Positions 1 to 64,000 of a stretch of 64,000 nt of DNA are shown here, one piece after another. The stretch lies in NCBI GenBank assembly GCA_029204225.1, contig CM055092.1:19461222-19525221 (forward strand). The letters run 5' to 3'. This stretch comes from Diphasiastrum complanatum (Eukaryota; Streptophyta; Lycopodiopsida; Lycopodiales; Lycopodiaceae). Made by a program: the position numbers and the translations under genes. Numbering within the stretch: position 1 is the first letter of the stretch; the number at the start of each line of letters is the position of its first letter. Under the pieces are notes generated by a model that did no database searches, had not been told where the DNA came from, and saw nothing but the letters and a program-made list of their open reading frames with translations.

Positions 1-584
1 TCTTAAAGAAAATAGAGTGAGCCACCTTTTGATGGTGACCTCTAGTGGAGAGCAATATTCCACTTGTAATTTGTGAAATGTGGAAATTCCACTAGGATGC
101 CACCTAAGGAGCTCTCTTGCTTATTTAAGAGACTCCCTCTTTGTGAAGAGGAGCTTTTTGCATTGTATCTACTCCATGCTTAATAAGAAGATTTCCCATG
201 AGTTTGATGCTACATTAAGCTCAGTTTAGTAATGCTTAGGCTCTAATTCAGTTCGTTTTTAGGAGTAGATAGCTGTAGAATCTGCTAAATGTTCATTTGG
301 GCTGCACTCTGATCTGTGAATGAGCGTTCATGGCTTGCACCTATGTATGAATGTAAGTGCGTTCAAGAGAGTTCGTCCCTAAGTAGTCCTCTGATAGGCA
401 GGACAAAAATATACTACAATGACAATCTATCCCTTCTGCCTAGTTTGGCATCATAATATCAAGAGCACACATAACGAATGCCCTGAAGCCTGGTAATAGG
501 CAGAATACCAAGCCGTAGAAGTTGTAAGCAAGAAGTAAAAGAATCGTAGTAAACAAATCCTTTGGATCAGTGGATCTGTAAACA
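1..584 (+). repeat. 5' LTR (truncated by window start) of Ty3/gypsy element A
   Basis: The sequence from base 1 matches 6239-7147 at high identity. The match stops at the same point in both copies: after GTAAACA at 584 and at 7147. It is followed here by a primer-binding site, as expected for a 5' LTR. Relative to the 3' copy it lacks about 350 bases between roughly 210 and 220. The true 5' end lies outside the window. Confidence 0.85.
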
Positions 585-586
585 TT

Positions 587-600
587 TGGCACCGTTGCCC
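587..600 (+). other. Primer-binding site of gypsy element A (tRNA-Asp-like)
   Basis: TGGCACCGTTGCCC begins two bases after the LTR end. It closely resembles the TGGCGCCGTTGCC primer site used by Athila/Tat-type plant gypsy elements. This fixes the LTR boundary and the plus orientation. Confidence 0.7.
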
Positions 601-639
601 ATTGAACTCCAACACCTTTGGTACTCCATCAGATCTCAA

Positions 640-1480
640 CTGACGCTCTCATTCCAATCTCGACCGATGGCCATGCGTTAAATCTCAAACGAAGTCTTTT
701 TTCTGAAACCTCGACCAACGCTCATCAGTCAGATCTCAATAGACGGAAGTCGCTCAGATCTCAACCGACGAGATCTGCTTCCAGTCTCAACCGACACACA
801 TTGTCCAATCTCAACCGACAGCCAGTGTTAGATTTCAACCGATGCCCATCAGTCAGATTTCAACCGACGGAAGTCACTCAGATCTCAACTGACGGGATTC
901 GCTTCCAATCTCAACCGACAACCACTCTGTGAAATCTCAACCGACAGCCTCAAAATCTCAACCGACGGCCTCAGTAAAATCTCGACCGACGGCCCTCAAT
1001 CAAATCTCAACCGACGGTGCCCTGTGAAATCTCAACTGACGGCCCTCAGTAAAATCTCAATCGACGGTGCCCTGCGAAATCTCGACCGACGGCCCTCAGT
1101 AAAATCTCAACCGACGGTGCCATGAGAAATCTCGATCAACGGCCCTCAGTAAAATCTCAACCAACGGTGCCCTGTGAAATCTCAACCGACGGCCCTCAGT
1201 AAAATCTCAACCAGAGCTCGAGCCAATCCTTCAAATCTCAACCGAAGCCAATCGTTCAGATCTTGACCGACGTCTCCTGTGTCAGATCTTGACCGACGCT
1301 ATCAGTCAGATCTCGATCGACGCCCTCAGTTAGATCTCGACCGACGCTATTAGTCAGCTCTCGACCGATGCCTCCTGTGTTAGATCTCCACCGACGGTTT
1401 TTGAACAGATCTCGACCGACAAGTCCCTATCAGATCTTGACCAAAGGAATTCAATCAGATCTCAACCGAAGCAATCAGGT
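640..1480 (+). repeat. Minisatellite in the leader of element A (core CTCAACCGACGG)
   Basis: More than twenty degenerate copies of a unit of about 24-26 bases follow one another, each with a core like ATCTCAACCGACGG. Around 960-1210 two unit types alternate, one ending GGCCCTCAGT and one ending GGTGCCCTGTG, which gives a higher-order period of about 50. The array lies between the primer site and gag, so it belongs to the untranslated leader. The open frame at 618-932 is a by-product of the repeat. Confidence 0.9.
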
Positions 1481-2303
1481 CCACCACAATTGACCACCCT
1501 CTCACCAGCTTACGACGGCCCACAGACCCTTCCACTACAACCTATCACCATCTTAGCCGGACCACATCCATGCCAAACAACGAGCACACCAGCCATCAGA
1601 TATCACACACAACATTTCTTCTGCATTTTCTTTGCATCTGCCGCCCTCTACCTTCGTTTACATCTGATTTCGTCTATCCCCGTTTGCATCTGATGCACTC
1701 TGCCTTACACACATTACACCACAACTGACTGCATTGCATCGTAGAAACCCAACCTTCCACCTCCATCGCATACCATCACAATAGCCCTCCACCCAACCGC
1801 ATTCGCCTGTCGCAGCCGCATACAGACCGCATTCATCTGCACCATGACTACCATCGACCACCTTCACTACAACACATAGACACCACATTCAACCATATCC
1901 GTCTTGGAACGATCACCTTGCCCTACCACCGCATTACTTTGCACCCATCGCATTCCCCTCATCCATTGTAGGAACCGCGATCGAACGCTGACATCGCAAT
2001 CGACCGCCACAACGGCAATCGCCTACTGCAACCGCAACCACTGTTGCAACCGCACTCACCCGCTACAACTGTAATTGACCACTAATACTGCCATTGACCG
2101 CACCAGTCTGCATCCCTCCGTCCTCAACCGCATTAGATCGCAATCACCCGCAGTGACCCGTAGCACCCGCATCCCACCGTAATCGTAACCACACCAGACC
2201 GTAGACCGCAAACCGTAGGGACCGCAAAAACCCAATTTTTTTTTTCCAAAAACACCAACACTCGGAAAATCCAAAACAATAAAAAAACTCATACCAGTAC
2301 TCA
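1481..2303 (+). other. Leader of element A, C/A-rich, no gene seen
   Basis: This stretch is pyrimidine- and C-rich on the plus strand and has recurring ACCGCA/ATCGCA words, especially at 1970-2220. No reading frame here resembles a known protein. It continues the untranslated leader up to the gag start at 2304. Confidence 0.6.
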
Positions 2304-3671
2304 ATGGACCAACAAAAAAACCCTGAAATTTCAGACGATTATCCATACGAGGTCAGGTCCCCTGTAGCTGAACAAATCAGACGTCATAGATTCTACCGAA
2401 TGAGAGCCGAACTCCAAGAGCCATCCACAAACCCATTCGAGGGACAAGAACCTGATAGAGCCAAGTCTTCATATGCACGACCCCATTTTTCTGGTGCTGA
2501 GTCCTCACAGGTCAGAACCAATCCTAATGGAGTTTCTGCTACCCACGAAGCTCATCTTGAGAGACGTACACCCAAGCTAGATCTACCAAAGTTTGACGGT
2601 AGTTCGGACCCTCAACGATTTTTGCAAATCTTTGAGAATGCATGTGATGTGTATGGCAAAACATCTCCCAATGCTATGGTCCAGCTGTTTTCGATGACCA
2701 TGATCGCTAAAGCACGTGATTGGTTTTTCAACCTTGATCATGACAAAAGAACAAACTGGTCAATTTTGAAAGAATTCTTTATCAAGCGTTTTAAGCCCTT
2801 TCGCTTGATCAAGAGCCCTTTTGTCAAATTGACTAACATCAAAATGGCCAAAGACGAACGTGTACGAGACTATATTGAGCGTTTCAAACACCTCAAAAGT
2901 CAAGTCCAAGAACAGCCCTACGAACAGATGCTCATCATCTGGTTTCTAGTCGGCCTTCCAAGATGGATTAGACGCGAGCTTAAATCCAATGACGAATATA
3001 TGAGCCTCAAATTAGCTATGTCGTACCATCAAGGAAGAAGACAAAGGAAGAGATGTTGACGAATCAAGGGAAAGACGAGCACCACGTGCTCCTCTCCATG
3101 AGTTGAAGCCGATCGAGGATACCCGAGATCAGCTTTGGAAATCCCAGTTGGAGTAGTTTAATAAGCAACACCAACTACAGATGGAGAAACTCACCAACGA
3201 GTTTCAAGCTACCCTGAAGTCTATCCAAAGCAATATGCCTAGTAGTCAAACCCTGCACAGGTACCTTATAGACGAAAAACAATATGGTGCCCACACTGTC
3301 GGGCTACGCATCCTGTTGATACTTGTCCTTCATATCTGCCTATCCAATCACATACAGTCCAACAATATGAAGCACAACCATCACATTCTCGACATTCCTT
3401 GACTTATCCCAAATATCTACTAGAAAGTCTAGAATCATTAGCCATACAAGATGGCTATGTCGTTATACAAGGGCCATTGCACACCAGATGTTTCATCTGT
3501 GGTGAAACTGGCCACTTCATGGTTGATTGTCCAGTCAAGACCAAGTACCATGCTGCGTGTCCTGACTGTCAACCAAGTACCATGTGTATCAGAAAACACA
3601 GTTTCAAAGACTGTCCGAAACAACCAACTAAGATCCTATCTGCCCATCACATCCATCATGAATCACAGTAG
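2304..3671 (+). pseudogene. gag: Ty3/gypsy gag (element A), frameshifted
   Basis: The first open part (2304-3059, 251 codons) carries a retrotransposon Gag domain at about residues 85-240. It has the LPKFDGSSDP entry, ARDWFFNL, the FKPF/SPF region and FLVGLPRWIRREL. The frame then breaks near 3055 and continues in pieces to 3671. That part holds three zinc-knuckle-like motifs: CPHCRATHPVDTC (C-x2-C-x3-H-x4-C), the canonical CFICGETGHFMVDC, and a third Cys/His cluster ending KHSFKDC. The same order appears in the gag at 20815-22240, so both belong to one clade. Gag would package element RNA in cytoplasmic particles. At least two frame changes and several stops make it non-functional as read here. 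Confidence 0.85.
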
Positions 3672-4760
3672 GATGCTCCCGACAACCACACGAGCACATA
3701 GCAACCAACAGTTAATCCTGCTACTCAATCGAGAAGTTTCTTGCAAACTTCTACAATACCGCACAATACACCAGCTCCATAATGCACAAAGACAATATGA
3801 AATGAGTCCTTGTCGAAAGAAAGTGAAACCGATATTCTGTTATCTGCTACAATGTCCAACCAAGAGCAACCTCCACAGGGAATTGATAGTTTTTCTCCTC
3901 TTCTACAACATCAAACCTATTTGTCTTTCCACATGCTGATAAGATTTCCAATGTGCCAATACACAAAATTTCTCGGATTCGAAAATCCAGATAGAGATTC
4001 GGTTCTGAATCTCTTGTTCACAGAGGTCCTCAGGACATAGTACCTCAATAATACCTGCATCTCAAGCTATATCTTACAGCATTTGCTATCACTGATGGTC
4101 GATTTTAGCATCACCCACCCTGCCTTGTTTTGACAACGACATGTCAGAGTAAATCACATTACTCTACAAAACAATTGAAATATTGCAACTATCAAGGTAC
4201 ATTATCAATATTGATGAATGCAAGTTTTGTTCGACAAGTGCTATACAATTCTCACTCTTTGTCACGTTTGTTCATTTCCTTGTTTCTCTTCACCTATTTT
4301 GTGTGATTGATTTTTGCATGAGGAATAGCTACTACACGAGAGTCTTCCGTAGAGCATCTCAAGAACACATTTTCATTCATTTATCCATCTTCAGATTACC
4401 TTGTATAGCAGTTTAGAATTTTTGAGCAATATGAGAAGTACATGTCAAATTCGAGTTGATTCCTGCGTCTCATTATCATATTCATCTTCGAGTCAACTAC
4501 AGCAAGATCGAAACAAATTTAGTTAAAATTTGTTCAATCTTTACTCCAGTCGCATGTTCAACGAGTTTCAACTATGTGTTCCACACGCCGATCCAATCCT
4601 GAGCATGAATAGTTACCAACAACAACATCCCCACCAATAGATTTTGGGGGAGGGGAGAGAGTGGATCTACTTGGATCCACTGGAGCAATTACGCTGCCAA
4701 CAACCACATCAGCAAGATCGACAACCAAAGTCACAAGTCAAATATGAAAAGACAAGGCTA
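3672..4760 (+). other. Element A interior, no recognisable pol
   Basis: Protease and reverse transcriptase would be expected here in an autonomous gypsy element. I see no aspartic-protease D-[ST]-G, no RT motifs and no integrase motifs in any frame. Part of it, 4322-4500, matches a segment inside copia element C and is listed separately. Confidence 0.5.
4322..4500 (+). repeat. Segment shared with 50680-50850
   Basis: GGAATAGCTACTACACGAGAG and the following roughly 170 bases match 50680-50850 in the same orientation. Both translate in one frame to a similar peptide containing TRESSVEHL, NTFSFIYP and FEQYEKY. The copy here has an in-frame TAG after the SDYLV part. The function is unknown. It occurs in a gypsy element here and next to a copia gag there. 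Confidence 0.7.
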
Positions 4761-5760
4761 AAGAAGGCAGATGGACAATCCAAAGCGACTTAATCAGAAG
4801 AAGTATTCCGGTCATGACGAAGATCCAACAGAAAAGGGAAACACAAGCATTGAAAAATCAGTCTCCTTCTTCAACCAAACTCTTGCCATACTTCTGCGCC
4901 CATTCTCATGTCTATCGTCCACACCATCTACCGTTGTCACCACCACCCTTCCTTCCACCTGTTTGTTTATCATCAGTTTACTGTTCTTCTGAGAAATTCC
5001 CAGTTTTTGATAGTCTTACCAAAGCAGCTGATAGATTATTGCAAGTGTCTTGCGGAGACCAACTACCACCTATATTGGTTGTTCAGCCAAAAAAGACCTA
5101 CAAAAGCAGGCAAAGCAGCTAGAAGAAATAAAGAGAAAGATCCAGGAAGCTGAGGAGGAAAGGACAAAAAACTTAAGCAACAGATGAGCCAGATCAATCT
5201 TGATCAAAAGAAACTCTCTGGAGTAATGATAGTTGAATCCCCTCTTATGAAGCCCAAAGAGATCCAAAAGTAACGGATCAAAAGGAAGAGTTGCAGAAAA
5301 AAAAAAGATGAAGACAACCGTGAACCTGCAAATAAAGCAAGCTCCTCACCCAGCAAGTGGTGGTCAAAGCTCGACATTGCAAGGGTCCAAGGCTGCAACT
5401 GTAGAACTATCAGTTCCTTCACCCTGTCACCAAGCCTTCATCATGTTTCCTCACCGTTACCAAACCGTCCATCCAAAACTATTCCTACCACCAATTGTTG
5501 ATGAATCCATCCCCTTGAGACTGATAATCAAAGTTTGTGCAACTTGCAAATCAAAGATTTTCCTTGAGACTGGAACTTCATCTGAGAGAAGAACCACGGA
5601 AACACTCAAAAGCAAATGGAGGATACAGACCTCCCAGAAGATAGAATCTGCCAAGAAACCAAAGATGAAACCGTCAATGGCAGATACAAGTGACAAAACA
5701 AAGAGACACATGGAAAGCACTCGAGCATGCAAGTTGTGAAGCTGCTGAGAGCTCTCCAAT
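4720..5760 (+). pseudogene. Coiled-coil-like coding remnant inside element A (possible captured host gene)
   Basis: Several short open stretches in shifting frames have the composition of a charged coiled-coil protein rather than of pol. Near 5090-5185 there is a Lys/Glu-rich heptad-like run containing KQAKQLEEIKRK and EAEEERTKN. It continues after a frame change with SQINLDQKKL and, near 5265-5400, with DQKEELQKKKK and SPSKWWSKLD. Upstream at 4730-4790, VKYEKTRLKKADGQSK is similar in character. I do not recognise the family. The position, where a gypsy pol should be, suggests captured host sequence in a non-autonomous element. The reading needs several frame changes, so it is a remnant at best. 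Confidence 0.35.
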
Positions 5761-5854
5761 TTTGAGAATGTCAACCAATTGCAGCAATAAGACATTCTGG
5801 TTAAACTGTGGCAATTCGTAAAAAACATTTTTGTGATAAAGACTAGCGACAATA

Positions 5855-6055
5855 AGCACTTGGTTTTATGTAAGCGAACGAGGATCTACGCTTTTCGAAG
5901 TGACAATAAAAAATGCCAATGCAAAGCGGAGCGCCATCGTCCAATATGAGTTGCAATGGGTCATGCAACACATTAGGGGTGAGATGATGTTGGCTGATTC
6001 TGATGAATCCCCAAGATACTCGGACAGAGCAATTCAAGAGCACCTCTCACCTTAG
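5855..6055 (+). other. Short open stretch upstream of the 3' LTR of element A
   Basis: One frame stays open for about 60 codons, with FYVSERGSTLFEVTIKN near the start and IRGEMMLADSDESPRYSD near the end, then stops at 6054. It resembles no domain I recognise and sits just before the 3' LTR. It may be the tail of captured sequence or chance. Confidence 0.25.
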
Positions 6056-6238
6056 ACCAAAGAGGTCTTTAAGAAGACGAGACTAATGAAGACTGAGAGC
6101 CGAGTATGAGAGCCGAGAAATACTAGCTAGGAAAGACATGCAAGAACTGTGTAAGCCTCATGGTGAATCCCGGAAGATGGAATGACCATGTAGGAACTAG
6201 TGTTTCTAAGCAAATGTAATAAATGCAAGTAGACCCCT

Positions 6239-7147
6239 CTTAAAGAAAGAGAGTGAGCCACCTTTTTATGGTGACCTCTAGTGGAGAGCATTATTCCACT
6301 TGTAATTTTTGAAATGTGGAAATTCCACTAGGATGCCACCTAAGGAGCTCTCTTGCTTATTTAAGAGACTCCCTCTTTGTGAAGAGGAGCTTTTGTGAAT
6401 TGTATCAACTTCATGCTGAAATGAGAAGAGCCTTCACGAGTTTGGTGCATCCATTGAGCTCCTTGATCATGCTTGTTTCTTGAGTGATGCATTTATGATC
6501 TTGCTCTTCCCTCCTTTTGTGTGTGGTTGTGGACTGTAGAGTGGATTAGATTTGCTACTTTTGTAGAGTGGATTAGTTTCTTTCCTTGTTTGTGGATTAA
6601 TGTAGGAACCAGCATTCAGGTAAACTAAATAGGTTGGATCTGTGGTGTAAATCTTGCATATTCTCTGACAATCCAGTTCTTGATGTTCTTGGGATGTCAC
6701 TAGTTGGTTTCTTGATTCTTGGACTTCTAAAATGCTGTAGATTAGTTCTTGTTTTTTGTTTTGTCAATTTATGCAAGTGTAGCTCAGTTTAGTAATGCTT
6801 AGGCTCTGATTCAGTTCGTTTTTAGGAGTAGATAGCTGTGGAATTTGCTGAACGTTCATTTGGGCTGCACTCTGATATGTGAATGAGCGTTCATGGCTTG
6901 CATCTATGTATGAATGTAAGTGCGTTCAAGAGAGTTCATCTCTGAGTAGTCCTTTGACAGGCAGGACAAAAATATACTACAATGACAATCTATCCCTTCT
7001 GCCTGGTTTGGCATCGTAATATCAAGAGCACACATAACGAATGCCCTGAAGCCTGGTAACAGGCAGAATACCAAGTCGTAGAAGCTGTAAGCAAGAAGTA
7101 AAAGAACCGTAGTAAACAGATCTTTTGGATCCGTGGATCTGTAAACA
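6239..7147 (+). repeat. 3' LTR of gypsy element A
   Basis: The copy matches the 5' LTR at 1-584 and ends at the same GTAAACA. It holds about 350 bases (roughly 6441-6780) missing from the 5' copy. The true start may lie slightly upstream, for example at the TGTAGGAAC at 6190, because the window begins inside the 5' LTR. After 7147 the sequence is unrelated to the primer-site region, confirming a 3' LTR. Confidence 0.85.
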
Positions 7148-7319
7148 TTTTGAATTGGTTTTTCAACCAAACTACGGAAGAACGTAATGACTAGGAAGTG
7201 GTGAAAGTTGCCTTGACTACCATATTCAAGCCACAAAAGTTTCTAGAGAATCCATTAATTCTCCTCTCAACAAGACCAAGGGGATCCGAGTGCAAATTTG
7301 AACCGACTCATGATCATGC

Positions 7320-8017
7320 GGTAATTATGTGGTTCCTAGCAAGAGTTCTAAACAGACTTGAAGTGAATATTTGAGTCTTTCGAGTTTGCAATAAGACCAT
7401 TTTCGATTAGAAATGCATTTATCTTCTGAAACTAGGCTCTTGGTGACTATTTCAGACAATACAAAGCCTTGTGGATTTTGAAGATAAGATGAGCCTTGAT
7501 AGAGTGAGATGTTGTTGAGTCGAAACAACCATGACCCAATTTTCGTAGACTTCAAGAAGACTCGATAGTAGAGTCATTCTGCATCGGAATCTTCAATGAT
7601 TGAGCCGGTTGCAGTCATCTATTCCATGAGATTTTTGAATGTGTTGAGATGGCTCGAAACACTATCTGCATCAGACATTCTTAATGTGAAGAACTTCTTT
7701 CTCAGATGAAGTTTGGATGTAATGTCCCTAATATCATAGAGGGTTGCTAGGATGTCCCAAACATCCTTAGCGGTCTGAGTAGCTCAAATATGGCTGATTT
7801 GAGAGTCTTTAATATTTAGAATGACCAAAGCAAATGCCTTGCCATCCCTCTGTCTCCATTTGGTGATGTTGGTGGTTGCATTGACCTCAGGCTTGACCTC
7901 ATCAACGATGTTCCACAGTTCTATGGCAAGTAGTACGGCTTTCATCTTGAACTTCCAAAGATGGTAGTTCTCTCCATTGAGTTTGTCGATCAAAGAAGAA
8001 CTAGAAGATGGATCCAT
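7320..8017 (-). pseudogene. gag: Ty1/copia gag remnant
   Basis: Read on the minus strand from 8017, the protein starts MDPSSSSSLIDKLNGENYHLWKFKM, cut here to its idea: the N-terminal copia Gag signature (L-x-G-x-N-Y-x-x-W). It runs to SQISHI and meets an in-frame TGA near 7785. It then continues in the same frame with ATQTAKDVWDIL, LRKKFFTLRMSD and HLNTFKNLME, typical of the UBN2-type copia Gag core. After about 7570 the similarity fades. The primer site at 8151-8162 and the LTR at 8163-8739 lie upstream in the right order. No protease, integrase or RT follows, so this is a truncated copy. Confidence 0.8.
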
Positions 8018-8150
8018 TCCAGTGAAGAGAGCGAGATTGCTGGTAGAGACAATGATGGTGAAAAATTGCTAGATGCGCACTTTCAAAATAATGTCTTGAT
8101 AGAAACAAGATTGACGACCTGCAAAGAAAATGCAGATTACTAAACCACAA

Positions 8151-8162
8151 GCTCTGATACCA
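8151..8162 (-). other. Primer-binding site of minus-strand copia remnant
   Basis: The minus strand reads TGGTATCAGAGC, the standard plant copia site complementary to initiator tRNA-Met. It lies between the LTR on its right and gag on its left. Confidence 0.85.
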
Positions 8163-8739
8163 TGTCAAAAAAATTAGTATTTGAAGATAAATCAGAATCG
8201 ATTCAGAGATGGGCGTCCACAATCAAAATTTGGAACGAGATACTAGTAGCGAAAACTTACAACGAACAATTGTGGATCGGAAGTGTGTCAGCGTACTAGC
8301 AAGACTCAAGATGTATATAGTCTGTAATAATGCGCAAATGAACAAATAATAGTTGTGAAAAAAATTGCCCTCTTTGATTAATCAAAAATAGAGTACATGC
8401 GCATGAAGCAGTGCACTGGTCTATAAGGCACAAAAATGTAGTGCTTCAAACGCTTGATCGTTGTTAAAATTTATTCTTGCTTTTGTCTGGGAGAATACCA
8501 TCAGACCAGAAGGAAACGAATTAAAATCCGAATGATCATTGACTGCTAAAGGTGCAGACTTTATTCTAGATTTTCTTGGCTTGTTGATGATTGTAGTTCA
8601 GTGATTAGTACTAATTGAAAGTAGGACTTTGAATCTACTTAATTTACTATAGTCGTCCTAAGTAGATAGCCATCATTTTGAATAGTAAAATCTATGTACA
8701 AGTGGGTGGGCTGTCAACGTCGTCCTTCTGATCGTGACA
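8163..8739 (-). repeat. Probable 5' LTR of minus-strand copia remnant
   Basis: The LTR abuts the primer site exactly. The plus-strand sequence begins TGTCA at 8163 and ends TGACA at 8739, the expected terminal inverted repeat. The outer boundary is inferred from that match alone, because no second copy is present. A weakly similar stretch occurs at 9379-9480. Confidence 0.6.
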
Positions 8740-8764
8740 TGGGTTGAGGTCAACTAACAGTGCA

Positions 8765-8965
8765 TGGATCGACTTTTATTTGTATCGAACTTGATCTGAC
8801 TCAATGAGGGAGTCGAGTGAGTCGAGAGTTGATGGAGTCGATTAAGTCGAGTAAGTCGAGAGTCGATTGAGTCAAGTAGGTCGAGAGTCGGGTACGTCGA
8901 TGGAGTTTGAGTGTCGAGTGAGTTGATGGAGTCGAATGTCAATGAAGTCGATGGAGTCAGACTTC
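8765..8965. repeat. Degenerate GAGTCGA minisatellite
   Basis: Short units such as GAGTCGA, AAGTCGA and GATGGAGTCGA recur about twenty times, directly outside the LTR at 8163-8739. A similar but looser GTCGA-rich block lies at 31015-31145. Confidence 0.8.
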
Positions 8966-9556
8966 GAGAGATTTTTTTTTGAAGTATGTGTAGATTTCGG
9001 GATCCTCATTATCGAATGGATTCGAAAATCCTCAAGAAGTAGTCCAGGTGAATCTTGTAATGGCAAAAAAAGATCTATTTTTTCAATAGGCTCTTGAACA
9101 GTGGTACAGACCAAAAGAACCATTCGTCAATCTTGCCATTAATGATTATTATGCTGCATACACTATACAACCACAATGTTAAGAAAAAAATAACATGGAT
9201 GTTATGGATATGGAGAAGACCACTATTGTTGAATGCTCCAACAAGAGAATGTATACATCTTCATGTCGTAAAATTGTGTGTGGGCGTGAGCGGCAGCGGA
9301 AGCTCGAGGATTGAATGTGGTGTATAGGAACGGAAACGCAACAGTTAGCAACAGAATTATTCAAGTAAAAGAATTCATACAGAATGCGCAAATGAACGAT
9401 GCAGTAGTGAGACTAAAATTGCACTTTGATTAATATCAATAGTGAGTACAATAGCTTCAAGTAATAATTTTAGCTTGTTGAGCGTGATAACGCTGGCTAC
9501 AAATAACTCTGATTGAAAGATAAATTCAATTAACTCAATTAAGACTTACATAGCTT
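8966..9556. other. No gene seen
   Basis: Open frames are short and unlike known proteins. Bases 9379-9480 weakly resemble the interior of the LTR at 8163-8739, for example through the word ATGCGCAAATGAAC. Confidence 0.5.
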
Positions 9557-10064
9557 TGGCTTAAGCCGTCGAGGTTTGTTTGTCGGGGTGCCAACCAACA
9601 CAGTGCCTTGAGATTTTTTCCACTTGCCCATACTTTGCCATTGCCAGTCGCAATTTCTCTGCCGTGTTCGTGAGTCAATTTTTTCCCTTGTCATAGTTGC
9701 TTTGACGTGCACATCTTTCAGCGGGGCACTCATGACTTGGGGTTTCTTCAAGGCAACCGGTTCCCTGAAAAACACAGTAGGCAATTTCTTTCATATTAAT
9801 AAAAAGTAACAGAGTACATTGAAAATTTGCTCGGCCATGCCGACTAGTATAATCGGGCCAATTCTAAGGTCGTAAACTATTCTATGGGCCATTTCTAAGG
9901 CCTCAAAATTTGCTCTAGCCACATTTTGGACGGGCTGGGACCCCTATCTATAGGCAACTATGTGCCGATTTACCATTAATAGCCGGGTTTTACATGCCGG
10001 TTTTTGTACAAAAAATATAAAAATTGCTCTAAAAATAGCCCGATTTTTCGAATATCGGCTAACA
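9557..10064 (+). repeat. 508-base LTR, followed by a primer site
   Basis: This block begins TGGCTTAAGCC and ends GGCTAACA. It is repeated in inverted orientation, with the same 508-base length, at 32634-33141. The flanks differ at both ends, which defines the boundaries. A gypsy-type primer site follows at 10066, so this copy is a 5' LTR on the plus strand. The frames open inside it carry stops at the same places in both copies, so I do not treat them as genes. Confidence 0.8.
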
Positions 10065-10065
10065 T

Positions 10066-10083
10066 TGGCGACTTCACTGGGGG
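10066..10083 (+). other. Gypsy-type primer-binding site
   Basis: TGGCGACTTCACTGGGGG starts one base after the LTR end. It resembles the TGGCGACTCTGCTGGGGA-like sites seen in several plant gypsy elements. Confidence 0.6.
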
Positions 10084-11257
10084 GTGTGGTCCCCATACGA
10101 ACAAACTCAGAATGCTCTTGGTGGTGAATCAAGTATAGTGGGCTCAGTACCCTTGTTGGGTGATCCTAACCACAAGGATCTTGTATTGTGCCTTTAATCG
10201 CTCTCTTCCCCAAAGGCCATTGGTTGAGCCCTTAGGATCCATCTGCAACTGGTTGGTCTTCACTGCAAGATCTTCGAATAATTTGGTACCTTCATACTTG
10301 CATCAACTCATCCGTGACCTATGTGACAAATGCTCCCAACCCATCAGATTCAAGGCATGCCCATCTCAGACTCATGCATGGAGGGATATGCAAATGCAGA
10401 GTGATTTAGCATGTATGCAAGTTACTAGTGCTGTGTCTAATATTGTGTGGGTGCAGTGTGTATGTGCGTTGCAGCTTCAAAAAGGTTGCACAGATCGAAG
10501 ACTAGATATGCTCTTGTGAACACCATCAATCTAAATGAGATGTTCCTAGCTTGAATCTAAAGTGCGTAAAAATGATCTAGCAATGTGAATTTTTTTTTTC
10601 CAGTGATTTATCCATTGGGCAATGGAGTCACTCCCCTCCCCGCTACAATGTTTTCATTCTCGAATTTTTCCTCTCTAACCCCCCATATGCTTCTATATCA
10701 ATCAATCGTATGCCCGCTACAATAATGCACAATGCCCTATGCAGCTCAGAGTATATGCAGAGTGCATGGATATGGATGCATTCATTCAAGCTTGCAACAA
10801 ATGTTTCAAACATATTGTGTCTAATGTGATGCGAGTGTAGTGATGGTGGGTGCAAATGCTCTTGACTTTTGGATCTTTGATTCCTGCACTTCAACAAGTG
10901 TTAGTGCATACAACAACAATAACTTTTTAATTTCTCTTTTTTCATAACAAATAGATAGGAAGAAATTCACCAAACAACAAGATTAGCAAAGTAGATAAAT
11001 GAACAAATGAAAATAAAACATGAAGTTCCTATTTTCCCTTATCCCATAGGTAAAATCAAGGATAAGGGTGGATTTCCATCACGTTGCCTACCCAACATTG
11101 ATCTTGGTGTTAGGGTATTCATCTTCTGTTATAGGTCTATCATGATGTATAGAGTTAGGGGCCAAAGAGCTCAGATCTCTCGTCTGATGCATGTGATTCT
11201 CATGTATATCTGGACTCCATAGTAGAAATGAGAGATCTGTACATGTAGATTGGAATA
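10084..11257. other. No gene seen
   Basis: This would be the interior of the element whose LTR ends at 10064. The open frame at 10160-10519 has no motif I recognise, and no gag or pol is visible on the plus strand. Confidence 0.4.
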
Positions 11258-13710
11258 TTATTCCGGCCATATCATAGATTTTCTCACCTTTGGTCCTATC
11301 CATGGTTGGGATATTCTTACTTTACCTTTAAATCCAGACTCGGAATCTTGATTTTCAACTTCACAATCATAGCCCGGCATGTCATCCACCCAATCGAGTA
11401 TATCAACTAGCATCTCTTGGGTTCCTTGGGTAGGGTCTTGGCATTCAGTCTCACCATTGTGTATCAATGTACTCATGCTCACCATGGTCACGTGATTGTT
11501 GAATAGGTCATGTTCATTATCGAAAGTCATGGAATCTGGATCGGTCATAGGGTCGGTCCACACTGGTTCTTCTATTTTCTCCCAATTTGAGCTAGCATTT
11601 CTGTTGCCCTCGTCTGGAGGTACAACTTCAATTGGCTGATTGCTAAATATTGCTAGTATTGCCTCCTCAGACTTAGTGGACTTCCCAAGACTCACCTGCC
11701 ATTCACTCTCTTCCATCCACTCTTCTCTAGGGGGGTCTATTCGTAACTCACTTTGGGTAACCGTCAGTACGCTCAACCTAGCCTCTCTGGGTATGGGTGT
11801 GTTTTTTGAGTGTGTCGAGGAACTCTTGTCATTGCTCTCATCTCGTCTATTCTGAGGGGTTACTTTGAGGTCTGTAGATGGTAAATCTCTATCAGCCTCA
11901 TGTTGGATATCATGATAGTTTAGCTCGCCATTGGGTGGAACTAGTGACTTGTTTCCTTGTTGGTTTACCTTTTGAAGAACAACTGACCCTATCTGTTGTT
12001 TGACTTTCTTTCTCATTGGTGGGGGTAGTCTAAGCAACTGCCACAAGGTTACTTCTATGTCCAGATCATTTGAAATTTTTGGAAGGCCTACACTTCCTAT
12101 GCTACTACTTAACCACACCCTTTTCTAGGGTGGTGTATTTTTGCCTTGATCCTTGCGGCTCTAGGCGATAGCCAAGTATTGGCGATCTCCTTTCAGCAGA
12201 TCCTAGGAGGCCATTTGCCCAATCATTTTTTCCTAGATACTTTCGTTAGCAGATTCATGATCAATGATGTTTCTGGGTTGCACAAGTGGAGTTACCTTGG
12301 TTAGAGCCCTCGAGACAGTTTTTTCTAAAGACATTGTAACTGATGGCTGTCCCTCGGGAATAACTCTCGTGTTGTGGGTCTCTACCCTCGCTCTCCTCCT
12401 GGCTTTGTTCATCCCTTTCTCTAAAGGGATATAGCTAGGCACTTTTTGAATGTGCTGGATAGTTTCATCTGTGTTTTGAATTTCGGGGTCCACAGGGCTA
12501 GGCATGGGAGTGCATGTATCTAGGTCTTCCATCTGCCCCTAGCATTTTTGTCCTAAACGACCATCAGTTTGGTAATAATTGTAGATCATCTTTGGACAAT
12601 CCTGACTAAGATGAGTTCCTTGACAAAGTTGACAACTTGGTAGTGTAGGTACATCTAATGGGGTCTGTTGTTGGCATTCAGAATGTTATGTCTGAAGCAA
12701 GTGTAGAGATTTTTCTGTTCAAAGTACCCAGATAGTTTGCCAACATTTCTCTCACATCATCCAAGTCTGATTTGGGTCTCGTATGCTCATGCCCCCTGTT
12801 CATTGGTATATAGGCCAATTTGGGAAATTGGTTGGACTGGGAATCTGTTTGGACTTCTCTGTGGATAGTTGATGGACTTGTCCTTTGCAGCTTGATGAGG
12901 TTCAACATAAGAATAATAATGATGTCTTCTGGCAGCTGGACTGGTTTTCGACAAGTTGTTATTGTGGTTTAAACTACTCATGCTAGGCTTATGATGGCCG
13001 AACTCAATCAGAATAAGTCTGTGGAAAGTATCAATGTCGTGGATAGTCCCTCGTTGCAAACTATGATACCAATGTCTGGCAGCTCCAATCAAGGTAGTTG
13101 TAAAAAAAATCATCTCATGATGTGGGTCCAGATTGTGGTTTATGAAACATGCTGTCCAAAAAGCATCAATGTGCTCCTCGGCACTCTCAGAGGGGAGCCC
13201 ATGGAACTCTGGTGTAGATCCGCTTAGTGTGGGGAGTGCGCCCACGGTCGGGGGCACCACGATTGTTTTGTGGGACATCTTGCCATGGTGCCTACTGGAG
13301 TGATTCCGAGAAAATACCCAATTGGTCATGCACAATCGATCTATCCTACCGCATCTTAGCTATTCTTCTAGGCCTAATCCTACTATCTATTAAGCTGAGT
13401 CTATTCTGATCAGAGCCTGCATGGGTCCAATCTTGATTGTGCATCCGTGGTGTGTTTCCAACAACATTCTTCCGGGTGGCCATGTTTTCTGCAATACCCA
13501 CATACAGTGGTGGGACAATTCCCGTTCAAATGATCCCCCTGGTAGAATCGACCTAGTGGGTGTAGATGACCTTTGGCTGACTAAGTTCAGCTGGCGTTTA
13601 AATTGTCCTATTTTTGCAGCCAAGGCTGATATCCTCTCATTCATATATAAGACGCGGTCCTTACGTGAGTGATTGAAGGATGCCGCTTCCAATCCCGAGG
13701 GCCATCTCAA
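11258..13710 (-). pseudogene. gag: Ty3/gypsy gag region, minus strand, frameshifted
   Basis: Three frames line up from right to left. At 13390-13710 there is an N-terminal segment with ERISALAAKIGQ. At 12787-13335 there is a Gag core with TPEFHGLPSESAEEHIDAF, IGAARHWYHSL and IDTFHRLILIEF. Around 12595-12640 there is a zinc knuckle CQLCQGTHLSQDC (C-x2-C-x3-H-x4-C). Two further open stretches, 12233-12532 and 11258-12118 (286 codons), follow without a domain I know. They are hydrophilic and may be the extended Gag tail seen in some gypsy clades. No protease or RT follows before 11258. The plus-strand LTR at 9557-10064 faces the other way, so it is probably not part of this element. Confidence 0.7.
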
Positions 13711-15469
13711 TCACCTCGTGCTCCCCAGCCGATGAGGGTTTTCCAGGTTTCCAGAGGCACGGCTGTAAGGAGGTGTAACATCATTCTTGATCGTATTAAC
13801 CATGTCTTCCCATGTCATAGCTCTAGGTGAGGGTGATAATCCTAGCTCCCTGACTTCCCTTCCCTAGCTCTTTCCATGGAGTGTGAACATGTTTCTTCAG
13901 AGTTTAGGATCTTAACTCAATCATATGACTGTGCGTGGCAAAAAGGGTGGTGCTTACAATTTTCGTAAGATGTCTCTGAGCACTCAATCAACAATTTTAA
14001 GGCACACGAAATGAGGCTAGTACACATACACCAATATAGAAATAGGATGTCATCTCTTTGTTACTTGTCGTGCAACGTGGGGGTGCCAGTTATACGCGCC
14101 GCCGTGTTTGATAGGCAGTGGTATTTTGCCAATCGCCAGGCCTAGATATTTCACTAGGCAGATCAAACGATGGAGGTGACTATCTTGACCCCTAACCTAG
14201 GTGGTGTGTTTCAACCAGGCACGGTGACACCCGCTCTCCTATTTTAAAGAGGTCGGGTTAGTGACTCAAATAGACACAAAAATGATTCATTCCCAAATAT
14301 AATATAAAGCTGGGTTTTGCAACCTAAGCGCAATGTCCATGGTGATTTTAACATTTGATAATTGTTCATACCATGAAAAGACACGACTAGCATGCTATAT
14401 AACTTGCTCATCATTACAAACTCATAACAATATTAATTGAACTGTAGCCAAGGCAATCTCAAAATGGTGCTATGCCAACGACATTCACAAAACAACTTCC
14501 TATTAGAGGAGTTCTCAATATCAAAAAGACCCTTTAAGGAATGCTATGTAGGATATACAAAATATCAAAATAAATAAAACAATAATGTTTATTTGCTTGC
14601 CCACACCACTCCCAAGGCCTCCCCAACTCCCAATGATCTAACCACAGTGTCTATAGTCACAGTTAAGATCTGTTAACAGTTCGCAGTATTAACTTGACTA
14701 AATTCAAAAATATTCCCTCCATTGGTTACGAAAAGGGCAATATTTTCACTGGATTTAGAATATGACCGCCATCCCCAACTTGAAATCAGGAAAAATTGCA
14801 AAATGTTTACATATGCATTCCTTCCACGAGAATGGAAATATGAGCGCCAACTACCTATTGGAATGAAAAAATGAGCGGCATTTCCAAATTTGAATCAAGC
14901 ATACAAGCATGGAGATTGGATTGATCGTACATAGTATATAATATAATCAAAGATAGTATTTTGTTTTGCTTCATAGAATCTGGTCATAGTACTTTGATGC
15001 AACTGATTACTCTATTATTTTTTTGATGATGACATTATAATCATCTACATGTGGATATCCCTATTGATTTGGCACCTTTGTAGAGAAGAGGAGGCAAATG
15101 CGTTCAAATATCTGCTGAAGATCGTTCTCGTTACAGGGCAGAAGGAAAGAAAAACGTGGATTTGTGAACAGATGAAATATTATATCCACAAGATCCAAGC
15201 ACTTTGACACATCCCACATTCTCTTCAATAACTCATTTACTTACATGGATATGCAATGGGCATAGTGGATTACTAGGATATTGTGAAAGATTGCAAAACC
15301 ATGGAAAACAACTTTATATGAATAATTTTCATAATCATTTGTAGATCAGCATTGGTTGCAAATGAGCATCTGAAGGACAATGACCTGATCAGAAAATCAC
15401 TGAGTTCGGTATTGACAACCAACCACAAAGTCTTTATTGGACAATAATCGGTATTCTCGAATCAAGTCC
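13711..15469. other. No gene seen; possible leader or LTR of the minus-strand gypsy copy
   Basis: Bases 14040-14260 are more GC-rich and contain GGTCGGGTTAGTGACTC and a CGCGCCGCCG patch, unlike the AT-rich surroundings. They may belong to the leader of the gag at 11258-13710. I could not find a second copy to define an LTR. From 14300 to 15450 there is AT-rich sequence without supported genes. Confidence 0.35.
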
Positions 15470-17138
15470 AAGGTCACTGAGGAATTAATGAACAAGGTCG
15501 GTAAGGTAATCGACTGAACGTTAATTCAGAGAGCATGTGATTTCTCAGGTATTAGCAGGGAGGCATATGCCAGTATATTTAAAATTATTAAAGAGGCTTT
15601 TGGACAATTGCATGTAAGAAAATTTCCCATTCCTCATCCTTTTCAGATAAGATTGGGGAGAGATGTATTGAATAAGGGTATGCAAAATGTCATTGGAATC
15701 CCTTTTCACATCAATGAGATTTACAATTCAAAGTCTGGCAATTTGTCATATAATTCTACCAACAACTTATTTGTGGATTTGAATCATTTATTGAGATTTA
15801 TAGTGAAGCTAGATGAATCGGAAGTTATAAAAGGACAAAAGTTGGAAAGAGTAGGTATTACTCTCATGAATGGAGCATTGAGCAATGCAACAAACTCCAG
15901 GGATCTCAACTTCAGTGTGCAATCAGAAAACAACATATGGTGGCTAGCATGTTTTCAGGTAAAAAATGGCTGTTATTCATGTGCAATTTCTTTTGGTAAT
16001 TGTTTTAAATACATAAAAACTTGTGATTCCATATGTTGAACAGATTATCAAGGAGGATCACGATGTTCTTTCCTGGATTTTTAGCAAAACAAGTTATCCA
16101 GATATCATAAAGGATCATATGAATGGCAAAGTACTTAGTGTTCCTGAAAGAGGTGAATTTTTGATGGAATGGCATTTAGTTGGAGACTTGAAGTCATTGA
16201 AATCTATGTTCAATGTATCTCATGGAGCAAATTTGAAACATCCATGTCTATATTGTATGAAATCATCAAATGACATTTCAAGGAACACAAGAGTTTCAAG
16301 AGATATTGAAGATCCCAACTAGAAATCAGTACTACCAATCCCTTTACAAAATGTGCATATTTGCACACTTCGTGGAGAGGTGAGGATCATAGAGAGATTA
16401 ATATATCTTCCTATCTTGTTTGCATGGAATACTAAGCCCCAGCATCAAAACAAGCAATCGCTCGATTAGAGGAAGTGTTGTCAAAAGCAGGCCTTCATAA
16501 AGGCCATGTTAAAATACAAAAAGATGAAAAGCTTTCGGGAAAAACAGGAAACGTACCCAATAAACCTATCATAGGAGGAGTCAAAGCTCATAGATTTTTA
16601 TCAAATCATTCTAAAGAGTCATCTAAGATCCAATATTCGGTTTGGAAAGATGTTATTTCTGTGACAGAAGACTTTGAAGATAAAGGAACAACAAGGGTAA
16701 AGAAGGTTGAAGTTTGGAAAAAGCTCGATAATATGATTGAAGTGCTTAGAAAAGACACAATTTCATATGCAGATGCACTCCTATTGGAGAAAACAGCAAT
16801 AGAGTTTGTAGATGTAGTTCGGGTGGCTTGGGGCTCAAATCACATCACCCACTACATGGTAAGATACATTTGAACAGTGTCTTACAATTTTATAATCTTA
16901 GTATAACTTGCTTGATAGATTCTAACCTATGCATAAATCTTTGATATTGCAGCACATACTAAGGCATCATGCATCATTTTTTGCAAAAAAGTATGGCAGT
17001 TTGAGTATATGGTCCTCACAAGGAATGGAGAAATCACATTGGCAGGCAAGAGTAGCATTTCATCGAAATACGCAACATGGTGGAACATCCTCAAAAAATA
17101 GTTACATCATTCAGCTATTCCAATGGTTTTATAGATGA
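15470..17138 (+). pseudogene. Transposase-like gene of unnamed family, spliced, decayed
   Basis: The reading starts in an open frame near 15470, with a TGA near 15510. It runs through GISREAYASIFKIIKEAFG, RLGRDVLNKGMQN and FSVQSENNIWWLACFQ. A consistent intron, 15958-16042 (CAG|GTAAAA to GAACAG|ATT), restores IIKEDHDVLSWIF. The second exon has LMEWHLVGDLKSL and a Cys pair, HPCLYCMKSS, then a TAG at 16321 and a frame change near 16430. A second intron, about 16859-16951 (ATG|GTAAGA to TTGCAG|CAC), joins to HHASFFAKKYGSLSIWSSQGMEK. This order recalls large uncharacterised transposase-like proteins of animals and early land plants with a conserved KYGSL-x-x-(F/W)-S-x-Q-G-(V/M)-E-K block. I cannot name the superfamily. 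It is broken in several places. Confidence 0.55.
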
Positions 17139-17251
17139 GCTCAAGTTTGATACACAACAAGATCAACTGAATATCAAAGATTCAAAAAAGCATGTGAATT
17201 TATAAGCCAAAATTCGATTGATGGCATTCAATAAAGATCAAACGCGTGTGA

Positions 17252-18347
17252 TCAAAAATTCTCAAATTTCACATACATTAAATGAAAAAGAGTACAATCA
17301 TTTTTTTTCATTGTCTCTAAGGACAATTTTTGCTGTGTGGTCATGAAGGACTTTTTCCTATCATACGGATATAAAAATCGAGTGGATCGCCTTTTGCTCA
17401 AATCTATATATCCTGATAGAATTGGCAAAGCAGAGGATCTCATAGGAACATTTTCTGGCACGTAATTAAACACTTTAAGAGCAACATCTCTTTTGACAAA
17501 AATGATTCTATATGTATTTTTTGGGTATTTATGCCCTTGGGCAAAATAAGATAGGGCCTTGATGGCCATGATTAAAGTTTCCGCATTCACAAAAAACCTT
17601 TCATGAAGAGCACAAATTTCGTTATTTAAAAAATATTTCAAATAATGAGCCAACGAGGCATCCTTCTGTCTCCCGCCTCGTCTCTCTCTCTCTCAATCCT
17701 CCATGCCTGCTAGCAAAGGCATCAACTTCAACGATATCCTACAACACATAATCAAGTGTTAGTCAAACTAGCAGATCAATCATCAGTTACACGTTAAATA
17801 GTAAATGATTTTCGTGAGAAGGTGTACTTACCAAATCCTCCTCGTCAGCTTGGATCATACCAGCAGCTTCTAAATTGTTACCAACAATAATGGTGGATTG
17901 CTGGTCAGCTGGAATAGTATATATGAGAGGTGGCAGATATTTTTTCTGAAAAGCCAAAAACTCCTCCTCACTTGGCATATTAGCCTCATATGCCCTACTC
18001 TCAGATAGCATCCTGTGAAGGGCATCTGTTCCACTTGCCCATTCTACCTGGTCCTCATAATCGATGCCATCTATGAGGTCGTCATCATCAAAGTCAATAA
18101 AATCATTAAATTCAGAAATCATCCTTGACATAAGAGATAATATCTCATCTTCTCTGAGATCCATTACGTCTCCGATTTCGCTAATGGATAAGAATGCAAC
18201 ATTGTCCATATGGTACACAGGGAGGTCCATCAAGGTTATGCTCTGGTCAATCTCGCTCACGTTAGATAAGGGAGAGATAGACAGAGAACGAGCCTTGGCA
18301 GGATCATATTGTTGTGGCTTTTCTATCAAACATGTGGACAACAACAT
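17252..18347 (-). CDS. Unknown acidic protein, two exons
   Basis: The first exon runs from an ATG at 18347 to about 17833. It encodes about 170 residues with a strongly acidic middle (FIDFDDDDLIDGIDYED) and a C-terminal part with SEEEFLAFQKKYLPPLIY. It ends at a good donor (TTG|GTAAGT). An acceptor (TGTTGTAG|GAT) near 17738 opens a second exon. The long frame 17653-17252 (AHYLKYFLNN, RIIFVKRDVALKVF) lies in it, but joining the two needs a one-base shift across an (AG)n run at 17681-17697. The gene converges on the transposase-like gene ending near 17138. I recognise no domain. It could be an accessory gene of the same mobile unit or a host gene remnant. Confidence 0.4.
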
Positions 18348-18605
18348 ACATATCGCTTCTTAAAAAATACAAGGTTCAATTAACCTTCTATACTTGCATA
18401 AAAAGTTTGTTTCTTAACTAAGGGGATTTCCCACTTTAAATTTCAAAACACTTTACAAAACTTTAAAATTAAAATCCTAATTGGAGGAAAATTAATTTTC
18501 CCTCTCTCACTCATAACCTTCAAGAAAACCACATTGCATGACACGATATAAACATGCAGTTTTGAGGACTATTTCTTACAACACTGTGAAGAGTTCGCTT
18601 GTCTC

Positions 18606-19600
18606 TCACCTACAGCAAGTGCGGCCTACCAGTTCGCTATTTGACAAGATACTATCATACGGTAAGTGCGTGTATCGTACGTAGTTTCGGTAGATTTTGA
18701 TAAGGATCTTTTTGGGATCAGTGGCAATGCCATTTCGGAAAATAATATGTCCTAACACAATACCATGTGTTACCCAAATCTGGTATTTTTTAGGATTAAG
18801 GAAGATGTCAAAGCGTTTACATTGAATTAAATTTTTTTTGAGCACAAACAGATGGCATGTTTCTTCTGAATGTGCATCTAAATCGTCCAAGTAAACCTCT
18901 AGTGTATCGCCCATCTGCTGAGAAAAGGCAGCTTGCATAACACGTTGGAAGGTGCTAGGGGCATTGTAGAGACTGAAAGGCATGACTTTCCAACAAAAGA
19001 TTCTCCATTATGTGACAAAAGCGGTTTTATGTTGATCTTCTTCACTAGTTTGAATCATATTGTATCCGCTAAAGACATCTAAGGAGGAGTAAGCCTCATA
19101 TCATGCTAGATTTTCTAAGATGGATTCTTCGAAAGGTAATGAAAAATGATCATGTTTTGTGATGGCATTAAGTTTCTTAAAGTTGACACAGATTTGGAGT
19201 TTTCCATTTTTCTTGGGAACGATGACAATTGGGGAGACCCACTCAGTATGCTCGATCTCATAGATAAATCCCGCATCTAAGAGGCATTGTAATTCTTCTT
19301 TGATCTTGGCCTTATAGATTGGATTGCATATATATGGTCGACTAGCAGTTGGCATCGCACCCGGTTTAAGCGGAATACGATGCACAACTACTTGGGATGA
19401 GACGCCTTTCATGTCTTTGTAGGTCCACGTAAAGACATGTCTATATTTTTGCAATAGCTTTTCAAGTCGTCTGCATTGTTCGCGATTGAGATGAGCTCCA
19501 ATGTGGACTATATATTCGTTGGTTTCATTTGGCTCACTCAGAGAAAGGGTGATACTTCGCGCAGGGCCTTCGTAGGGCGAATTACCATTTGGCTCACGTT
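18606..19600 (-). pseudogene. pol: Ty3/gypsy reverse transcriptase
   Basis: From 19600 leftward, the sequence shows the pre-RT region (REQCRRLEKLLQKYRHVFTW) and the RT fingers (RIPLKPGA, IKEELQCLLDAGFIY, WVSPIVIVPKKNGKLQICV). A break follows near 19100. The palm then reads MPFSLYNAPSTFQRVM and VYLDDLDAHS. The YLDD catalytic pair lies at 18882-18893 and appears intact. GHIIFRNGIATDPKKI, the thumb-side motif, follows. Similarity stops near 18650, so RNase H and integrase are missing in this orientation. The integrase probably belonging to the same element type is on the plus strand at 22380-23321. Confidence 0.85.
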
Positions 19601-20436
19601 GAGCTTGGGGTAATTGGATTGTGACATCCTAGATCATATAGTCCTTAAAGTATGCAGGGAGATTATGGGCTAGAGATTCAAGGGTGGCCTTGCCTTTCAC
19701 CTGCCGGAATGGTGATTGGGGATGTTCGGGGGTTGGCGTAGGGACAGAGGCACTCGCAGGAACTTCTCTAATAATTGTGAAGTCACCAGGCGGCTGAATT
19801 TGAAGTGGTTTTTCATGTTTTCTTTAATAGCATGGCCATGTGGTTGAGGCTTCAACTGTGGGGAGGTGTGTGGATGAAGAACGGGTGGTACGTCATGGAG
19901 GATCTCGTCATCACTTTGAAAGATGGTCTCCTCCTCACAGAGATCCCATGGATAGTTTGGGCGTTTGACACGGTAGAATTTGGTATCAGCCTTTTCAATG
20001 TAACCTTGACAACCGGTTCCACCTTGGAAGCATGTTGCAGATAGGCCCTAAGTGGAAGTGCCTCCATGTAATTGAGGATATGAATATCAGAAATGTCCAA
20101 ATCTTCTGGGCAATTGTGAATTCGTAAGACATTCTCATCATCTACAAATAAATCTTCTGATTCATTAGTAGGTAGCCATGCAATATGTAGTAAGTCATCA
20201 TGGTGTGGAAGAATATCAATAAAATTGATATTGATGATAGGTGTATCAAGATCAAGTAATGGATCGTGATCGATCGGGAGTGGAGAGGTACAATCATCCT
20301 AATGTTGAGCATAATAATCGACATTCACACAATCAATGGTAGCTAAACTGTGAGTCCAGTTTCTGATATCAGTATATTTAACATAATGACCTTTTTCGTG
20401 GTTGGACTGGTATGGTTCAAACACTGAATTGGTGGT
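19601..20436 (-). pseudogene. pol: Gypsy protease-RT linker region, decayed
   Basis: Short minus-strand open stretches here (for example 19852-20100 and 20142-20324) contain acidic and histidine/proline-rich sequence. This is normal for the variable region between protease and RT in Athila/Tat-like gypsy elements. No catalytic motif is expected or seen. Confidence 0.5.
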
Positions 20437-20820
20437 CTAGGACCCTTCGTAATGAATGCATGCAGGTTTGAGTTTGCTCATTGAATCAATGGTGACAGAA
20501 CTGTCACGATTTCCAAAAGTGACTCGGCCTTTGCTCCAGTCATGAACGACTCTTGCATTGGTGAGCCACGAATGACCAAGTAGTAATTCATATTGAATAG
20601 GCATTACTTGGAATATCAAGGACTACGAGATCGATAGAAAACTTTAGATCTCCTATTTTGATCAGCACTTGTGGAAGGAAGCTGGTAGGTCGGACCACAC
20701 TTTGATCAGCCATCCTAAGCTGACAAGTGGGTTTGGCAAGCTTGTCTCTCAGATTCCATTCTAGCATGAGGGATGTAGAAATGATATTGGTACCGGAGCC
20801 ACCATCGAGAACCGTTAAAT
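20437..20820 (-). pseudogene. pro: Ty3/gypsy aspartic protease
   Basis: On the minus strand near 20815 the frame reads TVLDGGSGTNIIS, matching the plant gypsy protease active-site region with Asp in D-G-G-S-G. LVVLDI follows near 20630, and after a stop or frameshift the flap-distal motif LLLGHSWL appears with ARVVHDW. The element is inactivated by the break between the two halves. The protease would cut the Gag-Pol polyprotein. Confidence 0.75.
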
Positions 20821-22240
20821 CTTCACGGGATTGGTGATGGGTAGGGTTTTGCTTTCAAAAGGCTTGTGAGGTACTTTATGGGAGGTGGAAGACTGTTGGT
20901 CGGCATTGCGGATTTGTTGATGATACTGATGATGCAACCGAATTTCTTCAGATGGGTGACGATAAATTATCAGCGTTGAATCTTCACTTGGAGGGATAGC
21001 ATGCTGTTGAGTTTTGTTGGGTGCAAGTGCAGGGGCTTGGCGGTGCGTTTGTGCCCGAGTCAAGACCCATGCAAGATGAGTTTCAACTAGTAAAATTTCT
21101 ACTTGCACTGAACAGACAAGAGTAGCAGGTTTGGATCGGGATGGGCAGTCCTTCATGTGATGTTCAATACCACCGTTTTCACAAGCTGGAAAAAAGCGGA
21201 GTTTATCGGGACAACGAATACTAGGATGCTTACTTGCACAGATAAAACATTCTTGAATTGTTGGGAGTTGATGCACGACAAAGATAGCTTGGTTTGGATT
21301 GTAAGCTACTGCTTGAGCATTAGAATTATAAGTATAATAAACAACCATTTCAGTAGAGTACTGCGATTGGGTATTGTCTTTCACATAGTAGGTTGCTGGA
21401 TCGATGGTATTCAGATCAAGATAATGGACAGCTTGTTGTAGGGCAGGTTAGTTAACGACAAACTATTGACGTGGTGGTTGGTACTGATTTGGTATAGTTG
21501 GTCGTAGTTGGTAGACCTCTAGTCGTGGCATAGGCTATTGTGGAGAGAAGGGGCGATATGCTCGATAGATGGTGGGTCTGGTTGCTGATGGAAAATTGTT
21601 TCACAATTGAGGGCATTCATTAACAGTATGATGCTGTGAGTAGATTGGACACCAGACATTTTCTCTTGCTAGAAAGGATTTCTCAGCAATCTGTTTCATG
21701 GCGGTTTGGAAATCGACAATGAGCTTATCCATATGAGATTGTTGAGCTTTTTGCCAGGTTTCCATTTGATGCAACAGTTCAGAAGATTGGGCAACATTGT
21801 CAGACTTTGGGTGATTAGGACGGTCGAGATTCTTAGATTTCTTTTCACGATGGTCAAAGTCATCGTCAGAATCTTCGTCTTTCTCATGGATAGCATCAGT
21901 CATCACATCTTTAAGTTGACCATAAAGTCAACTGGTTTGAATTCACGGCGGATGTTTTTAGGCAATCCAACCAAGAACAATTTTATGGCCTCACGGATAG
22001 TTTCATCAACACATTGTACTTTGAGACATTTAAAATACTCAATGTAGTTTTGAACAGACTCTTCGTGACGCATCTTGATATGGGTAATTTGGATGAATGG
22101 GCTCTGAGTCAATTTGGATGGTTTGAAACGCTTGATGAGTGCATCCTTGAGGGTGGTCCAAGAAGAAAGATCAGGAGCTTCGAGATTTAGATACCACTTT
22201 CTAGTCGTGGAGTCACAAGATTGGAAGATTCAGCACAATC
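20815..22240 (-). pseudogene. gag: Ty3/gypsy gag with three zinc knuckles
   Basis: The Gag core is visible at 21903-22112 as SPFIQITHIKMRHEESVQNYIEYFK and LFLVGLPKNIRREF, shortened here to key words. These match SPFVKLTNIKM and FLVGLPRWIRREL of element A. Next come an acidic segment (21840-21906) and a first knuckle, CPIYSQHHTVNEC, whose second Cys is Tyr. Further left are CFICASKHPSIRC (C-x2-C-x3-H-x4-C) and a third cluster ending HHMKDC. The order and spacing repeat those of element A. Frame breaks near 21600 and 21903 inactivate it. The protease at 20437-20820 follows directly. Confidence 0.85.
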
Positions 22241-22379
22241 ATGAGACATGATGCAGAGTGTGGATGAGAGTAACAACATAGATGATCAGGTTAGTACTGT
22301 TCTTAGAAAAAGATAAAAAGATAGTTTGATTGTAGAATGGAGAGTGTTGGGCAAAAAACTAGTATTTCTGGCTATAATA

Positions 22380-23321
22380 GAATTTGCGGACAGGCTGAGA
22401 AATCATGGAGAGGCAGATAAATCAAACTGCAGAACGAAACAATTTCAAAAGACCAACTACATGCCTTTACATCCTGTTACAACTGATCAAGCTTTCCAAA
22501 AATGGGAAATTGATTATGTTGGACCCATTAGTCTCGTTGATAGACACGCCCAATCCCGCTATATCATAGTAGCTACGGACTATTGTACGAAATGGGCTGA
22601 AGCAAGAGCTGTTTGCAATGTTGATGCTCGTTCTACTACAAAATTTCTCTTTGAATAGGTTATTGTTCATTTCGGACTAGAATTTATCAACGATAGGGGT
22701 ACACATTTTCTTAACTCTGTCATAGTAGATCTACTTTCCAAATTTTTTGTGGTACATTGCAAAAGTTCCCCATATTATCCACGATGCAATGGCCAGGTGG
22801 AATCCACAAACAAAATCTTATGTGGTGTTCTCACCAAAACCGTCAATTTCAACCGATCTGATTGGGAACTAAAACTTCATGCTGCTCTATGGGCCTACCG
22901 CACTACCCTGAAGCGAGCCACAAGCTTAACCCCTTTCCAGCTAGTATATGGCCAAGAAGTTGTTATGCTTGTAGAATTTCATATTCCATCCCTTCGAGTT
23001 GCCTATAATCTTGAGATAGATAATCGATAGATCCTAGCAAACAAGTTATTTCATCTGGAACAATTGTGTGAAACACGTCGGATCAACATCCATGCTCAAC
23101 AAGTCCACAAACGTCGACAAAAGGCATGGCATGATCGCTCCTTTAAACTCAAAGAGTTTCAGGTCGGAGATAAGGTCCTGCTATACCAAGCCAAAGCCTT
23201 TAAAGGAAAACTCAAATTTTTCGGCCAAGGACCTTATGTCATTCAAAAGATATTTGCCTCCGGATATGTCCAACTCCAAACCCTACAAGGTGATCTTTTA
23301 GACACCAGGTCAATGTGAGCA
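22380..23321 (+). pseudogene. int: Ty3/gypsy integrase, plus strand
   Basis: The zinc-binding part is decayed near 22430. The catalytic core is clear: KWEIDYVGPI (first Asp), FINDRGTHF (second Asp, near 22690) and CNGQVESTNK (Glu, near 22800). AALWAYRTT and LTPFQLVYGQE, typical of gypsy integrases, follow. The C-terminal part has HDRSFKLKEFQVGDKVLLY and LKFFGQGPYVI, the GPF/Y-like module. In-frame TAG codons near 22656 and 23028 break the frame, but the triad survives. It lies head-to-head with the minus-strand gag at 20815-22240, with only about 140 bases between. Confidence 0.9.
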
Positions 23322-25326
23322 GACTGAGAAGGTACAATGAGCCATGTTTTTATCTTGATATGTATTAGTTGCTTTATTTCCTAAATTTTGTTCTTTAATT
23401 CTATTTACTACCTGCTTGCCATTTCAACAATTTTTTTGGTGTGTTTTCTTGTTTCAAAACATCAAGATATCATCAAATCAGGCATACAATCAGTCTTTTT
23501 CTGTGAAAACCACAAGAATCAGTCTTTTGAGAATATTTTTCTCATGACCACATCAGAGAGCATTTGCCCAACCTTTTTTAAGTATGCATGATTCATTTAT
23601 TACCTCGAATTCTGTCTCAGAGAAAAACTTTTTAGAAATAACAAAAAATTAGTCTTTTGCATCATATCTTCACTAACAGAATTCGTAGATAATTTGTTGA
23701 GCCTCAAAATCATCTCCACAATTTCTCTATCATATCCGCAAATTTTGATCAGACCCATTTTTGTACTATCAGTCATTTTCACTCATTTTTGTACAAAAAA
23801 ATAGCTTTCAAGAACTCATCGACCCTCGGAACAGTGCCTCAAAATTTGCGAACCTCATTGAGAAATTGTGGGCACTAAGGACGATTACTGGGTAAAGTTA
23901 TGAATTCCTGTCCAAAAAAATTCTATATATAGGCCTCACCCATTCCCTCCACGAGTTCATTTTAGTCGAAAATGAAGATATGAGCTGGATAAATCTAAAT
24001 CATGAAGAGGCCTAAGTCATTTTTTGAGAATATATCTCCTAAATACTTGACTTGTATTTAAAGGACAAGACCTTTCAAAGTAAAAACATTGCCTTGGATA
24101 GTCTTTATTAGGTCATCCACACGAAACGACTAGATATGAATCGACATTTTAAACTAGAGTAGTTTTAACTCTTATTAAAATATACCTCTTATGGTATAAT
24201 TGAACATACATTCAACTTGATTGTTAACTAGACCTTTTCATGGGAGCGACGCACCTGTAGTTTTAGAGGTGTGTTTGTTTGTCCCGAACATATATCGATC
24301 ACACGCTTCAGTCTCGACCATCGAGAGAGAAGATTTTATGTATTTGTAAGAAGTGAATAGAGTGTTGAGAGTTATTCTCCATTATCTATGTTCTCCGCAA
24401 TGTTGAGTGTGAGTGATCATGAGTCTACTAGCAATCTCTAACGCATTACATGAATTACTTTCTGGTCAGACAGACTCTCTAGCGCATTACAGTCATTTGT
24501 TGTGTATCCGTAAAATATGCTCTAAGGAACTATCTTAAAATCATCTTATTTGTCTATCATGAATATTTTCTTTTCGGCACTCGAATAATGTCTATATTTG
24601 GTACAGTCTAGCACGATCATTGAATAAAACTGTATGTATACATTTGAGATGACAGTCCCTGACTGAAGAATTGAGTCTTTGATCTTTGTTCCTGCTTGTA
24701 ACTGACATAAGTTTCTAATGTGCTCTAAAACTATTCGTGCTCTTTAACCATAATCTTGGACTTAAGTTGTTGAGGACTTCTGTCTAGAAACGAACAGTGC
24801 GCGAACGCCATTAATTAATTGTTTGCACAACCATGAATACATCGAACATTTCTCGACTCTCTGTTGACACCTTAAGCCGGAGTGTGGTATTGTTGTACTA
24901 TTCTGATAACATCTCACCTGTAGAATGCATTTCATTCGATTTGATATAGGCAAGACTGTTGTTCTGGAATTATTAACACTACACACCCCCAACACAAGTA
25001 ATATTGGTTACTTTCTAATGTCTGTTGACAACCAGAATAACTCTTAAAGCCATTTCACTCGAAATAAATCATAAATTGTACCAAATACATAACTTTCTAA
25101 CGTTGTCCTCTGTGGGTTTGACATTATTTACTACAAAATCTCTATTAACCTTATTGGTATAGTATGACACTAAGCTCCGGGCAGCCGCATAAATCCTCAT
25201 GCACATGGTAGAGGTCCACATTGCCAAGATGGATCGCATCCCGCCTAGCGATATGTTTTCATTGACTATGACCATGGATGACCCCACCAACAATCACAAG
25301 TGGGCCGAGAAAGTTGTTGACAAACT
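23322..25326. other. No gene seen; holds a dispersed repeat
   Basis: This AT-rich stretch follows the integrase and may include the decayed 3' end of that element. The only structure I can support is the repeat at 24355-24560. Several open frames are short and featureless. Confidence 0.45.
24355..24560 (+). repeat. Dispersed repeat, inverted copy at 51160-51350
   Basis: This segment matches the reverse complement of 51160-51350, including TGTTCTCCGCA and TGAGTGTGAGTGATC. Both copies translate in one frame to a similar peptide beginning near ISNALHELLS. The copy here has an in-frame TAA after CSKELS. The family is unknown. Confidence 0.7.
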
Positions 25327-25980
25327 ATGTGTGGTGCTGTGAAGCCATGGATCTACTTGTTGAAGAAGAAATTGAATGCATTTGACAATTTCAAGAGGTT
25401 CAAAGCATTGGTCGAAAATCAGATAGGTAGGAAGATCAAAGTCCTAAGATCAGATAGTGGAGGTGAGTACAAGTCTAATGACTTCAATGACCTTTGTGAT
25501 CAATGTGGGATTAAAAAACAATTTATGCAACCTCATACTCCTGCCCTCAATGGTGTAGCTGAGCACAAGAATCGTACAATTGTGGAAAGTGCCAGATCTA
25601 TGCTAGTTGAGATGAAATTACCAAAATATTTTTGGTCAGAAGCATGCAGTACAATAGTCTATCTTCAAAATAGAAGTCCTACCATTGCCATACCAAAGAT
25701 AACACCTGAGGAAGCATTCACGAAGAAGAAGCCAAAGGTGAACCACTTGCAAATCTTTGGATGTAAGGCCTTTGTACACATTCCTAAGGAAGAGAGACCT
25801 AAACTTGATGTGAAAGCTATCAAGTGTATATTTCTAGGATATAATGATCGTGTAAAGGGCTATTGATGTTTTGATCCAGTGGAAAACAAAATCCATGTAA
25901 GCCGTGATGTTATCTTTGATGAATCCAAGATGTATGAAGACGAGGATGCTGAAAAGATAGACACATCCAGTGGGAAAGAT
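25327..25980 (+). pseudogene. int: Ty1/copia integrase, C-terminal two thirds
   Basis: The frame begins inside the integrase core with WIYLLKKKLNAFDNF. It retains the second catalytic Asp (LRSDSGGEYKS) and the Glu (LNGVAEHKNRT). LPKYFWSEAC, ITPEEAF, VNHLQIFGCKAFVHIP and CIFLGYNDRVKGY follow. The conserved arginine position after KGY is a TGA at 25864, and the frame then continues with CFDPVENKIHVSRDVIFDE to about 25980. The first catalytic Asp and everything upstream are missing. Downstream, an LTR-like repeat replaces the reverse transcriptase. Confidence 0.85.
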
Positions 25981-26004
25981 GGTATAACAAGGATACCTCC
26001 TGTT

Positions 26005-26360
26005 TGATAAGTTTAGATCAAAGCTTTCTGTACTTAAAGTTTGTTAACTTTAAAGCTATGTATATGATTGTATAAAAAGTAGACTCTACTTTAAGGGAGA
26101 GAGTTAGAATTAAAGTAGAATCACTATACTACTGTACTGTGGGTCCTACTAGCTGATAACGATCAGTTGGCCTCACCACAAGGCAAGTCGATGCGACACG
26201 CGTCCCGCCAACGACAACCTGCATGCATGAGTTGTCTAAGTGAACAACTATATGTATAGTGTAATTTCATTTTGAGAAATACAGTTGCTATGTGAGCTTG
26301 GTGTGGAGAGTGTTTTCTGTTTGTGTTACATTGTAGCATGATCTATGTTCCCGTTCGAGG
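26005..26360 (+). repeat. LTR-like repeat, second copy at 31205-31470
   Basis: It begins TGATAAGTTTAGATCAAAGC. It matches 31205-31470 in the same orientation over about 270 bases, including GTGGGTCC, CGACAACCT and a TGCTATGTG block near the end. It interrupts the copia reading between integrase and RNase H. Both copies look like solo LTRs or MITE-like pieces of one family. The edges are approximate. Confidence 0.65.
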
Positions 26361-26370
26361 CAAATTCTAA

Positions 26371-26613
26371 GTGGAAGGGTTTGATAAAACTATTTCTGGA
26401 CCTCATGTCTTACTAATGGATAACACTTTAGCTATCTATATTACAAAAGATCATGTGTTTCATTTGAAAACGAAACATATAGCTATGAACTATCATGTTA
26501 TTCAGGACTTAGTCAAAAAGAAGACACTGAAGACAGTCTTCATACCTACAGAGGAAATGACAACTACTATCTTTACAAAGCCACTCAGTAAAGCTTTGTT
26601 TGAGAAGCAGTGA
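26371..26613 (+). pseudogene. rnh: Ty1/copia RNase H, C-terminal fragment
   Basis: The frame reads LLMDNTLAIYITKDHVFHLKTKHI and then the end of copia RNase H with YHVIQDL and FTKPLSKALF. LLMDN carries one catalytic Asp of the copia RNase H (usually C-D-N). The fragment begins directly after the LTR-like repeat at 26005-26360, and the reverse transcriptase is absent. It probably belongs to the integrase fragment at 25327. Confidence 0.8.
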
Positions 26614-26719
26614 AGAAGATTGGGGTAAATCCAACTGTCCACTTTGAGAGGGAGCTGTAGAACACCTCAACAGACAAATCTCAGTTCTACCAACAAAGTG
26701 CACAATCTAGTTGACAAAG

Positions 26720-26830
26720 GCTGAGAAACTCGAACTCGAATTCGAAACCAAACTTGAAACATTTTTATTCTTGTTCAAACTCAAAACTCGAACTCAAAAC
26801 TTGAAATTTCAAACTCAAAGTGTATGATTT
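26720..26830. repeat. Low-complexity AACTCGAACTC repeat
   Basis: Words such as AAACTCGAACTC and CAAACTCAAAACT recur imperfectly for about 110 bases just before a poly-A run at 26845. Confidence 0.7.
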
Positions 26831-27035
26831 ATACTAAAACACAAAAACAAAAAAAAAAAATTGTGTAAATTAAAATACTATTTATATAATGAGTAGTGCA
26901 AAAACAAAACTTCACAAAGACAATACTACACTAACCTTCCATCCACATCCATGAGCAAATTCTTATTCTAATTCAGTCACTTCTTCTCCATTTTCCAATG
27001 TTTTTAGCATCGTATCAAAACTCCATTCACGAGTG

Positions 27036-27317
27036 GCTAAAAGCATGGTTTGGTGGTACAAAAAAAGAACCCATTTTTCATTGTACCTTTTGGTAGTACA
27101 TTTTACTTTTTGGGGATTTGGGAGGAACTTGATAGATGCTACCCACTTTTTGGAGATTTGGGAGGGAGCTTAATAGATAGCCTACCCTCTTGGAGTATTG
27201 GGGGGTAAGTGGTGGGCCTACTCTCTCTCCTCCAATAAAAAACATAAATGCATTTCTACTAAAAAAAATGTAGTGTCCTTGAAAGTCCAGGTTGTACCAC
27301 CAAACCATGCTTTTAGC
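27036..27317. mobile_element. MITE with perfect 25-base terminal inverted repeats
   Basis: Bases 27036-27060 (GCTAAAAGCATGG and onward) are the exact reverse complement of 27293-27317. The 282-base interior has no coding capacity and contains an internal direct repeat of a TTTGGGGATTTGGGAGG-like word near 27110 and 27148. The words GAGTG lie next to the left end (27031-27035) and one base beyond the right end, a possible target duplication. I cannot assign the superfamily. Confidence 0.8.
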
Positions 27318-27815
27318 TGAGTGCATTTTGAAGGTAAAGGCTCCAAAGTTTCGTCGTTCTTCAACGCTCTCCTTCTTCTTCGATTGTCTTCGATTGATAT
27401 TTCCTCTTTGTTTCAATGTTATGTTTCTTTTCTTTTTGGCTTCTTCATACCTTGAAATCCACTTTTCCAGTTGTCCACAGTTATATATTATGAACGTGTC
27501 AATTTTCTCTTTTGATTGAGATTAAAGTCTCTTTTGCACTCCATTTCCTTGTGGTACTTCACCCTTAACACATTCATCTTCTTGTACAAGCCAACCTTAT
27601 ACAATGCTACCTTCTGGCCTTGTCTTTTGTCTTACAAAGCCCTTCAAAACTTTCATAAAATGCTCAAGGTAGAACATCCATCGCATGTGCACAGGTCCTG
27701 CAATTGATACTTCTTCGACCAAATGCACTAGAAGATGAACTTGATCATTTGGATTTTCATGGAATCCAATTCATTATTTTTTATTTTTTGAGGAAATCCA
27801 CCTGCAAGAATATTG

Positions 27816-29011
27816 TTATAACATTAGGTTGTTTAGCACATAAAAATATTGAAATAGCACATATTTATACAAGTGTTTAAAAAGATACACAAACTTAATC
27901 ATCGATGATAAATTGTAGAGTGTATTTTGTACGTCATTGTTGAAGAGACCTCGAATTGAAAGTGGAAGTATGAATTGGAACATCTTATGCCAATCATGCA
28001 ATTTCAATCTACTTAATTTATCATTTTTGGTAAATGATTTTCATTAAGAATGTGCATAGCCTGTTGAAGTTCTCATTTGTTTTATGACATGTTTTACATG
28101 TGAGAGTTGCTCTTTTGTAAGAATCCATGGCATGCTAGGTAGAATCTCACCTTCACCTTCAATGTATTGAATCCAATTGGGTCTTTTCACGTCTGCAGCT
28201 TGTAGATCTTTACGAGTTGCGGAGTTGTCTTTTATGCCAATAATGTGTTTCCATAGTGATTCACCGACGTTTTTGAATATGTCCATAGGATCCTATAGAT
28301 GATTTATCAATAAATTCCTCCAATAGGATAATTTATGAAAAATAGACAACCATTTCATACCATCAATGAATTCATTCCATGAAGAATTAATATCATGATG
28401 TTTAAGCCATTCACCATGCCATCATGTTACTCCCATGCATGAGGGTGATGGTGTAGTTAAAGGATTATTTTCTCTCCCCCCAAAAAATCACCTATTCGAC
28501 CTTTGAAAAGGATGATCAGCCGACAAGTATTTGCGATGATTTTCGTAGATCACTTTTTTCAACATATTTGTGCTATGACAACCCTCCAAAAGTGGTCCAC
28601 AAATGTAACATGCGTTGTAACCCAATGTAGTTAAACCTGCATAGTTCATAAACCAAATGTGAGATAAGCTTAGTCAAATGCACTCAAACAATAAACCCTA
28701 AAACAAATTCGTATGATTTGATACATACTTGAACATTCACTTGAACCGGGATAGTCATGCATTGTCCACATTAGAATTCCACGCACAATGAAGTTCTTTT
28801 GTTCTAACGGTCTCGAGATGTCGTGAGTGTGAATACCATTCCAAATAATGCATAATTCATCGAACAAAGGTGCAAGATACACATCCATGTCCTTGGCCTT
28901 GTACTTTCTTGGAATCAATAGTACTAATAACAAGTGTTCCGTTTTTATACTCAACCATGGAGGTATATTATAATTAACGAGCACAACTGGCCATGTGGAC
29001 CAAGTGAACAT
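27816..29011 (-). pseudogene. tnp2: CACTA (En/Spm) TNP2 transposase remnant
   Basis: Reading leftward from 29011, TWPVVLVNYNIPPWLSIKTE, LIPRKYKAKDMDVYLAPL and LFDELCIIW match the TNP2 transposase core of plant CACTA elements. GILMWTMHDYPG follows. After breaks come YNACYICGPLLEG, ENHRKYLSADHPF, then FKNVGESLWKHIIGIKDN and the DUF4218-like KLHDWHKMFQFILPLSIRG near 28000. The order is correct along about 1.2 kb but needs several frame changes. The N-terminal half and the terminal CACTA repeats were not found. The protein would cut and move the element in the nucleus. Confidence 0.8.
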
Positions 29012-31014
29012 TAAAAGGATTTACGCCAAGGGTTTGAAATAATTGCAATTTTTTTGATTTGTTACACTAGGCGTAGGTAAAGTCTATTGAGCTATGTATT
29101 AATTCATGATAAACCCAAGGCGATTGCCACGTAGGACAATTAATGAATTAATTAATTTTGATCAGCAAACACGTTAAGGCAAGGAAGAGGCCCTTTTTGA
29201 GTTCAAAAAGGGCCCTAATGCAAAAATCAAGTATATGTCACTTAAGCACAGTATTTGAGATCATGTTTAAGTTATAGTAACAAAGTCTTTATGAACAAGA
29301 AAACATGCATGTTCATTATTTACACTGTTGACTTGAGTAGTGTCTTCATCGCTAGACTAATTAGAATGTAATTCATCTCCTTGTGATAAACTACATATAT
29401 GCACAAGTACAAAACACAAATAACATAGGCCTAGTCAATTTGAAAATACGTTGATTCTTATCTTTCGATATTTAGATAGCATGATTCCTATATGCATATT
29501 ATTGTTTGATTCTCATGTTTTGATTCTTATACGTGGATTCTTATATGATTCTTTGGCATCTTGTTGCAGATTATAAACGCACATCTACCTTTCTTTTTTT
29601 TGTTATCACTGGTATGAAAGTCTAACTCTAATATACATAAAATTTTTTTAGTGGATTTTCGTTTTTCTACTTCATTTCAATATATTAGGATTTATTGTAA
29701 TATATTGTATGTTTACGAATGTAGTAATCATGTTGAGGTCCGGTAGTGGCGAGAGCTCGAGAGATTATGTTTCAAATTTCTATGCATCGCTAACTCCCAA
29801 ACAAAAAACACAATTGCAAAGTATGCTTAGCCAAGACCTCGAGGGTGGTACCTCACAAGCGACCGCAGCACCCGCCCCTACTGAAGAGTCATCCATGAAT
29901 CTTTATTATGACGTGGATCCTCAAGGGAACATAATCGCCAACCGTAAAGGGAGGGTGGTTATGGACTGATTGTATTCTTTGTGCCAACGCCATTTTGGCG
30001 ATAGATTGTTTATGAAATGTTCCGAACTACAAAATGGTGTCACATGCCTCTTTAGAGACAAACCTAGGGTTAGGGTTTTTTGTTCACCCAAAAACCATGT
30101 GCCATAAGAACTTGAGTTTATAAAAAGTTTCCAAGCCAAATTGCATTTTAACTACTTGGGTCCTTTTTCATTTTAGGCCCACTAGAGCATTGATCTACTT
30201 TTATTTCTAGTGCCATAGGCTTGCGAGTATAGTGCACCTTCTACGGGTGTCTGGCATTGCATTACAGGTAGATCTAAGTCTTTATGCCGACTCGACCATG
30301 GTTTTATCGTCGTAGTTGGTGAGGCGCGGGCTTTGTTTCTGCTCATTGGCCGGTCCGCGACTTTGTCGACTTCTCTGGAATTGGCGTTCCTAGTACATCT
30401 AGATGTTGGAATGTCTTTTTGGTGATTTGTCAACACTCTTTAGCATAGTTTGGCGGCTCGACTCCATCACTTGATATTCGTGATGCTCTTTTAGTAGCTG
30501 GAATCCGTTAGAAGAATCTTCATGTGAATCTTCTAACACCAATTGATCAGAACATAATGATAATGCGTTGGACACAATATAACACGATGTAGATTACTAG
30601 AATAGAAATTATATAATCATAGATAGTACAAGTCTGAATGCAGATATAAGGCGCGTTCTTCCTAAAACAATACTATGATGTTGGTGAGAGAGAGAAAAAA
30701 TTATTGTGCTTTGGTAGATTATTGATCGAGTGAACTGAATGCTATATATTGATTATATTGATTCAAGATATATGTGTTATTTTACATTGGCAGTATGTAC
30801 GCAAGAGTAGTCAGTGTCTTAGATCGGTGGAGAGAAAAGCGGATAACCATGTTACCACTTCCTCTTTTTATGCAGGCACAACACTGCCTTGGGCTGCAAC
30901 CGTTGTTGACGGCAAGTGATGCTCTTGCGATGACTTCTAATTAATTTTATGTACCTTACAAATGGGAGTAAGGCAACACGTGCTGTTATCAGTCGCTAAA
31001 TATTCAAGTCAACT
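29012..31014. other. No convincing gene
   Basis: The plus-strand open frame 29709-29969 (86 codons, serine- and glutamine-rich, with SLTPKQKTQLQSMLSQD) has protein-like composition but no domain I know. It may be the start of a lost gene. Near 30509-30541 there is an imperfect hairpin with GTTAGAAGA arms. The rest is AT-rich sequence without supported features. Confidence 0.4.
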
Positions 31015-31145
31015 AGTTGATATGCGACTTAGTCGATGAAGTCAGATGAATTGATGAGTGGTTTAGTCGAATGAGTCGATGAGTGATTTACTCGACGAAG
31101 TCATATAAGTGTTGAGTAATTTAGTCGACTAAGTCGGATGGAGAG
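31015..31145. repeat. GTCGA-rich degenerate minisatellite
   Basis: Words such as TAGTCGATGAAGTC, GAATGAGTCGATGAGTG and TTAGTCGACTAAGTC recur. The block resembles the GAGTCGA array at 8765-8965. Confidence 0.65.
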
Positions 31146-31204
31146 GATAAAAATCAACAAGACTCACTCATTAATATTTTACTAAGCCACTCATTAGATA
31201 AAAA

Positions 31205-31470
31205 GTTGATAAATTTAGATCAAAACTTTATGTATTTAAAGTTTGTCAACTTTGACGCTATGTATAAATGTGAATGAAAAGGAATGGTTCTATATTGTGG
31301 GTCCAATCACTCGTGATGAGGCAATCAACGAGACACACGTCTCGTCAACGACAACTTGGGTCATGCATGGGTTCCCACAAGAAGTTCTAAATGTACAATG
31401 TTTCTAGTTATAAAATACATTTTGCTATGTGGAGGTTACTGAGAGTTTTTTTGTCTATGCTTGTCTATGA
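31205..31470 (+). repeat. LTR-like repeat, second copy of 26005-26360
   Basis: It begins TGATAAATTTAGATCAAAAC and follows the 26005 copy in order and orientation. No internal element region adjoins either side, so this is probably a solo copy. Confidence 0.65.
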
Positions 31471-32633
31471 TCCTATTTGACATGAATTTTATCTCAATCA
31501 CTATCAATGATACTCATTATGTCTGTTCGATTTCATAAATAAAATTCACATCAAGCACAATATTTGCCACTCATGCTTGATGATTTGTGTTCAGTTGGGA
31601 TTGCAACAGTAGTATTTGCTCATCTTTGGCATTTCTCCTTCAACCAAATGTATGATATGAGAAATAAAAAATGATGAAATACCTTTTAAATCTTTGTAGG
31701 ACTATGCAAAGTAGCCCTTATACTCCAATAGTAGCTTTTGTAGCTTGGTAGATTATGAGGGCATAAGTTGTGCTCCCACATGAACAATTTTATTTTATTT
31801 ACCTAGCTCCACATGATTCACTGGTTGGTGGATGAGAGTTGGTCCTTCGTAGACTCATTTATCCTTCTCTTGATTCTCATCAAGTTCTCTCTATGCTTGA
31901 GGCAGCATGACCACCATGTTGTCCAGAGTATAGCTCTTGAAGTTTTTTGGCACATCATGGGCTGGTGTCTTATTGAATTCTTCTTTCAAGAGGTCGATTC
32001 ATGAGCGATAATCTTTGAATTGCCGGTAACATCCATGAAGATGATATTGAAGCTTGATTTGGGGATCCTTGAGTAATAGATTAACCTATGCGTTTTGGAT
32101 CAACTGTGCTTGACGTTTTGATATTGTCCTTGTACTTTTCTTACATTAGCATCGGCTCCCGATGTTGACGGTTGATTTGCTTACATTGATATAGAGTGGG
32201 ATGATATGGGAGCTATTCCTTGCATTTTTTTAGCTCACGTAACAACTAACACCGATACAAACTTGGAACAAAGAGATCTCATTGGTATCGCTTGGTGTGG
32301 ATTACTCTTCATCTTTGATGAGTGGACTGCAGTCTAGTTAATAGATACACTTGGATTAAATTTCAATAGATAGTTACTATAACAGTATCCATATCCACAC
32401 TCATAGTAGGAAGTGTTAGATTTCTTATTCTCAGTCTTAAACAAATCATTCAAGCAATGAGCATCTTGAAAAACCGAAGGCCGACGACATATTTTCGGGC
32501 CTTCACATTTTCTTTTTCCCTTGAGATCTCTTGTGCCTTAGAATTCATTTTAAGACACCTTCTCCTTCCCCCTTTTTCGCTCCTTAGCAAAAAAGACGAC
32601 ACATTGGCCAAGTGGCCAGAATGCCTTAGCCTT
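31471..32633. other. No gene seen
   Basis: Open frames are short and unlike known proteins. I see no repeats or primer sites. Confidence 0.45.
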
Positions 32634-33141
32634 TGTTAGCCGATATTTTCGCACGAAAAATTGGGATATTTTTAGAGCAATTTTTACAATTTCTGTACAA
32701 AAACCGGCATCTAAAACCCGGCTATTAATGGTAAATCGGCACACAGTTGCCTATAGATAGGGGTCCAAGCCCGTCCAAAATGTGGCTAGAGCAAATTTTG
32801 AGGCCTTTGAAATGGCCCATAGAATAGTATACGGCCTTAGAATTGGCCCGATTATACTAGCCAGCATGGCCGAGCAAATTTTCAATGTACTTCGTTACTT
32901 TTTATTAGTATGAAAGAAATTGCCTACTGTGTTTTTCAAAGAACCGGTTGCCTTAAAGAAACCCCAAGTCATGAGTGCCCCGCTAAAAGATGTGCACATC
33001 AAAGCAACTGTGACAAGGAAAAAAATTGACTCACGAACACAGCAGAAAAATTGCGATTGACAAAGTATGGGCAAGTGGAAAAAATCTCAGGGCAATGTGT
33101 TGATCGGCACCCCGACGAACAAACCTCGACGGCTTGAGCCA
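32634..33141 (-). repeat. 508-base LTR, inverted copy of 9557-10064
   Basis: The reverse complement matches 9557-10064 from TGGCT(C/T)AAGCC to GGCTAACA, with the same total length. No primer site follows its end and no purine tract precedes its start. It is therefore a solo LTR or a remnant. I see no clear target duplication. Confidence 0.8.
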
Positions 33142-35160
33142 TGGGCCACAGACACGCACAAGGAAAATATAAGTGGAGGCCAAAAAGGGAGTTACACCCA
33201 CTTACTAAAAATATTTTACCTATACACAGTAGGTGTTGACCACAAGGACTACTCAATTAAGAATGGTAAGTAAGTGAAGTACTTACTATTTATATCACCC
33301 ACAAATGCCATAAAAAGAGGTGGCTCACACCTAAGATCATACTATCTTTGGAAAGGATGGGTGTCACCTCAAGTCACCTTTGACATCAATGCACGGTACT
33401 TCTTCAAGGGGAGCATGACACATGGCAATATGGGCATGAAGGGTGTGAAAAATGAGAAGATGGCAGTGTGAAGGGGAGGCTTTAGGAAATGCTTATAAAA
33501 GGGAGGCCTCCATTTGATCATGTTGGAGTTGGAGAAAAAAGGGAGTTATAATAGTATGAGATTTGGCATAGAGATGATGAGGAAAACCTTTTAATTGTGT
33601 GTCACGAGAGACTCGGATATGAGGGAAACCTTTTAATTGTGTGTCAGGTGAGTTAGAGTTGGCAGGGAGTTGATAATAGTGAGAGAGAATGCTTCTTGGT
33701 TTCCAAGGGGAGGCTCGAACCTGGGTAGTGAGAGAGAATGAACGTGGAAGGAGCGAGAGGATGAGAAGGGAGAGCTTCTGTTTTGTTTTGCATGAAGGGA
33801 GGAGGAAGTGATTTATTTGAGCGGAAAACCATCGGGAGAGTATGCGAGTGTGAGAACGCTGGGGTGATGAGGATCGCGGAATGTATGAGAGGAGTCGTGG
33901 CATTTTAGCGGTGAGAGTCCATTTACGAGTGAGTTTAGATCAACTACTTACCAGCCTTGCACCTTGCAGTGACCCACTGATTGATTGCAAACCATAGTTA
34001 CACCACAGGCAGCAACGAGGATTACTCTTGCAAGCGAGCTGCCACCTTCATCATGTGTGGTCGCACCTATGGAGCCCTGGTCCGCAGTGATTACCACCCT
34101 CGAGGAACTGAGCAGCTATTTACAAGGTGAATGCTGCTCTGAGTAACGGCGGTTGTGCCTGCGGAGCACCTACCTACAATGATCTGTGGTGATCTGCTGT
34201 CCTGTAGGAATACAACGCACCTGCTCCACACTACTGCGTTAGCATATCCTCACGACTGTTGCCTACCACGGGTTCACATAGATGCACTGCCACTCAGATC
34301 CTGACCAAGAGTGGCAGTGAGTTACTGTGGCCCACGATTGGCATCTCGGAGCTAACTATTGCTGCCAAGACAACGATCTGCCAAAACAACGATCTGCTAC
34401 AATGATCACTGTTATTAGCATTGTATTTGGAAAGAGTGTGCCTTCAAGCACCCACCCATCACTGTCAATAATAAGAATGCAGCACACTGACACCCAGGCC
34501 TCCACGGTCTCTACCTACGTCCCAGTGTAGCGGTTTTTACTGAACCAGAGAAGCAACAATCTTCTAGCGCAACAGTGGTATTTTTTCCAATACCAACGTA
34601 GCAGATCCCAAAGTACCCGAAGCTGCAATGGGTGATGGAAACTCGACGACTTGCAACCTATCTATCTTCTTGCAGACCTCACATGCTGTCAGCCGCTGAT
34701 CCACTCATCACCCCATGAAGGCATCGGTCTGTGTGAGGTCGTTATTGAAGAGATGAGGAGTGCGACTACCTGGTTGCCACCACCCAGCGAGCAGATTAGA
34801 GAGAGCAGATAAGAGAAAACCAACGAGCCAGATTGATTGAGGATGGCTCTAGCTCCTTCATCGGCTATCTGTCCACTGAAATTTACCTCTGCTTGTAGCT
34901 TTCAGAGTAGCCTTCCCCTATATCATTTCTGCCAGCATTATCAGTAGACAGGTCCTCGTGGAATTGCTTGGAGTTAACTGTGAAATGCGTTTGGTCCTTG
35001 GATGACTTGCACCCGCATAAACAACGCTGCTAAGTCCATGAATCTAGTAAAAATGGAAGTTGACAATGGTTCAAGCCTAGATGGAAAGATCTAAAAGTCT
35101 CAAATCAATGCACCGAAGCCACTAGTTCAGCTCAACTGACAAAGTAATGGCCCGTCCACC
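33142..35160. other. No gene; promoter-like TATAAAA and C-rich leader-like sequence
   Basis: A TATAAAAGGGAGGCC element at 33494-33508 sits in a purine-rich block and could be the promoter of a decayed LTR. From 33950 to 34850 the sequence is rich in GCACCT, GATCTGC and ACCACC words, like the untranslated leader of element A at 1481-2303. No gag follows, so this may be a deleted gypsy copy. Confidence 0.35.
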
Positions 35161-35258
35161 CACCTGAACAGCGAACCAACTCATGACTCGGCGGTTCTCT
35201 TCAAGGCACCCACCTGAACAGCGAACCAACTCATGACTAGGCGGTTCTCTTCAAGGCA
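35161..35258. repeat. 50-base tandem duplication
   Basis: Bases 35161-35210 and 35211-35258 are two copies of one unit, starting CACCTGAACAGCG and differing at one position (CTCGG versus CTAGG). The high identity suggests a recent event. Confidence 0.9.
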
Positions 35259-35817
35259 CACCGGGCTCCTTTTATTCACATGAGGTATAGTGCTTGGTTC
35301 CTCTCCAAAACACAATTTTTTGATTACTCTTAAGTTCTTGTGTGTGCAATGCATTACAGGAGTTTTTAATATCAAAAAGATCCTTTATAAAGATGCTTTT
35401 ATTTATTTTCTTTAGTTTCGATCGTCACCAAGCCCAATCAAAATGCACAGATTTGAAATCTACGTAACATAGCTCAAACTAACTAAAAAATAAAAATGCA
35501 ATATAAAAAACTTTGAAATTTGTGTCCGGGCAGCATGGACGTATCCCATTGGTTTCTTCTTCCTGTCCGACACGTGCTAATCTGCCCGACGTCAATATCT
35601 CAAGTTAAATTTACTTTACTATACTGGTTAGTATAATGAAATTTTCTAACTATACTAGTTACAGTTATAGAAATATAGTATATACAGTTACATAAAATAT
35701 GGTATACGCAGTAACTGTGACTATGTTGGCATTCACATTAGATTAAATGTGATACGAAAAATTAAAATTAAGTAACATATCAGATAGATTTTTGGTGCCC
35801 AAGCTTTGAAAATAGCA

Positions 35818-37103
35818 ATGGCGAGGAGACCCAGATCTACAATCGATCATGTGATTCTTTACAATGAGAAAGATGAAGCTGATAATTGGAAGCCAACAAA
35901 ATATACGAAGAACTCATGGGTATTGCTGCATCCATCATCAAAGGGCAATTTTTGACAAAAGAAAAGAGCAAAAATGACTTACAAATCTTATTGGAAAGCA
36001 AAAATTTTAGAGTTTAAGACTACCCCGGGAGGTCAATCGATATAAGAAGTCTTAGTACAACATGTATATATGCATTCAAAAATCAAAGTACATGATATCA
36101 ATCCTCATGATCATCAAAAATGTAATTGTAAGTATATCAAAACATATGCACTCTACAACAATCATAGGTGATTTCCTTTATTGATGCTCTTCGGATTATG
36201 ATTTAAATGCTTCAACGTTGTTTTTTTCTTTCAAATTTATATCCATCATGCATAAGTGAATGGGAGCTCGCACAATCACTTGCAAGAATATTAGACGTGA
36301 TTCACTCTGATGTTGGAAAGCTACAATACAGAGGAAGAAGTTCAAAGGAACTTGCAGATTGTGGTATATATTTTTATGAATCTTTATATACGCCACAAAC
36401 AGATGGAGGTTTTGGCAAGCTCGAAACAATTCCATTGCCTAGTTTTCAAAGTGATGAGTGGCCTACTCCTGACAGCATTGTTTCTGAATCCTTGAGATGC
36501 AAGCTACTCATTGATATTAAAAATGCTATGGAGATAAGCACAGGCTCAAAAATTGTTCACCTAAGTTGGTTTATCTCATTGCATACATTTGTTGATTTTT
36601 TCTTGAGTGCTAGTGTTCGTAGGACACCAACTTTATTTGTTTGCAAGGATTTATCAGATGAGACTTTGTCAGATCTCATGGATCAAGGCTGAGATAGTAA
36701 AACAAATAATGACATAGAATGCAGGATTAAAAAGTCCTCAATGATCTTTCGTTATCATATCGAAAAGCAAATGCTCAGTCTCACATTTAGCTACCAGAGA
36801 TACAAGAAAATTGAAGGTACATGAATGGTCACACAAACCGAATGGAGATAAGCATTATCTACAATGAGGAATATTTGACTATGGTTGAGGTGGAAGAGCA
36901 CTGGAAGGTTGATTTTATCAGAACAGAGCTCATACTATTACAAACCAATCTACCAACATATTTCAGATTTATCATCAACGGAAGACTCGTAAGTACTTTA
37001 TGTTTATTGCCATTTCAAAATAGAACATAATAATAGAAAATGTCATCATTTACAATTTCACATTCACTAATATTTGTCATGTCACAGATGCGAAAAAGAT
37101 AGG
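35818..37103 (+). pseudogene. Unknown spliced gene next to the H3-Ulp1 gene
   Basis: An ATG at 35818 opens a short basic exon (MARRPRSTIDHVILYN, NWKPTKYTKNSWVLLH) that stops near 35958. A main exon from about 36255 to 36815 reads EWELAQSLARILDVIHSDVG, SKELADCGIYFYESLY, DIKNAMEISTGSKIVHL and TPTLFVCKDLSDETLSDLM. It has one in-frame TGA at 36690 and then continues open to a possible donor at 36815. A last part (EEYLTMVEVEEHWKVDFIRTE, TYFRFIINGRL) ends at a clear donor (CTC|GTAAGT, 36988). The acceptor at 37088 (GTCACAG|ATG) gives MRKR and a stop. I recognise no domain. It runs toward the minus-strand H3-Ulp1 gene and ends about 250 bases from it. Confidence 0.4.
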
Positions 37104-37357
37104 AGCTGATAACGTGCTGCAAAGATCTACCTGCAACAATCAGCATTGTGGAAGAACAATAGTTTCAAATAAACTTTAGTAAAAATCTGCGTATACACCC
37201 TTTCATTCAATAAATGAAAGCCCAAGTTGGGCATCTGTACATGTATTTTGTGCTTCCAAATTCATAAACTGGAACAACATTTGATATATCAATGTATATT
37301 TTTCTATGAAGTCTATACATGTATTTTTGTTCTATGCTATCTATATTTTTTCTGATC

Positions 37358-39106
37358 TTAATTTAGTAAAACTACATCATCCTTTGCACCATCATCAATA
37401 ATGGGAGGCTGAAGCCTTGCCCTAGCCAGTATACTCAGGATAATTTCTTGTCTAAATCTGTACACCTGGCTTGATGTGTACTCAAGAAGTGTAAACTGCA
37501 AAATAGAACATTCATGTATTAGTAATGGCCAATAACATCACCAGAATAGAAAACTAATCATGATTTCAAAATAAGAATAAACAGAATTTATTACCTTAGA
37601 AATATCAACATCTTGTTGAAGGATGAACCACTCAAAAAACAACTTGGCATTGTACAATGTGTACCACCCACAGCTGAATGAATCATTTTGCTGGGGTGAC
37701 TGCAAAATAATTCAGCACACAGGAAATCAATTATGAAATAGAATGAATTAGATTGAAAATATTTCATTAGAATACTGATTTCAAAATGCTATTAAGAAAG
37801 ACAGAGTTAACCTCCAAGCTTATGCCAATCCACGAAATGGGAAACGTCTATAGGAATATATTTATTTAGATATGGAATGTATATATCTACATCCTTATGC
37901 GTATTTCTTGCCGAATTCATCTTGACACAAGAACATTTGATAATATTATTTATAGATCTCTTAATAGAGATCAGGTTTAAACTCTAGTGGTCCCTGCAAA
38001 ATAAGATTGAAAGTACTTTAGCGACAATTCTGAGAACTATTTAAATTGAAAATGTCAATGTTAATGCATAAAACAGGAAGAAGCACTTAATATATCTTAC
38101 TTGGTATGATAAGGAATGACCAGATACTTTGTTGTTGGTGTGAATCCACTTGTCAGACACTGTGACAATGTGTCATTATTCTCCTTGAAGGCCTGGAGCA
38201 GAAAGTTACTCAGCACCAGCAACTCAGTTGATGAAGCTCTTGCAATGTCAAATTGCAAGAGTGTCAGCCCGGACTCTATCACAGGATCACTGATAGAAGC
38301 CCATTTGTCTTTGAGATCCAGACAATCTAGAACTCTAAAATTAATACTAAAATCAAGTTCATCTAGTCTAAAACAAAAAGGAGTAACAATTGTATCTATA
38401 GCATCCGATATGTCTTTCTCAAATTTAAGATAATCATCTGAATCTATATATGTATAGAAATTGGGAGGAGGAGGAGGAGGTGGATGTGTAGAATCTACAA
38501 CAATTATAGGAGTATCCAAAACAGAGGTAGCTATATTTACAGCATTATCAACAGTAGCATTATCTACAATGGATGCTGGGATAGGCTTCATAGAATCTGA
38601 AGGGTTAGGCTTCACTTTCTTAGGAGCACACTTGGGGGCTGTCTGCTTCTTAGGACGCTTCGTAGGAAGATGAGTCCTATCTACAGGAGTTGGTCTAGGA
38701 GCAGCAGGCTGAGATACATGTAACCTACAGTACCTATCCCTCATTCTCATCAGAAGCTGAAAATCCTTGGGCATTATGGTAACCCTCTTGGTATGGATGG
38801 CAAGCAAAAAAGAATTCTAAAAAAAAAGGCTAATATAATCTTCAGCAGCCTCCTGAGGCACTGAAGAGCACTCAGTGTGAATCTAACGTGCTGTCCGAGA
38901 TCATTTTTTGTTATGTTCCGGACAGCACGGTAGAATGGAGCTCTTGGGATCAACAGAGCTGTTGACCTTTGATACTTGCATATCTCAGAGAGCCACCTGC
39001 TGCGGTTGCGCGTTCTAGGTCTAGCAGGTGGTGTGATGGCAACCGCAGGAGATGAGGATGAGCCAAGAGAGAAGAAGTCTCTCCTTGTCTGCTTTCTCCT
39101 ATCCAT
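37358..39106 (-). pseudogene. Histone H3-like domain fused to Ulp1/C48-type protease
   Basis: From an ATG at 39106 the protein has a short basic tail (MDRRKQTRRD). A histone fold follows that aligns without gaps to H3 from R-T-R through EICKYQRSTALLIPRAPFYRAVRNI. LLIP, a loop 1 one residue longer than H3 and the short tail recall CENH3. A one-base deletion near 38851-38857 and a TAG at 38817 interrupt the fold. It then resumes with EDYISLFF and AIHTKRVTIMPKDFQLL. A basic, proline-rich linker (KRPKKQTAPK, seven prolines in a row) leads to KDKWASISDPVIESGLTLLQFD, like the start of a Ulp1 domain. Exon 3 (37595-37699) reads SPQQNDSFSCGWYTLYNAK, with the catalytic Gln and Cys. Exon 4 is 37358-37495. 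Introns have clean GT-AG ends. Exon 2 (37812-37993) is off frame. Confidence 0.65.
38887..38929. repeat. Perfect 11-base inverted repeat inside the H3 fold
   Basis: CGTGCTGTCCG (38887-38897) and CGGACAGCACG (38919-38929) are exact reverse complements, 21 bases apart. On the coding strand they flank the codons of loop 1, the one-residue-longer segment. Confidence 0.85.
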
Positions 39107-39933
39107 GGGCGTGAACTATGTGATAGCGGACTTGTGCGTGAAGGTCAGGATGAGAAGGAAGGGATGATAAAGAACTCGTAGAGGACCGCTATGTACAGAC
39201 AAAATGTACGGTATATCGAACCTATGCGAGCCGAATATCAAAGAGAACAATTAGATTTGAGGAAAGATGCAGAAGTGCGATATGGGGTGACACGTAGGCA
39301 GACGTATCGGACTTGTGCGCATGGAAGGCAGTAGGAGGAATTTCGATTGTGAAGGGCGCGCACAAATGCGATATGCGGAGAGAAAAAAAAAAGTGAAAAA
39401 AATTCATCGAAATTTGTGATTTTATATTGGGGTTCGCACGTGCGAAAGTACGTCCTGTCACACGTGTGGGAGTTGTACGGACAAATGCGCGAGTGACACA
39501 TGTCACCTTGTCACATTACACGTGTGGGATTTGTACGTTCGAATGCGAGAGCGACACGTGTTTATGAGCAATCGAATGAACACACGACACGTGTTCAGGT
39601 GTCATTTCACACGTGTGTAGGTGTCATCTCACATGTGCATGCACCTGTTGTCGAATTGAAAGTAGACACGTGTCATAAGTCCGTTGACCACACGTGCAAA
39701 AATTTAGTATAAATGGCACAAAAATCGAATAATTTTTTACCTTTTGCGTTTTCGAAATTCGCAACATATCGATTTTGTGCATGCTCATTGCTGTCCGTTT
39801 GCTTGCAACTATACTTGCTCGCGCACAAGTGCGATATTCTGTATCTGTCTGCCGTACATATCCATCTTCTGCACCATTTTGATAGTTATTTCAGTTCTCC
39901 CGCGCGCACAAGTGCGATATTCACGCTACTGCC
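39107..39933. promoter_or_regulatory. Divergent intergenic region with eight G-boxes
   Basis: Eight CACGTG hexamers start at 39437, 39461, 39519, 39555, 39588, 39610, 39667 and 39691, several within ACACGTGT. In plants such boxes bind bZIP and bHLH factors and are part of ABA-response elements. A TATAAAT at 39708 lies properly placed for the plus-strand ORF at 39934. A second motif, GTGCGATAT, occurs at about 39273, 39367 (as ATGCGATAT), 39829 and 39912, mostly preceded by GCGCACAA. The region separates two diverging genes. Confidence 0.7.
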
Positions 39934-40560
39934 ATGGCCTCTTCCTCATCATTCTCACGAGAATCAGGCTTGAGTTCATTTTTGAGTGAATTTGGGATTA
40001 TTGAAAACCTAGACTACTTCCACAGTCTATTCAGGCCATATCTACATGTTTTCAGGACTGCACAACCAAATTCTGACGTATTTTATGAATATTATGTCAG
40101 ATTTAGAGATATACTTAGCAAGCCTGTTTTCTCCATAGGTCCACTCCCGTACATGCATTATACTGATCTTGTTCATTTCTTCCCAGGTTTTAGACATAGA
40201 CTGGATAGAATGTTCACCAAATTGTTTGACCTTTTCAATAGTTCTATGTGTCCGTATTGCAACAAGAAATGTCGATTGGTTGAATATCAGAGTGGTTTCA
40301 TACTTTTTCTGTTAGTTCAGATCCCAGATGATGATGTAGTTCCTGTTGCTGACCCTCCTTTTGCACCCTCCTCTATTCAGTCAGCCATTAAGGATATCAG
40401 TCACTTTCTTATCGACACTCTTGATAAAGAAAGTAACTTCATTGATTTAAATACTGATGTTCTCCGGGATTCTTTCATTAGCCAAAATACATCTGATGAT
40501 GAATCCAAATCTATGGAGGATTCAAAATGTCTTTTCAATTTGCCTGTATATTATATTCCA
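39934..40560 (+). CDS. Unknown protein, 3' end cut by a copia insertion
   Basis: The ATG at 39934 follows the TATA box at 39708 by about 220 bases. About 205 codons are open. The protein is serine-rich at the start, then has aromatic-rich helical sequence (YFHSLFRPYLHVF, YYVRFRDIL) and a Cys pair cluster CPYCNKKC near residue 110. An acidic C-terminal stretch contains NTSDDESKSMED. Around 40540-40560 the reading runs into the minus-strand copia element B, so the natural end is lost. I do not recognise the family. It diverges from the H3-Ulp1 gene across a shared promoter-like region, and the two may have been regulated together. Confidence 0.5.
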
Positions 40561-40979
40561 CTATTTCTAATTGTAGTAAATCCATGAATATCCGAATGTA
40601 CAAGTTGAAAAGGCTTTGTAGATCTAGAAATAAATCTAGTATAAGGTAGTCTATGTGACTTAGACAAAGCACAAGACTCACAAACATGCTTGACATCACT
40701 TAAGGAACTTGGAAGACCAATCACAACCTTCTTTCTTGCCATTACCTCCAATGACTTGAAGTTGAGGTGTCCCATTCTTTTGTGCCAAACCTCTTGAATA
40801 GAAATTTGCTCCCTTGCAACACATCCAACTTGGTTAGCAATAACACAAGCATCTAGTTTGAACAACTTCCCTTGTCTTTTACCTTTTCCAATCAAGACAT
40901 CCTTCCTTTTGATCAAACGACTTCCAACATGACTCCAATTGAGGTTGCCATGTAGCAATGACTTGATCTTCTTTGTCAA
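40551..40979 (-). pseudogene. Ty1/copia GAG-pre-integrase domain (element B)
   Basis: The frame reads VWHKRMGHLNFKSLEVMARKK, GLPSSLSDVKHVCESCALSKSHR and then the start of the integrase core, LVHSDIHG, which carries the first catalytic Asp. The H-x3-H...C-x2-C zinc-binding residues of the pre-integrase are all present. The sequence is cut right after LVHSDIHG at about 40555, where the plus-strand unknown ORF begins. Upstream gag and protease are also missing before the leader at 40980-41535. This is a doubly truncated copy. Confidence 0.85.
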
Positions 40980-41535
40980 CTTGTTTCAATGCACAAAGCA
41001 CTCCTTTGAACAACAACAAATGCTTTCAAAAGAAATCACCAAGATTTGAAATTATCTCACAAATTCTCTTCTAGCACTTATCTAAGCAAATCAACACATA
41101 GAATCATGAAATCTTGATCAACCTATGATCTATCCTCAATCTAATGACTTTTGCCACTTTCTAAGATTGAAACACACTCAAATGAAGTCCAGCAACCTCA
41201 CTATCTAGAGATCCAATCAAAATTAGGATTTTGACAAAATGACAAAAAATTGACTATTCCAAATCTACATGCAAATGCTGAAATTTGATATGCAAATAAG
41301 CCACCACTTAGGCTGATCCAATGATCCAAAAATCAGCCAAATCCAGTATGTGAATTAAAAAATTGAAATTGATCAAGTATATTGACCTATATAGTGTTTG
41401 GATCTACAAAAGATCCAATCTACAATAGCAATAAACTCGATTTTGATGTAGAATCCTCTCTAGCATGCTCTAGACTTGATATCTTCACCGAATCATTGAT
41501 AGATTTGATTTCCTCCTTCATAACCTGAAACACAA
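40980..41535 (-). other. Leader or decayed gag region of copia element B
   Basis: This lies between the pre-integrase fragment and the primer site of element B. I see no gag motif, so gag has been deleted or is too decayed to recognise. Confidence 0.4.
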
Positions 41536-41547
41536 GCTTTGATACCA
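41536..41547 (-). other. Primer-binding site of copia element B
   Basis: The minus strand reads TGGTATCAAAGC, one base different from the standard initiator tRNA-Met site, directly next to the LTR. Confidence 0.75.
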
Positions 41548-42115
41548 TGTGAAAGATTTTAGATCCTTAAGATCCAATCTACTTGAATGATCTTTGGTTA
41601 GAAAGAGAAATACACTACCAATCTCACCAATGTAGAAAAATCAGCATCTACACAAAAAATGAGATGTAAATACTAATAGAACTTGATCAAACTTGAATGA
41701 AATGAAAAATTATTGTTGCTGTCCGTACAAATCCAGCAAGCTACTGTATTTCACAAGTGTGGATCTAAAAATGACAAATATAGATCATTCTACACATAGA
41801 ATTGCAAGCAATCACCAAGATAGTGCACCAATGGATAGTAGAACCCAAGAGAACCATGTATAAGCATGAAATGAGATAGAGAAGAGAGAAGATTGCTCTC
41901 TCCACAAGTTACATCCTTTTATAGCAGGTCCAAACCCTATTTGGCCACTTGGCTTTCCCACCAAAATGCTAACCCTACTAATTTTGGGTCTAGATTCAAT
42001 GTATCCAATTATTCAAATTTGAATCTACTCAGCTAAGTCTAAAACAAGTTTTGGCCTCAATATGCCAAATATGGAAATATAGCAAAATGTGATGAAACTA
42101 GTTGAATCTTTCACA
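41548..42115 (-). repeat. 5' LTR of copia element B
   Basis: The 568-base block begins TGTGAAAGATT and ends AATCTTTCACA, an 11-base perfect terminal inverted repeat. It abuts the primer site. Its middle matches 62587-62935, including a shared TGCACCAATGGA and ACATCCTTTTATAG, in the same orientation. Confidence 0.85.
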
Positions 42116-43180
42116 TCATGGGCAATTGGTCCATATCAATTCATTTTTAGTTATAAAGAGAGTATGAATGGTTTTAACCATTTACTTTGTTCTTAGCCAA
42201 AAGTCTTGTTGTGGACACATGTGCTGGTATTATGACAAATCCATGTTATGCTGACCCAAGTGATCCTTGCAGAGCGAGGTATGTCACGCACTATTGTCCA
42301 TACTCCTGAGGGTATCCATGCTTTCCAGTTGTATCTCATCAAAGCTCTAAAGTGACACTTATTAGGGTACAGTTAAGTTTTGCCATAGCTAATTATATGA
42401 TTGTTTCTGTGCAAAACCATGCTATACAGATTTCATATATCAACCATGGTATAGGGACATTGCTTTGGATAGACATGACTTATTATTAGCAAGAGATTTT
42501 CAACATTTTTGCAAGGTATTAGGACAGATCCATGTCATTCTAACCCTTTCGTAAAAACTATGTATCTTATGCATATCCATGCTGTCTAAGACCGTTTTCT
42601 TGGAGTTCCAGCAGTTAGGTTTTTGACAAGGATTTCTTTAAGAATAGTTTAGTTGATTGACTTTTAAGATTGGACGTAGTCTCTTTTTCTTATGTCATTA
42701 TTTTTAGTGTGTTGAAGAGACATAGATATTAAGATATAAGGAACAATTCATCCCATCCTTGTACGTGCTACATAGGATTCGCATACGAAAGGATAACAAG
42801 AAATCATACCTGCATATTTGTAGACAAGGCTTCTTGAGAGGCTGCCATTGTTGTTTTCTCGCAAGGATATTTTCTCTTTAAATCATAACAACAAGAAAAT
42901 AGTCTTTTTAGTCCATAGCTACGTTTAAGAGTTATGTAAAAAATGTCTAAACAATATATATGGAGTGTGGTGATTGCTTGCTATGTAAAGTTCAATGGGT
43001 AACATTCCTTTTTTCTGAGGTAGATGGTGTTTGGTTTGGACGTGAACCAAACTGTATACGACAAAAGGCCATAGTAATAAAACGATGCTACATTGTCACA
43101 TGCATGGATTACAGTTTAGTATCGGAAAGCAAGACTAAAAGCATAAAGAGACATTTGAGAGTATCATTTTCTTACAATAT
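42116..43180. other. No gene seen
   Basis: Possibly the continuation of the region carrying the 39934 ORF, displaced by copia element B. The open frame at 42960-43190 leads into the zinc-knuckle relic below. Confidence 0.35.
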
Positions 43181-43300
43181 CAGAGATTAAGTCAATGTTC
43201 TATCCCTTGAGCATTTATGTGAAACAGGATCTTATGATTGTTTAAAGGTGGGCCATATAGCATCCTATTGTCCAGCATTGGACGACAACGTTGGACAGTA
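43181..43300 (+). pseudogene. CCHC zinc-knuckle relic (LINE ORF1- or Gag-like)
   Basis: In the frame after the stop at 43188, LSLEHLCETGSYDCLKVGHIASYC appears. The spacing fits the L-C-x-x-(C/G)-x4-H-x4-C part of plant LINE ORF1 or Gag knuckles, with the second Cys of the first pair lost. There is nothing else to define the element. Confidence 0.35.
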
Positions 43301-43469
43301 GGAAGAGTATATATGAGAAGATATAATCAAAATTGAATAAATCGGCTTATTGTCCATCGCTAGATAGGGAGCCTATTACTCACATAATGGGTCAAAAAAT
43401 TATGAAAGTAGATGATTCTACTATCCATCACAGTAGGAGGTTATTTGCAAAGTATGAGAAGGTTGATAG

Positions 43470-44154
43470 TGTGAAAAAATAGCCCATTTTGCCAAATCTA
43501 GCCATGTAGAACTTTGTAAATATTGTGTATAAATGGGTTCCACACATGGAAGACCAAGATGCCACGTGGCAACCCACTTTTAATGTAGGTTAGGTCAAGT
43601 CAAGAGAGTTGGTCATGTCTATTTGGTGGTCATCCCTACTTTATAGGACCCACAACTAAGTTTAAGGTGAAAATCTGACCAACTAGCTACCTACCAAGCA
43701 TAACTCTAGGATCTAGGCTAGGGTTTCATTTTAGGGCAAGAAGAGTGAGTTAAATTCCTTATTACATGCTGGAAATCCACCTAACTTCAAGAAGGAAGTT
43801 GAATTTCTATTTATTCCAAGCTCTCATAGTGAGAAGATAGAATATTTTGGGAGCTCATTGGCAATCTCAAGCTAGTTCACTATGTACATTGAGTTTTTGT
43901 GATCCAAATGCAACCAAATATATTTTTACTTGTTTCTCAGCCTGAAGGTCGTACTACAGCCTATATTACACATGTGTGGGCTCGGATTTCAATGTTGATC
44001 AATCCTTTTGATTGTTATTGCTTGTTGTTTGTCAAATTGCCAATCTAGATCAACTTTTTGATGCCTAGTTTTTTGATAGATTGTTAAGCAAGCATCCAAT
44101 CACTCTTGTGGATCTTTTGTAGATCCATTTATGGTCCTAAAGTATAGTTTAACA
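43470..44154 (+). repeat. 5' LTR of copia element C
   Basis: The block starts TGTGAAAAAAT and ends GTTTAACA directly before a perfect primer site. The end is firm. The start is inferred from the TG and approximate length (685 bases), since no 3' copy is in the window. Confidence 0.65.
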
Positions 44155-44167
44155 TGGTATCAGAGCC
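44155..44167 (+). other. Primer-binding site of copia element C
   Basis: TGGTATCAGAGCC, the standard initiator tRNA-Met site, on the plus strand. Confidence 0.9.
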
Positions 44168-44812
44168 AAGTACAAGAGAATAAGCGATTGATCTAATGCA
44201 AATCCATTTTTAGCAAGTTTTGGTGCTAAAAACTAGTATTGAGAGGGCAAGCTAGAATCTTGATTTTGGTGAGAAGATTTGATCCCAAACTTGGTACGGG
44301 GGTCCAAATCCATACTATCCACATGTGTGGGCACCTCTGGACCTGCATTTAATGCATGTTATTCATTTGATCCAAAGAAATTCAATTTGTGAGCTTTCGA
44401 TGTAAGTTTTGGTGGAAATCTTAGGATAAGCTACCAAGATTGAGTGCCATTGATTAGATTTGACATAGGGTCATGAAATCTAATTAATCTAGGCTGAAAT
44501 CAGGTCCTCTAAACTTGTTTTACAGGTCTTGAAAGTACATCAAAAAGTGTGAGGGAGATTTAGTCATCTTATTGTCCAAAAATAGCTAAAATTGGCAAGA
44601 TTTGATTGTAAGTAGATTTCACATCATCTTATCTTCATTCCAACTTTGTGAGGGAGTGCTAGAACTGAGATTATAAGTCCATTTGTTGAATTAGAAATCT
44701 AATTTGAGTGAAACACTACAAGAGAGAGACCTTAGTGAGTTTTTGGTAAGATTTGTTTGAAAGTAGTTTTTACTTCATCTTATTTTCATTCCAGCTTTGT
44801 GAGAGAGTTATA
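44168..44812 (+). other. Leader of copia element C, with a tandem repeat
   Basis: Bases 44594-44743 and 44744-44812 are the first and second units of a 150-base tandem repeat (GGCAAGATTTG versus GGTAAGATTTG). The rest of unit two, from GGAACTATGATTATAAGTCC, lies at 49864-49950, on the far side of element D. This shows that element D was inserted into the leader of element C. Confidence 0.75.
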
Positions 44813-45527
44813 TGTCATGAACGGATTTGTTTTGTATCCTGAACGTATTTGTTTCTTTGTATTTTCTTGTGCGGAAACTTACAAGAGCCTAGATAAAGAT
44901 CACAAAACAGATTTTATTCTAGCAATCAAAACAACGGAAGACAAGGAGATGCACGAGATAGAGCAACTATATTATCAGTTTAATTTTTAGAGCAAGGTGA
45001 TTAGTGTCTCGCTCTTTGGCAGCCTGATGATCTGCTCTTTCGTTGTGTTCTGCTCGTTGGCAGACTTTCATGCACAACTATTTCGTTTCTCTTCTTTTTC
45101 TTTTATGCTCTACTCATGCACACTCTCTGTGTATATTTTGGTCCAGAAAAATAGTTTATATCTCCACTGTGTGGAGTTTACAAGATAGCTAAACAGAAAA
45201 TTACAAGAGTAGTTAACGCTAATCAACTAATCAGTTACTCTCCGTTATTGCTAGCCGTTTCAGCTAGGCGTGAAGTTTAAGACTTCACGCCTGTTGAGCT
45301 GCCAATTGACAACGCGAAAGATTTTCTTTCGTTTCGTGTCGTGTCTTTTTGGTCCTGGAGCCATGTTTGACTTTCACAAATCATTCGACCTTCGAGTTTT
45401 GCTTTGTTTCGTGTCTTAGGGTTTTTGAGGTATGTTGACTTTCGCGAATTGTTCGCCATTTGACCTTCGCTTCGTGTCACTTCATTTCATGTCGTGGCAA
45501 AGTTGCAGGAGTTCACCATTTCTGACA
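44813..45527 (-). repeat. 3' LTR of copia element D
   Basis: It begins TGTCA at 44813 and ends TGACA at 45527. About 430 bases of it match the right-hand LTR (49415-49859). The adjacent purine-rich tract on the element side reads GGTTCAAGAGGGAG on the minus strand. Confidence 0.85.
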
Positions 45528-45541
45528 CTCCCTCTTGAACC
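45528..45541 (-). other. Polypurine tract of copia element D
   Basis: The minus strand reads GGTTCAAGAGGGAG directly before the 3' LTR. It primes plus-strand DNA synthesis. Confidence 0.8.
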
Positions 45542-46330
45542 TTGCAGCTTTGCACGTTTAGTCTAATTGTCCTTCTTTGCTTTCCGAAGAGTGGCTTGTC
45601 GAGCGGCTTCGTGAGTAGATCTGCAATCATGTCTTCAAATTTTATGCATTGGACCTGGAGCTCTCCTTTTGAGATCAAATCTCAAATGTGATGGTACTTC
45701 AGAGGTATGTGTTTTGTCTTTGAATGGAAGGCTGGATCCTGGGACAAATAAATGACACTCTGAGAGTCCATCATCATCGTGCATGGTCCTCTTTGTGGTA
45801 TCCCAATTGTCTCTAGCATCATTTGTAACCACACTACCTCGTTTGCCACCTTTGAAGCTGCGATGTATTTAGTTTCGCAAGAAGATTGAGCCACCAAGGT
45901 TTTCTTTTTGCATATCCAGCTGATTGCAGTTCCGCACACTATTGTACATCCTCTAGTTATGGACTTGCTATCACCTTTGCAGCTCGCCCAGCTTGCATCA
46001 CTGTAGTGGTGTAGCTCGAATCCTTTTCTTTCGTTTTTTGCTCTATAGGTTAATCTCATATTTTGGGTCCCCTTCAGATATTGTAGGATTCGTTTTTCCA
46101 TTTGCCAATGTGCGATGCCAGGATGGGAAGAGAATTGGCTTAAGGCATAAACAAAGAAAGCTATATTGGGTCTGGTACAAATTGTAAGGTACATCAGACT
46201 ACCGATTAGATTTTGGTAGGGTATACCCACCATCTTTTGTTCTTCTTCTTCTATTTTTGGGAAATCTTGCTTCGTCAGCTTGGCTCCAACTATCATTGGT
46301 GTGGCCTTTTCTTTGTAGTCCATCATGTGA
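45541..46330 (-). pseudogene. rnh: Copia element D RNase H region
   Basis: A long open frame (46326-45682) carries the end of RT and the RNase H: PYQNLIGSLMYLTICTRPNIAF, LKGTQNMRL, YSDASWASCKGDSKS (catalytic Asp) and WICKKKTLVAQSSCETKYIA. The last motif usually reads S-S-x-E-A-E-Y, so one conserved residue is changed to C-E-T-K. MDSQSVIYLSQDPAFHSKTKHI follows. It continues in a second frame to 45487 with EDMIADLLTKPLDKPLF. The region is nearly intact apart from one break near 45680. Confidence 0.9.
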
Positions 46331-46439
46331 TACTGTTTGAGCCCCTTTCTGGCATATTCAGACTGACTTCATTTCATCTTTTATTCGATCTCTTCTGATC
46401 TCCAGCCCGAGGCATTTTGTTGCTTCTCCTAGATCTGTG

Positions 46440-47050
46440 ATTTCATAATTTTCAGAAATCTGACTCTTCATGTCTTTGATCAGCCTCAAAATTTTCTATC
46501 ACAAGGGAATCAGTTATGAAAATAGTCAATATCACAAAACCTTTTCCTACTCTTTTTATGTAGACATTACAGTCCAGTTGTGTAGGATTGAAGTCTAGAG
46601 ACTTCAAAAGACTATCGAGCTTCTTGTACCAATCTCGTGATGCCTGTTTTAGACCATAAATGCATCTTTGCAATTGACAAACATATTGTCGATTGTCGAG
46701 GTCTTCAAATCCTTCAGGCTACTTCATGAAGATTTTTTCCTCTAGATCTCCATGGAGAAAGGCTGTCTTCACATCAATCTGGTGAATTTACAGATTGTGT
46801 TGTGTGGCATATGCAAGGAGTACTCGTATGCTTGTCATCTTGACCATCGACAAATATGTGTCGAAATAATCAACACCATATCTTTGTGTGTAGACTTGTA
46901 ACGACCAACAGTGCCATCTGATTTCATTTTCTTCTTGTATACCCACTTGCAGTCGACGATCTTTTTGTTTTTTGACAGTGGCTCTAGTGTCCATGCCTCG
47001 TTTTGCCTCATCGACTCGATATCCTCTGACATTGTCTGCTTCAAGAATTC
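46440..47050 (-). pseudogene. pol: Copia element D reverse transcriptase
   Basis: The frame starts with MRQNEAWTLEPL and IVDCKWVYKKKMKSDG, the standard copia RT entry. It shifts and goes on with YGVDYFDTYLSMVKMTSIRVLL and then CIYGLKQASRDWYKKLD. The catalytic YVDD is degenerate: the corresponding stretch reads LTIFITDSLVI, so the two aspartates are not both present. Together with frame breaks at 46700-46900 the enzyme is dead. Confidence 0.85.
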
Positions 47051-48475
47051 TCCCTCTGGACTCTAGACAACTTCTTGATATGTTGTTGGCCCTTCAGTGA
47101 AACTGCAGTACTCAAATTGCGTGTCTTCGCTCCACTGAAGATTGTCAACGTAACGGTTTGGAGTTCTTCTTTGTCTTGTTGACCTTTTGGGTTCATTTCG
47201 TCACTGCTCAAACATTTCTTGTTCGTGGGAAAGATCTTCTACTTCCTGCTACTCTGGACTCTGTGGCTCAACATTCTGATTTGGCTTCTGTCCTCGATCT
47301 CTCTCTTGAATTGGCAACAGTGTGAAGATCTCATGGCCTCTTTCATATTTTAGTCCAGAGAATGTGGACTCATCGAACTTCACATCTCTATTCCAAACAA
47401 CCTTTTTCGTCATTGGGTTGTAGAGCCTTTACACTTGTGATCCGTTTGAGTACCCGACCATGATCGTTTGCTCTGACTTATCATGGAGCTTGCTTCTCTT
47501 TTCTTTTGGAATGTGCTTGTATGCTACACATCCAAACACACATACATATGATAGATCAGAGCTTCTACCTGTCCACATCTCATACGGTGTCTTATTTTCC
47601 AACGCTGTTGTTGTTGATTTGTTCTACAAATGTACAACTGCAGCTATTGTCTCAACCCAGAATTGACTTGGAAATTGAGTCTGTGCCATCATGCATCTGG
47701 CTCCTTTGACTAGCATCCCGTTTCTTCTTTTTGCGGCACCATTATATTCTAGTGTGTACGTAGGAGTGAACTGATGCTTGATCCCTTGTTCTTGGTAGAA
47801 TTTTGAAAATTCTTTGCTCTTGTACTCACCTCCATTGTCAGATCTAATGATCTGAATCTTCTTTGAGGTGTGTCTCTCTGCAAATGCCATGAACTTCTTG
47901 AAGGAATCAAACACTTCAAATTTCTTCTTTAGGTAGTAGATCGTAGTCATCCGACTGTAGTCATCTATGAACGTCAGGAAATACCTCGATCCTGAGAGCG
48001 AATCTATTTTCATCGATCCACATACATATGAGTGGATGAGCTCAAGAACTTCTTTGGCTCTTCTTCCCTCATGTGTCAGTGGATTCCGATGCTGTTTGCC
48101 TTTCTGACAAGCTTCATAGAACTCAGTATCGGGTCTTGATATCTTTAAACCTGTGACTATGTCTTTCTTACACATGTCATACAGGCTCCTCATGTTCAGA
48201 TGATACATTCTCCTATGCCAGAGCTGATCTTCATTCTCTGATGCATTTAATATGCTATCAGAGTTGCTGATTATCTTGGCTGGGTAGAGATTTCCTTCTC
48301 TGCATCCAACCATCAACAATTTGTTTGTAGTTTTCTCGATCATGTGGCATGTATTGCCATCGAACAAAATTCGAATTCCAAGATCTACCATCTTGGAGAC
48401 TGATAGCAGATCTTTTCTCAGTGAAGGCACGTAGAGTGCTCCTGGCAGCTCTGCTTGACCTGACAGTATTCACAA
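47051..48475 (-). pseudogene. int: Copia element D integrase with pre-integrase domain
   Basis: From about 48430 the frame reads LRKDLLSVSKMVDLGI, LWHRRMYHLNMRSLYDM and FYEACQKGKQHR. Where CxxC is expected, the zinc-binding residues are partly changed. The core has LIHSYVCGSM, with Tyr where the first catalytic Asp normally stands, and FIDDYSRMTTIYYLKKK. IRSDNGGEYKSKEF has an intact second Asp. YNGAAKRRN has Lys where the catalytic Glu normally stands. With two of three triad residues lost, the enzyme cannot be active. The C-terminal part to 47051 is decayed in several frames. Confidence 0.9.
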
Positions 48476-49474
48476 CTATAGAGTCCCGATTCCTTTGACA
48501 TCGTGTCTGCTCCCATCACCTAGAATCATTGCTCTGTTATTTTTGAGTTCTCTGAAGTCGATCAAGATTTTCTTGTTGCAGATGGTGTGTGATGTTGTTC
48601 CTAAATCAATGACTACATCGTAATCTTGTTCAGTGTAGCTCGTCGAAGCTTCATCAAGTATTGTGAAGGCTTCATCACCTCTATCTGCATCTTTGGATGA
48701 CTTTGCAACATTTGTTTTCTCAGTCTTGTTCTTTCTTTTTGGGTTGAATCTGCAATCGTATGCAGAGTGCCCCTTCTTCTTGCAATGCATGCAAGGTATT
48801 GCTGGATTGAACCAACATTTGTTGGCTGTATGGCCTAGTTTGTGACAGTGATCATAGGAAGAAGATTGTTGATTCAAGGACTTCGTCTTGTCGAATCTGG
48901 GTCTGTTCTTGTTTTTCTTCCTTCCTTTTGTGAAGAGAGCTTTCTCTTGATCACTTCTTCCTTCTCCTTCGTCCCTCATCAGTCTCTCATCAGCGACAAG
49001 ACTGATTTCTTTGTCGAATGTCATTTCTGGTAGATTCAGTATGAGCATTCTCAACGGCTGATAGGACATAGGTAGAGACTTCATAAAGTACATCAACTGT
49101 TGTGGTGCTGGGACCTGGTGCTCCTGTCTTGATGCAGCGAGTTTAGCAAAGATCGTTTTGATCTTCTCAACATGCCGGTCTAACTGGTTGTCATGCCATC
49201 GTATGGATTGCAGCTGATTGTGAAGATGCATCACTGAAGTTGCAGTCATTACTTCGTACTTCTATTTTAATCTTTCCCATGTTGCATGGCTGCTTTTGCA
49301 GTCTTCAATCTGCATGAGTAGATCTTCATTGATGGATGAAATGATGATTGCCATTGCATGCTCATCCTTTTTGATCCATTCAGCTCTCCTCGAGTCTCCC
49401 TCTGGAGGTTCGTTTCTCTCCTTTTTCTTTTCTACTCTATTCACGCACACTCTGTATGTATATTTTGATCCCAA
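48476..49474 (-). pseudogene. gag: Copia element D gag-protease
   Basis: The Gag part reads NEDLLMQIEDCKSSHATWERL, then a TAG at about 49260, then LHNQLQSIRWHDNQLDRHVEKI and LVADERLMRDE. The first zinc knuckle is YDHCHKLGHTANKC, with Tyr in place of the first Cys. The second, CMHCKKKGHSAYDC, is intact. The protease entry reads VVIDLGTTSHTIC, where copia proteases have D-S-G-A-[ST]-x-H, so Leu replaces Ser. ILGDGSRHDVKGIG follows to the stop. The open frame runs out of the LTR without a primer site, because the LTR end and leader are deleted. Confidence 0.9.
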
Positions 49475-49859
49475 AAAATAGTCTATATCTCCACTGTGTG
49501 GAGTTTACAAGATAGCTAAACATAGAATTACAAGAGTAGTTAACGCTAATCAACTAATTAGTTACTCTCCATTATTGCTAGTCATTTCATCTGGGTGTGA
49601 AGTTTAAGAGCTCACGCCCGTTGAGCTGCCAGCTAGCAGCGTGAAAGATTTTCTTTCGTTTTGTGTCATGTCATGTCTTTTTTGTTCTAGAGGCATGTTT
49701 GACTTTCGTGAATCATTCGACCTTCGAGTTTCACTTCGCTTCGTGTCTTAGAGTTTTTGAGGTACGTTGACTTTCGCGAATTGTTCGCCATTCGACCTTC
49801 ACTTCATGTCGCTTCGTTTCACGTCGCAGCAAAGTTGCAGGAGTTCACCATTTCTGACA
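49415..49859 (-). repeat. 5' LTR of copia element D, truncated
   Basis: It matches the outer 430 or so bases of 44813-45527 and ends with the same TTTCTGACA at 49859. The inner part corresponding to 44813-45090 and the primer site are missing, and gag sequence follows directly. Confidence 0.85.
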
Positions 49860-49980
49860 TGATGGAACTATGATTATAAGTCCATTTGTTGGATTAGAAA
49901 TCAAATTTGAGTGCAACACTGCAAGTGTGAGACCTTTGTGAGTTTCAAGTCAATCAAATCTATTTCTTATTTGTAGAAGT
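49860..49980 (+). other. Leader of copia element C, continued
   Basis: GATTATAAGTCCATTTGTTGG matches 44672 onward in the first leader unit. The stretch leads into the ATG of the element C gag. Confidence 0.75.
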
Positions 49981-49990
49981 CACTAGTAGA

Positions 49991-50680
49991 ATGGGATCTG
50001 CTGGAGCATACCTTCTAGAAGCTAGTGAGAGATTGAATTCTACAAATTATACTATTTGGAAGGTTAGGATGGAGTCACTTTTGGTGCTCCAAGACCTTTA
50101 TGAGTTTCTGATTGAGGATGAAGATGAACCTCTAGGTGCACAAGAATTAGTGAGATACAAAAGGAGATCTAGGCTAGCACTTCCCTATGTGAAAATGAAT
50201 GTGAGCAATGATTTTTTGAGGGAAGAAAGAGGCTTGGGAGTTATTTAAAATCAATCTATGAATCTAGTAACACTTCAAGAGTACTCATGCTTAGAAATCA
50301 GATTTTGCAAAGCATGAGGAGAAGTGAGGAGAGTGCACAGGATTATGTACTCAGAATCAAGTCCCTAAATAGGGAGTTGGCTTCCATTGGAGAGAAGATT
50401 TATAATGGAGATCTTGTACAAATTGTCCTTAATGGTCTAGAGATGACTTTGAAAATTTCGTCCAAAGTTTTGCCATCCAAGACACTTTGCCAAATGTAGA
50501 AAAACTCCACAGTGTATTAGTGGCTGAAGAGTGTAGGATGCTCCACACCAAGGCAAGAATGAGTTCATTGTCTTTGTAGGATGGAGATGAAAAAGCCAAT
50601 TTCTCATTCAAGGGCAAAAAGAAGACCAAAGGAAAGAAGAAGCATCCCAAGGAGGCCAAAGAGGAGGATGGTGGAATAGC
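49991..50680 (+). pseudogene. gag: Copia element C gag
   Basis: The ATG at 49991 starts GAYLLEASERLNSTNYTIWKVRM, the copia Gag N-terminal L-N-x-x-N-Y-x-x-W signature. LVLQDLYEFLIEDE and YKRRSRLALPYVKMNVSND follow. The frame breaks near 50248 and resumes with LRNQILQSMRRSEESAQDYVLRIKSLNRELASIGE, followed by VLNGLEMTLKISSKVL. It ends with a lysine-rich KGKKKTKGKKKHPKEAK. The zinc knuckle and everything downstream of Gag are missing. At 50680 the sequence passes into the segment also found in element A. Confidence 0.85.
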
Positions 50681-50850
50681 TACTGCACGAGAGTCTTCTG
50701 TAGAGCATCTCCAGAACACATTTTCATTCATCTATCCACCTTCAGATTACCATGTACAACAGTGTCAAATTTTTGAAAAATATGAGAAATCCATGACAAG
50801 TTAGAGGTGATTCCTACACCTCATTGCCATATTATTCTTTGAGCGCCTCT
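50680..50850 (+). repeat. Segment shared with element A (4322-4500)
   Basis: The reading continues in the Gag frame: ATARESSVEHL, NTFSFIYPPSDYHV, FEKYEKSM. The same peptide in element A suggests one element captured it from the other, or that both took it from a third source. Confidence 0.7.
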
Positions 50851-50999
50851 TCAGATGTTCCGAAACTTCAATCAAATTGCAAGCATTTGAATCCCAAACT
50901 CAAGCAGTCCCATGAATTAGACAACATAAAATTTTTTCTTAATAATTGATTTGGAGCTTAATAATAAACTTTTACCTCTTTTTGGCTCGTTTGCACCAT

Positions 51000-51350
51000 T
51001 GCCAGTTCTTTCATGTTTTAGGGAAAGTACTTGAGTTTGATTTTGTCGCGACCTCTTTCAAGGCGAAGTCCTCTAAGTTTGTCGCAACGAGATAACATAG
51101 AAAAAATTGGCATGGTGCTTACTAAACCTAAAGAAAGTATTCGCGACAGACGAATAAGATGGTTTAAAGATAGTTCTTTAGAGCATGCTTTACGGAAACA
51201 CAACAAACGACTGTAATGCACTAGAGCATCTGTCTGATCAGAGAGTAATTCATGAAATGCGTTAGAGATTGTTAGCATACTCAAGATCACTCACACTCAA
51301 TAGTGCGGAGAACAGAGATAAGAGAGAGTAACTCACAGAACTCTATTCCC
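51000..51350 (-). repeat. Dispersed repeat with 90-codon frame, inverted copy at 24355-24560
   Basis: The minus strand holds an open frame of 90 codons (51290-51018). It reads ISNAFHELLSDQTDALVHYS, LLCFRKACSKELSLNHLIRLSR and ends KIKLKYFP. The copy at 24355-24560 shows the first 45 codons with a stop. The repeated part ends near 51350. It abuts the NPF exon and may lie in its former intron. The function is unknown. Confidence 0.6.
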
Positions 51351-51404
51351 GTATGGGTAGTATCAAAATCCCAGCCTCGTCGCTTACATTGAAACACTAG
51401 CTGT

Positions 51405-51980
51405 TTGTTTATGTGCTTTGGCATACGAAAATGTACTAGTTCCAGTGATGCGCAGATTTTCAAGAAATCCACGGGGAATCACGATGCTACAGAGGCAAGG
51501 AGTAGGGCTCGTTTTATCCGTCCTGGCGGTTGTCGTTGCTGCGATGGTTGAGATCAAGCGCCTCCAGATAATTAAGCATCATGGATTAGAAAATGACACC
51601 ACAACGATAGTTCCTTTGAGTGTGTTTTGGCTGACACCTCCATTTATTCTGATAGGTGCATCTGAGGTTTTCACTTTCATAGGTCAATATGAGTTTTTCT
51701 ACGATCAAGCTCCTGAGGCGCTTCGAGGGATAGGCACTGTCTTGAACTTTCATGCTTTGCTATGGGTAGCTTCAGTAGCGGTTTGGTAAGTGCTGTGACC
51801 AGCATAACCAAGAGAGGCAACAACCCGGGCTGGATAGCAAACAATCTAAATAATGGACATCTGGACTATTTTTACTGGCTACTAGTGGTCCTTGCCACTC
51901 TCAACTTCCTTCTCTATCTAATGGCTGCACGATGGTATAAATATACGACATTTGAAAGTGTGATTGCAGCTGATTTGTAG
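51405..51980 (+). pseudogene. NRT1/PTR (NPF) family transporter, last exon, frameshifted
   Basis: The frame reads AYENVLVPVMRRFSRNPRGITMLQRQGVGL, cut here to its hallmark RNPRGITMLQR-x-G-x-G-L of the NPF proton-coupled transporters. A membrane segment (VLSVLAVVVAAMVEIKRL) follows, then FWLTPPFILIGASEVFTFIGQYEFFYDQAPEALR. Near 51757 one base is missing compared with the expected A-x-G-S-F-S-S. The reading then goes on in another frame: MGSFSSGLVSAVTSITK, NLNNGHLDYFYWLL and a final membrane segment, stopping at 51978. Only about the last 185 of roughly 550-600 residues are present. The transporters move nitrate, peptides or hormones across membranes. This copy cannot work. Confidence 0.85.
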
Positions 51981-52479
51981 TGAATGATGGTAGATGTGCG
52001 TCCTCAACTTTACAATAAGGACTTCCTAGGTACTTCCTTTCCTCTAGGTCAGGCGAGCCTCCAACCACCAAAGAAATGAGGATATCCAAGAGAAAATAAA
52101 AGTAATCGTGTCTCTCTGCTATTGGTGTTCTCAAGTGTGGCCCCATGGGGTAGACTTACAAATATAAAGGTCATTATATGTGATTTTCTTTTTTAAAAAC
52201 CTTAAGAGAAACATTTAAATATTCAAAAAAAATGTTAATTTGGTTATGAGTTATGCAATTTGGGTATTAATCACAATTATGTTGTATTGGAGAACAAATC
52301 CATGATGGATTATAGGTGAGATTATTGAGTTTGCGATTGATTTTGTACATGAGAAGGTTAGTTTTTATATTAGATGAAGGGATGTTAGATGTTATAAAAT
52401 GTGAAAGAGTTGAAGCTTTAACGTATACTTGAAATTTAGTTTTATTAGTATTACACTATATTTGATTATATATATTTTG

Positions 52480-52993
52480 TCAATGATAGTTAGTTACAAC
52501 ATAGATTACAAATATATGTTCTTCATTCATGATCAACGAATAAATTTGTCCATATGTGATCAAGTTGGGAGTTGTATAGAGCTGTTGCTTCTTTGAAAAA
52601 TATTTGTAGTCCATGGTTGGCCATGAAATTATGAAAAATATATCAATGTTTAAGTCGCCTATTATTGTCATAGGAGCATTTGTGGATATTGTTTGTAGTA
52701 TGTTGTGAAGAATTTGCAACAATGATTTGATATTTGTCTTTGAATGCTTGTATGTAACGGTTATGTGCATGTGGAATCGTGTGTCTTTGTTGAATATCGC
52801 ATGTGTTATTTCAATGCCATTGGTGTTGAATGTTGTGGCTTTGTGGAATATTTTGTGTCGGCTTGTAAATATTGCATAGCTGCTTGTTTGTTTTTGACGA
52901 CAGTGTTTTTTGTAAGCAAAGTATATCAGAATTCATTAAGTGGTCGCTATATTTTAGGTCATCGTGATATTTTTCTAAGGATATCATGTTCAA
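52480..52993 (-). pseudogene. Endonuclease/exonuclease/phosphatase domain remnant
   Basis: From 52993 the minus strand reads ISLEKYHDDLKYSDHLMNSDILCLQKTL. This resembles the S-L-x-K-H-x-x-D...D-I-x-C-L-Q-E-T start of APE-like endonucleases, with Lys instead of the catalytic Glu. After a break near 52790, TYKHSKTNIKSLL and APMTIIGDLNIDIF follow; GDxN is the second conserved motif. This arrangement is like the endonuclease linked to Helentron-type helicases in animals more than like plant LINEs, which usually have GDFN in another context. No helicase or RT is visible nearby. Confidence 0.5.
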
Positions 52994-52999
52994 AGAGTG

Positions 53000-53799
53000 T
53001 ATGATGAGGTGTGTGCTTACATAATAGTTAATGTCAGGAACAGTGATATCTGTAGAACAGTACAGTACAACAATACATCTTCTCTGCTAAGAAGGAAAGA
53101 AAGAAGAACTATTTCTACTCAAGAATAGGCAAAGACAGAACTTTTGCCCTTTCTCTCCTGCAGACAAGAACGGAATGAGAATGAAGAATGAGATAAGAAA
53201 GAAAACGTTCTGGTTCATATAGTTAAACACACAATCGTGCTCAGAGAAAAGAGCCTTGTAACTAACTTCGAAATGAGGCCCAATGATTGCTTAACAGGTG
53301 TCGATGACTGTTTCGGAGCCAATAGAGACAAGCTACATTGATAGGGAAGGTTGTAATGAATGCCCAATGCTAAACTGCCACGTTTTGAGTTCTGAGGATT
53401 AGCCAATGAGAAACTTCCAAGTGTCTTCTGCTAAGCCTTGTCCATTGTTGGCTGAGAGATATAGTGGAAAGAGTGTGCTGGTTGAGACATATCAACCTGT
53501 TGAAGACCATCCTCTACAAAAAGATTGCTAATTGTCGTCAATGGTCATCTTGAAGATAAACCAATCACGTAACTGTAGGTTGAACTAACTCTAGTTCAAA
53601 ATAGGAAGTGTACTGGAGGTCGGAAGAGTTAATGTTGCTTTCCACAAGAATGTGTGAACAACCCGCTGAAGAGTACCCCGACATGAAAAGAGAGCCCATT
53701 TAGACCCCACCCAGGGTCGAAATCAGCATATCGATCCCCTGTCATGATTGCTCAGGTTCGGAATTTCCCGAAGGCATGAAAGCTGCAAATCGATTTAGA
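53000..53799. other. No gene seen
   Basis: A stretch starting TGTCAGGAACAGTGATA at 53032 has LTR-like character, but no second copy or primer site was found. Confidence 0.35.
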
Positions 53800-53940
53800 A
53801 CTATGGGGGGGGGAGGGAGGTCCTGCTCCGAGGCCTTTCCGCCCCGGAAGAGGGCGCGCCCGAGGGCGGAGGCCCGAGGGCGCACGGTCTTTTGCGGGCG
53901 GAATGGCCGAGGAGCCGGCCCTTCCCTTCCGTGAATTCCG
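53800..53940. other. GC-rich island
   Basis: About 140 bases are very GC-rich, with a run of nine G at 53806 and words such as GGGCGCGCCC, GAGGGCGGAGGCCCGAGGGCG and GGGCGGAATGGCCG. The surroundings are AT-rich. No gene is visible. Confidence 0.8.
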
Positions 53941-53980
53941 TTTTTACAATTTTTTTTTCTTTTCTTTTTTATGTAAATTT

Positions 53981-54022
53981 TTTTTTACACGCACCTTTCG
54001 GGCGGAAGGTGCATGTAAAAAA
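53981..54022. repeat. 17-base inverted repeat (hairpin)
   Basis: TTTTTTACACGCACCTT (53981-53997) and AAGGTGCATGTAAAAAA (54006-54022) pair with one mismatch, with a CGGGCGG-containing 8-base loop. It follows the GC-rich island directly. Confidence 0.8.
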
Positions 54023-54944
54023 CGTAAATTTTTGTCATAAAAAAATTTGTCCCACGGATTAAGTTTGTAAGGCATCACCATTTCCTTTGTAAAAATTTAA
54101 AAACTGATGATTTGACGGAGTCGATTTAGCAACAATAAACAGTCGTTGAAGAGCGCGATGTTGAAAAACTGCTTAACAGATGCACTGAGAGCCGAGTGGT
54201 TCAATTAACTGATTTGAGGACCGAATCTGAAGAAGCTCGTATTGATTCGTGAAGATCGACATAGCAATACTATAGACCAGTATTGTTTGTGGATCGACGG
54301 CTGCTCAGGGTCGGCATAGGTGTTGCAGGGTCGATGTAAGATATGCATGAGGATCGACGTGTTGAAAGTCGGACTGCTGCAGATGATCGATTCAGTTCCT
54401 GGTGCGCCGCAGGTGAGAACATGAGGAGGGTGAGATCGATTCAGAATTGATTACTAAAATGCAGAATGCTGAGCAGTGTCCCGGTGCTATGTGAAAGATT
54501 GAAGTGCGCTTCAAAATGTACAACCGCCCTTCAGAATGCCATACGATGGATTGAAGACCCTCCTGCCTTAAGAAACAAAGGTACAAGAAAATGTCTTTGT
54601 ATGACTCTAGTTGAGCCCTTAGGATATGTACATGCCTTACAAGCATAAACACTATCTCAGAAGGTACTAGAAAACATAAAGGTTGAGTCTCTCATGTTTA
54701 TTGAGAATTCAACTCGAAGACCATGAAAGTCGAGATAAATTGCTAAAGGTTAGGATAGCTGAACGTATTAGCCTGGCCTTTAGAAAGTTCATCATAAACC
54801 ATAGAATCGAGCTATTTGGATAACTGCTCAAACATTCACTGAACTTGATATGTTGAGCTTGGAATACAGGGTCTGCCTTGACATATCCTCAACATAAGTT
54901 GTCTTTACAAATGGATATGATCTTGTAATTTAAAGGTTGGCCTA
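54023..54944. other. No gene seen
   Basis: GATCGAC words recur at 54245-54400. No frame resembles a known protein until the integrase end at 54945. Confidence 0.4.
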
Positions 54945-57022
54945 GCTTTAGAGGTGTGGACAGGCTCTAAGCCCTATGTGAAGAACCTAAGAGTGTTCAG
55001 ATGCATTGCCTATGCGCAGATCCCAAAAGACACGAGGAAGAAATTGGACTTCCAAGGTCTCAAGACCATCCTGATTGGATATACTTATCTGATAATACAT
55101 ACAAGCTGTATGATCCTGATACCCAGCAAATCTTGTATAGTAGGGATACAGTCTTTATCGAGGATCAGTTCGTCGACATCGAAGGCAAGGATATTGTTCT
55201 AGGAGAACCTTCATCACATGCCATTGACAAGACTGTCCGAGAGACTGGCTCAGGTGTGTCCATTGTTGATCCACTTTTTGACAGCTAATCAGACGAAGAT
55301 GTTGCTGCTATCCAGCAACAAGTTCTAGGAGTGGTTCATCAGTCGAATCCTCCCAGAAGATCAAGCCGAGTGTGCACACGGCCCACAAGGTATACTCCTG
55401 AGTCTGCATGTCTCTTGATATAGGAATCGACGACAGTCGAAGAGGCACTCAGTCAGCCAGACTCTGATCTCTGGAGAGAAGCTATGGACAGAGAGTATCC
55501 CTCTCTGATCAAGAACCAGACATGGTCACTAGTCAAAGCACCTATTGGCTACAATATCATTGATTGCAAATGGATCTTCAAGATCAAATACAATGCCAAT
55601 GGAGCAATTGATTGTAGGAAGGCAAGACTGGTAGCACGAGGATTCACTCAAATTCCCAACGTCAACTACAGCGAGACTTTCAGTCCAGTATTCAAACATT
55701 CGTCAATCCGAGCCCTCTTGTCTTATATTGCAGCTGCCGACCTCGAAGTACATCAACTTGATGTATAAACAACTGAATGGAGTTATACAAGAAGACATCT
55801 ACATTCTGGAGTTATACAAGAAGACATCTACAAGGATACGTTCTGGAAGTTATGAAGAATCATGTCTGTAAAGGCCATAAGGCACTTTACGACTTGAAAC
55901 AATCTGCCAGAGCTTGGTTTCAGAGGATCAACACATTCCTCATCGAACAAGGATTCCAACCAAGCACTGCTGATTGCAACATCTATTACAAGTCAGTGCA
56001 GTAATCCTTCATTATCATCACCTTATACATGGATGATACGTTGCTTTTTAGCAACAATACCAATTTGGTTAAGGATTCTAAGTAGATGCTATTTTCAGAG
56101 TTTGACATGACTGATCTGGGCGAAGCTCACTTTTGTCTAGGCATTCAGATCCACAGAGATAGAGCGAGATGACTGATCTACATCACTCAACAAAGGTATC
56201 TGCACAATGTTCTTAACAGATACAATCTAATGAATTGTAAGTTTGCTCACTCACCGATGGATCCAGACCTACATTTGTCAAAGGACCAATGTTTCCATAC
56301 CAAGCAGAAAGAGGAGCAGATGAGAGAGTATCCTTATCGATCGATACTTGGATCTCTCATGTATGCAATGGTCTGTACAACATCAGACATCTATTTTGCA
56401 GTAAGCTCACTCAGCCAATATATGGCTAATCCTGGCATTACCCATTGGAAGGCTCTCATAAGTGTCATGAGGTATATTCGAACTACCATGGACCAATGCA
56501 TCTGCTATGGAGAATTCAGCAATGACAATCTTCATCAGCTCAGTGAATACTCTGATGCAAGCTGGGGAGGAGATGTAGACAATTGTAAGTCTACATCTAG
56601 ATTTACATTCTTCTTCAACGACGGTCCTATCTCATTAAACAGTCATAAGCAAACCTCTATCGCACTTTCTTCTACAGAAGCAGAATACATTGCTGCTTCT
56701 CAATCTATTAAGAAAGCATTTTGGTTGAAAAATTTACTGTCAGACATTAATTTGTATCAATACAACCCCACAATTTTATTATGTGATAATCAGAGTGCTA
56801 TTGCCTTATTGGCCAACCCTATATTTCACTCTAGGAGTAAGCACATTGAAATCAGATATCACTACATCAGGGGCAAGGTTCTCAACAAGGAGGTGAGCTT
56901 AACGTACTGCAGAACGCTGGACATGGTTGCAGATATATTCACGAAGGCATTAAGTGTTAATGCACACAACAAATTTTGTGCATTGCTTAGTCTGAAGATC
57001 AAGGAATTCACGGATCCAGATT
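54945..57022 (+). pseudogene. pol: Copia element E pol: integrase end, RT and RNase H
   Basis: The reading begins at the end of integrase: VWTGSKPYVKNLRVFRCIAYAQIPKDTRKKLDF. After a shift comes NTYKLYDPDTQQILYSRDTVFIE. The RT follows from about 55430: WREAMDREYPSLIKNQTWSLV, IDCKWIFKIKYNANG, ARLVARGFTQIPNVNYSETFSPV. A 29-base tandem duplication (55778 and 55807) shifts the frame. HKALYDLKQSARAWF and the catalytic TLYMDDTLLFS (YMDD at 56025-56036) then appear. RNase H (56230-57024) is a clean 264-codon frame with YSDASWGGD, LSSTEAEYIAASQ, LLCDNQSAIALL and HYIRGKVL, ending at the polypurine tract. TAG/TAA/TGA codons near 56003, 56083 and 56170 break the RT. Confidence 0.9.
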
Positions 57023-57031
57023 AAGGGGGGG
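57023..57031 (+). other. Polypurine tract of copia element E
   Basis: AAGGGGGGG lies between the stop of RNase H and the TGTTGG that starts the LTR. It overlaps the usual position of the plus-strand primer. Confidence 0.85.
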
Positions 57032-58750
57032 TGTTGGATTTATCTCCTTTACTCTCCTAAATCCTATTTTAATTTGCCTCCATTCATGCTACATTTTTAC
57101 TCATGTTGTCGCACAGTCTGCATATTTACATGTACAATAAGACGGGCGAAAAAAGCGACTATCTGCATATATACAAGTAAATTTCCACAGGCAAAAAAGA
57201 AAAACAAGACATTGTGTTTTTACACGTGATTTGTGACATGCGAAAAAGGCGACACTGCCTTACAAAATGCCGAAGGTGCCCTTACGGAAAAGCCAAGACA
57301 CCCTGTAAATCAAATCTTAAGGCATTTGTCAGAGTGTCACATTTTCGCATCTTCACCAACATTCATTTCAGCAAAGGCTGATGTCGTGGCCTTCTCATGC
57401 TCATCTCATGCAACTGTGCTAACAGATTTGACAACGACAACAACCACCCACGATCTCTTACAAACTCCACATCCACTTTGTACTTTCTTCATCTGCACAC
57501 CTGTAAAATTATGTACATATATTGAATACCATTTTGCATATTCTGTACATGTGAGATAACAACGTGTGTAAAAATAATAGCATCAGAAGCTTATTAGAGA
57601 TAGACGAAGTAGATGCCCTTGCGCATCAGTTATTTGTATTGTTAGTAATAGGTTCATTTCTTTTCCAGATTGGATTAGCTTTGTAGAGCACGTGGCTTCA
57701 TCTGCCATTGTCTTGTGCTCAAGAGCATTATTGACCTGTATATTTTGCTATACTTAATCTGATAACAACTTTGTTTCTTCTGCGTTCAGATTTGTGTCAA
57801 TATTGCGATGCTTTTCTACATTCTGTCTAACTCTCTTATTGCTCAATCTGGTAATATGTTCTTAGCGAATTATTATTAGTCTAGCTGTTCACGACTAATT
57901 TGCGATTGATTATCAGTCGAGCTCAGTCTAGCTCTTCGTGAATCATTTGCGACTAATAATTTGTCTAGCTGTTCGTGACAAATTATCCTTCTGATGTTTT
58001 GTTGCTTAATGTTTGGCTACGTAATCAGATCGACCGTGATTTCTATCACTAACATTCTGTTTGTTTCTGATAGGCATAGTCATGCTTAGGGAAAGAGTAA
58101 TATAGCTCATTCCACTGTGCATGAGCACTTTCCGTTCGAGTTCGTTTCTCATTCGAGTTTCGAGTTCGCTTCTTTTCGTGGTCGTTTTTTTTTGAGCTAT
58201 TTCAGTTTGTCACACTCACACACCCTCTTTCATCCAACAACGCTCACTTCTTGTACTGTGCAAACCAACTTGACAATGACAACAGCTGCCCACGATCTCC
58301 TCCAGACGACACAACGGCCTCATGCCATCTCTAGTACCTTTCATCTGCACAAATGTAAACTGTATATATCTGATCAAATGCCAATATACAATAATGCATT
58401 AATACAATACTTGACGTGATAAGCTGATTACTGATATGCTCAAGCATGCATTGACGCTGAGATGGCAGCTTATCAAAGACAGACATTGTAGATGCTTTCA
58501 TGCATCGATTTTTTCTTTTTCAGACAGATTGTCGGTATAAGCTCACAACTGTTACAGATTGTAGTTAGATTTTGTGAGCACGCGGTTTTGCCCGTAATTG
58601 TCTTCTGCTCACCTACATTATCTGACTTGTATTTTATTATACTTAATCTGAATAAATTATTGTCTAGTTCAGTGTTCAGATTTTGTCAATATTGCATGCT
58701 TTCTGCATTCTGCCTGACTTTCTGATTTCCTTGTCTGATTGTCTACTCTT
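57032..58750 (+). repeat. 3' LTR of copia element E, with internal duplication
   Basis: The LTR starts TGTTGGATTT after the polypurine tract. Two related blocks follow in the same orientation: 57400-57870 and 58220-58745. They share, in order, GACAACGACAACA-like, CCCACGATCTC, TTCATCTGCAC, TAGATGC, ATTGTCTTCTGCTC, TATACTTAATCTGA and TTCAGATTTTGTCAATATTGC words. The end is uncertain because no 5' LTR lies in the window, and the second block may belong to an adjoining copy. Confidence 0.6.
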
Positions 58751-58984
58751 TGCTTCTGCATCCACCGCGCAATCAAGCTCTTAACTTATTCTTGTGTTCA
58801 CCTACTTAGTTATCAATAGTGCACACACCGAGGGATTTGTCAAACATTTCCTTCGCGCAGTAGTAGGATCATTCTGATCTGATTGTTCGGCCAGGCCTGA
58901 GTTGTTGGACCCAGCTTTTTCCCATCTTTAAGGAGCAAAATGATGAATATTAGAATGGAGTCCAATGAGAATCAAACATGTATC

Positions 58985-59230
58985 ATAATTACAAAGTCAT
59001 TTCTAATGGATAGAGAGAAGTCAAGGGTGGCTTATACAGGTTGAATACCCTAATACAAAAGAATGATGGCTTGGCTATGGAAAAAATCATGCCCATAGAT
59101 TTATGGCACATAAATTTGAGACATCTTAACTTCAACAATTTGAAGTTATTGAAGAAGCTCCACATGGACATACGTATATTGCTTCATTCACTTCACAAGC
59201 TTCTGTGGATTGCAAGTGTCTCATACTAAC
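58985..59230 (+). pseudogene. Copia GAG-pre-integrase fragment
   Basis: The frame 59041-59229 reads NDGLAMEKIMPIDLWHINLRHLNFNNLKLLKKL. L-W-H-x-x-L-x-H-L is the copia pre-integrase signature, retaining both His. The CxxC part is missing. Upstream and downstream are unrelated, so this is an isolated fragment. Confidence 0.65.
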
Positions 59231-61269
59231 CTTGTTTACTAATGGGGACAAAAAAAATGCCTTACTATGTTGAAAGACCCCACATAGTTAATTATTTTTT
59301 TTTGAATGGTGGGAAAGTGGTGAAGCTTTCAATGGCCAGGATCTGTGCACATTATGTACAGTCAATCTAATGGTGAACATCAATTTGCACTTAGTACACC
59401 GAAGTGTCCTCTGGTTCTATAAAAAGAGAAATCACACAATCCTATTCACTTCTCCTCAATTTTTCTTGCTCTCTCTCTCTCTCTCTCCCTCATTCTTGCT
59501 CTCCTGGTGTTCTACCATACTGTGATTGTGATTGAAGAGAAAGCTCGTGAGTGCTATTGGAAAAGCAATCGTGGGAATGATACTGCAATCAAAGGTGAGA
59601 ATGATCTGTGGAATGGTAGCTCATTGATTATGAAGAACGTATGTTGTGCTTAATGATTAGGAATGGATGCTTACTACTTGTTGTGATTACCGTTGTGTAG
59701 TAGCAAGTAGTGGCTTGCAAAACTGTGATTGGATACTCTTGCAATCAAGTGCTGCCTCAAGGAGCAGTAGTGGGCATTCTTACAGGTATTTTCTCAACCT
59801 CTGTTGGTCTACGATTGGCGTTGGATAACAATCCAGACGTTGGCAATAATTATCACATCGCTCATTCTATAGAAAATTTGGCCACTGGCCAGCGCTAGTT
59901 TTTGGCAAGAATATTCATTTTGCTACTACAATTTAGTAGCGCCTTGCATGCAAGCAAAACTCCATGCATTTTTCAATATGGAATGATAGTAAAAGTGCGA
60001 TGGTGGGACCGTTGTCCTTCCATGTGTGTTCCAATAATACCAATGGTTGTAGCTTATATGTGGTTGATAAGAGTAACTCCATTGGCTGTAACTTGCTATG
60101 ATTTATTGCTCCAGATGATTGGTCAGGTAGGATGATAGAAACTATGATGACAACTGCCTCTGATAACAAGTATAATGGCTTCTAAAGAATGTAGAATAAA
60201 GAAAGCTTGGTTTGCTAGTACTTCTTGAGAATTAGACGTGTGCACAAAAGCTGATAATCTGTATATCATGGATATGGTGAGGAATGGAATGCTCTTGGAA
60301 AGTAGAATGTTAAGTTAATAATCTTTGGGAAGACGAGGGACAAACTATTGGTAAAGACTAAGAGGTTGGTAGAAGTACTCTATGCTTAACACAATACTTT
60401 CAGTTTGAATCTTCTAGCACGTAGGTGATTCGTTTAAACAACTGAAGATGGATAGTTCGCAGGAGATGACTTCGCCTATCATTAAGGTATAATGCTATAC
60501 AGAACTTCACCAACATGGTGGGTAGCATGACTCGATACTACGAACAATCTTATACATGCATGATAATACCTCAAATGTTGCCTATAATGGTTACTAATTA
60601 ATAATCTAGATAAGTCTGATCTTATATGCGTTAAAGTGGACATGGGCTTGGTCTTTTTTTTTAAAATTTTTTTCTCTACATCCTAAGTCTGGATATTATA
60701 AGTAAAGTCATGTACTCATACAGGGCTCGACCATGGTACACTTGAATGGCATGGAATTGCCCAAGTTGTTCGGTGCTTGGACTCCCGGAAAAGTGTTATG
60801 GGATATCCATGGGGGCCAGTATAGCACGAAGGTGCTCTAGTACCTAGCGATGTGGCCATAGTCAAGTCTTTGTCCATATGTGTAATGAAAGATAGCTGCT
60901 TACATGTAAAGTGTATATGTGAATCTAATACATTCTTTTTGCTCTTGTACTGATCAGTATGGCTTCTGCCCTAATACGGCTTCATTAAAGGGCGAAATGT
61001 ATTGCTAAGTGATAGAAAAAATTATTTGGAAGATTGGACGTACTTGTTATAAATGCAATTTAGCTGATAAAGTAGTGAATCTTGTTTCGAACATGGATCA
61101 CAACTGATGCTCAGCTTTGACACTTGTCTTCCTCACGTGACTAACTTGTGCAGTTTTGTTGTGTGGGATGGTGGCAGGTAACAGCTGGGTGTCCTAAAAC
61201 TTGCTTCGCTTTATGGTACTCTCTGTACTGTTAAATTTTATATAGCTATATTTTTACCTGTTATGCTAT
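59231..61269. other. No gene; possible decayed LTR at 59267-59900
   Basis: A TATAAAAAGAG at 59419 and a CT microsatellite at 59470-59490, followed by leader-like sequence, suggest an LTR promoter, but no second copy was found. The remaining sequence to 61269 has no recognisable frame. Confidence 0.35.
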
Positions 61270-62530
61270 AAAGGTGTGATGGAGGTGGAGAGTATATGTC
61301 CAACAGATTCCATGACTTTTGTGAGCAAGAAGAGATCAAAAGAGAATTCTCTTGTGCTTATTCCCCTTCACAAAATGAGGTGGTTGAAAAAATGAATAGA
61401 TCCTTATGTGAGTGTGCCAAAACAATTCGAATTGAGGCCTGTTTACCTATTGATTTTTGGGGAGAAGCAATAAATTGTGCAAACTACTTATGCAATAGAT
61501 TACCTCACAATGCTCTTGGAGGAAAATCACCATATGAAGTCTTATTCAACAATAAGCCTAAGGTTGATCACCTTAGAGTTTTTGGAAGTACTTGATTTGC
61601 TCATATTCCCTTGGAAAGTTCACTCAAAGGGATCATGGTTGGGTATTCATCCAACAAGAAGGCATATAGAATCTTTATTCCCTCTACCTCAAAGACATTT
61701 GAGAGTAGAGGTGTCACATTTCATGAAGATCCCTCTACCTCAAAGACAATTGAGAGTAGAGGTGTCACATTTCATGAATATCAAAAATTCAACTTGGATG
61801 AGGCCGAGATCAAAGGCATCTCAAAGTGCATCTCCTATTATCTCTCTTGAAGACAATCATGAAGAGACGGGGTTGAGATTTGAGAAGGAGTCACATCGAG
61901 TTTTCTCACTTAGAAGATCCTTGAGAGAAAGATCCGAGCCCAAGAGGCTCTCATATGATGACAAAGGCAAGCAAGTGAATCTTGACTCCACTAATCATGC
62001 ATATTTAATATCACATGAAGAGCCAAAGGATGTCCAAGATGCACTCAACTCAAAAGAGTCGTTTGAAGAAATGAAACAAGAATATGATGCATTGATCACC
62101 AACAACACTTGGGAGCTTGTGGATCCTCCATTTAACAAGCACATTATTGGATGCAAATGGTCCATTCAAACCAAGTGCAATCAAGATGGCACTATCAACA
62201 AATTTAAGGCAAGATTATGTGCAAAAGGATTTGCTCAAATCCAAGGGCTTGATTATGAAGAAACCTTTGCACCTATTGCAAAGATGGTGACAATAAGAAG
62301 CATCATATCCATTGCTTGTTTTTTCAAGTGAAAGATGTTCCAATTAAATGTCTCAAATGCTTTTCTAGATGGATATCTAGAAGAAAAAATTTATAAGGAA
62401 CAACCTCAAGGATTCATCAAAGATGAGTCCAAAGCTTGTTTTCTATTTAAAAATTTTTATGGACTTAAGCAAGCATGGTATGCTACTCAATTCTTTTCTT
62501 GTCTCACTAGTATTTATCCTAAGTGACTAT
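61270..62530 (+). pseudogene. pol: Copia element F integrase and reverse transcriptase, truncated
   Basis: The reading starts within the integrase at CDGGGEYMSNRFHDFC (second catalytic Asp). It goes on with CAYSPSQNEVVEKMNRSL (Glu retained), LPIDFWGEAINCANYLCNRLPH and KVDHLRVFGS. A 51-base tandem duplication (61680-61781) repeats a 17-residue segment, STSKT(F/I)ESRGVTFHE, in frame. After a shift, RT begins: KESFEEMKQEYDALITNNTWELVDPP, CKWSIQTKCNQDGTINKFKARL and YEETFAPIAKMVTIRSI. A TGA at about 62330 is followed by [26 protein letters not shown]. The reading ends at [10 protein letters not shown], before the YVDD motif, and joins an LTR fragment near 62587. Confidence 0.9.
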
Positions 62531-62586
62531 GATCCTTCCATGTATCTAAAGTTTTATGCTAGTGAAATAACATTTAATGAGCATTC

Positions 62587-62935
<349 letters not shown>

Positions 62936-63083
62936 CTTCTACATTTTCAGCACTTTCAAAAAGTGTTTATTCAAATAATTTTAGACTAATATAAATTTGA
63001 AAAGTCACAGTCACCGCAAACACCTCCACCCCTCCCTTCATGTCTATGTCTGAGAAAGAGCTCTATCCCTCCCTGCAAAGGTG

Positions 63084-63490
63084 CACCTATTAAAGATAAA
63101 GTTAATGATCAAGTTCTTAATGTTCTTTTTGACACAAGATCCACTCATAACTTTATTAATGTAAATTTGGTGCAGATGCTAAACCTTTCTACCAGAAAAA
63201 GTGAGAAAAAATATTGTGTGATAATGGCATCGGGAATGAATTCTGCGTTTATGGATTATGTTGTTCAATTGCACATACAGGATTACTTTAAAAAACTAGA
63301 ATTCCATGTTGTTGCATTAGCTAATGTGGATATTGTTCTCGGGCAACAATGGCATTTTGATAAGAATAAGTCATTGAAAATTGATTTTGTTGAAAAATCT
63401 TTATTTTTTATGAATGATGATTCTTTGATTAAGATCAAGGCTAGTTTAATTGTTAACAGCCTTATTCTAAACGGGAACTTAATTCAATAA
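63084..63490 (+). pseudogene. pro: Ty3/gypsy aspartic protease (element G)
   Basis: The frame reads NVLFDTRSTHNFINVNLVQML, which corresponds to the gypsy protease active-site motif L-x-D-[ST]-G-[AS]-[ST]-x-x-F-[IV]. Here Asp is kept, but the glycine position reads Arg, so activity is doubtful. ALANVDIVLGQQWHFDKNKSLKIDF follows, the typical D-x-[IV]-L-G-x-x-W block. The frame ends at 63488, with the RT in another frame from about 63640. Upstream Gag is absent. Confidence 0.8.
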
Positions 63491-63639
63491 TGAAGAATTC
63501 TAATTTTAAAATTTATTTATGTTTTCACAATGATTTCATTTGCTTCAATGATAATAAACTTAACAAAAATGCCATGAATATATCCAGTGAGAACACTACG
63601 GAGTTTGAAGCCTATAATGAACTTAGGTAGGAAATGATG

Positions 63640-64000
63640 TTTTTATAGACCTTCCTATAGGTTTACCACCCGAAAGAATAGTTGATCATATAATTGAACT
63701 TATATCTGGTTCAATTCCGATCGCACAACATCCTTATCGGATGAGTGCATCGGAGGCTAAGGTAAATCGGCATTTACGTGATTACCTGATGAAGGGGTGG
63801 GTACAACTTGGTAAGTCTCCTTGGGCATCACCAGTGGTTCTGGGGGCCAAGAAGGATGAGACTATAAGGTTTTGCGGAGATTATAAGAAGTTGAACAAGG
63901 TAACCGTTAAGAATAGATATTCACTAGATTATCTTGGTGGTGCTAAGTACTTTACCAAGATAGATCTAAGGTCGGGATACCATCAAATACACATTACGGC
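63640..64000 (+). pseudogene. pol: Ty3/gypsy reverse transcriptase, runs off the window (element G)
   Basis: The frame open to the window end reads [78 protein letters not shown] and then [21 protein letters not shown]. These are the N-terminal fingers and first palm motif ([11 protein letters not shown], with the first catalytic Asp). Compared with the usual R-Y-P-L-P-R-I-D-D-L-x-D-Q-L-x-G-A, about seven residues are missing before LGGAKYF. The Tyr-x-Asp-Asp motif lies beyond the window. Frame intactness downstream cannot be judged. Confidence 0.9.

Follow-up and report, generated by a model that had tools for sequence, protein, structure and literature searches.

A histone H3-like gene joined to a Ulp1/C48 protease-like domain resides in a high-copy DNA transposon of Diphasiastrum complanatum

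Our analysis of a 64,000-nucleotide stretch of the Diphasiastrum complanatum genome (contig CM055092.1; hereafter the window) identifies a gene that joins one histone H3 fold to one Ulp1/C48 domain, and this gene is a resident of a high-copy DNA transposon with terminal inverted repeats (TIRs) and a length of approximately 8-9.5 kb. The fusion is present at the level of the DNA in three diverged families, in many copies of which some are intact, and its H3 part has a recurring tail pattern and a fold that bears the mark of purifying selection. The best explanation that we can offer, and one that we regard as evenly poised between right and wrong, is that the gene encodes a nucleosome-tethered H3-Ulp1 factor that would act against the silencing of the transposon.

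In the window the gene runs on the minus strand from 39106 to 37358 and is divided into four exons (Table 1), as the first-pass annotation had it, whose coordinates and strand are both correct. Translation of 39106-38777 gives 'MDRRKQTRRDFF...SEICKYQRSTALLIPRAPFYRAVRNITKNDLGQHVRFTLSALQ...', and that of 38816-38100 gives '...AIHTKRVTIMPKDFQLLMRMRDRY' followed by a basic proline-rich linker, in a single unbroken frame of 239 amino acids. The Pfam Histone profile matches the first of these pieces alone with an E-value of 9.4e-12 and both pieces, joined by an X at the frame break, with 2.8e-22, and PDB matches of the H3 fold reach approximately 6e-17, the best 60 listed all being H3 or its centromeric variant. 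The match of positions 37711-37541 alone to Peptidase_C48 (E 4.8e-4, 20.5 bits) lies narrowly under the cut-off of 20.7, and a PDB search with the C48 part returned weak matches alone (best E 0.17). GT or AG is recognisable at five of the six intron borders, the second donor not being found by our script; the splicing of all copies is conceptual, with the donor of intron 2 uncertain. The local copy had been described as decayed, and so it is: the frame of the H3 fold is broken between 38855 and 38801, near a T run, and exon 2 carries a TAG immediately past the codon of the catalytic His.

Table 1. Features of the H3-Ulp1 gene and of the transposon remnant that holds it (positions in the window)
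Feature	Position	Strand	Remarks
Exon 1	38101..39106	-	H3-like tail, H3 fold, basic proline-rich linker, N-terminal part of C48
H3-like N-terminal tail	38993..39106	-	MDRRKQTRRDF; R2, K4, Q5, T6 and R8 retained; Asp at position 9
Histone H3 fold	38735..38992	-	Two frames, one break; end approximate
Exon 2	37819..37993	-	C48 segment; catalytic-His codon, then TAG; MNS at the expected Asp-Ser; 3' border decayed, approximate
Exon 3	37595..37699	-	SPQQNDSFSCGWYTLYN; oxyanion Gln and catalytic Cys; basis Pfam C48 4.8e-4
Exon 4 and stop codon	37358..37495	-	
Transposon remnant holding the gene	35352..40557	-	3' terminus at 35352; 5' half lost at 40557, where a copia coding stretch starts
Decayed 3' terminal inverted repeat	35352..35383	-	
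Gene A, convergent	36207..36689	+	No Pfam match; homologues close to the H3 gene of families 2, 4 and 6 (L071)
Gene B, divergent	39934..40557	+	No Pfam match; cut at the start of the copia element
Non-coding stretch between the divergent genes	39107..39933	.	Repeated CACGTGT and GCACTTGTGCGCG-type motifs (direct repeats D3, D4)

The 1.74-Gb genome of the same plant, from which all copies discussed here come, holds many relatives of this gene. A search with the Pfam Histone profile gave at least 153 matches, a lower bound since 150 of 6,325 first-look candidates were scored; 13 of them are canonical H3 genes (approximately 164-165 bits), and most of the others score approximately 95-110 bits and are distributed over many contigs. 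Twenty of these loci, picked mainly for long open frames, were fetched, and eight belong to the family of the window gene (family 1) and 12 to a second family. When the exon 1 product of one family 1 copy, L017 (328 amino acids), was used as the query, an exon encoding H3, linker and C48 was present in 122 of 122 scored matches, these being the best of 9,955 first-look candidates, with 84-100% identity (100% being the query itself) and mostly over the full length of 1-328. Thus, this order in one frame is the normal state of family 1, and the joined exon in all scored matches together with the Pfam E-values rules out chance as the origin of the fusion.

By manual count, exon 1 is free of internal stops in 24 of the 122 scored copies and interrupted in the other 98. 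Among eight larger copies spliced by script, two (L017 and L027) are open throughout, to 466 amino acids, and six are broken; the guess that intact copies exist elsewhere in the genome was therefore a good one. The profile search that had been proposed for the conceptual exons returned both domains: the four-exon product of L017, with two extra residues at splice joints in the query, matches Histone with 1e-27 and Peptidase_C48 with 4.7e-10, the latter at 40.1 bits against the cut-off of 20.7. As a separate observation, TAG predominates among the stops of decayed copies, a bias compatible with deamination at methylated CHG sites. At another locus (L067:1-1300), a transposase exon stands in frame with the H3-linker exon in a 402-amino-acid frame that is probably a deletion product.

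Copies of family 1 share a stretch with sharp ends, and these ends are inverted repeats beginning CATTAGAGGAGTTCTC, the first bases being CATTA, or CACTA in L028. The genome contains 2,024 occurrences of the 32-nt terminal repeat with up to two mismatches (990 forward, 1,034 reverse) and none, on either strand, of its reversed control. From end to end L017 measures approximately 8.7 kb; of four further pairs of termini taken from the listing of 32-nt ends, three span 8.1-9.5 kb and the fourth spans 2.6 kb. The fuller copies have a common gene order, namely transposase-like exons, gene B on the opposite strand, the H3-Ulp1 gene, and gene A again on the opposite strand. Apart from H3-Ulp1, Pfam gave nothing better than E 0.12 for the element's own ORFs, and neither a MULE or hAT transposase (best E 0.12) nor tnp2 was found in its two transposase pieces. 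A 3-bp target repeat is seen at one of the seven copies or assumed pairs that have both ends visible. Comparison of the window copy with eight others by blastn shows the similarity to end at +3754 (35352) and at -1451 (40557) relative to the gene, and several other copies continue on the 5' side past the latter limit to about -4900 or -5700. The first-pass annotation was thus right about the fusion, its decay and its intact relatives, and missed the high-copy DNA transposon to which they belong as well as the related families that also bear H3.

CACTA ends flanking the window gene were sought among the best 40 of many weak pairs, none of which was convincing. A tnp2 remnant of CACTA type at 28461-29008 (minus strand; Pfam Transposase_21, 1.3e-25) lies 6 kb past the 3' end and is therefore taken to be part of a separate element. 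A Helitron had been hinted at by the CTAAT 3' terminus, and this idea was given up on discovery of the inverted 5' terminus. Between the divergent transposon genes, repeats of the GCACTTGTGCGCG and CACACGTGTG types at 39357-39922 are candidate binding sites for a protein of the element. The window contains further repeats: two direct repeats (44657-45527 and 49409-49945, 87-88% alike) that resemble the LTRs of a minus-strand copia element, a 219-nt inverted repeat (24355-24573 and 51130-51348, 86% complementary, 26.6 kb apart), and a tandem array of units of approximately 25 nt (AAATCTCAACCGACGG...) at 927-1481, within the first 1.5 kb.

The transposon has several relatives, not all of which display the protease part. 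Loci of family 2 carry homologues of gene A, gene B and the transposase of family 1, and the window itself holds another, divergent member of this transposon group at 15422-18251, with transposase-like exons on the plus strand and gene B on the minus strand; no H3-like match was found in it. By eye, a gypsy-type reading frame adjoins this second element. An H3-like gene without a protease in the stretches read is found in families 2, 2b (L040), 3 (L035) and 4 (L042-L044), the little downstream sequence read in families 3 and 4 being too short to exclude a protease exon. For family 2, a six-frame comparison of locus L022 with Pfam gave no C48, only Histone, weak CENP-T/CENP-S and pieces of copia. 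The H3-C48 fusion recurs in families 5 (L068, L072) and 6 (L069, L071), which are mutually close and keep the exon order, with a comparable splice site, although their C48 profile scores are under the cut-off of 20.7 (E 0.021 and 15.1 bits in family 5, E 0.019 and 15.3 bits in family 6). Gene A lies downstream of the H3 gene in L071; none was detected in L040, L068, L069 and L072, all of them short stretches. A search of the genome with the C48 profile itself yielded no more than three matches, the likely reason being that the domain is interrupted by introns, and two scans of viral contigs with pieces of the window found no relative. A genome search with an Arabidopsis CENH3 fold (entered by hand) listed the 13 canonical H3 genes followed by lower-scoring H3-like sequences, at least 150 matches in all, without singling out a donor of the transposon H3.

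A tree of 22 H3 folds places the fused H3s in one group (92/90), the remaining transposon H3s in another (83/67), and CENH3 together with canonical H3 elsewhere (85/84); the alignment has 91 columns, the CENH3 and other reference sequences were entered by hand, and the support is moderate. The grouping is suggestive of a single fusion event or a single loss.

The tail of the transposon H3 differs from that of canonical H3, whose first 44 residues have lysines at 4, 9, 14, 18, 23, 27, 36 and 37. It starts with MDRRKQTRRDF in family 1, MARTKQTARDP in family 2, MAHTKQTARRN in family 2b and MARTKQTARLT in family 6 (L071). Tails could be read in 24 copies (11 of 11 in family 1 including the window, nine of 12 in family 2, L040, one of two in family 5 and both in family 6). 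Lys9 is present in none of them, the position being taken by Asp, Gly, Arg or Leu, and Lys4 is kept in all but one (23/24). Exactly one lysine occurs within the first 40 residues or so in 18 of the 24, the rest having none, two or three, and neither of the two tails counted for this purpose has a Lys at 27 or 36. The fold, compared in one sequence each from families 1, 2 and 3 (that of family 1 a composite assembled by eye), retains R69, R83, H113, R116, T118 and D123, which we take to make the expected contacts with DNA and the partner H3, and has lost R49 and R63. Canonical H3 of the host has Tyr41 at eight of eight loci; the available sections of a study of H3 variants place the first appearance of Phe41 in H3.1 in ferns (PMC5809374).

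Selection was evaluated by comparing two subfamilies of family 1 (L016 and L025 versus L014, L017, L024, L026, L027 and L028). Between them, the H3 fold has a dS of 0.477 and a dN of 0.056, a ratio of 0.12, and its fixed differences are synonymous at 16.5 of 51.4 sites as opposed to non-synonymous at 3.5 of 170.6 (Fisher 1.8e-8, on rounded counts). The other parts of exon 1 have ratios of 0.21 (tail), 0.49 (linker) and 0.45 (N-terminal part of C48), the constraint on linker and C48 being weaker than that on the fold; exon 3, with the Cys, has 0.17, and exon 2 has 0.37, with L026 left out on account of a shifted end. Within the larger subfamily the ratio rises to 0.56 for the fold and 1.66 for the tail, and for the single pair of the smaller subfamily the fold gives 0.24. 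The values of the larger subfamily are those expected of dead copies, and the H3 fold has therefore probably been subject to selection in the jumping lineage, although the higher ratios within subfamilies count to some extent against our reading. The corresponding values for the H3 of family 2 are 0.40-0.56, at a divergence too shallow for an argument.

How might such a protein serve the transposon? As we picture it, the H3 module would pair with H4, with histone chaperones or with both, and would thereby bring the protease domain onto the element's own chromatin. There, the C48 domain could remove SUMO from silencing factors or bind it, and the net outcome would be anti-silencing, by analogy with VANC and KIU of Arabidopsis VANDAL elements. 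Since the tail has neither K9 nor a counterpart of K27, the H3 module would be unable to take the silencing marks at these positions. A more specific version, which we put forward tentatively as a possibility, sees in it a transposon-owned H3 that retains the fold and most of tail residues 1-8 and whose only tail lysine, as a rule, is K4, so that it would carry the activating mark and not H3K9 or H3K27 methylation, and which in one branch is fused to a Ulp1-type protease with the residues His-Asn-Gln-Cys; the element would thus be packed in nucleosomes that cannot be silenced, and SUMO would be stripped from the silencing machinery.

Among copies of families 1, 5 and 6 with a legible active site, all 12 retain the His, all 11 the Gln and nine of 11 the catalytic Cys, the exceptions having Tyr (L014 and L068). 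In L071 the Cys is present and the Gly that follows it is changed to Arg; in the window copy and in L016 the Trp after the active-site His is a stop. At the expected position of the catalytic Asp, however, all 12 readable copies of the three families have Asn (MNS, MNL or MNF). This position was set by eye against what we take to be the YDS motif, and the choice of the catalytic Gln is likewise our assumption. Because families this far apart have the Asn in common, it is not a product of recent decay, and it may mean that protease activity is low or absent. The earlier description of a chromatin protein that removes SUMO is therefore retained in part: going by its domains, the product would be a SUMO-protease-like protein associated with chromatin, and the removal of SUMO is put in doubt by the Asn.

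This substitution is also what speaks for a scaffold devoid of protease activity, in which the C48 domain would serve to bind SUMO or proteins that carry it, and the H3 domain to bind H4 or chaperones, and which would bring the transposition machinery to chromatin or titrate the host's histone supply. The weaker constraint on the N-terminal part of C48 as compared to H3 (0.45 versus 0.12) points in the same direction. Against it stand the retention of His, Gln and, in most copies, Cys, and the constraint on the Cys-bearing exon 3 (0.17); moreover, papain-type enzymes function with Asn in place of the Asp. We consider a scaffold rather unlikely.

A second alternative concerns the H3 module, which in the first-pass annotation was likened to CENH3 on account of LLIP and a longer loop 1. 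A CENH3-like module could direct the element or the protein it encodes to centromeres, either for insertion or for interference with the SUMO regulation of the kinetochore. The fold is indeed a divergent one, LLIP is found in copies of families 1 and 5, families 5 and 6 have RW after loop 1, and this loop is extended in families 1 and 6. Yet it is not extended in families 2 and 5, and the transposon H3s stand apart from CENH3 in the tree, with its short alignment and comparison sequences entered by hand; moreover, they differ from CENH3/CENP-A in having a canonical-type KQTAR start, in being multi-copy and in being transposon-borne. In addition, the positions of 83 of the 122 copies, namely those on contigs of known length, show no deviation from a uniform distribution (KS p 0.31, in a weak pooled test that uses no centromere positions). 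The CENH3 character of the transposon H3 appears weak, and centromere targeting is improbable.

It could also be argued that the gene is a passenger, i.e., that fragments of host genes were captured by transduplication and amplified without a function. Plant transposable elements often capture Ulp1 and other fragments, according to the parts of two reports that we consulted (PMC13317346, PMC2528002), and the stops in exon 1 of 98 of the 122 scored copies would be in keeping with this. A functionless passenger is, however, hard to reconcile with the ratio of 0.12 for the H3 fold between subfamilies and its strong excess of fixed synonymous differences, with the recurrence of this layout in three families that have diverged, and with the proximity of gene A to the H3 gene in families 1, 2, 4 and 6, and we hold it to be very unlikely. 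That two adjacent genes were read as one, as the frame break inside the H3 part of the window copy and the conceptual joining of exons might invite one to think, is barely credible given a single unbroken exon from the H3 tail through the start of C48 in 24 of 122 scored copies and in L069 (family 6), and an exon unbroken from the fold onward in L068 (family 5).

We thus return to the nucleosome-tethered anti-silencing factor. If the H3 module does enter nucleosomes, the element would be a parasite with its own histone and would offer a direct test of the defence of mobile elements by nucleosome editing. On a practical note, transposons of this kind can inflate the counts of histone and CENH3 genes in such genomes.

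Ulp1 domains in plant transposons and H3 genes in fungal transposons are already known, as far as the portions of the literature consulted go; a fusion of H3 and Ulp1 was not seen among the papers listed in searches of an open-access library, most subscription papers being outside that scope. A close parallel is with the VANDAL elements of Arabidopsis. According to the sections consulted, their VANC proteins lift silencing and bind specific non-coding motifs, often in tandem repeats (PMC5735166), and some VANC-type genes of these non-TIR MULEs, namely KAONASHI / KIU, carry Ulp1 (PMC13317346). Like the present element, those that bear KIU are multi-gene plant DNA transposons with a high-copy gene for an Ulp1 domain (PMC13317346). 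Repeated motifs also occur here in the DNA that separates gene B from the H3 gene. In contrast to the VANDAL elements, Ulp1 is here fused to H3, TIRs are present, and the transposase ORFs have no Pfam match. CACTA elements of grapevine and rice are likewise plant DNA transposons with an Ulp1 domain (PMC2528002), but the sections consulted describe no histone in them, and the present element has no tnp2 match in its own ORFs.

With respect to the histone part, the nearest relatives in kind are fungal. H3L or H3-like genes have been described in hAT elements of Pyrenophora tritici-repentis and Pseudocercospora fijiensis, with 784 copies inactivated by RIP in P. fijiensis and full-length copies with ESTs in Pyrenophora, in the passages available to us (PMC6710886, PMC3538342). 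These are DNA transposons that bear and amplify an H3-like gene, as is the element described here, but they are fungal, belong to the hAT group and, in those passages, have no protease. The TET/JBP DNA transposons of fungi also have an epigenetic enzyme aboard that is thought to lift silencing, in this case a dioxygenase and not an H3-protease, judging from the part of the report consulted (PMC12730594). The fungal histone copies were described mainly as captured genes; the H3 gene of the present transposon group has the look of a durable functional component, whose fold is selected, whose tail has lost the lysines used for silencing and which, in one branch, is fused to a SUMO-protease-like domain.
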